Part shown: piece after piece, positions 1 through 64,000 of the stretch
Position numbering within the stretch: position 1 is the first letter of the stretch
Layout of the letters: every line of letters starts with the position of its first letter
Source: Synechococcus sp. M16CYN
Lineage (GTDB): Bacteria; Cyanobacteriota; Cyanobacteriia; PCC-6307; Cyanobiaceae
Direction: 5' to 3'
Assembly (NCBI RefSeq): GCF_040371545.1
Contig: NZ_AP029048.1
Coordinates: 310,001-374,000, forward strand
Length of the DNA: 64,000 nt
The notes under the pieces: generated by a model
What the model was told of the DNA's origin: nothing
What the model saw: only the letters and a program-made list of their open reading frames with translations
Databases searched by the model: none
Program-made: the position numbers and the translations under genes

Positions 1-666
1 CAGAAATCAACCTGTCATATGGTCTACGAATCTCTACAGAGAATCGCATAAGAAATCTCTATCCATCCACTCGTTTGGGTCGGATCGCCCATGACGCCAT
101 TTCTCACCGTTCGGTTCCACGTGGGTTTCACGTGGAAATCAGGGTTTTATCCGATCCATATTTGTGTGTATATGACACTGATATGACCCTTACAAGCACC
201 AGATACGGGGTTAATCCGTTGTCCCTCTGAAACCTGGGTAGATCTCACTATCGAGTGGGAATAGTTTAGGGGGTAAAACTCTTGTCTTTCCCTCAAAGAG
301 GGCACTACAGATAAAATCTCATTCTAGGCATGATCAGGGTTTTATCTCCCGACTACACACGCACTATGTATGGCGTGGAAATCGCTTCTCCACCGAGGAA
401 TCGTAGATTGCTTTTTTCTCTATGACTAAAGCGAGTGTCTACTAGGAATGCCAAGGAGAAGACCCGCGCCTTTTATGAGGAACTGGGTAACCTGCTAGTT
501 GCTCCAGCTAAAAACAGTGTTAGTGAAGCTATAGCAACCGAACACTGTTATTTAGAACACCCTAATTTCAGTGCTTGATAGTTTTGCTCGCGTTATCGCA
601 ATCACCCAATCAGGGGAGGCGTAATCACCATGCGAGATCCAAAATCAGAGCAAGCAGTAGAACTCC
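1..666. other. Leading spacer with no supported gene
   Basis: I see no gene I can defend here. One short open frame (435-578, GTG start, 47 codons) has a protein-like composition but no recognisable motif and no clear ribosome site. The phrase TCAGGGTTTTATC occurs twice (near 139 and 332). A second inverted repeat, AACAGTGTT / AACACTGTT, spans about 514-550. The stretch may be eroded sequence from the damaged restriction locus that follows. Confidence 0.5.
115..137. repeat. Inverted repeat, 9 bp arms, 5 nt loop
   Basis: TTCCACGTG, then GGTTT, then CACGTGGAA: a perfect 9 bp stem. It lies about 530 bases before the hsdM remnant. No T-run follows, so it is not a clear terminator; function unknown. 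Confidence 0.6.
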
Positions 667-2537
667 GTGACGGACTCGGCAACTAACCCTTTTGCTCAAG
701 GAGCGGACCAGACACCTACTGGTCTGGATGACTTACTGGCATCTGTCCGCACAGGCGAAGACGAGCAACCCAAGAAGCTAGGGCGGAAGAAGAAGGTTGC
801 CGCTGCCGAATCAGGACTGACCTTCTAGATCGGTCAGAAACTGACCCTCTCTCAACTGGAGTCGTTCCTTTGGAAGAGCGCGGACATATTGCGGGGAAGC
901 ATGGATGCCTCGGAATTCAAGGACTACATCTTCGGGATGCTGTTCCTGAAGCGCCTGTCTGATGCCTTTGAGGAGGCACGGGAAGGGGTCATCGCCTATT
1001 ACCTGGGCAAGGGCAAATCCCAGTCAGAGGCAGAAAACCTTGCAGATAACCAGGATGAGTACGACAAGACCTTCTATGTGCCCGCGAAGGCGAGGTAGCA
1101 GAACCTCAAGGACCTCAAACATGACATTGGTGCAGAACTCAACAAGGCGACTGAGGCGATTGAAGAGCACAACAGAACCCTGGAAGGGGTGATGGTGTCC
1201 ATTGACTTCAATATCAAGAACAAACTCAACGACCGTAAACTCAGGGATCTGCTCTCCCACTACTCCACCTTCAGGTTGAGGAACGAGGACTTTGAGCGGG
1301 ACGATCTGCTGGGTGCTGCATACGAGTACCTGATCAAGATGTTTGCCGATTCAGCAGGCAAGAAGGGCGGCGAGTTTTACACGCCCAACGAGGTGGTCAA
1401 ACTCCTGGTGGCACTGCTGAAACCTCATGCAGGAATGCAGGTGTATGACCCCACCTGTGGATCAGGGGGCATGTTGATCCAGACCAAGAACTACCTGGCA
1501 AGTCATGGCGAGAACCCAGCAAACCTCCAGTTGTTCGGGCAGGAGATGAACCTGAGCACCTGGGCAATCTGCAAGTTGAACATGTTCCTGCACGGCATCA
1601 TCAGTGCCGACATCAGGAAAGGCGACACGCTTGGAGACCCTCAGCATGTGGAGAACGGAGAGATCAATCGTTTTGATCGGGTGGATTGCTAAACCTCCGT
1701 TCTCGCTGAAGAACTGGGGGCGGGACCTCGCTGAGAACGACGGATATGGGTGCTACCGCTGTGGGGTGCCGCCTAAAAATGTTGGCGACCTGGCATTCGT
1801 TCAGCAAATGATTTCGTCTCTGAACCAGGTGAGAATCATGGGTGTTGTCGTTCCTCATGGCGTTCTGTTCCGTGGTGGGCAGGAAGGGGATCTTGCAAGA
1901 CGACTTGATTGAAGCAGTGATCGGTCTGCCTTCAGGATTGTTCTACGGAACGGGGATCCCTGTAGCACTGCTGATCCTGAACAAGATAAAGAGTGTTGAA
2001 AGGAAGGGCAAGGTTCTCTTCATCAACGCCGAACTGGACTACCAAGAGGGCAAGAACCAGAACACGCTTCGGGATCAGGACATTGAGAAGGTTGTTGGAT
2101 GCTTTGACTCGTACAACGAAATCAAGCAGTTCTCAAGGGTGGTGCCGTTGGAAGAGATCCGTGAGAACGATCACAACCTCAATATTCGTCGTTATGTAGA
2201 TACCTCACCACCACCTAAACCCTTTGATGTGAGAGGGATATTGCATGGTGGTGTGCCAATCAGGGAAACCCAGGATGAGTATGTCCAGGAAATCCTTGCT
2301 GGGTTTGATGTCAATTCTGTATTGGTGCGAAAGGATGGTGAGTATTTGAAATTCAAGGACGACATCAGGGAGAAATTCCAGATTCGCCAGCATCTTGGCA
2401 ATGCGTCTGATGCCGTAATTCAGCAGTTGGAGCGGTGGTGGGACAAGTACGGAACCTCACTTGCTCAAATTGATGCTGAGGTCAAGGAAGCAGAAGCAGT
2501 GATGCATGGCTTCCTGAAGGAGTTGGGATATGAGTGA
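667..2537 (+). pseudogene. hsdM: Type I restriction-modification DNA methyltransferase subunit HsdM, broken
   Basis: This is the remnant of the N6-adenine methyltransferase subunit of a type I restriction system. A GTG at 667 opens a frame with a charged N-terminal tail, then the HsdM N-terminal helical domain ([20 protein letters not shown]). The SAM-binding motif DPTCGSGGM is intact near 1447-1473. The gene is dead: in-frame TAG stops lie at 826-828 and 1096-1098 (the latter probably a former TGG). One extra base near 1684 shifts the frame just before the catalytic NPPF motif, which reads KPPF (AAA at 1691-1693). A second frameshift lies near 1885-1893. The C-terminal part (to 2537) is readable and typical. 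The stop overlaps the hsdS start, as expected for an hsdMS operon. Four independent lesions make sequencing error an unlikely sole cause. Family assignment is confident. Confidence 0.93.
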
Positions 2538-3717
2538 TAACAGAAGCATTTGGAGGAGGATAAATCTCGGTGATGCGTGCATTGCATCTGCTGGAGGAAC
2601 CCCCAATAGAAACGATCCTCTCGCTTACGGGGGAGATATACCTTGAGTCAAGTCAGGTGAAGTTGCCTCGTCTGATATCTGGACCACAGAAGAACGGGAT
2701 TACCACACATGGAATGTGCACATCTGCGGCAAAATTGATAGACGCAGGTTCAGTGCTTATTGCAATGTATGGGGCGACAACAGGACAAGTTGCCCGACTA
2801 AAAATACCTGCAGCAACCAATCAAGCAGTCCTTGCTATTAAACCCAAAGATGATCTGCTATGCGCTGATTTCTTGTATCACTACCTTCGCCAATCAAAAG
2901 ACGACCTGATTGCAACCTGCCAAGGATCTGGGCAACCGAACTTAAATGCTGGAATAGTCAAAGGTTTTCTGATTGAATTTTCCCCACTCCCCGAATAGAA
3001 GAAGATTGCCAAGATACTCTCTGGGATTGACAGGACGATATCGGTCAAGAGGCAGGCAAAAATTGATTTGGAGATAACACGAGAGGCGATATGCGATGAA
3101 CTGATTCAGAACGGAAAAAAAGGGGCGGGGGAAGAGAAGGTAGGCACATTCGCAACCCATATGACCAACGGTTTCGTAGGAACCGCAACTCCCTACTACA
3201 GAAAAAGAGGCGTAAGATATCTAACCTCAAAGAACATCAGAAGAGACAGAATAGATCCAAGAAGGATGATTTATATCTCAGAAGAATTCCACGATGTAAA
3301 TCAAAAGTTGTCTTTCAAGACCGGAGATGTACTAATGGTGCAGTCGGGACATATTGTACCACCGCTGTGATTAAAGATGAATACAAGGACTGCAACTGCC
3401 ATGCTCTTATCCTCATGAGATTCAATCAAGACCAAGTAAATCCGCAATATACCTCTCTGTATTTCAATTCAGCAATTGGTAAAGTGCAACTATCTGACAT
3501 TTTCGTTGGTTCAACCCTCAAGCATGTCAATATCGGAGATCTCAGGAAATTCAAAATTCCATTACCGTCCTTGGATATACAAAAAGATATCGTTTCAAAA
3601 ATCTATTCCATGGATTATCTGCTGAATGCTAGAGATGCTCAGATCCAGAAACTCCTTTTGCTAAAGACGGCGATTTCCGCAGATCTTCTCTCGGGTCGCA
3701 TAAAGGTCAGCGTCTGA
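2530..3717 (+). pseudogene. hsdS: Type I restriction-modification specificity subunit HsdS, broken
   Basis: HsdS carries two target-recognition domains that set the DNA sequence bound by a type I enzyme. An ATG at 2530 overlaps the hsdM stop by 8 bases and opens with a typical HsdS N-terminus (INLGDACIASAGGTPNR). The frame hits TGA at 2644-2646 (probably a former TGG in GGDIPWVKS), shifts near 2700, and continues as AGSVLIAMYGATTGQVARL, a hallmark of these domains. It then meets TAG at 2996-2998, within the PEQKKIAKIL spacer motif. The second recognition domain follows and loses one base near 3355. The final frame ends at 3717 with a normal HsdS tail. The total span of about 395 codons is normal for HsdS, so the gene was full length before decay. 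Confidence 0.92.
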
Positions 3718-3726
3718 TAGCAGGAG

Positions 3727-3852
3727 ATGAGCGCCAACTCGTAGAAGTATCTGCTGTTGAGCAACTCAAAACTCAAGGGTCTGGGTTGGTGGCACATAGA
3801 CGGCACCACGCTGCATCCAGAACAACCAGGTAAACGCTCATCTCTCAAGGGA
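3727..3852 (+). pseudogene. hsdR: Stub of restriction subunit HsdR (N-terminus only)
   Basis: Right after hsdS, about 40 codons resemble the start of HsdR endonuclease subunits. One frame reads QLVEVSAVEQLKTQG and a shifted frame reads GWWHIDGTTLHPEQPGKRSS, matching the usual pattern of a short helix, then a GW-x-hydrophobic-x-G-x-x-L-x-PE segment. A frameshift near 3778 and loss of everything after about 3852 leave no nuclease or helicase domain in the window. The order M-S-R is a known type I arrangement, which supports the reading. The match is by eye and short, so confidence is moderate. Confidence 0.6.
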
Positions 3853-4824
3853 ATTGGTATCTATAAAATTAAAAATATAAACAGTGAGTTTGCTAAGCGT
3901 GAGATAAATTTAGGTACAAAATATATATAAAAGCGAATTTTAAATGCACTTGGGCACCATTAATTAAGATACCCTAAAAGGCCTCTGGTCGAATTTTATC
4001 CCTTTATTATCTATAAAAATATGCCTGATAGTTATGTTAGCTATCGGATAATCGTAGTATTTAATTGTATCTGCTTGAATTTTTTAGGTACTATATTACA
4101 CCTGTTTCGATTTATTAAATGCTTTTTTATTGGGTCTGAACAAACACAGATCAGAAGGTATTTAGTAAGCATCTGATTTTACTCTTTCTATAGTTTTTGT
4201 TAACGCAGCAATGTCTTTGTATTTAACATCACAATGCTAAAGAAGTAGGGCGGCTTTTATGTATTCTGGATGGCCAGAGTGGTTTGATTCATGATCACTT
4301 ATCACCTCTTAAGGTTTGAGCGAGATAATTAACGATCAGTAGCGGCTGTTTACAAACCAGAATATAAGGCTTAGGCCCTGCGAGGTTTAACTAATGATCA
4401 GAGTCTACAACCACGGAGACATCTGTACCGAGATAGGTTTTAACCAGGGGAATAAGCCGCCAACCCCCATCCCTTTTCCATGTCGAAATCCTCTAATTTG
4501 TTGACATTCAGTATGGTAGTAGTATCGACTATCGGACTAAATTTAGTTGATTGAGTGCCAAATCAGTGTCAGCTCTATTAGCTTTGCCCCGGCTAAAATT
4601 CTAGCAGTTGGTGTTGCCTGACAGTAAAAATCGTATATTTACAAGAGGGTAGAGCAGCGGGATTTTTTCAGAAACCTTAGACTAGATTGAATACACCTTC
4701 TATATGGCACTAGGTACTGGGTAAAAACTAGAGGTAGAACGTAAAATGTCCATTACTAATGGAGTAGGCATTTTAATGAGATGTATTGGCAAATCTATTC
4801 ATCATTATCAAAGGGAGCAGGGTT
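3853..4824. other. AT-rich spacer, no gene seen
   Basis: Nearly 1 kb without a usable open frame. The first half is very AT-rich (about 3860-4240), probably replacing the body of hsdR. A small hairpin with 7 bp arms and a 9 nt loop (CTGATAG / CTATCGG) lies at 4025-4047. I looked for tRNA shapes and found none. Confidence 0.5.
4743..4774 (+). repeat. Nested hairpin upstream of mrdA region
   Basis: AAAATG pairs with CATTTT, and inside it TCCATT pairs with AATGGA around the loop ACT. It sits about 50 bases before a short open frame and 160 bases before the mrdA-linked gene. It could be a terminator of whatever once lay upstream, or part of a leader; no test is possible from sequence alone. Confidence 0.35.
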
Positions 4825-4947
4825 ATGAGTCTCGTGATTTTGGGCGCAATTGACCTGGGCAGAGGTGAACTCATGAGTATCACTCAAAAAACCTTGGTTG
4901 CCTCCGAGACAGACTGGAGTTCGCTGATTGGGCCCGATGGCCACTGA
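4825..4947 (+). CDS. Possible 40-residue small protein
   Basis: ATG at 4825 follows a GGGAG-rich stretch, and the frame stops at 4945-4947, overlapping the next gene's start by 11 bases. The product begins MSLVILGAIDLGRG and ends with a Trp-containing segment (ETDWSSLIGPDG). I recognise no family. The coupling overlap and ribosome-site-like sequence are the only support; it could equally be the tail of a lost gene. Confidence 0.25.
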   Translation: MSLVILGAIDLGRGELMSITQKTLVASETDWSSLIGPDGH

Positions 4948-5308
4948 CTCCAGTTCTAATAATCCTCTTGACCAACTGCGTTTGTCGCTGATGCAAGACG
5001 TTTTGCCTGTTGGTTTGGCCCTTCTGAAAAGGGCCGAACAGGGAGGGCCTGGCAAAATCGCAGAAGCTTTTGCGTCTGGATCAGCGGATCCCATAGCTGA
5101 TCTGCGTCAGGAAGGGGAGCCCTTGGCTAGCGATGTCCGCAATCGATTGGATTCTGTTAGCCCTGGGCTCGGAAATCCTGTGATGCCCGTCAGTGTTTCG
5201 GTAGAAGAACCAGACGCAGCAGCGGCCGAACAGCAAGACTTGATGCAGACGCTGCAGCGTATTGAGGCTCGGCTCGATGCGTTGAGCAGAGCTTTGCCAG
5301 CAGATTGA
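4937..5308 (+). CDS. Hypothetical protein upstream of mrdA
   Basis: A 123-residue soluble protein with no catalytic motif I recognise. It has a helical N-terminal half (PLDQLRLSLMQDVLPVGLAL), a Gly/Pro linker, an acidic Ala/Glu stretch and a C-terminal predicted coiled coil (LMQTLQRIEARLDALSRAL). I chose ATG 4937 over a start 9 bases earlier because it gives a cleaner N-terminus. Its stop lies 3 bases before the mrdA start, so the two are almost certainly co-transcribed. A gene of this kind before PBP2 in marine Synechococcus is my recollection, not something tested. A cell-wall or cell-shape link is inferred only from position. Confidence 0.75.
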   Translation: MATDSSSNNPLDQLRLSLMQDVLPVGLALLKRAEQGGPGKIAEAFASGSADPIADLRQEGEPLASDVRNRLDSVSPGLGNPVMPVSVSVEEPDAAAAEQQDLMQTLQRIEARLDALSRALPAD

Positions 5309-5311
5309 CGT

Positions 5312-7102
5312 ATGACCTCCGTCCAGCAACGTCGTCAGACCGGATTGCAGCAGCAGCCACTTGTGCTGCTGCTGATTGTATTTTTGTTCTGTTCGGCAAT
5401 GATCAGCCGCCTGGTGTGGATACAATTGCTGCAAGGATCACGGTTCAAGGAATTGGCGGATGAGAACCGTATCCGTCTTGTTCCGCGATCTCCAATTCGA
5501 GGACGGCTTTTGGATCGTAAAGGTCGCGTATTAGCGACTAGCAGGCTGGCTTACTCGCTGTATCTCGAGCCGCGCCTAGTAGGCGATAAGGATTGGCCTA
5601 GTTTACGCCACAGACTAGCATCGCTTCTAAATCTCGATCCCCAGCTGTTAGACGAGCGGCGCAGGCGCGGACCGGATCGTAACGGCTATCGTACGATGCT
5701 AATGCTGGATCTCAAACCGGAACAGGTTCTCCGATTTCGCGAACAAGCTTTGAGCTTGACTGGAACGCAAGTGGATGTGGATATCCTGCGCTTTTACCCT
5801 AACGGCAGCCTTGCAGCTCATGCCCTAGGCTATACTCAGCCCATTACGGAGTCAGAGTTCGAAGCGTTAGCTGAGAAAGGCTACAAGATCCACGATCGTA
5901 TTGGTCGAACCGGAGTAGAGGCTGCCTATGAAAACGATTTACGTGGCAAGTGGGGCGGCCAGATGTTGGAGGTTAATGCGATGGGGCAAGTACAGCGCAA
6001 CCTCGGGGATCGTCCATCGGAAGCGGGTGAAGATCTCATCCTCACTCTTGATTTAGATCTACAACGGGTTGCGGAACAGGCTTTGACTGATAAACCTGGC
6101 GGAGCAGTCGTGGCGCTTGAAGCCACGACCGGAGCTGTGCTGGCATTAGCTAGCAAGCCTGGATTTGATCCAAATTTCTTTTCCAAGTTGATCAAAACGC
6201 AAAAGGAGTACGATTCGCTGTTCTCGAATCCCAAGAAGCCATTGTTAAGTCGGGCGATGAATCCCTATGACCCCGGCAGTACTTGGAAGCCAGTTACGGC
6301 AATGGCAGGGATGGAATCTGGCAAATTCCCGCCGAAGACCAAGCTTCACACCAAGGCTTGCATCACTTACGGAGGTCATTGTTTTCCCGATCATAATGGT
6401 GCTGGTTTTGGTCGTATTGGCTACGCTGATGCTTTGCGTTTTTCCAGCAACACATTCTTTTATCAGGTAGGTATTGGCGTAGGGTCTCGGGCGCTGAAGC
6501 AGGCAGCCAGTCAGCTAGGCTTTCAGCAGAAGACTGGCATTGAGATCGACTGGGAGGAGAGTGTAGGCTTGGTTGGAGACGAAGATTGGGCTGCAAATGG
6601 CCGCGGCTGGGCTAAGCCGGGCAGTACGCCGTGGATTCCCGAAGACATGGCCAGTGCGTCAATCGGTCAGTCTGTTGTCCAGATTACACCTTTACAGTTG
6701 GCTCGTGCTTACGCCGTATTTGCCAATGGTGGTTGGTTAGTGACGCCACATCTAGCTAAAGGTGATGTGGATTGGCTAGCACCTCAATATCGACGTCAGG
6801 TGGTGATGAAAGCATCCACATTGCAGACCATTCGTGAAGGCCTGCGCAAAGTGGTTGAAGATGGCACTGGACACGGTCTTAATAGCCCGGGCGTTCCTCC
6901 CGCTGGAGGCAAGACGGGCACCGCTGAGGACAGTACAGGCGGACCCGACCATGCGTGGTTCAGCTGTTATGCTCCGTATCCAAACGGTGAGATAGTTGTG
7001 GTTGCCTTTGCCCAGAATACTCCCGGCGGTGGGTCCGTTCACGCTTTGCCAATGGCCAAAAAGCTACTTGTTGTATGGGCAAAATCCCAGAGAAAAGGCT
7101 GA
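5312..7102 (+). CDS. mrdA: Penicillin-binding protein 2 (peptidoglycan DD-transpeptidase)
   Basis: Cross-links peptidoglycan during side-wall growth, acting in the periplasm with RodA. The 596-residue product has a short cytoplasmic tail and one membrane anchor (about residues 17-38). A class B PBP dimerisation domain follows (RGRLLDRKGRVLATS near 55-70), then the transpeptidase domain. All three active-site motifs are present: Ser323-x-x-Lys326 (PGSTWKP), Ser378-Ser-Asn380 and Lys534-Thr-Gly (GGKTGTA). Length is normal for PBP2. ATG 5312 follows the preceding gene by 3 bases. A PBP3 (FtsI) identity is less likely given the PBP2-like N-terminal region, but the split was judged by eye. Confidence 0.92.
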   Translation: MTSVQQRRQTGLQQQPLVLLLIVFLFCSAMISRLVWIQLLQGSRFKELADENRIRLVPRSPIRGRLLDRKGRVLATSRLAYSLYLEPRLVGDKDWPSLRHRLASLLNLDPQLLDERRRRGPDRNGYRTMLMLDLKPEQVLRFREQALSLTGTQVDVDILRFYPNGSLAAHALGYTQPITESEFEALAEKGYKIHDRIGRTGVEAAYENDLRGKWGGQMLEVNAMGQVQRNLGDRPSEAGEDLILTLDLDLQRVAEQALTDKPGGAVVALEATTGAVLALASKPGFDPNFFSKLIKTQKEYDSLFSNPKKPLLSRAMNPYDPGSTWKPVTAMAGMESGKFPPKTKLHTKACITYGGHCFPDHNGAGFGRIGYADALRFSSNTFFYQVGIGVGSRALKQAASQLGFQQKTGIEIDWEESVGLVGDEDWAANGRGWAKPGSTPWIPEDMASASIGQSVVQITPLQLARAYAVFANGGWLVTPHLAKGDVDWLAPQYRRQVVMKASTLQTIREGLRKVVEDGTGHGLNSPGVPPAGGKTGTAEDSTGGPDHAWFSCYAPYPNGEIVVVAFAQNTPGGGSVHALPMAKKLLVVWAKSQRKG

Positions 7103-7420
7103 GCTTGATTGGACTTGCTCTTTTCAGTTTGGTTAGTTAGGTTCTGTATCAGATTAGCTAAGCCCTATTTCGATATTTCTTAGTTCAAGGCTTAAGTTTG
7201 TGCACGCAAGTGAGAAACATCTTTTCTTGTCCCGGTTGACTTGCAGGAGAATTGCGTCTTGTTTTGCACAGCTGTTTGCAACACACTGACGTTAACATTA
7301 TTATTGTCTTTGGCGTTAATTTTTGATCAAGTAATTGCTAAAATGTGTTGCTTTTAGAGGAAATGCTCTAAATTAATTTTTAAGTAACCTAGGTGTGCAA
7401 TCTATTCCTAAAAGAAACAT
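7103..7420. other. Convergent spacer between mrdA and sqdX
   Basis: AT-rich sequence between two convergent genes. It holds the hairpin described at 7353-7381 and nothing else that I can identify. Confidence 0.5.
7353..7381 (+). terminator. Possible rho-independent terminator after mrdA
   Basis: TTTAGAG and CTCTAAA form a perfect 7 bp stem around GAAATG, followed by a T-rich run (TTAATTTTTA). The stem is weak and AT-rich, and it lies 250 bases past mrdA, so the call is tentative. Confidence 0.35.
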
Positions 7421-8536
7421 TTAGTTGAGGATACTGTGGTAGTAACTTCTTAATTGTTCCGTGGCCCCGGCCCAGCCCCAACGTTCTGCCTCTGAGCGCG
7501 CCGCACTCCGCAATGCTTGACGCTCCAAATCGTTGCCTACCAGCTTTTTAGTAGCTTCGATTAGACTGTCTTCGGCCCCATCGGGCTCGTAAAGGCAGCC
7601 GTTCACCCCATCTGTGATTATGTCGGTGACACCGCCGCGGTTAGCCCCCACTACCGGACACCCAGAGGCCATCGCCTCGAGTAATACTAGTCCCAGGGTT
7701 TCCGTGCTGGAGGGGAAAAGAAAGGCATCACCACTGGCGTAGGCACTGGCTAACTCTTCTCCCGCTAAGTACCCCACAAAGGTAGTTGGGGTTCCAGCGA
7801 AATATTTTTCTAGCTGATAGCGATGAGGTCCATCACCTACAAGAGCGAGGCGTGCATCTGGTAGCGCCTCGAGAACTGGACGGATGCGTTCGATTTGTTT
7901 CTCGGCAGACAACCGGCCGACATAAAGTAAAAGAGTGCCACGATCGTCATGCCCTCCAAGCAACCGTCGTCTTAAAGTCGTGCTTCTCAGGTCGGGACGG
8001 AACAGCTCTGTATCAACACCACGTTGCCACAAGGCGGTGTGTTGAATGCCTTTTTCACTGAGCTCTTGCACCATTGCTGTCGATGTACAGAGGTTTAGTA
8101 GAGCTTTGTTATGGGCTGCCTTTAGCAGTTCCCAAAGCAAGGGTTCGAGCATCCCCATGCCGTAATGCTCGAGGTACTTCGGAAGGTGAGTGTGATAACT
8201 GGCAACCAGCGGGATATTTTTCATTTTAGCCAGCCAAATTCCACCTAGGCCCAGCACGGCAGGATTCACAACATGGATAAGACCCGGCCGGAATGTGTCA
8301 ATAGCTTCCGAAACAGCTGGCCGTGGTAAAGCCAGCTTTAGTTCGGGATAAAGCGGCAGAGGCATAGCTGGTATGCCAATTAATCGAGCACCCATGTACT
8401 CATCAGGACAGCCGTCTGGACAAAACACCACTACCTCATCGCCGGCGTCCACTAGGTGCTTTATTGTTCTAGTGAGGCGGGTGACAATGCCGTCGACCTT
8501 TGGCAAGAAGGTTTCTGTAAAAAAAGCGATTTTCAA
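7421..8536 (-). CDS. sqdX: Sulfoquinovosyltransferase SqdX (sulfolipid synthase)
   Basis: Transfers sulfoquinovose from UDP-sulfoquinovose to diacylglycerol, the last step of sulfolipid (SQDG) synthesis at the thylakoid/plasma membrane. It is a GT4-family GT-B enzyme. The N-terminus reads KIAFFTETFLPKVDGIVTR, the signature of SqdX-like proteins, and the C-terminal donor site has the E-x7-E pattern (STETLGLVLLEAMASG, about residues 279-287). The frame is open further upstream into sqdB, but the family N-terminus starts at a TTG at 8536, giving 371 residues, the expected size. That start lies 16 bases after the sqdB stop, so sqdB-sqdX form an operon. The TTG start choice is inferred from the family pattern. 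Confidence 0.9.
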   Translation of the reverse strand: MKIAFFTETFLPKVDGIVTRLTRTIKHLVDAGDEVVVFCPDGCPDEYMGARLIGIPAMPLPLYPELKLALPRPAVSEAIDTFRPGLIHVVNPAVLGLGGIWLAKMKNIPLVASYHTHLPKYLEHYGMGMLEPLLWELLKAAHNKALLNLCTSTAMVQELSEKGIQHTALWQRGVDTELFRPDLRSTTLRRRLLGGHDDRGTLLLYVGRLSAEKQIERIRPVLEALPDARLALVGDGPHRYQLEKYFAGTPTTFVGYLAGEELASAYASGDAFLFPSSTETLGLVLLEAMASGCPVVGANRGGVTDIITDGVNGCLYEPDGAEDSLIEATKKLVGNDLERQALRSAARSEAERWGWAGATEQLRSYYHSILN

Positions 8537-8552
8537 AGGATGAAGTCTGGTT

Positions 8553-9752
8553 TTATAAGGAGGCGTTGCTAATAGCCTCGGCTTGGTCCTTAGTCCAAGC
8601 CGAGGTGCAAAGGATGCGATTGCGATCGCAGCGGTCGGAATAGCGAGCCGCAATTCCTACAACTTCTTTCAATAGCCCGTCATCGAGAGTAGTAGGGCTG
8701 AGCCCTAGCTCGATAAAGCAGCGGTTATCTACAATTAGGTCGTTCTCGACAGCTTCGTTACGCGGGTTCGGTAAGTTACTTACTTGAGCACCAGTAAGGG
8801 CGGCAACCTTGCTAGCAAGTTTACCAACCTGATGACTTTCTGTCATCTGGTTAAAAATCTTCACTCGTTCTCCTTGCTCAGGAGGATTGTCTAGCGCAAG
8901 CTGAACGCAACGCACCGAATCGCGGATGTGAATGAATGCACGCGTTTGCCCACCAGTGCCATGAACCGTTAATGGATATCCAATCGCTGCTTGCATGAGA
9001 AAGCGGTTTAGCACTGTGCCGTAGTCGCCGTCGTAATCAAAGCGATTGGTAAGGCGTGGGTCACGATCGGTAGATTCGGTATTAGTCCCCCAAACAATGC
9101 CTTGATGTAAGTCTGTGATCTTTACTTTGTCGTTTTTGTTGTAATAAAGAAACAGCAGCTGATCTAGTGTCTTGGTCATGTGGTAGACACTGCCGGGACT
9201 GGCAGGATGTAGTATCTCCTCCTCAAATCGGCTGCCATCAGGTTGAGGAACTTCAACTTTGAGATATCCCTCCGGGATGGTGGCTCCACGATGTGATCCG
9301 TAGCCATACACGCCCATGGTCCCGAGATGCACAACATGAACATCAAGTCCGGACTCCACGATGGCGGCAAGAAGATTGTGGGTACCGTTAACATTGTTAT
9401 CGACTGTGTAGCGTTTGGTCGCGCTACTTTTCATGGAGTAGGGAGCAGCCCGCTGTTCTGCGAAGTGAACGACAGCAGCTGGCTTCTCCGCGCACAACAA
9501 ATCCAGCAGACGCTGATATTCGTGTGCAACGTCCATGTGAACAAACTTCATCGGTTTGCCACCGATTTCCGCCCAGGCTTGAAGGCGTTCGCTAATGCTC
9601 ATAATCGGCGTTAGGGACTCGACTTCAAGATCAATATCAATCTTGCGTCGGCTGAGGTTATCCACTATCAAGACCTCATGTCCCTGATCCGCCAGGTTCA
9701 CAGCACAGGGCCAGCCACAGAAGCCGTCGCCGCCGAGAACGAGAACTTTCAC
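8553..9752 (-). CDS. sqdB: UDP-sulfoquinovose synthase
   Basis: Converts UDP-glucose and sulfite to UDP-sulfoquinovose, the donor used by SqdX. It is an extended short-chain dehydrogenase of 399 residues. The NAD-binding Gly motif is at the very N-terminus (G7-G-D-G10-F-C-G13), a conserved Thr lies in LGTMGVYG (Thr145), and the catalytic Tyr190-x3-Lys194 is in VYHMTKTLDQ. The start is GTG at 9752. It leads the sqdB-sqdX operon. Full length, no lesions. Confidence 0.95.
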   Translation of the reverse strand: MKVLVLGGDGFCGWPCAVNLADQGHEVLIVDNLSRRKIDIDLEVESLTPIMSISERLQAWAEIGGKPMKFVHMDVAHEYQRLLDLLCAEKPAAVVHFAEQRAAPYSMKSSATKRYTVDNNVNGTHNLLAAIVESGLDVHVVHLGTMGVYGYGSHRGATIPEGYLKVEVPQPDGSRFEEEILHPASPGSVYHMTKTLDQLLFLYYNKNDKVKITDLHQGIVWGTNTESTDRDPRLTNRFDYDGDYGTVLNRFLMQAAIGYPLTVHGTGGQTRAFIHIRDSVRCVQLALDNPPEQGERVKIFNQMTESHQVGKLASKVAALTGAQVSNLPNPRNEAVENDLIVDNRCFIELGLSPTTLDDGLLKEVVGIAARYSDRCDRNRILCTSAWTKDQAEAISNASL

Positions 9753-10092
9753 CCCAAACTCCTGCTGGAACGAGCAAAACGCTCAGTGGAGGCAAGCTAC
9801 TACAAGGGTTTTTTGGTCAGGGCTTGGTTAGCTGATGACCATCGTTTATGGCCATGGTTCCAGATGTGAAGATTGTATCGTTAGGGGGTTGCGACTGCAC
9901 TGCCCGCCGACATCTCGATTAATCACTCCTGATAAAAGAGTTTTTGGGCAAGGGCACACAGAAAACTATTCTCTTCCCAATGGCGACTGGTACGCGGGCA
10001 GTTCCATTAGGCCAACTGGAAGTCTAGGGCTCCCATTCTTTGTAATCAACTTTTGTATGGTTATTGACTTCACACCACGTCATTGAATGCAC
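9753..10092. other. Spacer upstream of sqdB
   Basis: About 340 bases between thiG (3' end) and sqdB (5' end), both on the minus strand. It should contain the sqdB promoter, but I cannot point to a convincing -10/-35 pair. A plus-strand open frame here has no family features and was not called. Confidence 0.4.
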
Positions 10093-10902
10093 TCACCTAA
10101 TCAATCCTGTAGTAGGGGAACTGGCTGAAGCTTGTAGACGACTTGGCAAGCGGCCCGCACGGTGCGCCATGCGCCCAGCAATTACAGCCTTCTTCATTGC
10201 TTCAGCCATTGCTGGAGGGTCGCCGGCCATGGCAATAGCACTGTTCACTAAGACGGCATCTGCCCCCATCTCCAAGGCCTGGGCAGCTTCGCTGGGCACG
10301 CCGATGCCAGCATCGACGATCACGGGAACGCTAACCTCTTCGATAAGCAGGCCGATGTTAGCGGCATTATTGAGACCCTGTCCAGATCCTATCGGTGATC
10401 CAAGGGGCATCACTGCAGCGCAGCCTACATCCTCCAACCGTCGTGCCAACAGGGGATCTGCATTGATATAAGGCAACACCGTGAACCCTTCTTGTACAAG
10501 TGTTTCTGCTGCTTGAAGGGTCCCGATTGGATCTGGCAATAGATAACTGTTGTCCGGAATAACCTCTAACTTGACGAAAGTGTTGTCTTCCTGGCCGGCC
10601 AGTTTTGCTAGCTCTCGTCCGAGTCTAGCGACACGAATAGCTTCTTCAGCATCGGTGCATCCCGCGGTATTTGGCAACATCCAGATGCGCGACCAATCGA
10701 TCGTTTCCATTAAGCCGGCATGACTAGTAGCCATTGTTTGAACCCTCCGCACCGCCACCGTCACCATTTCGCAAGCGGAGCGTTCGAGGCTATTTTGCAT
10801 TGATTTGATCGATGGGTATTTCCCCGTACCTGTAAACAGACGACTGATGAAAACGTGACCGCCGATAATGAGTGGATCCGATCCGGTGCAGGTGAAAACC
10901 AT
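10093..10902 (-). CDS. thiG: Thiazole synthase ThiG
   Basis: Forms the thiazole phosphate ring of thiamine from deoxyxylulose phosphate, dehydroglycine and ThiS-thiocarboxylate in the cytoplasm. A TIM-barrel protein of 269 residues. It has the family opening ([20 protein letters not shown]), the Schiff-base Lys (about residue 111, in [10 protein letters not shown]) and the phosphate-binding Gly-rich segments ([13 protein letters not shown] and [11 protein letters not shown]). ATG 10902 is preferred over a TTG five codons upstream. No thiS or thiO is next to it. It diverges from the plus-strand hypothetical gene with a very short gap. Confidence 0.94.
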
Positions 10903-10955
10903 GACGCGCGTGAACAAAAGGGCTTACCGTGTTTCTCCATAATCCTTTGTTCTTC

Positions 10956-11480
10956 ATGCCGTTCCTGATTGCCATGGATCTCCTGGCTGGTAGTCAGGTG
11001 CCATTTCGGTATGACGTCCAGCCGCTTTCGGATCCAATTCCCCTTGAAATAAGTCACCAGCGGGTAAGGAATTTAGATCCTGTAGCACGCGCCACTGAGC
11101 TTGCATCCAGCCTTTCACGTCAATGGTGTGGAGCGTTTCAAACTTTTGATGGCAGTCCTGCAGTCAATGTGACACTGGGTCTAACTTCGCTTAAGGCGAT
11201 CGGCCAGATGGTTGACCTTAGAGGGGAAATAACCGTTGGATCCGTCACCACTCCGATTCAGGGCAACTTGCATGCGAAGTCAGATCAGCTTGATTTGATT
11301 CCCTTGGGCAATCCGCTCATTATGGGTGTTGAACCAGGCGGTATCTTTCTTGGCTTACAAGGCTTCAACCTAATGGGGTGGCAATCTCCGCGCTTAGCCA
11401 AGGCCCTTGATCCCAGCACCAAGCTGGGCGGCCGTTTGGAACTAGCCGATTCGTGTCAAACAGAGATGCCAACCAAATAG
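10956..11480 (+). CDS. Hypothetical protein divergent from thiG
   Basis: A product of about 174 residues if it starts at ATG 10956; a GTG at 10929 is also open. The N-terminus has a weak hydrophobic stretch. The remainder looks like a small beta-rich fold with many short strands (FDGSPAVNVTLGLTSL, MVDLRGEITVGS, GGIFLGLQGF) and contains two Cys (WCGAFQ and DSCQTE). I cannot assign a family, though it has the look of a conserved cyanobacterial protein. Divergent placement a few tens of bases from thiG may mean a shared promoter region. Confidence 0.7.
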   Translation: MPFLIAMDLLAGSQVPFRYDVQPLSDPIPLEISHQRVRNLDPVARATELASSLSRQWCGAFQTFDGSPAVNVTLGLTSLKAIGQMVDLRGEITVGSVTTPIQGNLHAKSDQLDLIPLGNPLIMGVEPGGIFLGLQGFNLMGWQSPRLAKALDPSTKLGGRLELADSCQTEMPTK

Positions 11481-11500
11481 CTTTGATGACCTGGTTGTAA

Positions 11501-12016
11501 TTAAACCTGTTTTTCTAATTTCTTTAGCCCCTTTTTGGCCGTTGAATTATTGGGTTCAAGCTCGAGCGTGCGTCTGTAGAGGACTATAGCCTCTTCGTTT
11601 CTGAAAAGTTTCTCTTGAGCAAAGGCAAGGTTATTAATCGCGACCGGATAATCTCCTTTAGCTCTCAACGCCACCTTGTAATGCTGGATGGCCCCCCTGT
11701 AGTCTTTCTGTGCTGCAAGTGCAAAGCCTAAAGCGTTTTCTATTAGTGCTTTGGCTTCATCAGGTTCGTCGTCAAGATGCTTCAGTGCTTGTTTAAGCGT
11801 CGCGGCGGCCTGCGGATAAAAACGCTTTCGGAGCTGGATAGAACCGAGTTCATAAAGGTCTGCAGCTCGACACGAAGCGGATGCTCCAACTTGTTCCAGC
11901 TGGATTAAACGTGCCTCGTCTCGACGGACACGAAGCAGTTGTCGACTAACAACAACTGCAATAACCAAGAGGAGGCCGACCAGGCCCAGTAGATAGACCT
12001 GGGGCAGTAGGTTCAC
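11501..12016 (-). CDS. TPR protein, Ycf37-like (photosystem I assembly)
   Basis: A 171-residue protein with an N-terminal membrane segment ([17 protein letters not shown]) and about three tetratricopeptide repeats in the remainder ([58 protein letters not shown]). Size, single anchor and TPR layout match Ycf37, which helps photosystem I assembly or stability in cyanobacteria and algal plastids. TPRs are generic, so this is a probable rather than certain call. It starts with GTG overlapping the rplT stop by 4 bases, so translation is coupled to ribosomal protein L20. Confidence 0.65.
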
Positions 12017-12372
12017 AAGTTTGGGTGGGTTTTAGCCGTATGCGCGACGCTGGCAAAACTAGTGGGGTCAATTACTGCAAGCTGTGCCAGCATTTTACGA
12101 TTGATTTGCACATCAGCTTTTTTAAGGCCACCCATTAGCTGACTGTAGCTCAAACCATTTATGCGAGCAGCAGCATTGATCCGAACAATCCAAAGGCGAC
12201 GGAAGTCCCGTTTGCGACGACGGCGATCGCGATAGGCGTTGCAGAGAGCTTTCATGACTCGCTGATTCGCGGTACGAAATTGAGTACCGTTGCCACCACG
12301 GAAGCCACGGGCTAACCGAAGAATTTTATTGCGGCGCTTACGGGCAATATTGCCTCTCTTAACACGGACCAT
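12013..12372 (-). CDS. rplT: Large ribosomal subunit protein L20
   Basis: 119 residues, extremely basic N-terminal half ([20 protein letters not shown]) and the usual globular C-terminal domain ([20 protein letters not shown]). Binds 23S rRNA early in 50S assembly. It follows rpmI with a gap of about 50 bases. In many bacteria infC precedes this pair, but here infC lies about 44 kb away. Confidence 0.98.
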
Positions 12373-12419
12373 GGAGTTAGATCAGGTTTGGATGAACAAT
12401 GAATGCAAGCTTCCCTGCT

Positions 12420-12617
12420 TTAGGCGTAGGGCATCATCAGGGTTACGCGTTCTTCATCAGCGCGATCAACCACGGCTTTAGTGGCCAAATAACGCTTCTG
12501 TTTAGGCGTTTTATGGTCTAGCAAGTGGTTCCTGAAAGCATGCCGACGAAGAAATTTGCCGGTGCCGGTCGCTTTAAACCGCTTGGCGGCAGCTTTGCGG
12601 GTCTTCAGCTTGGGCAT
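12420..12617 (-). CDS. rpmI: Large ribosomal subunit protein L35
   Basis: 65 residues starting [18 protein letters not shown], the family signature, ending in the short acidic-hydrophobic tail ([10 protein letters not shown]). ATG 12617 is chosen over one four codons upstream because L35 proteins begin with this MPK segment. First gene of the rpmI-rplT-ycf37-like operon. Confidence 0.97.
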
Positions 12618-12673
12618 TACTTTGATCAAAAGAGCGCGAAAAGCGACAATAAGTCCTGACGCGCTATTTGTTG

Positions 12674-14218
12674 ATGATTCGGCTGTTGTTACTGCCGATG
12701 CTCCTTGGGCTAATTTCCGGTTGTGGAGTTAGAGAGTTGGTTACACCTCGACCACAGCGGACGACTTCTAATGTATTGGCCACCCACCGCCCAGTACCTA
12801 CCCCTCCTCTGGTGTCAAGTGTGGCCCCCGTCCTTTGGGTAGCGCTTGCAAGCCACCTTGGTGCCCAAACGGCTGCCGCGCCACTACAACTGCGCAGTGC
12901 CGGCGCACCCATGAAGCTTTTCGATGGGTCTGGTCGGAGTTGGAGTGGCGTCAACTTTACAGTGCGGTGGCGATCAGTGCCGTTGTCAGCGTCGGTGACG
13001 CTATCACGACGGATCGCAGGTCCTTTCGCAAGTTTTGAATCAGCTGAACACATAGCGCAGCGTTGGCGTGCATTGGGGGTACGAGTGAGCGTGGCGCATC
13101 CCAGCGATTGGGAGGTTTGGGCTCCCGCAAATGCGATCACGCCCAAAGGGCTCGTGGTACGCGATTGGAGCCAGAGTGTTCAGGCTACAGTGGAGCCAGT
13201 ATTGAATGTCTCGGGTGAAGGTGACCAACTTCTAAAAGGGCCAGTTCAGATCGCAGCGCCCGACGGTCTGCTCTGGAATCAAGGTATATTCAGCGGACCC
13301 TTTAGGCTGCAGCGCGACGCTTACGGCAGCTGGTCTTTGGTGGAAGAAGTTCCCATAGAGCGCTACCTCAAGGGGGTAGTGCCCAACGAAATTGGAGCCT
13401 CATCACCAATAGCAGCATTGCAAGCCCAGGCAGTGCTTGCCCGTACGTGGGCTTTGGCTAATTGCCACCGCTTCCAAACCGATGGCTATCATCTTTGCAG
13501 CGACACCCAGTGCCAGGTATACAGTGACCCGCGTTTGGCGGGAGTAAATGTACAGCGGGCAATTGCAGCTACAAGCGGACATTTCTTAAGTAGAGAAGGC
13601 CAACCCATCAATGCTGTTTATCATGCTACAAATGGCGGCATAATAGCGGCGGGCTCTGAAGCCTGGGCCATGCAACCCCAGTCTTACTTGAGAGCAGCTG
13701 CTGACGGCGATAGCCGTTGGCAAGAGCGCCACCGCGTGCCGTTGCAACGGCCTCAGCAGGTATCTTCCTTATTGCTGGATAGTCTAGGCGCCTATGGAGC
13801 ACAACATCCGTCGTTTCGTTGGAGTCGAATCTTAACTGCTGACGAAATCCGCCAATCCATTGGTGCTTCTGTTGAACTATTGAGATCGCCATTGCAGTTG
13901 AACGTTCTACGACGAGGCGAGAGCGGCCGCGTCTTGGCCTTGCAGATTGCTGGCGCTAATGGGGCGAAGCCTGTGGTACTAGAGCTGGACCATATTCGAC
14001 GCACGCTTCGCCGTTTGCCCAGCACGCTGTTTGTAATTGAGCCACAGGGCACTGAACGTTGGCTGATACGTGGTGGTGGATTCGGTCATGGTGCAGGTTT
14101 GTCCCAGGCGGGGGCTATTGACCTGGCACGGCAAGGATGGTCTACAGAACAGATACTGCATCACTATTATCCCGGGACTGTTTACGGCCCGCTACCTGCT
14201 GTGGTGCGGTCCCCTTAG
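12674..14218 (+). CDS. SpoIID/LytB-domain lipoprotein (probable peptidoglycan amidase or lytic enzyme)
   Basis: A 514-residue exported protein. The N-terminus is a lipoprotein signal ([15 protein letters not shown]) with the lipid-attachment Cys at about residue 19. The C-terminal half is a SpoIID domain: [16 protein letters not shown] carries the conserved Glu associated with glycan-strand cleavage in SpoIID, and [21 protein letters not shown] and [19 protein letters not shown] are all family blocks. SpoIID domains occur widely in non-sporulating cyanobacteria, where they are assumed to remodel peptidoglycan. The exact substrate is not known. ATG 12674 is preceded by two in-frame TTG codons, which I did not use. 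The next gene starts 24 bases later. Confidence 0.88.
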
Positions 14219-14242
14219 AGTCCTGCCCACCCAAACCGGTGC

Positions 14243-15577
14243 ATGACCTCAAACGCTGCAACTAATGATCACCGCAGGGTGAAGTCTGCAGGATTTCTGT
14301 TCGCCTGCGGCTGCGCTGGAGCATCACCCCATTGGCTGGACTCAGCTCGTTCTCTTTGGCCTGCCATCAGTCTTGCTCTGTTACTCGGCGGATATGCTCT
14401 GAGAACAGTACTGCGTGGCAAGCTATTGCGTAGATCAGCTGCGCAGAGTCCCATTGTATCTCCTACGTCCTTGCAACCAGGAGATGTTCCTCCTCTCGAT
14501 GTGATTGTAGCCGCGCGAGATGAAGAAACAGTTGTCACGTGTTTGGTGGAGCGACTCATAAAGCTGCGCTACCCAGCTGATCGTCTTTCCATCTGGGTAG
14601 TCGACGACGGTAGCCTCGATCGCACCCCTGCCTTACTCGATTCCCTAGCGGATCGTCATCCGCGTTTAAATGTGATTCACCGGTCTAGAGATGCCGGTGG
14701 TGGCAAATCTGGTGCTCTGAACGCCGCACTAGCGCAACTCAAGGGAGACTGGTTGCTGGTGCTGGACGCCGACGCTCAGTTGCAAGGTGACCTGCTAGAA
14801 ATGGTTATGCCTTATGCCTTGGATAGTGGATGGTCTGCAGTTCAACTGCGTAAAGCGGTAGTTGATGCCGACCGCAATTGGCTAACACGATCGCAAGCAA
14901 TGGAAATGGCACTGGATGCTGTGATTCAAGCCGGCCGTTTGACGGGTGGTGGAGTTGCCGAGTTGCGAGGCAATGGTCAGCTAATCAAGCGTTCGGTTTT
15001 GGAAGCCAGTGGTGGCTTTAACGAAGACACCGTTACAGATGATTTGGATTTGAGCTTCCGTTTATTGACCAATGGAGCTCTTGTAGGGATTCTTTGGGAT
15101 CCACCGGTACAGGAAGAAGCAGTGGCCGAGTTGTCGGCATTATGGAAACAGCGCCAACGCTGGGCAGAAGGAGGTTTGCAACGGTTTTTTGATTACTGGC
15201 CTACACTGACATCTGCCCAACTCAGCCCTAATCAACGTTGGGACTTAGCCTGCTTTTTCTTGCTTCAGTACGGCTTGCCGGTGGTGTCCTTCGCGGATTT
15301 GAGCACAAGTGTAATTAGCCGGACCCCGCCCACATATTGGCCCCTATGCATAGTCGCCTTCAGTGTGTCGGCGGTGGCTTATTTGAAAGGTTGTCGGGGT
15401 GCGAATCAGGGTCCAGCTATTCCTTCCCCAGGATTTTGGAACCTTCTCGTGGCGATAGCCTATCTTGGGCACTGGTTTGTTGTGATTCCCTGGGTGACGC
15501 TACGGATGGCTTTCCTCCCAAAGCGTTTGGTTTGGGCCAAGACCAGTCACGGTGAGAAAGACCCGCTTCAGGTCTGA
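14243..15577 (+). CDS. Membrane-bound family 2 glycosyltransferase
   Basis: A 444-residue processive-type GT2 enzyme. It has an N-terminal membrane segment (about 38-57) and a GT-A domain with Asp121-Asp122, the DxD at Asp175-x-Asp177 (LVLDADAQL), a TDDLDLSF acceptor/catalytic motif (about 265-272) and Gln303-x-x-Arg306-Trp307. Two or three membrane helices follow. This layout resembles cellulose-synthase/NodC-like enzymes that extend and export polysaccharide, or simple lipid glycosyltransferases; substrate unknown. It follows the SpoIID-like gene by 24 bases, suggesting a shared envelope-related operon. Confidence 0.85.
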   Translation: MTSNAATNDHRRVKSAGFLFACGCAGASPHWLDSARSLWPAISLALLLGGYALRTVLRGKLLRRSAAQSPIVSPTSLQPGDVPPLDVIVAARDEETVVTCLVERLIKLRYPADRLSIWVVDDGSLDRTPALLDSLADRHPRLNVIHRSRDAGGGKSGALNAALAQLKGDWLLVLDADAQLQGDLLEMVMPYALDSGWSAVQLRKAVVDADRNWLTRSQAMEMALDAVIQAGRLTGGGVAELRGNGQLIKRSVLEASGGFNEDTVTDDLDLSFRLLTNGALVGILWDPPVQEEAVAELSALWKQRQRWAEGGLQRFFDYWPTLTSAQLSPNQRWDLACFFLLQYGLPVVSFADLSTSVISRTPPTYWPLCIVAFSVSAVAYLKGCRGANQGPAIPSPGFWNLLVAIAYLGHWFVVIPWVTLRMAFLPKRLVWAKTSHGEKDPLQV

Positions 15578-15624
15578 AGTCTTTCCATTGAAACTGAAAT
15601 GTTAGGGTCTCAATTGACCATCGC

Positions 15625-17475
15625 TCAATAGCTATCAGGATCAATATCCAACACCTGGCCATTGAATACATCAGCCAGATTTTTTGCTTCTCGATCGAGA
15701 ACCGAAAATGAATCTTTATCTGGTGATTGCTGAGCCATTGTCACTGTTTGAGATGTTGTTGGTGGTGAGGAATTTATTGGGACCGATTGTGTGTTTGTTG
15801 CCGGTGGAGTTGTATCTGTTTTTAAAAGTTGCTGTGTTTCAGGTTGTAATGCCGCTGGCTGTGATGAAGAAGAGGTTGGTCCAAAAAACTGTGTTGGAGT
15901 TAGAGGCAAAGGTACCGGTGTTGGCTGCAATGCGGCAGATGTTGATGGTATTTGGGTAGGGGTAACAGCACCGCTACTAGCTTCGATCACCAGTTGGCGA
16001 GACCCACCGAGAGACTTAGCCATCGCTTGTTCCAGCAGACCAGCGCGGCTCTGAACCATACCCACCCAGTTGCCAGCAACCCGCACCACAGCACGATTAG
16101 CATCTATGTGTGCCAGGTGTGCCTGCTGAGAAAGCAGCATGCGAGTGGACCGCAATTCCAGGCTTCCAAGGATCTGCTTCCACAGCTCAGGCAAACTGAC
16201 CCCGGCTGTTGATGTCGTAGCTGCAATCTCTTCCGGTGACTTTGGTGGAGTTACTCGTGCTGACGAAAGAGATTTTACTATTGGCGGAGTTAAGGATGTT
16301 GGCTCTGCTCCCGGTGTTTGGTTTATTATCGCCGCTTTAGAAGTCGAGGTTGTGACCACGGTTGAAGTTGTTGCCCGCACGGATTCTGTTAGCAGCCCTA
16401 GGAGCAGTACCTCAAACCAAAGACGTGGTTGAACGCTTTGACGCAGCTGCTGTTCTGACCCCCGTAGTTGTGCCTGCCAGTGCAGTAAACGTGTCCGCCC
16501 GATCGCTTGTGCTAGCTCTGGTAGTTGATCGCGGAACTGGGGCGAAACGCCAGTAAGTTCAGGCCGATTCGGTGCGGCGGCAATTAAAACTAGATCCCTC
16601 AAGATACCTGCCAGCCCCTGCAGTAGTGAACTTGGATCGCGACCCCGATCCAGCAGACTGCGTGCGGCTTCCAACAATGCTACTGGTTCGGCACCAGTCA
16701 TGGCCCTAACCAGCTCTAATAGTTCTTGTTCAGGTACTGCTCCCAGCATATCCCATACGGCGTCTGCTTCGATCGGTGGTGGTAGCAGGCTAAGCTGATC
16801 CAGAAGGCTTTCCGCATCGCGTAACCCCCCTTGGGACCGTTGTGCCACAACGTGAATAGCTTCTGGTTTGATCGCGATGGCCTCCTGCTCGGCGATCCAG
16901 CTCAGGTGTTTTTCGAGCGCTTCCAATGGAATGCGACGAAAGTCGAAACGCTGGCAGCGGCTGAGGATAGTAGGAAGCACTCGCTGTGGATCAGTAGTGG
17001 CAAGCACGAACACCACATTTGGTGGTGGCTCTTCTAGTGTCTTGAGCAGGGCATTGAATGCGGCAGTGGAGAGCATGTGGCACTCATCCACTACGTAGAC
17101 CTTGCAACGAGCTTGCACCGGTGCGAATCGCGAGCGTTCAATCAACTCGCGAATCTTGTCGACGCCGGTGTGTGAAGCGGCATCAATTTCAATCACATCA
17201 AGGGCTGTGCCTGTTGCGATTGTTCGACACAAGTCACAAGAGCCGCAGGGCTGTAGTGTCGGCCCTTCGCTGTTTTGACAGTTTAGCGAACGTGCCAGGA
17301 TTCGTGCGCTTGAGGTTTTGCCTGTCCCGCGAGGGCCACTGAACAAATAGGCGGGCGCAATTCGGTTGCTGGTCAACGCATTGCCAAGAGTAACTGTAAT
17401 TGCTTCTTGCCCTATAAGCTGATCGAAACGCTGAGGTCGATATTTGTGATGCAGCGGCCGGTAAATTGGATTCAT
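15625..17475 (-). CDS. dnaX: DNA polymerase III gamma/tau subunit
   Basis: Clamp-loader ATPase of 616 residues. It has the Walker A GPRGTGKT (47-54), a zinc module (Cys66, Cys77, Cys80, Cys83), Walker B ending Asp130-Glu131 (VVDECHML) and a sensor/arginine-finger SRC at 172-174. The C-terminal third is a long Ser/Thr/Pro/Gln-rich low-complexity region, then a short tail. That region probably links to polymerase and helicase. I saw no A-run frameshift site of the E. coli type. The stop faces the glycosyltransferase stop on the other strand, 47 bases apart. Confidence 0.97.
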   Translation of the reverse strand: MNPIYRPLHHKYRPQRFDQLIGQEAITVTLGNALTSNRIAPAYLFSGPRGTGKTSSARILARSLNCQNSEGPTLQPCGSCDLCRTIATGTALDVIEIDAASHTGVDKIRELIERSRFAPVQARCKVYVVDECHMLSTAAFNALLKTLEEPPPNVVFVLATTDPQRVLPTILSRCQRFDFRRIPLEALEKHLSWIAEQEAIAIKPEAIHVVAQRSQGGLRDAESLLDQLSLLPPPIEADAVWDMLGAVPEQELLELVRAMTGAEPVALLEAARSLLDRGRDPSSLLQGLAGILRDLVLIAAAPNRPELTGVSPQFRDQLPELAQAIGRTRLLHWQAQLRGSEQQLRQSVQPRLWFEVLLLGLLTESVRATTSTVVTTSTSKAAIINQTPGAEPTSLTPPIVKSLSSARVTPPKSPEEIAATTSTAGVSLPELWKQILGSLELRSTRMLLSQQAHLAHIDANRAVVRVAGNWVGMVQSRAGLLEQAMAKSLGGSRQLVIEASSGAVTPTQIPSTSAALQPTPVPLPLTPTQFFGPTSSSSQPAALQPETQQLLKTDTTPPATNTQSVPINSSPPTTSQTVTMAQQSPDKDSFSVLDREAKNLADVFNGQVLDIDPDSY

Positions 17476-17510
17476 ACGCCGCGAGCTTTGTAGTGAGCTT
17501 ACTAGGAGAT

Positions 17511-18143
17511 TTAAGCCTGAAACTTGAAAGCTCCTGGGGTGGATTTTAGAAAAGCATTGATTCTCTTCTTCAAGTCTTCAACAGCAGCCAGCTCATCTGC
17601 CAGGCCTTGCCCAGTGATCAGAAGCTGGTTATCGTGATTACTACTGGCTTGTTGCAACAAAATTTCTAGTTGCTTGAGTAATGCTTGGCGCAACTTTTCT
17701 AATTTAGCCACCCCATGGCCAGCGATTTGCCGGGTGTTATCGTTCAGCACACCACGTTGCACTAACAACTCAAGTCCATTGATTAGGACAGATGGCATTA
17801 ACCGACTGCAATAACGCGCTCGTCTAACAACCGAGTCTACTTGCCTACTGCGATGTCGTCCAGTTTTACACCAAGTGGCGAAATGTTCGCAGTTATTGAA
17901 AAGCAGATTATAATTTTGCTCACCAATTCGGCTCATGGCACGCCTTATGGTTATCCCCGCTGATAAAGGTTGCTGATACTTAATTACAGTAATTGGCTCA
18001 GCTTGAGAGAAATCTTTAAATGGGCTCCTTAGGATTTCTCGTCCCTCCAAATAATGAGCGACAGTGTTGTCGCCGAGGTCAATGCCGTGGTGGTTGAACA
18101 AACCGTGTTGGCGCGGCACCTGCAAGTGATCACCTACAGCCAT
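17511..18143 (-). CDS. LRAT-like (lecithin:retinol acyltransferase/NlpC-P60 fold) protein
   Basis: 210 residues. The N-terminal half has the permuted papain-like signature of LRAT proteins: a His-rich opening (QHGLFNHHGIDLGDNTVAHY, His18/His19/His30) and the nucleophile motif NNCEHFATW with Cys85. The C-terminal half is helical with a possible membrane-associating stretch (SVLINGLELLV) and coiled-coil character. Such proteins act as acyltransferases or thiol hydrolases on lipids. The substrate here is unknown, and no retinoid link is implied. It lies 35 bases before dnaX on the same strand and is followed upstream by a long AT-rich desert. Confidence 0.8.
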   Translation of the reverse strand: MAVGDHLQVPRQHGLFNHHGIDLGDNTVAHYLEGREILRSPFKDFSQAEPITVIKYQQPLSAGITIRRAMSRIGEQNYNLLFNNCEHFATWCKTGRHRSRQVDSVVRRARYCSRLMPSVLINGLELLVQRGVLNDNTRQIAGHGVAKLEKLRQALLKQLEILLQQASSNHDNQLLITGQGLADELAAVEDLKKRINAFLKSTPGAFKFQA

Positions 18144-19465
18144 AGTTGTTTATTTAATAGAAACATACCTAACCCAAACTATAGATGAAAATCAAGTGTT
18201 TTGACTAAACTGATTTCTTAAATGCACTAAACTGAACAGTTTAATTTAGCAACAAACACATGTCTAATTTGGATTTTTAATTATTTAATCTTAGCTTGCA
18301 ATCTTTATTTACTACATTATGGGGTTTTTAGATATTTTACTTCAATATCGCTTAGTGACAAATTAGCATTATAGTCTATAATATTTTATCTCATTAATAT
18401 GGCGAATCAAATAATATTAAATCTTTTAAAATTACACAACAATAGCTTTTGCTACTGATTTAGCAATATCTTAAGAAACTGAATATGAACTCCTTATTCT
18501 AGGTGTACTCACTAAACCAGTTCATTATTAGTATGATGAAGTTGTCGTTTACTATGTAGTCTTAAAGATTCAACTAGATCTGCAAATTATTGTCAGCTCT
18601 GAAGTAGGTTAGACAACTTATAAAGATATATATATTTTAATTTTTATTTCCGCAATACCAAAAATTTATAGATTTTTTCTTTTCACCAAGGACTAAAAAA
18701 TATTTGTCGACAATTTTTATCAGAGTTAATTAGTATTTAAGTCTCTTAAAAGTCAATCATATTTCTTATCTCGAGGAAAATGTATCCTCAGAAATTTAAT
18801 TTTAATTGCTACTAATTCAATTACTTTTTTAGAAAATTATTATCTCCTATGTTACTAATTTAAATCATTAATCATATAGGTATTAATCTGATTCTTTCTA
18901 GATGCTTAAATTAAGCCGAATAGTTACTTAACAATATTTGATAAAGATAATAAATATTTTACTTTGTTTATTTTTATTTCGCAATATAAATGCTAATAAT
19001 TAATAGAAACAAGTTTTTAGAAATCTATACTTTTGTCTCATTAGACTGTCTTGAAAAGATATTTAAAATTAAGTATGTGATTAGATTTATAGTTTAATAT
19101 ATTATTAAAACAGTTCTTTATCTAAAAAGCTTTTTAGAAAAACTTAAAAATATTTTCTAATATTAGTAGACTCGAGCAGGAATATGCTAATATTAGTTAT
19201 TAACTTATTGCTAATAAATCCAAAGCCTAAACAAATTCTAGTTATCAACCTTAAAAAAGACACTTTTAACAAAAGATTTGCCTACGCATTAATTTAGAGT
19301 ATGATTTTAATAATCTGCAATTTAGAATTAATTACCTACTAACACAGAAGAACGCCTGTTCTAACTGTAGAAGCTGGCATTCATGCTCCTAATTTATTTA
19401 GATATATTCTCACCTAAAATAAAGCAGACAATTCACATTAGTCTTGCTGTAGTTTCTCTAAAAAA
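18144..19465. other. 1.3 kb AT-rich desert
   Basis: No open frame of note on either strand and a strikingly low GC content, in sharp contrast to clpX and the LRAT gene on each side. I see a compact palindrome (TAAACTG AA CAGTTTA, 18229-18244) and a symmetric AGAACGCCTGTTCT at 19349-19362. It may be a fully eroded gene, or sequence that holds the LRAT-dnaX promoter at its lower end. Confidence 0.7.
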
Positions 19466-20818
19466 TTAAGCTGTTTTTTGCTGATCACTGCCGGGAAGAG
19501 ACAAAATTTCGCCTACCGTATGCTCGTCTACCATTGATTTTGTCACTGTGAACTCTTTTACAGCCGACTGCGACGGAAGATCATACATTAAATCTAGCAT
19601 GATCGCCTCGATGATTCCTCGTAGCGCACGAGCTCCGGTTCTACGGCGATGGGCTTCTTGAGCAATTGCCCGGATCGCATCGTCGGTAAATTTTAGCTTT
19701 ACATTATCCATGCTTAGCAGGGTACGGAATTGCGTAACAAGAGCGTCCCGTGGTTCTGTCAGGATTAATTCCAGATTTTTTTCGTCCAGAGGTTCGAGCA
19801 CTGCACTCACCGGTATGCGGCCGATAAATTCAGGTATGAGCCCATACTTCACCAGGTCGTCTGGCTCAAGGTGTTGGAGTACCTGGGTAGCTTGAAGACG
19901 CTTGTTCGATCGGCTACGACCGTGGCTATCTGCAGATGGTACGAAACCAATCGCGTTACGCCCCATTCTCTTCTGTAAAACATCTTCTAGGCCAATAAAC
20001 GCACCACTGCAGATAAATAAAATCTGGCTGGTGTCTATCTGAATGCAATCTTGATAGGGATGTTTACGACCACCTTGGGGCGGTACATTAGCTACAGTTC
20101 CTTCTAACATCTTAAGGAGAGCTTGCTGCACTCCTTCTCCCGATACGTCACGGGTGATCGAAGGGTTTTCGCTTTTACGAGCTATTTTGTCGATTTCGTC
20201 TATGTAAATGATGCCACGCTGGGCTTGTTCTACATCCATGTCGGCTTTTTGAAGCAGTCGTAATAAGATATTTTCAACATCTTCACCTACGTAACCGGCT
20301 TCGGTGAGAGTAGTGGCGTCAGCAACGGCGAAGGGAACATCTAGTATCTCTGCCAGAGTTTGGGCCAATAGTGTCTTGCCACAGCCAGTGGGACCGATCA
20401 AAAGGATATTACTTTTGTGTAGACGGGTGGCGCTTTGTTCGGTTTCTTTCTGACCGTTTCCTTGCCAAGCCAACCGTTTATAGTGGTTGTATACGGCCAC
20501 AGACATCACCTTTTTGGCAGCGTCCTGGCCCACCACCTGTTGATCCAGAAATCTTTTGATATCCAGTGGCTTGGGAATAGAAGCCAACGTGGGCGCTGGC
20601 TTACTGTTCTTGCGACTTGCTGGAGTCGTTTTGCGGCTGGGTTCAATCTCGGGGCGAAGATTGCCTCGGCTGTCGACCAACTCTTCGTCAAGGATTTCGT
20701 TACAAAGATCGATGCACTCATCGCATATGTAAACCCCAGGACCGGCGATTAACTTGCGCACCTGATCTTGCGACTTACCGCAGAACGAGCACTTCAAATG
20801 GGCATCGAATTTGGCCAT
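19466..20818 (-). CDS. clpX: ClpX, ATP-binding unfoldase of the ClpXP protease
   Basis: 450 residues, full length. It has the N-terminal zinc-binding domain (Cys10, Cys13, Cys32, Cys35), then the AAA+ core with Walker A GPTGCGKT (142-149), pore loop GYVG (175-178), Walker B IIYIDEID (to about 210) and the substrate-gripping GGRKHPYQ loop. It unfolds tagged proteins and feeds them to ClpP. It follows clpP on the same strand with a gap of about 90 bases. Confidence 0.98.
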
Positions 20819-20909
20819 AGAACGCCAGACACCTCAAACAGGAACTATTACGGAAAGCAACCGGGTGGATCTTTCTAGACATTCAGCCTTGAGAAGGGAT
20901 GGCGTTCTG

Positions 20910-21533
20910 TCAGCCTTCCGTAACCATTCCTCTGTCTTTAGAATTATCCACTACTCGATCAATTAGTCCGTATTCAACTGCCTCTGCAGGGGAAAGAAAG
21001 TAGTCGCGATCAGTATCTTCCGAAATTTTGTCGAGAGGCTGACCAGTGTGTTCGGCCATTAATCCGTTGAGCGTTTCTTTAAGAAAGAGTATCTCTTTGG
21101 CTTGGATCTCAATGTCCACAGCCTGGCCCTGAGCTCCGCCGAGGGGCTGGTGGATCATGATTCGGGCGTTTGTTAGAGCCAGTCGCTTGCCTTTGGTACC
21201 GCCCGAGAGCAGAAATGCGCCCATGCTGGCGGCCAACCCGTAGCAAATAGTCATCACGTCTGGAGCCACCTGCTGCATCGTGTCGTAAATAGCTAACCCA
21301 GCTGTAACGGATCCGCCAGGAGAATTGATATAAATTTGGATGTCTTTTTCTGGGTCTTCGGCTTCTAGGAAAAGCATTTGGGCGACGAGAGCATCTGCCA
21401 CCGCATCGTCAATGCTGGTCCCTAAGAAAATAATTCGCTCACGAAGAAGCCTGGAGTAGATATCGAAAGCCCGATCGCCTCGACCTGACTGTTCCACTAC
21501 AGTCGGTAATGGGCCAGGGGCAGAGATGGGCAT
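20910..21533 (-). CDS. clpP: ClpP, serine protease subunit of ClpXP
   Basis: 207 residues from ATG 21533; a GTG 17 codons upstream is open but the family start fits here. The catalytic triad is visible: Ser103 (GLAASMGAF), His128 ([10 protein letters not shown]) and Asp177 (DTDRDYFLS). It forms the barrel-shaped peptidase partner of ClpX, encoded next to it. Cyanobacteria have several ClpP paralogues; linkage to clpX and tig suggests the ClpX-dependent one. Confidence 0.97.
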
Positions 21534-21628
21534 CTCGGACAGCCAGTGATTTTGGATGGGGTGGCGAATGCAAGCATTGATCACGCGTTTAGCATTTTGT
21601 TGAATAAGTTCAATCTATTGAGTGTGGA

Positions 21629-22972
21629 TCAGATTTTGGTGTCTTGATCTGTTTCTGCAGCTTCTTCCGTGAGTGTGCTGTTCGTCTCTAACCAACTCAT
21701 TAGCTGTTCTTGCATCAGTTCCTCCACCACCGCCAGGCGTAGGCGCTCGGGGTCCATCTTCGCGTCAGAGGAAAGCTTTTTTCTTACCTCGATCAGTTTA
21801 TTGTCCACAGCGCTATCTTCTACCTTGATATTCTCCGCTTCTGCTAGGGCGGTTAGAGCAAAGCTGCGACGTAACCGCTCTTCAGCTTCTGGGCGAGAGT
21901 TTTGAATCAAATTGCGCACCAGATCAGGTGTGAAGAGAGATTTCACATCCATACCTTGCTGAGCGAATTGGGCGGCAGTTTGTTCCAGTAGCTTGCGGCT
22001 TTCTTGCTGAATTAAAGCTTCGGGTAATTCTACCTCCAGCTGTTCGACCAGAGCTTTAATCAAAGCATCGTGACGGTTGCAGGTTTGACGGCGTTCAGCG
22101 TCATCTCTGAGAAGCTGTTCTAGATGTTTACGTAGGTCAGCCATGGTTTCTTGTTTGCCGGCTTGCTTAGCAAAAGCATCATCAAGATCGGGTAACTCAC
22201 GAATTTTGAGATTCTTGAGCTCAATTTCAAAAGTAGCCTTACGACCACGGACATCTTTTTTTGGATAGTCCTCTGGAAATTGACAATCAACTGTTTTGTT
22301 GTCACCTACTTTCATGCCAATCACCCCTTCGATGAAACCTGGAATCATGCGGCCGTTTTCCAGATCCACATCCATTGAATCAGCCTTGCCATCTTCGATA
22401 TCGGACCCATCGTCACTATAAGAGCCTTTAAAGCTAAGTACAGCAATATCGCCTCGTTCAGCTGCGCGTCCTTCAACAGGAACTATCACGGCAAGCTGCT
22501 TGCGGGAGTCGTCAATCATGCTATCCACCCGAGATAAATCGCATACAACGGCTTTATATTTTGCTTTTAGCCCTTTTGTGTTGTGCAATTTTGGCGTCGG
22601 AGCGATGTCGGCTTCCAACGTGAAGGTCAACTCGTAATCAGGGGTAAAACTGTCTAATAGCTTGTCAAAGCCACTGCTCAGATCGGGTTGACTGATTGGC
22701 TCCAGAGATGACTGCTTGATCGCGTCACGCCAGGCGTTATCGATCAGCTTTTCTAAAGCGGTAGCTTTGATGCGTACTCCACCAAGTTGTTGCACTAACA
22801 CTGAGCGAGGCGCCTTCCCTTTGCGAAATCCGGGCAGATCGATGCTGCGGCTCAGGCTAGAAATAGCTTCCTCATAGCTAGCTCTACAGCGTTCCCCAGG
22901 CACGGTGACGGTCACCGCCAACCGGCTGCCTGGGCGGGGTTCTGTGATCACCTTCAAGGCATTAAAGCTCAT
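21629..22972 (-). CDS. tig: Trigger factor, ribosome-associated chaperone
   Basis: 447 residues from ATG 22972. The frame is open 56 codons further, but that extension would cross into the divergent promoter region and does not look like trigger factor. It has an N-terminal ribosome-binding domain with the FRKGKAPR motif ([11 protein letters not shown]), an FKBP-type peptidyl-prolyl isomerase domain ([14 protein letters not shown]) and a C-terminal helical chaperone arm. It starts the tig-clpP-clpX run. Confidence 0.95.
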
Positions 22973-23144
22973 GGTCGTCCTGTCGACTGTGTCTAAGCAA
23001 CACACCATCGTAAGAACTGTTGCTTCTTCTACTACCCGCCATGCTTTTGAAGCGATCATTATTGATGCGTCTCTCTCTCTACACCCTGGTGGTCTTGCTC
23101 GATTAAACCAAAAGCTCTTAAGTGTAAAACCTTCATCCAACCGC

Positions 23145-24167
23145 TTGTCACCTTCTTTCCCTAACCCTCCTCTAAACGTTGCTGTTCTTGGCGCCAGTGG
23201 AGCTGTTGGTCAGGAGCTTTTGTTGCTGCTACAGGAACGTCAATTCCCCATTGATAAGTTAAAGCTGTTGGCTTCTGCCCGCTCTGCCGGACGCAAGCAA
23301 TTATGGGACGGTCGCAACCTTGAGATTGAAGAGGTTAAGGCAGAAGCATTTCAAAATGTGGATCTCGTGCTCGCATCGGCGGGGAGCTTGGCAGCGCGCC
23401 GTTGGCGCGAAGCGATCATTACTGCAGGAGCGGTGATGGTGGATAACTCCAGTGCGTTTCGCATGGAAGAGGGTATTCCTCTCATAGTTCCTGAAGTTAA
23501 TCCTCAGGCGGCTTTCCATCACAGTGGTTTAATTGCCAACCCAAACTGCACCACAATCTTGCTCACTCTTGTGTTGGCTCCGCTAGCTGCTAAGCGCTCG
23601 ATGCGCCGTGTGCTAGTGAGCACCTACCAATCGGCGAGCGGCGCGGGGGCTCGAGCAATGGAAGAACTCAAAAATCTCTCACGTGTAGTACTAGATGGTG
23701 GTATTCCTAAGAGCGAAGTACTCCCTTATTCACTCGCTTTTAACCTGTTTCTTCATAACTCTCCTCTTCAAGACAATAGTTACTGCGAAGAAGAGATAAA
23801 GATGGTAAACGAGACTCGTAAAATCATGGACTTACCTGATTTGCGTTTTTCCGCCACATGCGTGCGTGTTCCAGTTTTGCGAGCGCACTCTGAAGCTGTA
23901 AACATTGAGTTTGAACAACCCTTTCCCGTAGATGAAGCCCGACAACTGTTAGCTTCAGCACCTGGCGTTGAACTCATTGACGATCATTTGTCCAAACGTT
24001 TTCCAATGCCCATCGATGTCACGGGTCGTGATCCTGTGGCTGTTGGTCGGATTCGTCAAGATACTAGCAACCCGAATGCCCTTGAGCTTTGGCTCTGTGG
24101 TGACCAAATTCGCAAAGGAGCAGCTCTTAATGCTGTGCAAATTGCCGAATTGTTAATTCAGAATTAA
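23145..24167 (+). CDS. asd: Aspartate-semialdehyde dehydrogenase
   Basis: Reduces aspartyl phosphate to the semialdehyde, feeding lysine, threonine and methionine synthesis. The NADP site GASGAVG is near residues 16-22, the catalytic Cys is about residue 135 (NPNCTT), and an active-site His is near 248 (LRAHSEA). No in-frame ATG exists near the family start; a TTG at 23145 gives 340 residues, the usual size, while the frame stays open back to 22905. The start is therefore inferred. Its stop overlaps the dapA start by one base, so the pair is translationally coupled. tig diverges upstream. Confidence 0.93.
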
Positions 24168-25075
24168 TGTCGCTCTCTACCCATTTGTCTCCAACGCCGT
24201 TTGGTCGCGTCGTCACGGCAATGATAACGCCGTTTGATTCTGGCGGCACAATTAATTTTAGCATAGCTGGTCGTCTGGCCCGCCATCTAATAGAGCACGG
24301 TTCTGATGGTCTTCTAGTTTGCGGCACTACGGGTGAATCACCCACTCTTAGCTGGGATGAGCAACTGGAGTTGCTGAAAACTGTGCGAGAAGCCGTTGGA
24401 TCCAATACCAAAATTTTGGCAGGGACAGGCAGCAATTCCACCGCCGAAGCTGTGAAGGCAACCCGCGAGGCAGCTCTAGCTGGCGCCGATGGAGCCTTAG
24501 TGGTCGTTCCCTATTATAATAAACCTCCCCAAGACGGTTTGGAGGCTCATTTCCGGGCGATCGCTGAGGCTGCCTCTACGCTCCCTTTGATGATCTATAA
24601 CATTCCCGGCCGAACAGGTTGCAACATTGAGGCAGAAACAGTCGCCCGGTTGATGGACTGCCCCAACATCGTGAGCTTTAAGGCAGCAAGTGGGACAACT
24701 GAGGAAGTCACTTCTCTTCGCTTGGCCTGTGGGTCACGGTTGGCGATCTACAGTGGTGATGATGGACTCACCCTACCGATGCTGTCTGTTGGTGCGGTGG
24801 GTGTCGTAAGTGTGGCCAGCCATGTGGCTGGACCGCAGATTCGGGCAATGATCGAAGCGTATTTCGAAGGCAAAGCAGCCGTTGCCCTCGCACAGCACGA
24901 GCAGTTAATTCCCTTGTTTAAGGGTTTGTTCGCCACTACCAATCCTATTCCTGTCAAAGCTGCCCTTGAACTTAATGGATGGCCTGTCGGTGCTCCTCGC
25001 CCTCCGTTGTCGTCTTTGCCAGAAGCCATGAGAATCACGTTGTCCAAAACCATGTCTGCCCTTAGTCAGACCTAG
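24167..25075 (+). CDS. dapA: 4-hydroxy-tetrahydrodipicolinate synthase
   Basis: Condenses pyruvate with aspartate semialdehyde, the first committed step to lysine and diaminopimelate. 302 residues, TIM barrel. The Schiff-base Lys172 (SFKAASG), catalytic Tyr144 ([10 protein letters not shown]) and the GTTGE substrate loop (about 53-57) are all present. ATG 24167 overlaps the asd stop, placing successive pathway enzymes in one operon with rnj downstream. Confidence 0.97.
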
Positions 25076-25129
25076 CCGGGTTTGGCTTAACGGCTCAAGC
25101 AAATAGTCTTTTCTTCTACTTCATTGTTT

Positions 25130-27097
25130 ATGGCTTACAATTTTCGGCCTGCCAAAACCCAGGAGTCTTGCTTGCGGGTGATCCCACTGGGCGGTCTGCA
25201 CGAAATTGGCAAAAACACTTGTGTATTTGAGTATGAGAACGACCTCATGCTCGTAGACGCCGGACTAGCCTTCCCGAGTGACGGCATGCATGGCGTGAAT
25301 GTGGTGTTGCCCGACACTAGTTTTTTGCGCGAGAACCAGAAGCGCATTCGCGGCATGATCGTTACCCATGGTCATGAGGATCACATTGGTGGCATTGCTC
25401 ATCACTTAAAGCACTTCAACATCCCGGTGATTTATGGACCACGGTTGGCTCTCTCGATGCTCACCGGAAAGATGGATGAAGCTGGTGTTACTAATCGCAC
25501 CATGCTTCAAACTGTCGCTCCGCGCGATGTGGTGAAGGTGGGTCGACATTTTTCAGTCGAGTTTATCCGTAACACTCACTCGATGGCTGACAGTTTTTCG
25601 CTAGCGATTACAACGCCAGTGGGCACAATCATTTTCACCGGTGATTTCAAATTTGATCACACTCCTGTTGATGGTGAACACTTCGATATGGCTCGCCTGG
25701 CTCATTACGGTGAACAGGGTGTTCTTTGTTTGTTCAGTGATTCCACCAATGCGGAGGTTCCCGGTTTCTGTCCGCCAGAACGTTCTGTCTTCCCTAATCT
25801 CGATCGTCACGTCGCCAACGCCGATGGTCGCGTGATTATCACGACCTTCGCTAGTTCGATCCATCGGGTGTCAATGATTCTTGAGCTGGCTCTTAAAAAC
25901 GGCCGTAAAGTCGGTCTGTTGGGCCGTTCAATGCTCAACGTAATCGCAAAAGCACGCGAACTAGGGTACATGCGCGCGCCTGACGAATTGTTTGTTCCGA
26001 TTAAGCAGATTAACAACATGCCTGATCGTGAAACCCTGTTGCTGATGACTGGTAGCCAAGGTGAGCCTTTAGCCGCCTTGAGCCGTATTTCTCGCGGCGA
26101 TCATCCTCAGGTGAAAGTAAAAACCACCGACACGATTATTTTCTCTGCCAGTCCAATCCCTGGTAACACTATTTCCGTAGTAAACACAATTGACAAATTA
26201 ATGATGCTCGGAGCAAAGGTGGTCTATGGCAAAAATGAGGGCATTCACGTGTCCGGGCACGGCTTTCAGGAAGATCAAAAGCTGATGCTGGCTCTTACTA
26301 AGCCCAAGTTCTTCGTTCCGGTACATGGTGAGCACCGAATGCTGGTTTGTCATTCCAAGACCGGCCACTCTATGGGAATACCCGTCAACAATACCTTGAT
26401 TATTCAGAACGGCGATGTAGTGGAACTCACCTCAAGTTCCTTAAGAAAGGGAGATCCGGTGAAAGCCGGGATTGAATTACTTGATCAATCCCGTAATGGC
26501 ATTGTGGATGCGCGTGTTCTGAAAGAACGCCAGCAGCTTGCGGAGGACGGAGTAGTTACGATTTTGTCTGCGATCAGCACCGATGGCGCAATGGTGGCAC
26601 CGCCTCGTGTAAGCCTCCGCGGCGTAGTCACGACGGCGGACACCCGTAAGATGTCACTTTGGACAGAGCGAGAGATCAGTTGGGTGCTTGAGAATCGTTG
26701 GAAGCAATTATGCCGCAATGCTGAGGGCAAGGCACCTGAGGTGGATTGGATGGGTATTCAACGTGAGGTGGAGGTTGGCCTTAGCAGCCGTATGCGTCGC
26801 GAACTACAGGTAGAGCCATTGATTCTTTGCCTGGTACAGCCGGCCCCTAGTGGAACTCCAGCCTACAAAAGCCGTGCTGATACAGAGCCCAGTGATCGTT
26901 CTGCATTGCGAAGTCGCAGTGAGTACGTTCTTACTCGTCGTAACGGTGGAGCCATACCGGCTTCGGCGCGTATCAATGGCAGTTCCGCGTCTGCAGCCAT
27001 GGCAAGCAGAGCTAATTCGAAGGTGGAAAAAAAAGCAGATTCTGAACAAGCTATGACCGCTGGTCGTACCCGCCGCCGTCGTTCAGCTGCAGCATAA
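25130..27097 (+). CDS. rnj: Ribonuclease J
   Basis: Metallo-beta-lactamase/beta-CASP nuclease with 5'-exonuclease and endonuclease activity in mRNA turnover and rRNA processing. It has 655 residues from ATG 25130 (a TTG two codons earlier was ignored). The zinc motif HGHEDH is at about residues 80-85 (VTHGHEDHIGG), with further ligands in FIRNTHSMADSF and FTGDFKFDH. The beta-CASP and C-terminal domains are complete. A basic, Ser/Arg-rich tail of about 90 residues ends the protein and may bind RNA. It follows dapA by about 54 bases. Confidence 0.96.
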   Translation: MAYNFRPAKTQESCLRVIPLGGLHEIGKNTCVFEYENDLMLVDAGLAFPSDGMHGVNVVLPDTSFLRENQKRIRGMIVTHGHEDHIGGIAHHLKHFNIPVIYGPRLALSMLTGKMDEAGVTNRTMLQTVAPRDVVKVGRHFSVEFIRNTHSMADSFSLAITTPVGTIIFTGDFKFDHTPVDGEHFDMARLAHYGEQGVLCLFSDSTNAEVPGFCPPERSVFPNLDRHVANADGRVIITTFASSIHRVSMILELALKNGRKVGLLGRSMLNVIAKARELGYMRAPDELFVPIKQINNMPDRETLLLMTGSQGEPLAALSRISRGDHPQVKVKTTDTIIFSASPIPGNTISVVNTIDKLMMLGAKVVYGKNEGIHVSGHGFQEDQKLMLALTKPKFFVPVHGEHRMLVCHSKTGHSMGIPVNNTLIIQNGDVVELTSSSLRKGDPVKAGIELLDQSRNGIVDARVLKERQQLAEDGVVTILSAISTDGAMVAPPRVSLRGVVTTADTRKMSLWTEREISWVLENRWKQLCRNAEGKAPEVDWMGIQREVEVGLSSRMRRELQVEPLILCLVQPAPSGTPAYKSRADTEPSDRSALRSRSEYVLTRRNGGAIPASARINGSSASAAMASRANSKVEKKADSEQAMTAGRTRRRRSAAA

Positions 27098-27697
27098 ACC
27101 TTAGAATACACACTGTATGAAAGACAAGGGTTGAGCTCGATCAATCCAGATCAGGTCGGCCTTTGTTTTATTTATGGGGAATAGGGAATGAAACCCGTTG
27201 ATCGAGCCTTTTAGAGGATTCACTTTGCAATCGGGACAGATCACAAAGTTTTCTTCTGGTGGTTTTTTGGCTACTATCTCACTCAGAGTAGCTAATGCTG
27301 CAGTTATTAAAGGTGCAGTCTTGGGGCTGCCGGTTGCGTTACAACTGACAACGAACCAGACTTGCCGAGATCACCTTAGGAATAGTCGTTTGGAACTGGC
27401 TTGAAAGCAGGTGACCTCTATTTGAGATTCGGTGATTATCGGCCGAGCGTACGGTGTGCTAGTTTCCGTCGAAAGTCCTGCAAGGATATGCTTCGCCTAC
27501 GTCGGTTTCTCAATTGTAATACTGACCTAGCGTGCTAGCTGCGTTGGCGATTTACTTGCGATCATGCAAACAGTCCCGTGATCAGCTTAGCTGTGAGTTC
27601 GTTTTTAGGAAATCACTATTAGCTCAAGAAAAAGAGTTGGTACGTCCTCGCCATGCTTTTATTAAGTATCGGCCCTCGTCGATAGAGGGTGTGGGAT
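27098..27697. other. Convergent spacer between rnj and lysC
   Basis: 600 bases with two short plus-strand open frames, neither with any family feature; one overlaps lysC antisense. A 10 bp inverted repeat, GCTCGATCAA (27135-27144) and TTGATCGAGC (27198-27207), could fold downstream of rnj with a loop of about 53 bases. I could not confirm a terminator or an eroded gene. Confidence 0.4.
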
Positions 27698-29482
27698 TCA
27701 CTGTCCGTAAGCTCGACGACACTTGTCGCCGCCTAGTCCAAAACAAGCGTGAACTACCTGAAGGGCTTTGATACCGTCATCTTCCGCTACTACACAGCTT
27801 GTCCGGATTTCACTGGTAGCAATCAGGCCTATGTTGATGTTAGCATCAGCAAGAGCTCGGAACATGCGCCCGGCGGTGCCAGCCTTAGCAGGCATTCCAG
27901 CACCAACAGCACTAACGCGCGCGATAGCATCACTATCCTCTAGTGAAGCACCAGGCCATTTGGCTAGTAGTGGGGCCAGTGCAACGTCAGCTCGGACACG
28001 GTCGTTTTTACTCAGGATGAAGCTAATGTCGCGCGATCCATCGGCGTGTTGACGCTCAGATTGTACAATCGCTTCTAAGCTGATGCGGTTGTCTGCGAGA
28101 GATGAACAGAGAGCGGCGGCGGTTCCAGGTCGATCGGGCACATGGTGCACGGATAGCTGCACCTGATCGCGGTCTAGGGCAACACCGCGCACCTCCGGTT
28201 CGTCCTCTCCGCTGAGTGGCGGGTTGACAACCACTTGAGAATCCTCAACTTCGAAAGCGTCCCGGACGGCCTGGAGTGCTTTGCGCCCAGCACTTGCCGC
28301 AATCACGCAGCTCACTTTCACTTCGCTGGTGGCTATTAGACGCAAATTGATTCCTTGCTGGTATAGACAAGTGAACAAACTCGCTGCGATTCCTGGACGG
28401 CCCATGATTCCTGCACCGCTGATGCTTAGCTTGGTGAATCCACCTTCGGTAGCGAGCTCACCGCCTAAGTTAGCGATAACGCTTTGGCTTACCTGACTGG
28501 CAAGATCCAAGTCGCTTTCGTCTACCGTGAAAGTTATGTCGTTACTTCCGCCTCGGTGGGTTGCCTGAATAATCAGGTCCACATTAATTCCTGCTTCTGC
28601 GAGAGTTTCAAATAGGCGGGCAGCAATTCCGGGTTTATCTGGAATATGTGATAACGCCAAAATAGCCTGACTTTCTACCTGCTCCACCCCGTCCACCGGA
28701 CTACCTAGTTCTAGGCCTCCATGGCCAACTGGTCGAGCCGTTTGGCTAGTGAGCTGTGTGCCCGGATCATCGCTCCAACTAGAACGTACCACTAAATTAA
28801 CTCCATAGTTCCTGGCAATTTCGACAGCGCGGGGGTGCAAGACTGAGGCGCCAAGACTGGCTAGTTCGAGCATTTCATCACAGCTAATTTTCTCCATCAA
28901 TTGGGCATCGCTCACTTTGCGTGGATCGGTACTGAGTACGCCAGGCACATCGGTATAGATCTCGCAAACATCGGCATTAAGTGCAGCTGCCAGGGCTACT
29001 GCGGAGGTATCGGATCCACCTCTTCCTAGGGTGGTGATCTCGCTGATCCCATCACTACTTTGACTGGTACCTTGGAAGCCTGCTACTACTACTACCTTTC
29101 CCTCTTGCAAACGAGTGATGATCCGGTCAGTACGTATTTCAAGGATGCGGGCACGGCCATGGGTAGACTCGGTGGCGATGCCTACCTGAGGACCCGTCAT
29201 CGAAACGGCAGCAACGCCCTGACTATGTAGAGCCATCGCGAGTAAAGCAATAGATACTTGTTCACCACTTGCCAGCAACATATCCATCTCTCGTTGTGGT
29301 GGCGTGGCATTAATTTCATTGGCGAGCTCGATTATCTCATCAGTTGTGTGTCCCATAGCGGAGACTACCACCACTAAGTCATCCCCGTCTTCGCGACAGC
29401 GAGCGACTCGCTGCGCTACAGCTCGGATGCGCTCGACACTACCAACGGAGGTACCGCCAAACTTCTGCACCAGCAGGACCAT
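27698..29482 (-). CDS. lysC: Aspartate kinase with duplicated ACT regulatory domains
   Basis: Phosphorylates aspartate, the entry to lysine/threonine/methionine synthesis. 594 residues: a kinase domain starting VQKFGGTSVGS, then two tandem pairs of ACT domains (repeats beginning LSHIPDKPGIAARLF and VHHVPDRPGTAAALC, each followed by a SEVK/SEIR-type ACT). Four ACT modules make it longer than the usual 400-450-residue enzyme, a form known in cyanobacteria. Feedback control by lysine/threonine is expected from the family. ATG 29482. Confidence 0.96.
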   Translation of the reverse strand: MVLLVQKFGGTSVGSVERIRAVAQRVARCREDGDDLVVVVSAMGHTTDEIIELANEINATPPQREMDMLLASGEQVSIALLAMALHSQGVAAVSMTGPQVGIATESTHGRARILEIRTDRIITRLQEGKVVVVAGFQGTSQSSDGISEITTLGRGGSDTSAVALAAALNADVCEIYTDVPGVLSTDPRKVSDAQLMEKISCDEMLELASLGASVLHPRAVEIARNYGVNLVVRSSWSDDPGTQLTSQTARPVGHGGLELGSPVDGVEQVESQAILALSHIPDKPGIAARLFETLAEAGINVDLIIQATHRGGSNDITFTVDESDLDLASQVSQSVIANLGGELATEGGFTKLSISGAGIMGRPGIAASLFTCLYQQGINLRLIATSEVKVSCVIAASAGRKALQAVRDAFEVEDSQVVVNPPLSGEDEPEVRGVALDRDQVQLSVHHVPDRPGTAAALCSSLADNRISLEAIVQSERQHADGSRDISFILSKNDRVRADVALAPLLAKWPGASLEDSDAIARVSAVGAGMPAKAGTAGRMFRALADANINIGLIATSEIRTSCVVAEDDGIKALQVVHACFGLGGDKCRRAYGQ

Positions 29483-30218
29483 TTCAGCCCTCTTCTACGG
29501 CAAGGTATTATCTCATTGCATGTCTGGGTGTACAACCAGCAACGTTTTGCTCATTCACAAGAGAGGTTGCCGGGCAGCAAATAAATTGCATTAATTATTT
29601 GCTAGAAATCGCAATAAGAATACAAGTTATATAGTATTTACCGTTATTTTTTGACTCTGATTTGCGAGAAATTTGATTATTTTAGTCAAATTTCTCGCAG
29701 TTCCAACCACATCTATGCTAAACGTTGCAAACAGCAAAGTTTAGCCAACAAAGGCTGTTAAGTTTGTGTGCTACTAATTAACCAGCCCTCTCTATGATAA
29801 ATTACTTACCCTGAGAGACTATTTTAATTATTAAACCAAATATTAAGTTGTATCGTTTGAGCAGTAGATGATTGTAACTAATGTTATTAGAAACGGTGGA
29901 CGTTTGACCAAGCCTAGAGTAAATAATCAGCGCTTAATATTTAGTTCTTATACAAATCAATGGCTCTATAAAACAATGTTTAGTCATAAAACCTTAGAAA
30001 CTAGATTAAGACTTTAGGGCTTAATTATTCTAAAACTACAATCAGATCTTGTGCACCCCTGTGTGCCCGTATCCTAAATATATATGTTTTAATTCATTAA
30101 ATTTGACATCTTGTGAACTATTAAGCTGGGGACCAGGCCGACTAGGATGGTTGGGGTACACCTGAATATGGATTAGCTTCAGCTTTAATGGCGGCTCAAG
30201 TGTTGGTTAGAAACGCAA
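29483..30218. other. AT-rich spacer between holA and lysC
   Basis: 736 bases with no defensible gene. It contains the 14 bp perfect inverted repeat at 29663-29699 and a smaller one nearby (GCTAAAC 29717-29723 / GTTTAGC 29739-29745). The lysC promoter should lie in its lower end. Confidence 0.5.
29663..29699. repeat. Perfect 14 bp inverted repeat, 9 nt loop
   Basis: TGCGAGAAATTTGA, then TTATTTTAG, then its exact reverse complement. It lies about 180 bases before the lysC start. No T-run follows on either strand, which argues against a standard terminator. Could be an operator, an RNA hairpin in the lysC leader, or a member of the hairpin group noted elsewhere in this window. Confidence 0.75.
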
Positions 30219-31184
30219 TCAACCCAGTAACCCATCGCGAAACGCGTCACCCGGGATGGCGCCTCGTTTAAGTCTGGCTTCCACCTCTAGCAACCGTCCC
30301 AACAGGGACAAGAACGCTTTGGGTGGTCTGCCTTGTAGTTGCTTGCGCATCACATAGATTCGTTTGGGATTGCTGATGCCGGCGGCTTTGGCAATTACGC
30401 CAACATCATGCTCCCCATGTTGTTCCAATAAGCTCACCCAAAGCCAGCCTCGAACCTGCCCGGTTAGGGTGGCGATGATACGCAAAGCTGATTCACCGGT
30501 ATCAATAAGAGCATCCCAACCAGCGATGGCTTCCCCGGGGTCCTCATCCAAAATGGCGTCACCCACCGCGAGAATGTTGCTAGCCGTGCCTTCTACGAGC
30601 TCTTTAACGAGGTCTGCACTAATCCTAGTGGCGCGTAAGGAGAGCTTATGCAGCTCTGACTCCAACCTAATGCTGTCGGTTCCAATGGAGTCCACCAAGA
30701 TATCAACGGCGTCATACTCCAGCTCGAGCGATAGTGCATCTGCGGTGCGCTGGACTAATTGCCTTTGTCCAGGACCATCCCAAGCGGCTGGCAATAGAAA
30801 ACTCTGCTCAAGATCCAGCCCCTGTTTAATTCTCTTTTGAACTGCTTTTGTTGTGCGTAGCCGACCGTCTGGTTTGGCAGAATTTACTAATACGAGATGA
30901 CTGGTTTCGGGTATGAGATCGAGCGCGGCTTCGAAGCGATCGGTGAGTTCACTGGGACAGTCGTTACAAAATGGGCTGCGTTGCAGCAATACCAGCCTCT
31001 CTCCGGCTGCGAAGGGGGGGGTTCGTGCCTCTTCTAAGGATTGAGCGGCTTGGTCTGTCTCGGCTCCATCGAGGCGGCTGAGGTTGAGGCTGTTCCAGTT
31101 AGGATCTACGAGACGGCTTATGAGGCTGTCAATAGCCCGGTCACGCGCTGCGACATCATCTCCCCAGATCAGATGAATGGGCAT
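30219..31184 (-). CDS. holA: DNA polymerase III delta subunit
   Basis: Clamp-loader wrench that opens the sliding clamp; 321 residues from ATG 31184. Features fit HolA: an N-terminal domain opening with PIHLIWGDD, VLVNSAKPDGRLRTTK in the middle, and C-terminal helices with ISNPKRIYVMRKQLQG. Walker motifs are degenerate, as usual for delta. It diverges from cobH with about 9 bases between start codons, so promoters must overlap the opposite coding region. Confidence 0.88.
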   Translation of the reverse strand: MPIHLIWGDDVAARDRAIDSLISRLVDPNWNSLNLSRLDGAETDQAAQSLEEARTPPFAAGERLVLLQRSPFCNDCPSELTDRFEAALDLIPETSHLVLVNSAKPDGRLRTTKAVQKRIKQGLDLEQSFLLPAAWDGPGQRQLVQRTADALSLELEYDAVDILVDSIGTDSIRLESELHKLSLRATRISADLVKELVEGTASNILAVGDAILDEDPGEAIAGWDALIDTGESALRIIATLTGQVRGWLWVSLLEQHGEHDVGVIAKAAGISNPKRIYVMRKQLQGRPPKAFLSLLGRLLEVEARLKRGAIPGDAFRDGLLG

Positions 31185-31193
31185 AAATCTACG

Positions 31194-31841
31194 ATGACTA
31201 GGATGGCCCAAGAACACCCGATTTTTGACGAGAGCATCCGTAGAATCCGAGTGTTGCTCAGTGATACCGGCTTGGAGTCTTTAGAGCAACAGGTACTGGA
31301 GCGTTTAGTACACAGCAGTGGTGATCCTGCAATAGCTCAATTACTACGGTTTAGTCCAGGAGCTTGCAGGGTAGGAGTCGATGCCCTGAGGTCTGGTGCC
31401 ATGATCCTAACGGACACCGCGATGGCGATGGCGGCTGTACTTCCAATGGCTAGGCGAACCTTGAAGGTTCCGGTGCGAACAGTGCTCGAGTGGGCACCAG
31501 CTCAGGCCCCCTCTGGATCAACTCGAACAGCGATGGGACTGTTGTCGGCTTGGCGGGAACTTGCCACTATGGGACCAGCCCCCATAGTACTAATCGGTAG
31601 TGCTCCAACAGCACTGCAAGTGCTGTTGGAGCAGGTGGATGCTGGTCAACCTGCGCCAAGTCTGGTGATTGGCATGCCAGTAGGATTCGTTAAAGTGACC
31701 GAAAGCAAACATCGCCTAGCTGGAAGCGGCCTAGCGCAAATTCGGCTAGAGGGCACCCGTGGCGGTGCGGGTTTGGTAGCCGCTGTAATCAATGCTTTAC
31801 TAAGGGCGGCTGTAGTCTCAGATCAAGACCTTGCCAACTAA
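31194..31841 (+). CDS. cobH: Precorrin-8X methylmutase
   Basis: Moves a methyl group within the corrin ring to give hydrogenobyrinate, part of cobalamin (or pseudocobalamin) synthesis. About 215 residues. The catalytic His is in RLVHSSGD (about residue 40), followed by LLRFSPGA and later the conserved MPVGFVKVTESK and TRGGAGLVAA blocks. The open frame extends back into holA antisense, so ATG 31194 (or 31203) is preferred. The last 53 bases overlap the end of tilS on the other strand. Confidence 0.93.
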   Translation: MTRMAQEHPIFDESIRRIRVLLSDTGLESLEQQVLERLVHSSGDPAIAQLLRFSPGACRVGVDALRSGAMILTDTAMAMAAVLPMARRTLKVPVRTVLEWAPAQAPSGSTRTAMGLLSAWRELATMGPAPIVLIGSAPTALQVLLEQVDAGQPAPSLVIGMPVGFVKVTESKHRLAGSGLAQIRLEGTRGGAGLVAAVINALLRAAVVSDQDLAN

Positions 31842-32802
31842 GCTTCCATCCTTTCGGAAGATCTGCTTGTCCACCAGCTGCCCCGCTGGCAAGCCGCAGA
31901 CTTAGTTGCTCTAGGGTATGAGCAGTCAGGCATGGGACGTTTTGTGTTTGCAACCATTGAGCTAACAGTTGCCGACGTGTAGGGTGGGGTAAATCGCCTA
32001 AGGCTTTGCGATCCAGTCCGTTGTTCCGCTTTAGTGTTGCGAGAGCCAGAGTACCCAGGATCTGCTGAGTGTCTTGCACTTGTGATATCCGTTCAGCTAA
32101 ACCAGCCAAGCGCTCACTACAGCCAGGATAAAGCTCCTCTAAAATCGGTAGTACCTCCATACGAATCTTATTGCGAGGTAAGGCAGTTGAGCAGTTGCTG
32201 GGGTCATTCCATACCGGTAGATTGAGATCACTGCAGATTGCGGCCGTTGCCGTACGCGTAAAACCCAACATTGGTCGACGCAGTTGAATGAATTTCGGTG
32301 CGCTTTTTTTTAAAAGCCGCACCGGTCGCAAGCTGCCTAGTCCAGCGAGATCACTGCCGCGACTCATTTGTAATAGCAGGTTTTCCGCTCGATCACTGGC
32401 GGTGTGGCCAGTTACTACGTCAGACCCATTAGCTTCGGCTAGGTTTGCGAGGCTGTCGTAGCGCCAGTTGCGAGCGGCTGCTTCTGTTCGAGGCAAATCT
32501 TTTGGTGCCTGATCGATCCGAAACACAAGACTTTGGGTATCACACCAATGGCCGAGCTCTGTTGCGATCCGGCAGGCCTCGCTATGCCAGCAGTGGTTGC
32601 CGTGCCATATTTTTAATGTCCACTGATGCAGTGGTAGTAGATCACGGAGCAGAGCTAACAGCGCCATTGAGTCCTGACCACCGGACACGGCTAATAGCAG
32701 TGCTTTCCTTTGGGGCAGTAGTTCTGGTGAATTGAGTAGCCGCTGATGTAGTTGGTGATGCCAGAATGTCCAGGGCAACGATTTGGAGTGATTCAACTCC
32801 AC
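31789..32802 (-). CDS. tilS: tRNA(Ile)-lysidine synthase
   Basis: Converts C34 of the CAU-anticodon tRNA-Ile to lysidine so that it reads AUA codons. The PP-loop is SGGQDS (residues 40-45 from the chosen start). HGNHCWHSEA and TGHTASDRAENLLLQMSRG, conserved blocks of the family, follow. The open frame runs to 32892, overlapping the divergent ycf23 start; GTG 32802 gives 337 residues and removes the overlap. It lacks the extra C-terminal domains of the E. coli enzyme, as in other short TilS proteins. Confidence 0.93.
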   Translation of the reverse strand: MELNHSKSLPWTFWHHQLHQRLLNSPELLPQRKALLLAVSGGQDSMALLALLRDLLPLHQWTLKIWHGNHCWHSEACRIATELGHWCDTQSLVFRIDQAPKDLPRTEAAARNWRYDSLANLAEANGSDVVTGHTASDRAENLLLQMSRGSDLAGLGSLRPVRLLKKSAPKFIQLRRPMLGFTRTATAAICSDLNLPVWNDPSNCSTALPRNKIRMEVLPILEELYPGCSERLAGLAERISQVQDTQQILGTLALATLKRNNGLDRKALGDLPHPTRRQLLAQWLQTQNVPCLTAHTLEQLSLRLASGAAGGQADLPKGWKLSWQGLDLRLQPPLVKH

Positions 32803-32834
32803 GATGTGAGAATTAGAAGATCGCTGTCTAGCCC

Positions 32835-33602
32835 ATGTCTCGTCTTCAGCAACTGCCCGCCGCTTTAAGGCATAGCCTCGAGCAGCGGTCAACTCTTAAG
32901 GTGATAGCTGGTCTGATGAATTTTGATGCCGCTAGCGTGGAGAAAGTGGCTTACGCTGCAGGTCGGGGTGGAGCAGACCTAATTGATGTGGCCTGTCATC
33001 CTGAGTTGGTTAAGTTGGCTATCGCTTCCTCTGATGGTGTGCCAGTATGTGTATCGTCCGTGAAGCCGGAGCAGTTCCCTGCAGCTGTGACCGCAGGAGC
33101 AGTGGCGATAGAAATTGGTAACTTTGATGTTTTTTACCCCCAAGGCCGAATTTTTAGTGCTGATGAGGTTCTTAAGCTCGCTCGCCACGCTCGGCAATTA
33201 CTGCCGAAAGTGACGTTGAGTGTTACTGTGCCCCACACTCTGCCGATGGATCAACAAGAACAGTTGGCAATTGATTTAGTAGCTGACGGCGTTGATTTAA
33301 TTCAAACTGAAGGCAGCTTGGGTGCTAAGCCCTTCAGCGCTGGTAGCCTTGGCTTGATCGAGAAGGCCGCTCCCACTCTCGCTGCGGCCGCCAGTATTAG
33401 CCGTGTGTCGGCAGCTCCAGTGCTTTGCGCCTCTGGGCTCTCAGCTATTACGGCTCCTATGGCGATCGCTGCCGGTGCTGCCGGCGTGGGTGTCGGTTCC
33501 GCGGTAAACCGTCTCAATGACGATCTGGCAATGGTCGCAGCGGTACGGGGTTTGCGTGAATCCCTTGACAATTTTAGAGTTTTAGTAGGTGCGCAGATTT
33601 AA
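32835..33602 (+). CDS. DUF561 / Ycf23 family TIM-barrel protein
   Basis: 255 residues with an alternating beta-alpha pattern. Segments such as LKVIAGLMNFDAASVEKV, GADLIDVACHPELV, VSSVKPEQFPAAVTAGA and DLIQTEGS are those I associate with Ycf23/DUF561, a conserved but uncharacterised family of cyanobacteria and algal plastids. A barrel enzyme is likely; the reaction is unknown. It is followed by a membrane-protein gene overlapping its stop by 14 bases, suggesting a coupled pair. Confidence 0.85.
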   Translation: MSRLQQLPAALRHSLEQRSTLKVIAGLMNFDAASVEKVAYAAGRGGADLIDVACHPELVKLAIASSDGVPVCVSSVKPEQFPAAVTAGAVAIEIGNFDVFYPQGRIFSADEVLKLARHARQLLPKVTLSVTVPHTLPMDQQEQLAIDLVADGVDLIQTEGSLGAKPFSAGSLGLIEKAAPTLAAAASISRVSAAPVLCASGLSAITAPMAIAAGAAGVGVGSAVNRLNDDLAMVAAVRGLRESLDNFRVLVGAQI

Positions 33603-34023
33603 AACCGCTTTTAATCTAATAATCGTAGTGTTGGAGAGTGTAGTGGGACCTATTGGTTGGCTGCTGCAGTGGCCTATCAGGGCTTTAGTTCTTCTCCTCG
33701 TAGCAGCAATGCCGTTAGGGGTGGAGCTGTCAAGTTTCTCGACAGCTCTTGGATCCGCAGCGCTGATCGGCCTATTGGGAACTGTACTGATGATCCCGCT
33801 AAAGCTAGTGCTCGCTTTACCTTGGGCTCTTGTTAGTCTCGGTGGTTTGATTACTCCAATTAACTGGCTGTTCAACTGGTTGATTGCGGTGATTTTGTTC
33901 AGCCTTACGGCCTTTTTGATTGATGGGTTCCGTTTGAAGAACGGGCTCTCCAGTGCAGTGCTGGGTGCTATGGCTTACGGTGTACTGAGCACTTTGTTCA
34001 TTCATCTACTGGATTTAGGATGA
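33589..34023 (+). CDS. Small four-helix membrane protein
   Basis: 144 residues with about four hydrophobic segments (LVLLLVAAMPLGV, ALIGLLGTVLMIPLKLVLAL, WLFNWLIAVILFSLTAFL, AVLGAMAYGVLSTLFIHLL). A PIN/GxI-rich stretch (GGLITPINW) lies between helices 2 and 3. Shape and length recall small holin-like or DUF membrane proteins of cyanobacteria, but I make no functional claim. It starts at GTG 33589, inside the ycf23 end. uvrB begins 113 bases downstream. Confidence 0.75.
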   Translation: MRRFKTAFNLIIVVLESVVGPIGWLLQWPIRALVLLLVAAMPLGVELSSFSTALGSAALIGLLGTVLMIPLKLVLALPWALVSLGGLITPINWLFNWLIAVILFSLTAFLIDGFRLKNGLSSAVLGAMAYGVLSTLFIHLLDLG

Positions 34024-34136
34024 TATACTTAGTCAGCGCCCGAGCTGTATCGATTTGAAAGAGTTTGAATTCCGGTGCCTATGTTTTTCTTGGCAGCTCT
34101 TAACTTAATTGATTCGGCATCACGGCACGCCTGTAC

Positions 34137-36176
34137 ATGCCCGCTTACGATCTCTCGACACCGTATCTCCCGAAGGGAGATCAACCCTCAGCCATTGCCC
34201 AATTAGTCGAGGGTGTTAATAGAGGTGAGCGTTATCAAACCTTGCTGGGAGCCACAGGTACTGGTAAGACCTTCACCATAGCCAACGTAATTGCTCAAAC
34301 TGGGCGTCCGGCGCTGGTATTGGCCCATAATAAAACACTTGCAGCACAGCTGTGTAACGAGTTGCGAGAGTTCTTCCCAGAGAACGCTGTCGAATACTTT
34401 ATTTCCTATTACGATTACTACCAGCCGGAGGCCTATGTTCCGGTGAGTGATACGTATATTGCAAAGACCGCGTCGATTAATGAAGAAATCGACATGCTGC
34501 GTCACTCAGCTACTCGTTCTTTATTTGAACGCCGAGATGTGATCGTTGTGGCATCGATCAGCTGTATCTATGGATTAGGAATTCCGAGTGAATACCTCAA
34601 GGCAGCGGTGAAATTCAAAGTAGGTGAGACTCTCAATATTCGTGGTCAACTACGGGAGCTAGTAATCAACCAATATAGCCGAAATGACACTGAAATTGCC
34701 CGTGGCCGCTTCCGAATGAGGGGGGACGTACTCGAGATTGGCCCGGCCTATGAAGATCGACTGGTGCGGATTGAGCTGTTTGGTGATGAAATAGAGGCGA
34801 TTCGCCACATAGACCCTATTACTGGAGAAATTCTCCAGAACCTAGAGAGGGTAAACATCTATCCGGCCAAACACTTTGTCACCCCAAAGAATCGTTTAAA
34901 TACGGCCATTAAAATGATCCGCAACGAACTTAACAAACAACTAGAAGTTTTCAACAACGAAGGCAAATTATTAGAAGCCCAGCGGCTGGAGCAGCGTACC
35001 AAATACGATTTAGAAATGCTTGGCCAAGTTGGTTACTGCAATGGGGTAGAAAATTATGCTCGGCATTTAGCGGGTCGTAAGGAGGGCACGCCGCCCGAAT
35101 GCTTAATCGATTACTTTCCTGACGACTGGTTATTGATCGTGGATGAAAGCCATGTCACCTGCCCCCAACTGCAGGCTATGTACAACGGCGATCAGGCTCG
35201 TAAAAAGGTGTTGATTGACCATGGTTTTCGCCTGCCCAGTGCTATAGATAATCGGCCATTAAAAGGTGCTGAATTCTGGGAGAAAGCACGCCAAACGGTG
35301 TTTGTGAGTGCAACACCGGGAAGCTGGGAGATAGAGGTGAGTGTTGGACAGGTAGCGGAGCAGGTGATTCGCCCTACTGGTGTGTTGGATCCGATTGTTG
35401 AGGTACGACCCACCACCGGTCAAGTTGACGACCTGCTGGGGGAAATCCGTGATCGCGCTTCCAAGCGACAGCGAGTGTTAGTGACTACTCTCACTAAGCG
35501 CATGGCTGAAGACCTTACCGATTACTTGGCGGAAAATGGCATGAGGGCACGTTACCTTCATTCCGAAATCAACTCGATCGAGCGAATTGAGATCATTCAA
35601 GATTTGCGGGTCGGAGAATACGATGTACTGGTGGGGGTAAACCTGCTGCGGGAAGGCTTAGATTTACCTGAGGTGTCATTAGTAGCTATTTTAGATGCTG
35701 ATAAAGAGGGATTTTTGCGTGCTGAGCGATCCCTAATTCAGACAATTGGCCGGGCTGCTCGTCATGTAGAAGGTAAGGCATTACTGTATGCCGAAAACAT
35801 GACCGATTCGATGGCGAAAGCGATCGACGAAACCGAACGTCGGCGCGAGGTTCAGCACGCCTATAACGAAAGGCACGGTATCGTGCCTACGGCTGCGGGC
35901 AAAAAGGCCAGTAATTCAATACTGAGCTCTCTCGAACTTTCAAGAAAGCTAAAACAGGATAGTTCCGATGCAGATTTGGTGGAGATGGCAAGTAAAACCG
36001 CTCAGGTTTTGAACAATGACTTTGATACTGTTTCGGCATTGGAGGCATTGCCAGAGTTGATTGATCAGTTGGAAAGCAAGATGAAAGATGCTGCGAAGAG
36101 GCTTGACTTTGAAGAGGCGAGTACCTTGCGCGATCAGGTAAAGCGACTGCGCCGGAAAATGGCGGGAAGCTGCTAA
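34137..36176 (+). CDS. uvrB: Excinuclease ABC subunit B
   Basis: Damage-verification helicase of nucleotide excision repair, 679 residues. Walker A GATGTGKT is at 38-45, the DNA-gripping beta-hairpin is near 91-102 ([12 protein letters not shown]), helicase motifs include DESH (VDESHVT) and the QTIGRAARH motif VI. The C-terminal UVR domain for UvrC contact is at about 640-675 ([16 protein letters not shown]). No clear LexA site in the short upstream spacer. Convergent with mutS, 29 bases apart. Confidence 0.98.
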
Positions 36177-36205
36177 CTTGGCTTTGGTCTGATGCGTACC
36201 AGTTG

Positions 36206-38878
36206 CTAGACCGCAAATTTGTTGAGTATTTGGCGTGCCCGTTTAACTACTACTGGTGGTACCCCAGCCAATCGCGCTGCTTCGATCCCGTAGCTGCGGC
36301 TAGCTGCCCCTGGCCTTACTTGGTGCAAGAAAAGCAAATCATTGCCCGTCTCTTTCACTAGTACTTGGAAATTGGCTACGTTGCTATGGTCCTCGGCCAA
36401 GGCGTTCAGCTCATGGTAGTGAGTGGCGAATATGCTGCGGCTCCCTAAGCTTTCAGCGAGATGCTCACTAACAGCCCAGGCGATCGATAGACCATCAAAG
36501 GTGGCCGTACCTCGTCCGATCTCATCCAATAACACCAAGGATCGCGACGTAGCGTGATGAAGGATGTTGGCAGTTTCAGTCATTTCTACCATGAACGTGG
36601 ATTGGCCAGCAGCTAAATCATCCACGGCGCCAACGCGGGTGAAGATGCGATCGGCTAACCCAATACGCGCCTGTTTGGCCGGAACCCAGCTGCCCATCTG
36701 AGCAAGCAATTGGATTAGGCCTATCTGCCGCAGATAACAGCTTTTGCCACTGGCATTGGGTCCGGTGAGTACCACCAAATCGGTGCCGGCGCCGAGAGCC
36801 ACATCGTTGGGAATAAAAGGAGTTTCCACCAACAGCTGTTCCACTACGGGGTGCCGAGCCGAAGTAAGCACCAGTTCTCGGCTGTTAGTAAGCAGCGGGG
36901 GACAAAAGTTACTGGTAGCGGCCACATCTGCTAGACTCGCAAGAGCGTCGAGACTGGCAACGGCTCGGGCCGCTTCACGGATTGATGTGGACATGGTGCC
37001 CACTTGGTCTCGCAACTGCACAAAAAGTTCGTATTCTCGCTGGTAGGTGCGAGCGCGCAGTTGTAAAATCCGTCCCTCGCGCTCTCTTAGTGCAGGGGTT
37101 ACAAATCGCTCTTCGTTGGCCAGAGTTTGGCGACGGATCCAGTGCTCGGGAACCACATATGCCTTGGTTCTGCTCGTCGCGAAATAGTAGCCGAAGGTGC
37201 GGTGATGTTGAAGCCGCAAAGTGTTTATCCCACTGAGTTGGCGCTCTTGTTCTTCTTGCTGAGCAAGCCAGCTATCCTGATCGTCCAGTTGGTTACGAAG
37301 ACCATCCAGCAGAGGATCGACGCCGTTATGGATCAAACCGCCCGCGCTGAGGGAAGGTGGCGGAAATTCCACCAAGGTATCGCCGACGGCAACGGCGAGT
37401 TCCTGCAAGTGCGATTGCGGTTCTAGCAGTGCTTTGAGCCAGCAGGGCCCATCATTAACAGCACCAAGGTGAGCCGCTAGTTGCGGAAGCCGCTTAAGCC
37501 CGTTCGCGATCGCAACGAGATCGCGTGCGTCAGCATGACCAGCTCCAGCCCGCCCCGCTAACCGCTCAAGATCCTCCATGGGCTTAAGTAACCGACGCAG
37601 GGTCTGGCGAAGAGGGCGTTGCTTCACAAAGGTACTCACTAAGGTTTGACGCCGTTCGATTGCTGCGAGATCCATCAGCGGTGTTTCTATCCAGCGACGT
37701 AGACAGCGACCCCCCATGGCAGTAAGTGTGCGGTCGATAGCCCACAGCAATGATCCCTGCAAGACCCCATCCCGCTGGGTAGCAGTGAGCTCCAGATTGC
37801 GTCGAGTTTGAGCATCCAATACCAGGGCTTCACCACTGTGCAAAATTTTTGGTACTTCCAAGGGAACGCTGACGTTGTCATTGAGGGGTTGGGTTTCGTG
37901 CACGTAGCGGAGAAGGCCCCCTAAGGCCTGAAACGCGAGCGGCAGTTCTGCCATTCCTAGCCCATCAAGGCTGGCTAGCTGGTAATACTGCAGAAGAGTG
38001 GCTTTTACTTCAGGCCAGTTGAATGGAGTGGTGCCGATGGGAGTCAGTTGAACCCGATCTGGACACCAAGACGGTGATGGATCTTTTCCACTCCAGAGCA
38101 ATTCGGAGGCCTCCAATTGCACCAGGTGTTGATGTAGGTCATCACTACCCTCCCGTTGCATCACCTGCACGTCGCCGGTACTCACATCGGCCTGGGCAAT
38201 CCCCCATTGGAAGGGTTGTTGCCCACCGGTTGCTTCCACCACAACGGCTACAATCCAGTTGTTGCGCCGAGCACTAAGCATACTTTGTTCCAGTACCGTG
38301 CCAGGGGTCAAGACGCGGGTGATAGCCCGCTTTAGGAGAGCTCCTTTAGCTGGTGTAACCTCCAATTGATCGCAGAGGACTATGGAATACCCCAGGTGAA
38401 TCAGATCGCTGCAATATCGCTCTACGGCGTTATGCGGAATGCCAGCCATCGGTACCCTCCCAATTGCCTTACCGCCTTGCTTGGCTGTAAGCGTAAGTTC
38501 AAGTTCTCGGGAGAGGGTGATCGCGTCTTCAAAGAAGCATTCAAAGAAATCCCCAAGCCGGTACAGCAACACCCGCTCCGGGTGCGCTAGCTTCAGCTCT
38601 ACATAATGACGCAGCATCGGTGTGAGCTGCTCCGGATTGATTTGGCTGTGGTGGGTCCACGCTAGGTTGTCCTCAACTGGATCGCTCCTGTTAGGAGCTT
38701 TGACGCTAGGTTGGGTAGCGATTTGGCGGCGAGGACGAATTGCAGCATCGGCTTTCAACTTGGTATCGCAGAGGACGTCAGCGTTTGATTGAGGATTTAC
38801 TGATCGCACTGGTTCAGCCTCTGCGAACAGGCTGCCCTGCAGGGAAAATTCCGGCTGGATGTCAGCGGATTGCGGCAC
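36206..38878 (-). CDS. mutS: DNA mismatch repair ATPase MutS
   Basis: 890 residues. The mismatch-wedging Phe-x-Glu is Phe111/Glu113 in [11 protein letters not shown], the ATPase Walker A is GPNASGKS (706-713), Walker B is LLDEIG (785-786 acidic pair), and FATHYHEL is at 812-819. About 85 residues precede the normal start of MutS homology; this tail is charged and low in structure. The start is GTG 38878. A sulfotransferase gene lies 40 bases upstream on the same strand, an unusual operon partner. Confidence 0.96.
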
Positions 38879-38918
38879 GACCCTAAAGCGATATACCGAA
38901 TACCGATCGTAAGGGTGC

Positions 38919-39578
38919 CTACCCGTTCATATAGCCGAAAGCACGATTATCAACTGCATAGAGCCAGCGTACTTGCTGCTCCAGAGCCTGCAGCTCCGCG
39001 TTGGGTAGTTCCGGCAGCGGTTGGCGGGTCGGATTGTTGTGGGGCAGACGTATCGATTCACCGTAATATTCACTGAGCCACCTCTCAAGTTCTTCAAGTC
39101 GTTCTTGATGGAATACCTTGACCCGTGAGTGAGAGTATTTGCTGCCCATTCTGCTCAGGAAATCGAATTGAGACCGCATGTGAGGATGGGGCAGCCAACG
39201 CGCCAAGTCGATGTAACCCGCCAGATTGAGACTACTTAGTTCGCGGTGGGTGCGGTAACGATAGTAGCGGGCTAAGTCGGGATCCTGATTGCGAAAGGAG
39301 GAAAGCAGGCGTTGCCAGGGATCACGCACCACGGTAAACAGCTGAGCTCCCTCTAAGGCTTCGGGAAACAGCTGCTCCAATTCTACGAGGCGCAGGTGCT
39401 GAAGGAAATTGCTAGATAAGTTGCGGGCCAGTAGATCGCGACTCTTAATCAAACCAAAGCCCGTAGTTAGATTCTCCTGGTCCCATGGGCCGTAGAGATT
39501 AAGAGCTTGTTCAATCGAGGTGCCCGCAGTTTTGGGAATGTGCAGAAAAACTAGCTTGCGCGGACGATCGAAGGGCAT
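38919..39578 (-). CDS. Sulfotransferase family protein (PAPS-dependent type)
   Basis: 219 residues from ATG 39578 (a GTG six codons earlier would overlap the neighbour). The 5'-phosphosulfate loop is HIPKTAGTS (13-21) and the 3'-phosphate segment is [14 protein letters not shown]. These are hallmarks of Golgi-like carbohydrate sulfotransferases of the Sulfotransfer_2 type. Likely acceptor is a surface glycan, inferred only from the nearby glycosyltransferases. It is 5 bases behind the other sulfotransferase-like gene and just ahead of mutS. Confidence 0.85.
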
Positions 39579-39582
39579 TGTG

Positions 39583-40251
39583 TCAGCCCTGGCCACTGCG
39601 GGGCAGTTGTTCTCCTACCAGGTTGTAGTCCGGGGCTAAAAATTGTTTCAGGATGTTGTAAGGGGTGTGTGTAATGTCATACACGAGGCTGCGCAGCTGG
39701 GATTGCTGTTGGAAGCATTGCAAAATTTCGGCGTGTGCCTGGTGCCACATCCGGCGCCATTCCAGTAGCACGTCATCAACTTTGAGCTCATAGCCATGTA
39801 AGCGGCTGAGATGGTGACGGTATGTCTCCAAGAAGCTGCCATTAAGGTGACGGCAGCGTGATTGCAGCCAGGCCTCTACCGGACGGGTATTGAGAATGAA
39901 GTAAGCGTCTGGATCGCTATCAATCAGCTGACGGTGGAGCAAGGTACCCTCGCTAAGGACGTGGTCACCGGTTTCGCCATGTTCTGGCACATGGATGAAA
40001 TCGAGAAAGGCGTTGCTGCGGGGGTAGTGAGCCGGTAGGTTGATTCGGCCGTGGCGACGCAAATCGCTGAGGGTAGCGAGCATGAGCTGGTTGCGATCCC
40101 AATGAACGCAACCGATACCGGCCCGCTCGAAAGCAGTGGCGAGACTGCGGGTGCCGCAGCGGTTGAAACCCACCACATAGATTCGCCGGGTGGCTTTGAT
40201 GTCGGGAGCGTTCACGCTTACCGGCTTGCGTATTGAAATCGCCTTGGACAT
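39583..40251 (-). CDS. Sulfotransferase-like P-loop protein
   Basis: 222 residues. The phosphosulfate-binding loop reads VVGFNRCGTRSLATAF (residues about 26-41), followed by a GIGCVHWD strand and a NTRPVEAWLQSR segment matching the 3'-phosphate region of distant sulfotransferases of the Sulfotransfer_4 type. Cys in place of a more usual residue inside the loop is worth noting. Paired with the sulfotransferase downstream, 5 bases apart. ATG 40251 is preferred over TTG 40260. Confidence 0.75.
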   Translation of the reverse strand: MSKAISIRKPVSVNAPDIKATRRIYVVGFNRCGTRSLATAFERAGIGCVHWDRNQLMLATLSDLRRHGRINLPAHYPRSNAFLDFIHVPEHGETGDHVLSEGTLLHRQLIDSDPDAYFILNTRPVEAWLQSRCRHLNGSFLETYRHHLSRLHGYELKVDDVLLEWRRMWHQAHAEILQCFQQQSQLRSLVYDITHTPYNILKQFLAPDYNLVGEQLPRSGQG

Positions 40252-40634
40252 GGACGTCAACGAAACGCTGATTAAATCCCTCAGCGTTTCGGCACAAGAG
40301 ACACAGTCGGCAACCTACAGTACAGGAGTCTAGCTGGTTACCAAGCGGGCGCTGCTGCCTCCTAGAATCGGTTAAGCCAGTTACTTGCTATATCAAAGAC
40401 ACGTAACCAAACAGGTAGCTAAAGAAGACGACAAAAGCACCAGCTAGGGACACACACTTGAATCGAGACCGAATCGGCGTAGTTATGGATTCTTCGTAAT
40501 GTGGCCTAGTAATCGGGACGAAATAAGCATTTCTCCGCACAAATCTGGACTATTTCATCTTGCATCTTGACTGGTCGATTGTGGCATGTTCCGTGTGACA
40601 ATCTTCAAGCGCTACGAGCAGCTGATCCAACCCA
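40252..40634. other. Divergent spacer: sulfotransferase genes / psbZ
   Basis: 383 bases holding both promoters of a divergent pair. It contains the 11 bp inverted repeat at 40261-40291. TTGACT near 40570 could be a -35 for psbZ, but I see no convincing -10 at the right distance. Confidence 0.4.
40261..40291. repeat. Perfect 11 bp inverted repeat, 9 nt loop
   Basis: CGAAACGCTGA, then TTAAATCCC, then TCAGCGTTTCG. It begins 10 bases upstream of the sulfotransferase-like start codon (minus strand), where it would cover or crowd the ribosome-binding site if transcribed. A translational or operator role is possible; untested. Confidence 0.65.
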
Positions 40635-40823
40635 ATGCAGTTCATCAATACCCTCACCGTTTTGGCGTTAGTAGTGGTGTCGTTCGCTCTCATTGTGGCC
40701 GTGCCGGTTTTGTTTGCTTCCACGGAGGATAGCGGCCGCTCAAATCGTTTGATTCTGCTAGGAAGCAGCGTTTGGGTAGCACTTGTTTTGCTAAACTGGG
40801 GCGTAAGCTTTTTTGTCGCTTAA
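40635..40823 (+). CDS. psbZ: Photosystem II protein PsbZ (Ycf9)
   Basis: 62 residues, the exact family size, with two membrane helices ([20 protein letters not shown] and [21 protein letters not shown]) separated by a short [10 protein letters not shown] loop. PsbZ sits at the edge of PSII and stabilises antenna contacts and supercomplexes. It is placed between mutS and ribH, a linkage I know from marine picocyanobacteria. Confidence 0.97.
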
Positions 40824-40873
40824 TTGGGTCTAGGCATGAAGCGAAGATGGGTGTAGAGCCAACCGGGCATGTC

Positions 40874-41356
40874 ATGGCAACCTTCGAAGGATGTTTTACA
40901 GACGTAAGCAGTCTCCAAATCGCGCTGGTAGTCGCCAGATTCAATGATTTGGTTACCACCAAGCTGCTGAGTGGCTGTCTGGACTGTTTGACCCGTCATG
41001 GTGTGGATACCACATCCAGCAGCTCCCAGCTAGATGTGGCCTGGGTGCCCGGATCATTCGAACTACCTTTAGTGGCACAGAGTTTAGCGGCCAGTGGTCG
41101 TTATCAAGTGGTGGTAGCCTTGGGAGCAGTAATTCGTGGCGACACGCCTCACTTCGACGTGGTGGTAGCCGAAGCGAGCAAGGGAATCGCTGCTGTAGCG
41201 CGTGAAACGGGCATACCGGTGATTTTTGGAGTATTGACGACAGACACAATGCAGCAGGCGCTGGAGCGAGCTGGGATTAAAAATAATCTGGGATGGAACT
41301 ATGGCCTTGAGGCTCTCGAGATGGGTAGCCTGATGAGGGCTTTGGGTCGAGCGTGA
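40874..41356 (+). CDS. ribH: 6,7-dimethyl-8-ribityllumazine synthase
   Basis: Penultimate enzyme of riboflavin synthesis. 160 residues from ATG 40874. Visible blocks are [32 protein letters not shown] (with the catalytic His) and [17 protein letters not shown]. The open frame extends upstream into psbZ, but the family start is here. Its stop is overlapped by the next gene's GTG (GTGA), so the accessory sulfotransferase is translationally coupled to a core vitamin gene. Confidence 0.96.
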
Positions 41357-42102
41357 GGCTACCAACCTTCGTCAGTATTGGTACCCAAAAGGGGGGTACT
41401 ACCTATCTGTATGGGCTGCTAAAGCAACACTCGCAAGTACAGATGGCTCATCCCAAAGAACTTCACTATTTTTCCTTGCACTATGCTCGAGGGCTTGACT
41501 GGTACGCTAGCCATTTCGCTGCTTCGGAAGTAGAGCGGCACTACGGCGAGGTAACACCCTATTATCTATTTCATCCCTTGGCAGCGGAACGGATGGCCAA
41601 GGAACTGCCAGATGTAAAGCTCATCGTTCTATTGCGGGATCCAGTGGAGCGAGCACTGTCGCATTACTTCCATAGCCGCAAGCTAAACCTAGAGCCACTG
41701 GGGTTAGAAGCGGCTTTTGCGGCAGAAGAAACACGATTAGCTGATAGCTACGCGGTTCTCAATCAGGGTGAGCGGCATCTTAGTCATCAGCAGCATAGTT
41801 ATCTCAGCCGTAGTCGATATGAACAACAGCTGCCCCGCTTTCAGGCATCATTCACACCAGAGCAGCTGCTGGTATTGCGCAGTGAGGATTTATTTGAACA
41901 GCCGCACCAGGTTTGGGATCAGATACTAATCTTTCTTAGATTGACTTTATGTCAGCTGCCGAATAGTGTCACTTATAGTGGTGGAAGCAAAGTAGTAGGC
42001 TTACCTTTAGCTTTTAAGCATCAATTATATATTGATTTGCAACCGACTTATAGTATAATGCAAGAACAATTTAATCTCAGCTGGAAATATTCTAGCTTAT
42101 GA
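41353..42102 (+). CDS. Sulfotransferase domain protein
   Basis: 249 residues, GTG start overlapping the ribH stop by 4 bases. The phosphosulfate loop is TQKGGTTYL (11-19), then PKELHYFS, and the 3'-phosphate region [18 protein letters not shown]. These match the Sulfotransfer_1 heparan-sulfotransferase-like type. The last 60 codons or so are clearly more AT-rich than the rest. It ends in an ATGA overlap with the following glycosyltransferase, so both are one transcript and probably one pathway: sulfation of a glycan made nearby (inference). Confidence 0.88.
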
Positions 42103-43313
42103 ATATTTTATTTATACATAATAATTTTCCGGGACAATTTTTAAAACTTGCACCTTATTTAGCATCTCAGATAAGTGGACGAACGATATTTCTTACTCGG
42201 TCTGAGAATTCTCAAAAGATTAGGCTTGATGGTGTAGAAGTCGTGCACTTTACAACCCATCGTAATCAATCAACAAATGTACATAATTACCTTAAGCCAG
42301 TAGAGCAATGTGTCTTGCAAGGCCAAGCTGTTGTTAAAGCTCTAGATCAACTACTTAGACAAGGATTCCGGCCAAATATCATAATTTCTCATGCTGGCGT
42401 GGGCTCTGGAATCTACATTAAGTCTTTTCTTTCGAGTGTGCGTCTAATCTCTTATGTAGAGTGGTTTTTTAAGCCAGAGACATCTCGCTATATATTTGCT
42501 GATTTCCAACTTAATGATAATTTAGCGATGCAAACGATGATGTGGCCGTTGATGCATGAAATGCTTTGTGCAGATGATTTAGTTTGTCCAACCCAGTGGC
42601 AACGTTCACAGTTTCCTTCGCCTTGGTATGAGCGTATTCAGGTGATTTTTGATGGTGTAGATACCGAATTGTTTCAGCCACGACACTGGCGAGGAGTGTT
42701 GTCTTTGACGAGTGGTTCTTCCGGTCACACAGTGATTTTACAATCGTCAGATCGAGTATTGACTTATGCTACTCGCGGGATGGAACCTTTACGGGGGTTC
42801 CCTCAGTTTATGCGCGCAGCAGCTGTAGCGCAGCAGGCCAACTCTGATGTACAAGTAGTAATTGCGGGGAATGATCGTGTTGTCTATAGCCATCATTCAG
42901 CCCATCCATCCGGCAGTTGGAAGCAGCAAATGCTAAAGGAGTTATCAGATCAGCTTGACCTCAAGCGTTTGCATTTTGTTGGGCTACTCCCATATCGAGA
43001 TCTGGCGAAATTGATGCAACGCTCTAACCTCTACTGTTACTTCACCAGGCCTTATGTGGTGAGTTGGAGCCTGTTTGAAGCGGCAGCATGTGGTACACGT
43101 TTGCTAATAAATCAGTTTGAAGGGATTGACGAAGTGCTAGCCCTACCATCTTTATTGCCACCAGTGAATTTGGATGATCAGGAAGAGATCAATCAGGCTG
43201 TATTAAGGGGCATTACACTGGAACGACCTCATTTTGTACAGGATTCCCTATTATTACCTGAAATGGATTTTCATCATACTAAACATGCATGGTTGAAGCT
43301 CCTAGCTTGTTAA
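42099..43313 (+). CDS. Family 4 glycosyltransferase
   Basis: 404 residues with GT-B architecture. The N-terminus ILFIHNNFPGQFLKLAPYL is typical of a GT4 subgroup. The donor half has the linker VIFDGVDTELFQP, LTYATRGMEPLRGF, and an E-containing donor loop WSLFEAAACGTRLL near residue 325. Sugar and acceptor unknown. Starts inside the sulfotransferase stop (ATGA). Low GC relative to core genes suggests recent transfer or drift. Confidence 0.88.
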   Translation: MNILFIHNNFPGQFLKLAPYLASQISGRTIFLTRSENSQKIRLDGVEVVHFTTHRNQSTNVHNYLKPVEQCVLQGQAVVKALDQLLRQGFRPNIIISHAGVGSGIYIKSFLSSVRLISYVEWFFKPETSRYIFADFQLNDNLAMQTMMWPLMHEMLCADDLVCPTQWQRSQFPSPWYERIQVIFDGVDTELFQPRHWRGVLSLTSGSSGHTVILQSSDRVLTYATRGMEPLRGFPQFMRAAAVAQQANSDVQVVIAGNDRVVYSHHSAHPSGSWKQQMLKELSDQLDLKRLHFVGLLPYRDLAKLMQRSNLYCYFTRPYVVSWSLFEAAACGTRLLINQFEGIDEVLALPSLLPPVNLDDQEEINQAVLRGITLERPHFVQDSLLLPEMDFHHTKHAWLKLLAC

Positions 43314-44507
43314 GCCTAAATTACTGATATTAATCGATTATATTGCGGTCAGCAATTATAAAGTTTTTATTCTATAAATTACGTAATAATCACAATGTCA
43401 ATTGTGCCGCTAAATAATTAAACTTCTATGTTCATAGTAGATCTTTGAGAAAATATGAAGTCAATCGATCTTAACTACATCATAGTCGTTGCCTATAGCT
43501 TCCAGCAGATTTTAACTTAATGTAAATGGGTAAATGAAATATATGTGGGATACCAAAGATTACAACATATAGAAATATTTACTATAGGTAATAAGTTTCA
43601 GTAAACTACATATAATGCTAATTAAATTAGCTTTCAGTGCCTTGAAAAATATTTCTTCTAGAATGCTTCTATAAATTAAAATCTATAATTACCTTATCTA
43701 CTGGCATTACCATTAGTCATTACATGTCTACCTAGTATTCATCTTGATAAGTAGATGATTATTTACAACATGATGCAATAACCATAGCATGGCTTTTAGT
43801 ATATTTATAGTTTATATATTAAACCATAAGATTATTGAGTCTAAAGTGTGTACAATTTAAAAAGTTAAATAACTGATTTGAAAACTAAGTGTAGCTTACT
43901 CATAGTCAATCTTATCTTTAGTCATAAGAAATACTTCATTTGTTAATGCTAAGAACTATTGAAATTTTATAGACATAACATTTTAATTACTAGTGTGAAG
44001 CTATTGCTGAATAAAGTAATTTTTTTATTCAAATTTTTGCACGTATTAGTCTAATTAGATTCTTAGCAAATTTGAAGATTTAAATCACTGTTAAATTCTA
44101 AGTTATATGAGTAAAATTATTAATAAGAAATTTATATTATATTTAGCTAAATATCCTTGAGGAAGAAAATATATCCTAACTAGCATTTATACAAATGAAC
44201 TTTCGATTAAACTCTTGTTGCCTGAGTTAATATGCTTATGTACATTAAATTATTTTTAATTTCGTTTTAAATACTCGATTATTGATTTTTGGACCGTTAG
44301 CTATCCATGTATTGCAATGAATATATGTGATACTATTGGGTTTAAATTTGCTCAAAAATTGAATATTAAGAATCATAATTTAATGACCACTTTTTGTAGC
44401 TGAGGTAAGATTAATATGCTGTTATCAGCCTGAATTACTATTTATTTCTACAAGTTATTACCATTATATTCAACTTAGGTTGAGTAATGGTTTAACTATT
44501 TAGTCTA
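43314..44507. other. 1.2 kb AT-rich desert
   Basis: No open frame of note on either strand, GC content far below the flanking genes. It separates an intact glycosyltransferase from a broken one, so it could be the residue of one or more lost island genes. I found no RNA gene or mobile-element ends in it. Confidence 0.6.
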
Positions 44508-45406
44508 TTGTCACTACCTCTGCATATACGTGCGATTCTGCCCCATTTTTTCGGTGGATTATCTACTCAAGTCAGAAAGATTGGTAATGGCTTCGGAAGC
44601 TGCTAGCCGTCAGCGCGTTTTCAGTGTTCTACCTCGCTGCTACGTTGCTTATATGGTTTATTGAATTTGCAGCGTTCACCTCAAGATGTAATGTTGCGCT
44701 TATTAGATGAAAAACCGATAGCGACGCCACATTCTAACACATTCGGTTTTAACCCCGTTTCTGTTGAGATAATCGTTCTACGGTGGGAGATAACATCCTA
44801 TACGAGGCTCTCGAACAGTTTCGCCCTGCTGCGACTGTTCTTTCGTTTGATTTGAAGGATCCCCGTTATTTGGGTTTAGCCGCACGCGACTGGTTAATTT
44901 CTCATTCTGAACCTGCGGACTTAAATATTTATTTAGAAGATGATCTTGTGATTCATGACCCTTTACTGCCTGAAAAATTTTTATGGATAGCAAAACAATC
45001 AAATCATAGTTGTGTGTTATTTCCACATCGTTATGAGCTAATTCAATCTCTAGAGTTACCTACCCGTCTATATATTGATGGACCAAGTAATCATGATGAT
45101 ATTACTAGTTGGCATCAACCACTGGAATCAGCAGCGTCTGGTCGTTTCTGTGGTAGAGAACTATTAACTTTTGATGTTCCTAGTAACCCTCATTCCGGAT
45201 TCTTTGCTCTGTCACGGCAGCAGACAGACTACCTCGCATGTAATGATTTAGCTATAGAAGGTTTTGTTGGTCCCCTCGAGACAGCAGCTACTCATACTGT
45301 TGGCAGATTTTTTAAGCTTTTAAAACCAGCTTTAAATTGCCGAGAATTTTTAACGTTAGAGCATGCACACCCTTCCTATTTGGGGTATCTTTTTCCTTTT
45401 AATTAA
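44508..45406 (+). pseudogene. Broken glycosyltransferase-like gene
   Basis: A continuous reading can be traced with two lesions. It opens at about TTG 44508 with LHIRAILPHFFGG, meets TAG at 44604-44606, then continues in the same frame through LLNLQRSPQDVMLRLL. Near 44770-44783 the frame shifts, and the C-terminal half (44783-45406, about 207 codons) is open. That half has LNIYLEDDLVIHDPLLPEKF, an EDD motif like the metal site of GT-A enzymes, and FALSRQQTDY. I associate the N-terminal pattern with an uncharacterised family found near glycosyltransferases in marine Synechococcus (recollection, untested). The C-terminal piece might still be translated, but without the opening strands of the fold. 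Confidence 0.7.
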
Positions 45407-45859
45407 TAGAATAATTATTCGCCTGAAATTTTAGGTAACATCAAACTAACAAATTATATTGGTACAATCAAAATAATCTTCATGACATTAAGTAATATAT
45501 ATACTTAAAACTACTGTACAAATATAGAATCTGATTATTTATTTGCTTTGTATTCTATTTGATTCCTAACTCTAGATAAGTTGATAATAACGACTATTTT
45601 TATTAATTTATTCAAGAAATTATGCCTGATATATTTGCTAAACTTTACTCTCAAGTATACTAATCTTTTTACTTAAGTTAGGGACTGCTTTTGGCTTAGT
45701 ATTATAGGTTATTAGCTTTATTCTAACTTTCTATTTTTAATATTCTAGTAAGTTATTTAATTTCCTAGGCAGCTTTTCTCTCTATCAGTAACTAATGTAA
45801 CAAGCTAGGCAAAATACATGTAAATATCTTTTTTAACTACTACATATAACTTTTATCAG
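45407..45859. other. AT-rich convergent spacer
   Basis: 450 bases between the broken glycosyltransferase-like gene and the end of the RTX gene. Very AT-rich; no gene, repeat or clear terminator found. Confidence 0.5.
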
Positions 45860-48145
45860 TCAGACTGTGAGGGTAAAAATATCAGCGGAATTTTCCTCGG
45901 CAATTGCTGTAACTGTCTTACCAGTAATCTCTACAATATTAGCAATTGTGTGTCTAATCTTTGCATGAACGATATAGGAACTGTCGTTATATATAAAGCC
46001 AGCCACATTATTATCTAAGAATGAGGGAGCAAGACTAAATATGACAGTGGCAATGTCAAAAGACGATGCTCCAGCAATTCTAGCCGCGAGAGTACCAGTT
46101 GCCATCCCATTTAAGAATTGATTGCTTACATTACTAGTCACAGCTGCGTCGTTTGTAGTAGCCCCGTCATCATGCGTGTCAAAACTAATGACATCGTCGT
46201 CAGCACTTTTCCAATCAGTAATCGCATCAGTTGTAGCTGGGGTCGAAGTGTTGAGTATGTTGTAAGTAAACGTATCATTACCGCTACCACCAATCAACAC
46301 GTCAGCACCAGTACCACCGATCAACACGTCAGCACCGGCGTTACCAATCAGGGTGTCGTTGACTCCATTGAGCCCTATAATGACGTCGTCCCAAGCAGAG
46401 CCACCCAGAGTTGTGGCTGTACCTGCAATATGGCTAATGGTGAAACCTTGGATTCCTGAGGCTAGGGCCAAGTCAACTCTACCACTAGCTCCACCAGCAA
46501 CAGCATGGATAGTGGCAGAGCTACTATTCATACCAAGGTTGCTGGTGGCAGAGGTTGCGACAAAGCCATTAGTTGTTGCAGTTGCAGCTGTACTAGAGGT
46601 TCCGACAAGTTGGAAAGCATCGCCAGTTGTCAGGTCTCTCACCGACACTGCGCCGGTATTTCCTTCAATAACAAAGGTATCTGCACCATCTCCGCCAGTC
46701 AGATCATCACCGTCTCCATCAGCGCCTGTGTAGAGAACGTCCGCTCCACTACCACCAATGAGGATGTCGCCAGCATTAGCATCGTCACTACCGTGAATAG
46801 TTATTCCGTTTGTGTATGCTGAAGCATTAACAGTGACGCTATTGCCGTTTGAGTAAAGATTATTTAGTTCAATAGTGGTAAAACCCGCTGCTTGAGCATT
46901 TGAACCAAGAGTTATTGACATATCATTTGCGCCATCAGTATCAGTGATACTAAGTGTCTCTATTGCAGTTACATTTTTGAAGCTTAGGTCAGTGATAGTG
47001 CCATTGCTATCATCTATATCTGTGATCAGAAGTACGTCTGTACCTGCGTCGCCTTTTAAGGTATTCAAGGTGTCAAGAGATCCTAACATTCCGGCCGTAA
47101 TGCTCAAAGTATCTGCATCTACACCACCGTAAATAAGGTTATTCCCACCTTGAACGGCAATAAAGTCGGCTCCTGCTTGAGCCGAAATAGTGTCGTTGCC
47201 GTCACCGGAGAGAATTGAGTCAGCGCCAGCGCCGCCCGTGATGCTTTCCGCACCGATACCTCCGATAATGGTATCAGAGCCTCCACCACCCGCGATCGTG
47301 TTTTCGCCCGAACCTGTTACCGCGATCTTATCGTTACCCGCGTCAGCTGACACGCTCAGGGCGGCTGGGCCGGTTAAACGGATCAAATCATCACCCTTGC
47401 CGCCGAATATTGTGGTGTCCGTGGCAATCGCAGAGATAATGTCAATAACGTCGTTTTCCGAACCACCCATTACGAAGGTATTAGCCAGTGTACCCGCGTT
47501 AATAGTGATGGTATCACTATTACTATCCCCGCGAATTATACTGGACGTGATGTCACCAGTCACGGTGATAACATCGTTCTGTTTGCCACCATAGATTGTA
47601 GAAGCGTTAAGAGTTGCGGTAACGGCGATACTGTCGTCTCCAGAGCCACCGTTAATGGTTGATTTTGTCGTTGCACTACCGTTAACGGTAATCGTGTCGT
47701 TGCTGGGGCCGCCTGTTAGTTTTGCCGATTCGGCTACATGACTGACCAAGATCCAGTCGGTGCCGTCTGCACCTGCAACGCTGCCCACTAAGCCCTGGAA
47801 TTTCGCGATATCTGCTCCTCTGCCTAGGTTAATATCTGCGTTAGTCAGGTGATCAGAGAAACTGATGCTATCGTTCCCGTCACCTCCAGCGAATTTAATC
47901 TTATCACAAGCACCCACCGCTATAATGGTATCATCGCCGTCTAGTCCTTCAATCTCAAGGGCATTTCCAGTGATGGAGGCGAGGTCATCAAGCCCTGTGC
48001 CGAGCATGGTCGTATAGTCAGTGCTGGCATGGCCGGGTATGGTAAGGAAAGTCACCTGGTTTTGCACACGAAAAGCGGCCGGTGGATGGTAGAAGCTCAA
48101 GGTACGCTTCGGCCAAGACTGGTAACTAGTTTTCGACCGGGCCAA
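45860..48145 (-). CDS. RTX-type calcium-binding exoprotein
   Basis: Up to 761 residues of acidic, Gly/Asp-rich sequence. Many RTX nonapeptides of the GGxGxDxUx kind are visible (GGSGDDSIA, GGKGDDLIR, GGAGADSIL, GGTGADVLI, GGSGNDTFT), arranged in several blocks and separated by Thr/Ser-rich beta segments. Such repeats fold into calcium-filled beta-rolls outside the cell. The C-terminus (SADIFTLTV) resembles type I secretion signals. No catalytic domain was recognised, so an adhesin or S-layer-like role is plausible. The true start is uncertain: the frame opens at TTG 48145, but the first 40 residues do not look like RTX, and later GTG codons are possible. No type I transporter genes are in the window. 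Confidence 0.85.
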   Translation of the reverse strand: MARSKTSYQSWPKRTLSFYHPPAAFRVQNQVTFLTIPGHASTDYTTMLGTGLDDLASITGNALEIEGLDGDDTIIAVGACDKIKFAGGDGNDSISFSDHLTNADINLGRGADIAKFQGLVGSVAGADGTDWILVSHVAESAKLTGGPSNDTITVNGSATTKSTINGGSGDDSIAVTATLNASTIYGGKQNDVITVTGDITSSIIRGDSNSDTITINAGTLANTFVMGGSENDVIDIISAIATDTTIFGGKGDDLIRLTGPAALSVSADAGNDKIAVTGSGENTIAGGGGSDTIIGGIGAESITGGAGADSILSGDGNDTISAQAGADFIAVQGGNNLIYGGVDADTLSITAGMLGSLDTLNTLKGDAGTDVLLITDIDDSNGTITDLSFKNVTAIETLSITDTDGANDMSITLGSNAQAAGFTTIELNNLYSNGNSVTVNASAYTNGITIHGSDDANAGDILIGGSGADVLYTGADGDGDDLTGGDGADTFVIEGNTGAVSVRDLTTGDAFQLVGTSSTAATATTNGFVATSATSNLGMNSSSATIHAVAGGASGRVDLALASGIQGFTISHIAGTATTLGGSAWDDVIIGLNGVNDTLIGNAGADVLIGGTGADVLIGGSGNDTFTYNILNTSTPATTDAITDWKSADDDVISFDTHDDGATTNDAAVTSNVSNQFLNGMATGTLAARIAGASSFDIATVIFSLAPSFLDNNVAGFIYNDSSYIVHAKIRHTIANIVEITGKTVTAIAEENSADIFTLTV
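46287..46340. repeat. Near-identical 27 bp tandem repeat inside the RTX gene
   Basis: Two 27 bp units (46287-46313 and 46314-46340) differ at only a few positions and encode successive double RTX nonapeptides around GGTGADVLI. This recent duplication shows how the repeat array grows by slippage. Confidence 0.75.
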
Positions 48146-48147
48146 GT

Positions 48148-48185
48148 TCTTACACCACTAAATGTTTTTATTTGGTGGTGTAAGA
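48148..48185. repeat. 15 bp inverted repeat, 8 nt loop, at the RTX 5' end
   Basis: TCTTACACCACTAAA, loop TGTTTTTA, TTTGGTGGTGTAAGA; one position is mismatched in DNA (a G-U pair in plus-strand RNA). On the minus strand it lies just before the first open codon of the RTX frame, and the frame's upstream stop (TAG) falls inside it. It may be a leader hairpin of the RTX transcript. Confidence 0.65.
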
Positions 48186-48364
48186 CAAGGGAAGAGCTTT
48201 CTTACGAATATTTTGTGGCGTCTATTGGATGCCCGGTAGATATAGTTGTTATTTGACTAGGCGGTGTATATTTTTATTAACAAAATTGCCTGGGTGGTCA
48301 CTGTTGCGTCTGATAGATACGTTATGTAGGCTAAGTTAGCTTAACTATGTTTTCTAAAAGTATT

Positions 48365-48436
48365 GCGGATGTAGCTCAGTGGTAGAGCATCTCCTTGCCA
48401 AGGAGAGGGTCGAGAGTTCGAATCTCTTCATCCGCT
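48365..48436 (+). tRNA. tRNA-Gly (anticodon GCC)
   Basis: A full cloverleaf reads by eye: acceptor GCGGATG/CATCCGC plus discriminator T, D-arm with AGCTCAGTGGTAGAGC, anticodon stem TCTCC/GGAGA around TTGCCAA (anticodon GCC), and T-arm GAGAGTTCGAATCTC. The CCA end is not encoded. It lies just upstream of secA. Confidence 0.97.
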
Positions 48437-48507
48437 TACTGAAAGTTTGTTTCAATATTTCTGTGCTGTTCGTTTAAGCTGCGCTATTCCGGTTGGTTAT
48501 GGTTCTA

Positions 48508-51327
48508 ATGCTTAAGTTTTTACTAGGTGATCTAAACGCTCGCAAATTAAAGCGTTATCAACCGATTATTTCTGATATTCAATTATTGGAGGATGAGATA
48601 TCTTTGCTGAGCGACGACGATCTACGTCGTCGCTCAGCAGAATTTCGTCAAAAACTAAACAATGCCAATAATTTTGAAAATCAAAGACTAATTCTTAACC
48701 AACTTCTACCGGATGCTTTTGCCGTAGTACGGGAGGCTAGCAAGCGTGTGCTGGGGATGCGTCACTTTGATGTGCAATTGATTGGCGGTATAGTATTACA
48801 TGAGGGTCAAATTGCTGAGATGAAAACCGGTGAGGGTAAAACCCTCGTAGCCACATTACCTAGCTATCTCAATGCCCTCACTGGACGCGGTGTACACATA
48901 GTAACTGTAAATGACTACCTTGCCCGACGTGATGCTGAATGGATGGGCCAGGTACATCGCTTCTTGGGCTTATCTGTGGGCTTAATTCAGCAAGATATGC
49001 GACCAGAAGAACGTCGCCGTAATTATGCTTGCGATATCACTTATGCTACAAATTCTGAACTGGGCTTCGACTATTTGCGGGACAACATGGCCTCAGACAT
49101 TAATGAGGCAGTGCAACGTGATTTTCAATATTGCGTGATTGATGAGGTGGACTCGATCCTAATCGACGAAGCCCGCACACCTCTAATTATTTCTGGCCAG
49201 GTAGAGCGACCTCAAGAGAAGTATCAACAGGCAGCTCGGTTGGCTGAAATGCTTGAGCGTTGCGCCGAATTGGGTAAGGACGGCATTGATCCGGAGGGGG
49301 ATTATGAAGTCGATGAGAAGCAACGTAGCTGCACCCTCACTGATGAAGGCTTTGCCAAAGCAGAACAAATACTGGGCGTACAAGATTTGTTTAACCCTCA
49401 GGATCCCTGGGCTCATTACATCACCAATGCTCTCAAAGCTAAAGAGCTATTCGTGAAGGATGTGAACTACATAGTTCGTGATAATGAAGCCGTAATTGTA
49501 GATGCATTCACCGGTCGAGTAATGCCAGGACGTCGCTGGAGCGATGGCCAACACCAGGCGATTGAAGCGAAAGAAGTGCTGCCAATTCAACCCGAAACTC
49601 AGACACTTGCGTCGATTACTTACCAGAATTTCTTTTTGCTATATCCGCGTTTGGCCGGGATGACCGGTACTGCAAAAACAGAGGAAGTAGAATTTGAGAA
49701 AATCTACAAACTCCAAACTACGATTGTGCCTACTAACCGAGTTCGGGCACGTCGAGATTGGGCAGATCAAGTCTATAAAACAGAGTCTGCCAAGTGGAGA
49801 GCGGTTGCGATTGAAACGGCCAAAATCCATCACAAAGGACGCCCGGTCTTGGTGGGCACTACGTCAGTTGAAAAGAGCGAGCTGCTCAGCACCTTGTTAA
49901 CAGAGCAGGGGGTTCCTCACAACTTGCTGAACGCTAAGCCTGAGAATGTAGAACGTGAGTCGGAGATTGTGGCCCAGGCAGGTCGTGCCGGTGCTGTTAC
50001 TATTGCCACCAATATGGCTGGCCGGGGCACAGATATTATTCTTGGTGGCAACAGCGATTATATGGCTCGCCTCAAACTGCGAGAGGTACTGCTGTCGCGG
50101 CTGGTGAAGCTTGAAGAAGAGCATCGGCTCCCTGCCTTCCGGCAACAACGCAACTTCGCTGACGGTTTTTCTAATTGGGAGGCGGTACCGACAATAGTGC
50201 GTAAGACCGGTAGTCCCTATCCATGTCGACTTTCAGATAATACAGATCAGATGCTCGGTCAGCTGGCCCGCACTTTAGTCAAAGCGTGGGGAGACCGTAC
50301 ACTCACTGTAATCGAGCTGGAAGAGCGTATTGCAACCGCTGCCGAGAAAGCCCCTACTGATGATACCCAGATTCAGGCTCTACGCGAAGCAATTGCAGCG
50401 GTAAAGGGAGAATACGACACTGTAGTGAAACAGGAGGAGACTAAGGTGCGTGAGGCTGGCGGCCTCCACGTGATCGGTACTGAGCGCCATGAATCACGCC
50501 GAGTAGATAACCAATTACGGGGTCGCGCCGGTCGTCAGGGTGACCCTGGTTCGACACGTTTCTTTCTTTCTCTAGGTGACAACCTGTTGCGTATCTTCGG
50601 TGGCGATCGCGTCGCTGGCTTGATGAACGCTTTTCGCGTTGAGGAAGATATGCCAATCGAGTCGAGGATGTTAACTCGCTCTTTGGAGGGTGCCCAAAAG
50701 AAAGTCGAGACCTACTATTACGACATTCGTAAGCAAGTATTCGAGTATGATGAAGTAATGAATAATCAGCGTCGGGCAGTTTATTCCGAACGCCGTCGCG
50801 TTCTGGATGGTCGCACCCTCAAAAAGCAGGTGATTGGCTACGGTGAACTTACGATGGGAGAAATCGTTGAGGCCTATGTAAATCCGGATTTGCCGCCCGA
50901 GGAGTGGGATTTAAATCAGCTGGTAGGTAAGGTAAAAGAATTTATTTATTTGCTTGAAGACCTTACCCCCGACCAAATTCAAGGTTTGGCGATGGAAGAG
51001 TTGAAAGCATTTTTGCAAGAGCAGCTGCGCAATGCTTACGATCTCAAAGAAAGCCAGATCGAGCAACAACGTCCTGGTTTGATGAGAGAAGCTGAGCGTT
51101 TCTTCATTCTCCAACAAATTGACGCCCTTTGGCGTGAACATTTGCAAGCCATGGAAGCCTTGCGTGAGTCCGTCGGTTTGCGTGGATATGGCCAAAAAGA
51201 TCCGCTAATTGAATACAAAAACGAAGGTTATGACATGTTTTTAGAGATGATGACGAATATGCGTCGTAACGTGATTTATTCTATGTTCATGTTCCAGCCG
51301 GCGTCGACGTCGCAGAGTCAAACGTGA
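48508..51327 (+). CDS. secA: SecA, preprotein translocase ATPase
   Basis: 939 residues from ATG 48508, giving the family N-terminus [19 protein letters not shown]; upstream in-frame starts were ignored. Walker A is MKTGEGKT (105-112), followed by [12 protein letters not shown], the [15 protein letters not shown] motif, [10 protein letters not shown] and [14 protein letters not shown] of the second motor domain, and the helical wing/scaffold domains. The C-terminus lacks the zinc-binding Cys cluster seen in E. coli. Drives Sec export across plasma and thylakoid membranes. Confidence 0.98.
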
Positions 51328-51340
51328 CCAGGATGCAGTC

Positions 51341-52030
51341 GTGGCTACCATCGGTTGGTTGGTAATCGGCACCAATCGCTATCTGTCTCTAGCATTGAGC
51401 TGTTTGGAATCTATCCAGGCTCACTATTCTGGTGCCTTACATTCACGTTTCATCCTGTTCACGGATCGTCCTCAAGTCTGTTCGCATTCTTGGGTGGAGG
51501 TAATCGACGTTCCCCATGAGCCATTTCCAGGTATCTCACTACAGCGGTACCATCATTTTTACCGCCATGCTAATCGTTTAGTAGATTGCGATTACCTCTT
51601 TTATGTAGATGCCGACATGGCATTTGTAGATGTGGGTGATGAGATTCTTGGTAGACGCGTGGTAGTAACCCATCCTGCTTTTGTGAACACTCAATCCGTA
51701 GATTGCCCATTTGATCGAAACCCAGCTTGTCGTGCCCAGATTCCGATTGAATATCAAGGCCCTTATTTTCAAAATTGTTTTCAAGGTGGGGAACGCACGG
51801 ATTTCCTTCGTATGAGCCGGCGGCTGGCTCGTCGCATCCGGGCTGATCTCCGGTCTGGAGTAATGCCCTTATGGCACGATGAGAGCCATATGAATCGCTA
51901 CATGCTGGAGTACCCACCTACCCGGATGTTGCATCCCGGTTACGCTTACCCTGAGTGGTGGAGGGGGTTTTCTTATCCGCGCCGAATCATCAGCGTGAAG
52001 AAAAATAATCAGGTTCTACGAGCAGATTGA
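51341..52030 (+). CDS. GT6-family (ABO blood-group type) glycosyltransferase
   Basis: 229 residues, GTG start 14 bases after secA. The motif series matches GT6 retaining enzymes: FILFTDRP, the metal-binding Asp90-x-Asp92 in LFYVDADMAFVDVG, THPAF, FQGGERTDF, and WHDESHMNRY with Glu181 at the position of the catalytic Glu, then HPGYAYPEW. GT6 enzymes add alpha-Gal or alpha-GalNAc to terminal galactose. From memory, most bacterial GT6 proteins have NxN instead of DxD, while animal and some cyanophage ones keep DxD; this one keeps DxD. It has no membrane anchor, so it acts in the cytoplasm. Its last 22 bases overlap the convergent neighbour. Confidence 0.85.
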   Translation: MATIGWLVIGTNRYLSLALSCLESIQAHYSGALHSRFILFTDRPQVCSHSWVEVIDVPHEPFPGISLQRYHHFYRHANRLVDCDYLFYVDADMAFVDVGDEILGRRVVVTHPAFVNTQSVDCPFDRNPACRAQIPIEYQGPYFQNCFQGGERTDFLRMSRRLARRIRADLRSGVMPLWHDESHMNRYMLEYPPTRMLHPGYAYPEWWRGFSYPRRIISVKKNNQVLRAD

Positions 52031-53484
52031 GTGACTTGGAACCGTTTGGCCATCCGACCAACCATCAAATCCTCGGCTCCGCAAAGGAAGCGAGCGTGTT
52101 CGCGCGCTACAGGTGCACCATAGCCCGCGATGTAGCGCATTAAGGATCGACTCAGGGCGTAAGCCTTACCGCTATAAAAACTTGGCACGTTACCGCCAAT
52201 TCCGAAAACCCGTTCTGGTTCCACGGACACGCCCTTGTTACGCCCCCATAGGTGGATGTCATCCTGTACAGGAGCAATGTGGTGAAGGAACCCGTCGTAA
52301 TGGGTGGGTTCACGCAGTGGTTCCGTGAGTCGTCCTTCTAGCCAAGTGACCACCGCTTTAGGTTCAATGGCCTGTCGTCCGCGGTAATTCACACAGGTGA
52401 GGTCAATCTTAATCAGTTGTTTAAAGCGCAGCCGTCGGATGCACCAGCGCAACATCCGTAGGGTTTTGTAGCAAAGTTGATCGTAGGCCTCAGGTGTGGC
52501 TAGGATTAGGCGTCGCCCATCACAATGATCTACTGTTTTCCCGCCCCCCCACACTTCGAGTAATAATGTGTCCGCTCGCTGGCGAATTAGTTTCCATAAA
52601 CTTGAACTGTAAAAATCATTGAGGAGAGCAGTATCAGCCGCACAGCAATAGAGGCACACTATGCTACGGCAAGGTCTGGTTTTGGTAGCATCGGGCCAAT
52701 GCCAGTAGTGCTTTTTGTGAGAGGTGCTACGTTCTAGCTTTCGTTGTTTCGGCATAGCAAGCTGTTCAAGCTCTGAGGCATCGGGAAAAGTGAGCTGTCT
52801 GGCGGAGAGTTGCAGTCGATTCTTATGCCAACCTTTGTGTAATTCTTCTGGACTAAAATGGCGTTGTAAGTATTTTTGTTGCACTTGATATTGATTACGC
52901 GCAATGTAGTGACGGAGTATTAGAGATTCTTTTGCTAGGCGTAACGGTGTATTACCGATGTCATTTAGTTGATGACCACCATTGCTTTGATTGTTGAAGC
53001 GACTACACCGAGCCCAAGCTCGGTGTAGTCGCTGTGATGTTGATTCAAAAAAATAATAATGCTCCGCTGGTTGACCTGAAATAAGAGGCAAAAACACAAA
53101 TTCCTCAAAATTCACTGCATTAGCACCAGTCGCTGCCAATCGACTAATCGCTTGTTGTAAAGTTTCGCCACTATGAGGACTATGTAACCATTCATCAGTA
53201 TCTAAGTGCACCACCCAATCATGATCGAGTGACTCAATTACAGCAGCTTTAGCAGCAAGCTGCTGGTCAAGGCTAAAATATCCCAACCATTTCATAGTAC
53301 TCACTGCTAATACGCCATGATTCAGATAGGCATTGGCAACAGCCTGTGTCTCATCACTAGAGCTATGGTCGATCACTACCAATTCAAGTCCTTCACTAAT
53401 CCATACCGGCAGATGCCGTTTCAGTAAATCTGCTTCGTTACGGCAAGCAACTACCGCAGCACAACGCAACAAAGCAAAGCTCAC
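52009..53484 (-). CDS. Two-domain glycosyltransferase: GT2 N-terminus, GT31-like C-terminus
   Basis: 491 residues, GTG start overlapping the cysE stop (GTGA). The N-terminal half is a GT2-type domain of the glycan-modifying Glyco_tranf_2_4 kind: [26 protein letters not shown] and a DxD-like HLDTDEWL (95-98). The C-terminal half resembles GT31 beta-galactosyltransferases: [20 protein letters not shown], then IKIDLTCVN where DDD usually stands, [12 protein letters not shown], and EDLMVG at about 471-476. The reduced DDD motif (DLT) leaves doubt about activity of this half. A single polypeptide with both halves might add two sugars in sequence. The GT31 reading is by pattern only. Confidence 0.75.
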
Positions 53485-54227
53485 CCAGTGTTCTCCCCAA
53501 GGAACTCAAGAATCTCACGATCTTTAAGATTTTGTGCCTCGCCCACACACTCATCTGTAAATTGACGACCTGCAGTTACTTCGTTTAGGCAACGCTGCAA
53601 AGAGATAACAGTGTTTTCTAGTTGATCGATGCGCTCTATTAGATTGCGGATCATATTTGCCTCCGCATCGGGAAGAGCAGAATGAGCCAAAGGGTTGATC
53701 CGCACTCCGCTCTGATGAATTACCCGGCCAGGGATACCTACTACGGTGGAATCTTCTTCCACATCGCGCACCACCACGGAACCTGCACCGATGCGGGTGT
53801 TAGCCCCAATTGTGATAGCTCCTAATACCTTCGCTCCGGCCCCCACTACAACATTTTCTGCCAGAGTGGGATGGCGTTTTCCATGATCTTTACCTGTTCC
53901 ACCTAGGGTCACCCCCTGGTACAGCAGGCAGCGGTGTCCGATCTCAGCGGTTTCTCCGATTACCACTCCCATGCCATGGTCAATAAACACACTGTTCCCG
54001 ATACGTGCGCCGGGGTGAATCTCAATGCCAGTAAGGGCACGGCCTATTTGGCTTAAACATCTTGCTAGAAGCTTTAGTGGCAGCTTGCTGCGCCATAGTC
54101 GATGGCTCAGTCGGTGCAAGCTGATAGCGTGCAAGCCCGGATAGCAAAACAGCATCTCCAGCCAGTCCCGAGCAGCCGGGTCGCGCTCGCGGATGATGGC
54201 AAGATCGGCATGGATCTGATCAAGCAT
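53481..54227 (-). CDS. cysE: Serine O-acetyltransferase
   Basis: Makes O-acetylserine for cysteine synthesis. 248 residues from ATG 54227. It has an N-terminal helical domain, then left-handed beta-helix hexapeptides ([40 protein letters not shown]), with catalytic Asp83-His84 and the acetyl-CoA region [18 protein letters not shown]-terminal extension of about 60 residues beyond the usual end includes a helix ([17 protein letters not shown]). It is 10 bases after the GntR gene and overlaps the glycosyltransferase gene, so the three form an operon. Confidence 0.95.
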
Positions 54228-54237
54228 CGGCAAGAGG

Positions 54238-55239
54238 CTAGCTAACGGCCGTGGAAGTCTGTAGGCCGATTTCCTTGCGGAGTAATTCGATCGTATCGAT
54301 GCTTAGGTAACTTTCGGCGCAGTGCAGTTGCGGCATTCGCATCAATTGGGCCCGATTCTGACGCAAGCTTCGCTCTACAAGGGGCAGGCTGGGACGATCG
54401 CAGAGCACATGGCTAGAAGCACGTAGCAATGCTAGTAATCGACTCCCTACATCAGACGTTGCGGTCATTAAAAGCAACTCGTTACCACGCATCGAATGCA
54501 AGATCACTTCTGCTGCCCGTAGGATGCCTGGGCTGATGCTTACAAGGCCCACGCAACTGCCTGGACGCAACTCCTTAAGCATGGCCAGTTCATAGTGAAA
54601 ATCGTTAAGATCGAGCGCCACAGCTCGCACACTATGTTTTTTGGCGAGTTCTTCCACGGGCTGGAGAAAGTAGCGGCTGGTTACCACTGTGCCGTTACTT
54701 GAGTCTTCCAAAACGCTTTCCAGCTCCTCCATTGGCACCACTTCAACGGGCACATCAAGACAAGGTTCCAGTTCTTCAGCGATTAATACCGAAGCGCCGA
54801 TGTCCTCACGAGGAGTGCTTACTAACACTCGACTACCACAACGTAAGCGCCAGTCGATCTCCCGAGTGAGCAATTCTCGGGTTTGCTGCAGCGTGCAGCC
54901 AGCATTAAGTAGGCCGTCTACGCATCTGCGTACTTCCCGATTGAGATCGGGAACACCACGGTTGCGGATGTGGGGTGATGTTTTGATCTCTCGCAATTTT
55001 TGTTGGTCGCGCACATATATGCCCGATCCAGCCATAGCTTCGACCACACCGTTAGTTTCGAGCTGGCGATACACCTTGCTAATAGTGTTGCGGTGCAATC
55101 CAGTCTGCATTGCCAGTTGGCGAGTGCTGGGCAAGCGGTGTCCTGGTGGATAGTGTCGTGCAGCGATGGCGAAGCAGATCTGGTTGTACAGCTGGGTCGA
55201 CGCCGGAATGTCGCTTTCCTGCTGGATATGAAATCGCAC
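54238..55239 (-). CDS. GntR-family transcriptional regulator
   Basis: 333 residues, GTG start. The N-terminal winged helix (about 11-78) is clear: [40 protein letters not shown], and the wing GSGIYVRD. The C-terminal domain is a two-lobed sensor-like region ([40 protein letters not shown]) whose ligand I cannot name. It leads the operon with cysE and the two-domain glycosyltransferase; it may regulate itself and sulfur supply, but no operator was found. Confidence 0.88.
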
Positions 55240-55983
55240 ACCAATGGGCCAGGTTGGAATGCGGCCACCATACGGAGCGATCCCACTGGTGACAATTATT
55301 TGTGTGTCTGTACACCTTTGACCTCTTCTGGCTCTGTTTGCGGAGACTGGGTTGATTTGATGGTTGAAATTGTGCTGTTTTAGTGCGGACGGCCGTCAGT
55401 TGACATAAAATTATGCAATGGGAGCCACCACCGTATGATAATTATGTCGTCGTCGTGACGCTCAAGATTTTTAGTGTGGGTAAGCGCGTTTGCGGCACTA
55501 TTGATCAAAGTAATCCTATTAAGAACGCCACAACGACTAAATCAAATTCTTTGAGGATGTTTTCACTGCTATCATCTAGTTTAATCCACAGCTGTTTCGA
55601 AATCATTCGGAGGTATGGGCTTTTGTTTTAGTAACAATGCGGCCCTAGCTGCCGTCGCATCCCCTCACTCTGGTTTTGGTTTTTTGGTGTCTGAAAATTA
55701 ACTGCGGTACATTTTCGAAGGTGGCTTCGCCAACGTTAAGACCTCCATCTACCATTAACACAAAGAACAACTAGCTTGGCGTAGTGCGCGTCTGACACAT
55801 TCAAAGATCTAAATTTTTCTAAGCAAACGCTACTGTAGTTTTGAGGACACAGAGAGTCGCAGGTCGAGGTTGGCTGCACGCAGGGTAAAGACACAGATCT
55901 TTGGTTCTAGACAGTCAAGACATAAGTTAAGAAAACTTCGTTCCGATTATTTACCTTGAAACATAGTTGCCCTTCATCGAGGC
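55240..55983. other. Spacer between infC and the GntR gene
   Basis: 744 bases with no convincing gene. A TTGACA at 55400 on the plus strand has no -10 at proper spacing. A 72-codon plus-strand frame at 55413-55631 has no features. The GntR-operon promoter should be within the lower 150 bases (minus strand). Confidence 0.45.
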
Positions 55984-56640
55984 TTAGTCAGACCTTAGGG
56001 GTTGTCGCTTCTTCGGCTGCAGTGGCGTAGAGGCAGAAACAGTACGCATGGCTTGACGAAGATTGGAATTTTTGTCGTCTTTCTTTAGTAGCGGCGTTTT
56101 ACGGGGAGTAAGAAACATGATCATATTGCGCCCCTCCCTTTTAGGAGACTGTTGGATTTCGGCTTTCTCCTCGAGGTCATTTGCCATACGTTGTAGCAAG
56201 GTCTCAGCCAGAGCGGTGTGCTGAATCTCTCGGCCTCGGAAGATGACCGTGCACTTTACCTTGTCTCCTGCTTTAAGAAAACGCTGTGCCTGGCCGATTC
56301 GCACATCGTAGTCATGTGAGTCGATCTTGTACCGCATCTTGACCTCTTTCACTTCGGTCTGATGCGATTTCTTTTTAGCTTCCTTAGCCTTTTTTTCTTG
56401 TTCGAATTTAAATTTGCCATAATCCATGATCCGGCACACTGGAGGGTCGGCTTTTTCGCTGACCAGTACCAAATCCAGTTCACGCTCTTCCGACACCGCC
56501 AGAGCTTCCTCCCTACTAACTACGCCGAGTTGACTACCATCCGAATCAACAACCCGTAATTGAGGATAATTGATACGTTCATTAATGTTAGGGAGCTCCC
56601 GAACCGGAGCGCGACGATCAAAACGGGGACGTGGGGGCAT
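55984..56640 (-). CDS. infC: Translation initiation factor IF-3
   Basis: 218 residues. The N-terminal domain ([20 protein letters not shown]), linker rich in Lys/Glu ([20 protein letters not shown]) and C-terminal 16S-binding domain ([30 protein letters not shown]) are complete. The C-terminal tail of about 40 basic residues is longer than in E. coli, as in several cyanobacteria. It lies downstream of miaA with a 57-base gap, and apart from rpmI-rplT. Confidence 0.97.
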
Positions 56641-56697
56641 TCAAAGAGAAGATGGAACAGTTGCAGACAGGACAGCGAATACGAACGCCTGCTTGGC

Positions 56698-57594
56698 TTA
56701 CACTAGTTGTCGTTCGATCTGTGTCATCGCTTCGGTTAGAGTAAGTGAATCGTTCAACCAATGTGGGGAATGCTGGTGACGAAACCAAGTGCGCTGGCGT
56801 TTGGCAAGCCTCTGGGTGCGCCGGTTGGTAATAGCAATAGCCGACGCCTGTGCGATCGATCCATCGATAACCCGCAGCGCTTCACCGTAGCCGATAGTCT
56901 GCAACAAGGATAAGTCCGCACCATACTTTACCGCCAAGCGCTGAGTTTCTTCGATTAAGCCTTCTTGATAAAATCGTCCAGTGCGTTGCTCGATGCGTGC
57001 CTGCAAATTGGCGGGGTTGAGCCCTAATTCCAATATCCGCCATGGAGGAGGCACAGTGGTAGCCTGGCGACTCATTAGTTCACCCGAGGCATAAAGTACC
57101 TCCAGGGCACGTTGAGTCCGAACTGCGTCTGCGGGAGAAATTTTTGCAGCGGCAATTGGGTCTGCGGCGGCCAGGAGGAGGTGGCAGATAGGTTGCCCCA
57201 TAGTGCTAAATTGCTTTCTCAGTTCAGGCTGTGGCGCGACGGCAGGTGGTTGAAGGCCGCTGGTGAGCGATTTGAGGTAGAGACCGCTTCCTCCCGCCAA
57301 GAGTGCGATACCCTTCTTGTCCAATTCGCGCTCGATGCAAGAGGTCGCTTCCGCTTGGAATTCCTGCAGCGTCATTGGCTGGTTTGGATCGCGTAGATCA
57401 AGCAGATGATGGGTTACCCGCGCTTGTTGTTCAGGTGTGGGCTTAGATGTGCCTATATCCATTTCCCTATATAATTGGCGAGAATCCACATTGATTACTG
57501 ATAGTCCGAGACGCTCGGCTAACTCGAGGGCCAAGACAGTTTTGCCGCTAGCGGTGGGTCCCAAGAGGACAATTATGAGGGGTTTGCAAGACAT
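56698..57594 (-). CDS. miaA: tRNA dimethylallyltransferase
   Basis: Adds a dimethylallyl group to A37 of tRNAs reading UNN codons. 298 residues. Walker A GPTASGKT (12-19), [29 protein letters not shown] and [14 protein letters not shown] are all family landmarks. It diverges from gyrB across a structured 180-base spacer and precedes infC in the same direction. Confidence 0.97.
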
Positions 57595-57644
57595 TGCGGT
57601 AGTAAAAAGCAGTAGCCAAAGAGATGATGCAGACTGGCTGAAAA

Positions 57645-57741
57645 CCGCCCCCTGGACGCTTCTGAGGGGGGCTATAAGCGGCCGGTGTTAGACTACTATC
57701 GACTTCAGGGTGGGCTTAGTCAGGCCCACTGCGGCCGCTTA
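57645..57741 (+). promoter_or_regulatory. Structured leader between miaA and gyrB
   Basis: Several hairpins stack up within 100 bases of the gyrB start. The first is CCCCCT (57647-57652) with AGGGGG (57665-57670). An outer stem pairs TAAGCGGCC (57675-57683) with GGCCGCTTA (57733-57741), and inside it GTGGGC (57710-57715) pairs with GCCCAC (57724-57729) around an 8 nt loop. The outer stem ends 31 bases before the ATG. This could be a regulatory RNA leader for gyrB or a promoter region responsive to supercoiling. Confidence 0.45.
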
Positions 57742-57772
57742 GAACCCGATTGACTGGTTTGAGAGTTTTTAA

Positions 57773-59739
<1,967 letters not shown>

Positions 59740-59740
<1 letters not shown>

Positions 59741-60255
59741 TGGGCCCCGTATTAGAATGGAATTGGTTATTAGGAGTAATATTGATAGCACCAACGGCAC
59801 TACCTGCCGGTGGTGCTGGGAGCTGTTAGCCTCAGATTCGTCACCGCGCTGGTGCCGATCACCTGCATCTCTTAGCTAACTCTCCTTTTCGCCTAAGACC
59901 ACTATTAATAGCACCGTGCTTGCCCACATTTGAGGTTAGCGCATCATTGCATCTACTACGTTGATGGCCAGCTGCCGATGGCAAAGACTGAGTGCATGTG
60001 CAGCTCATATCTGAAGATCGATCCCGTGGTTGGCTCCACGCTTGATACTATATCGCTGGTCCCAAGAGCCTAGGTCGTGATTGGGTGCTAGTTGGATTGA
60101 AGCTAGCTTTTCGAAAACCTAAGCACCTTCTACATTTTTCACTTTTGCTATGAGACTTGTTTGATAAGTCGCGTGCTGACGGTCAACTCGTGATTGCTAT
60201 CTTGCCGTGCTCATCCTGGCGACTGGATAATTTCTCCCAATTATGCCTATGTTGA
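59740..60255 (+). pseudogene. Possible decayed secreted-protein gene after gyrB
   Basis: ATG 59740 overlaps the gyrB stop and encodes a signal-peptide-like start (WNWLLGVILIAPTALPAGGA), stopping at TAG 59827. Reading on in the same frame gives protein-like stretches (SPFRLRPLLIAPCLPTFEV, GPKSLGRDWVLVGLKLAF) broken by stops at 59962, 59989, 60043 and 60151, ending at 60253-60255. Stop density is not far below chance, so the case rests on the coupled start and signal-like peptide. A small secreted hypothetical gene behind gyrB in marine Synechococcus is a recollection I cannot check. Confidence 0.35.
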
Positions 60256-60296
60256 GTAAATATTGCGAGTGCTGGGTCACTAGTCAGCTTCGGTGG

Positions 60297-60340
60297 TTCA
60301 ATCTCTAACACCTGTACTGTATCAGGTGTTAGAGATTGAA
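60297..60340. repeat. Perfect 18 bp inverted repeat, 8 nt loop
   Basis: TTCAATCTCTAACACCTG, loop TACTGTAT, exact reverse complement. It lies about 90 bases past the gpx stop (minus strand) and beyond the gyrB region, in a convergent spacer, so a two-way terminator is possible although no T-run follows on either side. It is the longest perfect hairpin I found in the window. Confidence 0.85.
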
Positions 60341-60429
60341 GTTAGATCTGCGCTCCGAACTGGCCCCTCTCTAGAGCCATAGAACAAAATTTCAATTCCC
60401 GATTGTACTGAACAGGCCCGAGCTAGAGT

Positions 60430-60903
60430 TCAGACAGCCAGTGCTGCTTCGATGGGGGTCTTAAGCGAATCAGGCGTTACGTCGCTCTTATAGCGGGCTA
60501 TCACTGTACTATCTTTTGCTATCAAAAACTTCTCGAAATTCCAAGCAACATCACCTACCGGCTCAGTTTTGTTCAAAGTCGTATAGGGCTCAGTCGTATC
60601 CCCTTTAGCATGCACTTTACTGAAGAGTTCGAAGTCGACGCCAAATTGGGTAGAGCAAAAGTTCTTGATTTCATCGAGCGTTCCCGGTTCCTGAGCGCCA
60701 AAGTCATTGCAAGGGAAACCAAGCACAGCCAGCCCCTTGCCCGCGTAAGCCTTATTTAGAGCTTGCAGACCGGCGTATTGCTTGGTAAACCCGCAACGGC
60801 TTGCCACATTCACGATTAGCAGCACCTTGCCTGCGTAATCACCAAGAGACTTTGTTGTGCCATCAGAGGATTTCACAGAAACGTCACTGACGTTGATCGT
60901 CAT
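60430..60903 (-). CDS. Glutathione peroxidase family (thiol peroxidase)
   Basis: 157 residues from ATG 60903. The catalytic tetrad is present: Cys37 (VASRCGFTKQY), Gln71 (CNDFGAQEPG), Trp121 and Asn122 (VAWNFEKFL). Cys replaces selenocysteine, as normal in cyanobacteria, where such enzymes often use NADPH or thioredoxin and reduce lipid hydroperoxides. Divergent from mgtE with about 125 bases between starts. Confidence 0.95.
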   Translation of the reverse strand: MTINVSDVSVKSSDGTTKSLGDYAGKVLLIVNVASRCGFTKQYAGLQALNKAYAGKGLAVLGFPCNDFGAQEPGTLDEIKNFCSTQFGVDFELFSKVHAKGDTTEPYTTLNKTEPVGDVAWNFEKFLIAKDSTVIARYKSDVTPDSLKTPIEAALAV

Positions 60904-61028
60904 AGCTGAGGTCAAGTATTTCGGAAGATTAACCGGCTGTAGCGACCATACACCTGAAATTCCACCCGAAGAAGCATGATGGAGGTGACGGGGACTGAAA
61001 AAGGCAGATCACGGTCGAACTTGAGCTG

Positions 61029-62438
61029 ATGGCACAAGCCGTAAGTCAACAACTGGAGGCGATGCTGTCTGTCGGAAATTACGACGCAGTGAAGTTGTTG
61101 CTCGAACCAATACAGGCGGTGGATATCGCTGAGGCGATCGGCAGTTTACCCACTACCCTTCAGGCTATTGCTTTTCGTTTACTGGGAAAGAACGAAGCGA
61201 TCAGTGTCTATGAATATTTAGACAATGCGACGCAACAGAATCTGTTGGTTCTGTTGCGCTCGGGTGAGATGCGCGAGGTTGTAGAAGAGATGTCACCCGA
61301 CGATCGGGCGCGGCTATTCGAAGAGCTACCCGCCAAGGTAGTGCGCCAATTACTGACCGAGCTTAGTGCGGAAGAGCGCAGGGTGACCGCTGAATTGCTC
61401 GGCTACAAGGCGGAAACCGCCGGCCGCCTAATGACGACGGAGTATATCGCTTTAAAGGAGAATCAGACTGCTGCTGTGGCCTTGGAAATTATTCGTCTTC
61501 GCGCTCGTGAAACAGAAACTATTTATTCGCTATATGTCACGGATGCCAAACGCTGCCTCACTGGAATTCTGTCGTTGCGGGATTTAGTAACCGCTGATCT
61601 AAGCGCGCGAATTAGCGATGTTATGGCTAGCGATGTTCTCAGTGTTTCGACGGATACCGATCAGGAGAAAGTGGCACGCACCATTCAGCGTTACGATTTT
61701 CTGGCGGTGCCTGTGGTGGATTCAGAAAAGCGCTTGGTGGGAATCATCACCGTCGATGATATCATCGACGTGATTGAGCAAGAAGCCACTCGCGACTTCT
61801 ATGCTGCTGGGGCCGTCCAGGCTGGTGACGACGACGACTATTTTAGCAGCAGCCTTTTCGTTGTAGCTCGGCGGCGGGTTATCTGGCTTGTTGTGCTCGT
61901 AGCGGCAAGCTTTTTCACCTCGGAGGTGATTGCCGCCAATGAAGAGATTCTTGAGCAAGTGGTGCTTCTGGCAGCCTTCATTCCTCTGCTTGGTGGAGCT
62001 GGCGGAAACGTTGGTGCCCAGAGCTCAACCGTAGTGATTCGTGGTTTAAGTACCCAGAGTATCTCAGCCTTAGGAAGCCTACAGGCTGTAGTGATGCGGG
62101 AGATGTTAGCCGGTGCTCTTCTCGGAGTATTAATGATGGGTCTTGTGCTGCCTTTTGCTTGGTGGCGTGGTGAAAGCGCCTTAATAGGCTTATCCGTAGG
62201 CATCAGCCTCCTTGCCATAACAACAATGGCAGCTACAGCAGGTGCAGCTTTCCCGCTCTTATTCGATCGGATGGGGCTTGATCCAGCTCTGATGTCTACC
62301 CCATTCATAACTACATGTACAGACGTAGCAGGCACGTTGATCTATCTGAAGACAGCGGAGTGGTTGCTGCGCAATCTACCTGAACTAGGGCAAATAACAA
62401 GTATTTCTACTCTATTTCTGGCTGCTGCCTCTTTTTGA
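61029..62438 (+). CDS. mgtE: Magnesium transporter MgtE
   Basis: 469 residues. It has an N-terminal superhelical domain (to about 115; EEMSPDDRARLFEELP), a CBS pair that senses cytoplasmic Mg2+ (about 130-250; LYVTDAKRCLTGILSLRDLV and VPVVDSEKRLVGIITVDDII), a linker helix and five membrane helices from about 280. The pore segments GGAGGNVGAQSSTV and STPFITTCTDVAGTLIYL hold the ion-selective residues. Length is typical. Confidence 0.97.
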   Translation: MAQAVSQQLEAMLSVGNYDAVKLLLEPIQAVDIAEAIGSLPTTLQAIAFRLLGKNEAISVYEYLDNATQQNLLVLLRSGEMREVVEEMSPDDRARLFEELPAKVVRQLLTELSAEERRVTAELLGYKAETAGRLMTTEYIALKENQTAAVALEIIRLRARETETIYSLYVTDAKRCLTGILSLRDLVTADLSARISDVMASDVLSVSTDTDQEKVARTIQRYDFLAVPVVDSEKRLVGIITVDDIIDVIEQEATRDFYAAGAVQAGDDDDYFSSSLFVVARRRVIWLVVLVAASFFTSEVIAANEEILEQVVLLAAFIPLLGGAGGNVGAQSSTVVIRGLSTQSISALGSLQAVVMREMLAGALLGVLMMGLVLPFAWWRGESALIGLSVGISLLAITTMAATAGAAFPLLFDRMGLDPALMSTPFITTCTDVAGTLIYLKTAEWLLRNLPELGQITSISTLFLAAASF

Positions 62439-62491
62439 GAACTCGTTTACGTTTCTTAGGAGTACGCTTTACATAGCTAAACAGAAGCGCC

Positions 62492-63490
62492 ATGGCTCTC
62501 GTCGCTACCGCTGCTTCAAAACCAGCAAATCCTTCCCGTACTGTTGGTGTTGATGTCGACTTGGTGCGTTCTTATCTACGCGACATCGGACGCGTTCCCT
62601 TACTCACCCATGAACAAGAGATCACCTTGGGTCGTCAAGTTCAGGAACTCATGGCGATTGAAGCCCTGGAGTTGGAGCTAGAAAGCAGAGATGGCATCAA
62701 GCCAGCACACGAACAGCTCGCTAAGGTAGTTGGAGTTACAAGTGTGCAACTCAAGCGCAAATTGCAGCATGGTCGCCGAGCCAAAGAGCGGATGGTGGCG
62801 GCTAATCTGCGCTTGGTCGTCAGCGTTGCCAAGAAATACACCAAGCGAAACATGGAGCTTCTGGATTTGATTCAGGAAGGAACTATTGGTCTTGTGCGCG
62901 GCGTTGAGAAGTTTGATCCTACACGTGGCTATAAGTTTTCTACATATGCCTATTGGTGGATACGTCAGGGTATCACCCGTGCCATTGCGGAGAAGAGCCG
63001 CACAATCCGGTTACCAATTCATATCACCGAGATGTTGAATAAGTTGAAGAAAGGTCAGCGGGAGTTGAGCCAAGAATTAGGGCGTACTCCTACCGTTACT
63101 GAACTTGCTGAATGTGTAGAACTTCCGGAAGATGAAGTTAAAGATTTGATGTGTCGTGCCCGTCAGCCTGTGAGTTTAGAGATGAAAGTTGGTGATGGTG
63201 ACGATACGGAACTGTTGGAATTGCTTTCCGGAAATAATGAACTCCCTAGCGACCAAGTAGAAGAGGATTGCCTAAAAGGCGACCTTCGCAGCTTGCTTGA
63301 ACAGCTACCCCGTCTTCAAGAACAAGTTCTGCGCATGCGCTTTGGCATGGATGGTGAAGACCCCATGAGTCTTACCGGAATCGGACGTATTCTAGGAATG
63401 AGCCGTGACCGAGTTAGAAATCTAGAACGTGATGGTTTGGCTGGGCTTCGTCGTGTGAGTAATCGGGTTGAAGCATACATAGCTTGCTAA
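62492..63490 (+). CDS. Group 2 (non-essential RpoD-like) sigma-70 factor
   Basis: 332 residues. Region 1.2 (DLVRSYLRDIGRVPLLTHEQ), region 2 (NLRLVVSVAKKYTKRNMELL, DLIQEGTIGLVRGVEKFDPT, YKFSTYAYWWIRQGITRAI), region 3 and region 4 with its helix-turn-helix (LTGIGRILGMSRDRVRNLE) are all present. The long N-terminal region 1.1 of the primary sigma is missing, which places it in group 2, used in cyanobacteria for stress, light or circadian responses. Which paralogue it is cannot be told. Confidence 0.94.
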   Translation: MALVATAASKPANPSRTVGVDVDLVRSYLRDIGRVPLLTHEQEITLGRQVQELMAIEALELELESRDGIKPAHEQLAKVVGVTSVQLKRKLQHGRRAKERMVAANLRLVVSVAKKYTKRNMELLDLIQEGTIGLVRGVEKFDPTRGYKFSTYAYWWIRQGITRAIAEKSRTIRLPIHITEMLNKLKKGQRELSQELGRTPTVTELAECVELPEDEVKDLMCRARQPVSLEMKVGDGDDTELLELLSGNNELPSDQVEEDCLKGDLRSLLEQLPRLQEQVLRMRFGMDGEDPMSLTGIGRILGMSRDRVRNLERDGLAGLRRVSNRVEAYIAC

Positions 63491-64000
63491 TTGGATAATG
63501 CTTGCTCAATTCTACTTGCAGCTGTGTAAATACAAACATACTAGAACCGGATTATTACTTAAACATTAATCTTCTAATCGATCTTTCTGACAGCGGCAGA
63601 GGATTAATTCAGAAATTAGATATAAAGGCGAAAATATTGTTGTTGCTCGTAAATTTCACGACCTATTAGCCATTTATGTAAATTTTACGTATGTGTGCGT
63701 AGCAAATAACTTAGCAAAGGTTATCGTCAGCTAACTATGTATAATGGTTTCGAAAAAGCAAAAAAATTTATACTTTTTGCTGTTAAAATTAAATTATTCT
63801 TATGGTTGCTGATTTAATAGTTTTAGTTGCGTTAATGTATTTTTATTTAGTATCACATGATTTCTCATTTAACAGGGTATAATATTTGAATGTTTTAGAG
63901 TAGCTATATTATGGATATGTTATAGCAATTAACTAGAATGATAATTTTAATCACTGATCTGTGCTTAGGTAAGATAATGGTGTCGGTCTTCAGACGGTTT
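63491..64000. other. AT-rich trailing spacer
   Basis: 510 bases after the sigma-factor gene with no gene, repeat or terminator I can support; it runs to the window edge. Confidence 0.5.

Follow-up and report, generated by a model that had tools for sequence, protein, structure and literature searches.

The perfect hairpin at positions 29663-29699 of the window, the whole stretch of 64,000 nucleotides analysed here, is regarded with moderate confidence as a lineage-specific and nearly neutral inverted repeat in a decaying insert, which would have arisen by template switching during replication and would not be a control element of lysC. Taken alone the hairpin matters little, beyond showing that mutation in a single lineage can produce an eye-catching palindrome next to an important gene. 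The region contains the following features.

27698-29482, minus strand: ORF of 594 aa, aspartate kinase, presumably lysC (name from the original prediction)
29507-29515, minus strand: TGAGATAAT, probable extended −10 element for lysC, conserved across an alignment of 18 upstream regions
29517-30215 (approximate limits), no strand: lineage-specific A+T-rich insert or expansion in the holA-lysC spacer, placed by spacing and alignment breaks
29663-29699, no strand: hairpin of 14 perfect pairs with a 9-nt loop, or, with the inner bases, arms of 17 nt mismatched once around a 3-nt loop
29717-29745, no strand: second stem-loop, arms of 12 nt mismatched at one position, loop of 5 nt
29750-29790 (approximate limits), minus strand: weak third stem-loop of the same structured block
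30219-31217, minus strand: ORF of the upstream neighbour, a holA-like gene, which we take to encode the delta subunit of DNA polymerase III

Structure of the hairpin and adjacent stem-loops

The spacer between lysC and holA, two minus-strand genes, measures 736 nt, as the original prediction had it, and has a G+C content of 36% against 49% for the window. The predicted stem of 14 perfect base pairs with a 9-nt loop was found at exactly 29663-29699 and reads TGCGAGAAATTTGA-TTATTTTAG-TCAAATTTCTCGCA (arm, loop, arm). When the inner bases are counted, the arms are 17 nt long and complementary at 16 of 17 positions, around a loop of 3 nt. The odd pair is a G-U wobble on the plus strand, for which reason the plus-strand RNA folds better (−24.0 kcal/mol) than the minus-strand RNA (−18.9 kcal/mol).

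Such a hairpin had been called very unlikely in a random spacer of this length, and the simulations agreed. A perfect stem of at least 14 bp (loop 3-15) occurred in one of 6000 first-order spacers of the same composition and in none of 6000 when the hairpin was excluded from the training sequence; an earlier run had given one in 1500 spacers. The hairpin is real and non-random, and chance is a poor explanation. It is true that this is a single stem in one A+T-rich spacer, chosen for standing out, but besides the simulated counts, the 152 kb of long spacers in the genome sample hold eight stems of at least 14 bp where 0.05 were expected, and a chance palindrome is hardly credible.

The second hairpin that had been noticed shortly beyond the first was located at 29717-29745, with 17 bases in between. 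The three stem-loops together had a fold z of −4.8 on the minus strand and −5.6 on the plus strand, and the structure excess of the whole spacer was restricted to 29603-29782. After removal of either the hairpin or the block, z was about −1.1 (minus) and 0.6 (plus), much like shuffled sequence. The 12-mer GCTAAACGTTGC of the second hairpin recurs at 29539-29550. As a repeat it was rejected, with 17 genome sites at up to one mismatch and 11 for the reversed control, no clear excess.

Directly after the stem comes GTTCCAACC on the plus strand and AATCAGAGT on the minus strand, and there is no T-run on either, which upholds the earlier argument against a standard terminator. An intrinsic terminator was also discarded because the stem, with nine A-T and five G-C pairs, is not G+C-rich, and the hairpin is not among the sites of the terminator scan. 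What the hairpin has in common with intrinsic terminators is a stable stem-loop between two genes; it differs from them in the missing T-run on both strands, the A+T-rich stem, the 9-nt loop and the lack of conservation.

Because the block folds well on both strands, a role at a transcript end is the main rival explanation. The block at 29663-29790 would then stop the holA transcript or protect its 3′ end, or separate transcription from both sides, ahead of the lysC promoter. Its three stem-loops within about 130 nt, with the z values given above, lie downstream of holA and upstream of the promoter-like element of lysC, and to our knowledge cyanobacteria have no Rho, so that hairpins bear much of the termination. 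Against this role stand the missing T-run, the 520 nt between the holA stop and the hairpin, the lack of a counterpart in relatives, whose spacers are mostly shorter than 104 nt, and the presence of similar hairpins without T-run within genes. On balance a transcript-end role is considered rather unlikely.

Position relative to the probable lysC promoter

The motif TGAGA(n)AAT was conserved in the aligned lysC upstream regions, one A and the AAT being invariant and TGAG nearly so, and it probably serves lysC as the extended −10 of its promoter. The hairpin lies about 150 nt upstream of this −10-like element. Since the element is located on the lysC side of the hairpin, the hairpin would fall outside the likely lysC leader and only read-through from holA would include it. 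A riboswitch or attenuator of the lysC leader, for instance a lysine riboswitch, was rejected as the hairpin is not situated between the predicted promoter and the start codon, read-through from holA being possible.

The only Rfam family found in the window at gathering scores is a tRNA. With an open threshold the best match of the spacer was to a microRNA model (E 0.15), far below its gathering score and rejected as chance-level. An RNA element would likewise account for such a set of three stem-loops, and a small RNA gene of this lineage could be proposed from the stable fold on both strands and from four promoter-like sites nearby, compared with 2.1 expected. Such a gene is quite improbable, given the lack of an Rfam family at a useful score and of conservation in 33 other genomes of the genus.

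The regulatory role that the original prediction implied ahead of lysC is not supported: the hairpin pattern was absent from those 33 genomes (18 near-complete), the spacer is lineage-specific, and the −10-like element separates the hairpin from the gene. Conservation of the stem with compensating changes in relatives had been put forward as a check. With the stem absent from all 33 genomes there are no compensating changes to examine, and such absence is one outcome that had been named as counting against the role.

The spacer is specific to one lineage

The nearest relatives are G006 and G014, with LysC 86% identical. The spacing between holA and lysC was surveyed at 109 loci, from which 23 without a measurable pair and three duplicates were removed to leave 83 distinct relatives. 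The spacer was 35-103 nt long in 74 of these and 261-2059 nt in the other nine. Among the 32 with a LysC identity of at least 70%, it was 42-103 nt in 31 and 842 nt in one, where G006 is counted among the short-spacer loci although its junction is duplicated around an insert. The alignment to relatives breaks at 29518 and 30215, and the extra sequence of about 700 nt is located between the end of holA and the conserved TGAGA(n)AAT.

In 58 other genomes no homologue of the spacer was found beyond chance-level matches; the best one (E 0.009) spans 20 nt clear of the hairpin, and another in G010 (E 0.14) overlaps one hairpin arm. No second copy of spacer or hairpin was present elsewhere in the own genome, phage and plasmid DNA gave chance-level matches only (E 0.7-0.8), and the exact hairpin pattern occurred zero times in viral contigs. 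Six-frame pieces of the spacer were compared with Pfam (seven pieces) and PHROGs (six pieces), and the best hits (E 0.1 and 0.72) were rejected. The hairpin and its spacer are specific to one lineage.

The same junction was also interrupted in other genomes. In G006 (L200:8639-11391) it is duplicated as 300-nt direct repeats, 99% identical and 2453 apart, and the insert carries a 401-aa ORF that looks methyltransferase-like from its motifs. The slot in G008 (L048:3280-4124) measures about 842-845 nt and has an ORF on the opposite strand that, as read from its sequence, looks like a methyltransferase. In two loci of Candidatus Synechococcus spongiarum, a sponge symbiont (L129 and L131), holA and lysC are 1936 and 2059 nt apart. 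Insertions seem to have landed repeatedly at the holA-lysC junction.

The hairpin might accordingly be a palindrome from the end, or from close to the end, of an eroded insertion sequence or MITE-like repeat, as the spacer resembles an insert of about 700 nt and the slot received other insertions in G006 (about 2.45 kb) and G008. A mobile-element remnant is nevertheless improbable. No further copy of a repeat family (REP, MITE or IS200/IS605 end) exists in the own genome, no transposase fragment was recognized with Pfam or PHROGs, and no target duplication is evident beside the hairpin. Descent from the G006 or G008 inserts was rejected for lack of similarity beyond chance.

Genome size and gene erosion

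The chromosome is 1,940,073 bases long and is accompanied by another contig of about 17 kb. The genome appears to be that of CregCyn, the reduced symbiont hosted by the dinoflagellate Citharistes regius, reported with a chromosome of 1.94 Mbp and a plasmid of about 17 kbp (PMC11150560). The same source describes CregCyn as sister to clade IV (CC9902, BL107) and its protein repertoire as one quarter to one third below that of free-living kin.

A sample of 864 kb (the window and 40 further stretches) was used for genome statistics. By ORF-based and therefore approximate calls, 20.5% of it is intergenic (G+C 39%), compared to 9.4% in G006, 7.6% in G014 and 10.8% in nine other genomes. Spacers longer than 700 nt numbered 75 in the sample, against nine in 374.8 kb of G006, three in 380 kb of G014 and nine in 360 kb of the nine others.

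Genes are seen to erode in place. The recJ slot (G000:C1:1267300-1269010; L258:7300-9010) is 1.7 kb long, with the same neighbours as in G014, and holds no intact gene; collinear RecJ remnants with stops correspond to residues 124-143, 238-277, 288-326 and 461-573. Of xseA, one weak fragment is left in its place (residues 104-138). Long spacers of this genome can be gene graveyards, the recJ slot being an example. No perfect stem of at least 8 bp was found within the eroded recJ and xseA slots.

Long perfect hairpins in the genome and its relatives

Long perfect hairpins are in excess in the genome sample, genes included. The 864 kb contained 33 perfect stems of at least 12 bp (loop 3-15) compared to nine in 1115 kb of relatives (p 4e-6). 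The window had been picked for its hairpin; without it 28 stems in 800 kb remain, by subtraction. For stems of at least 14 bp the counts were 17 and seven (p 0.007). Stems of at least 12 bp were divided into approximate classes, the hairpin at 31601 lying in an ORF yet being scored as intergenic by the heuristic: spacers longer than 300 nt held 15 in 152 kb (0.55 expected) and none in 55 kb of relatives (p 0.0096), coding sequence 13 in 687 kb and six in 1012 kb of relatives (p 0.013), and short spacers five and three, which is not significant. A T-rich tail was rare among the perfect hairpins of the sample.

The window has five stems of at least 14 bp, three of them within ORFs and one in a convergent spacer. 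The four apart from the hairpin at 29663 are listed here, with presumed ORF names.

31601-31633, no strand: perfect 15-bp hairpin in a cobH-like ORF, same feature class
48605-48639, no strand: perfect 15-bp hairpin in secA, same feature class
52998-53033, no strand: perfect 16-bp hairpin in a glycosyltransferase-like ORF
60297-60340, no strand: perfect 18-bp hairpin in the spacer of convergent genes, without T-run

The hairpins in secA and the cobH-like ORF preserve the reading frame. In secA, the two arms show 2 against 6 differences from relatives; in the cobH-like ORF the arms show 2 against 5 (G014) and 4 against 6 (G006). This unequal change fits template switching, though weakly at an identity of about 75%. 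In several other coding hairpins both arms had changed equally. Within alignable regions the numbers of stems of at least 12 bp were five against two (G014, 155 kb) and one against zero (G006, 101 kb), not a significant difference, and stems of 9-11 bp were no commoner here than in these two relatives.

Fold-back chimeras produce inverted repeats, and the hairpin could be such an artefact of whole-genome amplification or of assembly. If the genome is CregCyn, the DNA sequenced had indeed been amplified, but all CregCyn sequences were recovered in two further amplified cells (PMC11150560). The in-frame hairpins of secA and the cobH-like ORF also argue against an artefact, as do similar hairpins in the g32 genomes. 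The latter presumably derive from cultured strains. An artefact is thought very improbable.

Still longer stems were observed elsewhere. In G000:C1:1480001-1500000, perfect stems of 36 and 23 bp with 5-nt loops (L164:14254-14330 and 11028-11078) lie in A+T-rich non-coding sequence of the own genome, and in G068:C1 (L280), from a member of the same family without xseA, a perfect stem reaches 30 bp, around a 7-nt loop.

Proposed origin of the hairpin

To return to template switching in a decaying insert, about 700 nt would have been gained between holA and the lysC promoter, by entry or by expansion, and their former content would have eroded past recognition. During replication, a nascent strand may have folded back onto itself and used its own sequence close by as a template, so that one or a few steps would have made one arm exactly complementary to the other. 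In the 864-kb sample of this genome such repeats are frequent, probably because there is little selection on spacer DNA and perhaps also through the loss of ExoVII and RecJ, single-strand exonucleases that might remove fold-back intermediates. Judging from the conserved −10-like element, lysC would retain its own promoter downstream of the hairpin. The hairpin itself would have no function.

The hairpin is a perfect, close inverted repeat beyond chance, as expected of a template-switch product. The event itself is inferred from this product, as there is no relative of the spacer to reveal an imperfect ancestor. In E. coli, template switching causes mutations that turn imperfect inverted repeats into perfect palindromes, and in recB mutants it does so at very high rates (PMC6357072). 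These quasipalindrome mutations, at sites in thyA and lacZ, likewise drive short inverted repeats to perfect complementarity and are limited by replication-fork nucleases such as RecBCD; there, unlike here, the imperfect ancestor and the event were observed (PMC6357072). Template switching can also create stems in a single event, as described by Monttinen and Loytynoja (PMC8794818), and the perfect stem found here possibly arose in that way. Their conclusion was drawn from reconstructed histories of rRNA genes in many lineages, ours from over-representation in one genome. The palindromes in nematomorph mitochondria are also perfect inverted repeats inside genes, but they are mitochondrial and far longer, up to 284 bp (PMC6649704).

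Loss of ExoVII and RecJ

Both recJ and xseA have been lost from the present genome. In the first sets, 21 of 23 genomes had xseA, and as many had recJ. Each gene was present in 16 of the 17 near-complete genomes, the present genome being the sole one without either; the other misses were G004 for xseA (65% complete) and G010 for recJ (53% complete). When searched with Pfam, 11 of 12 genomes had the ExoVII large subunit, the present one being the exception. Across the family, xseA had a match in 162 of 200 genomes, the misses listed being the present genome and members of g29, g32 and g36, with 18 more misses. The recJ gene was missing in g32 (3/3 tested) and kept in g29 (3/3) and g36 (1/1). 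According to Table 3 of Dufresne et al. 2005, Prochlorococcus MED4 lacks recJ, xseA and xseB (PMC551534).

In the lineages without xseA, stems of at least 12 bp per Mb amounted to 38 in the present genome, 26 in g32, 25 in g29 and 50 in g36 (33, 5, 2 and 5 stems, small samples), compared to eight (nine stems) in the pooled relatives that keep xseA and recJ. Sets that were not sorted by xseA or recJ status gave 15.5, 0 and 17.9.

ExoI and ExoVII keep quasipalindrome mutations in check in E. coli. We tentatively suggest that fold-back synthesis might go unchecked in reduced picocyanobacteria once ExoVII and RecJ are gone, so that long perfect hairpins fill spacers and genes. The hairpin-rich lineages would then be the symbiont and g32, which lost both genes, and g29 and g36, which lost ExoVII alone. 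This relation is correlative, was derived from the same data and is a lead instead of a finding; it is confounded with genome reduction, symbiosis, base composition and the method of DNA amplification or sequencing. Loss of SbcD was rejected as a cause, as none of 15 genus genomes had a match above the cut-off and its lack is not special to the present genome. In the literature found, no published link between exonuclease loss and hairpins in symbionts or Prochlorococcus came up, which is no proof of absence. If the link is true, gene loss in reduced genomes would leave a visible signature in the spread of perfect hairpins, and it would help to explain the quick origin of long RNA stems in decaying DNA.

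Elsewhere in the window, a 761-aa ORF at 45860-48145 is rich in GGxGxD-like repeats and presumably resembles the RTX-type calcium-binding surface proteins.
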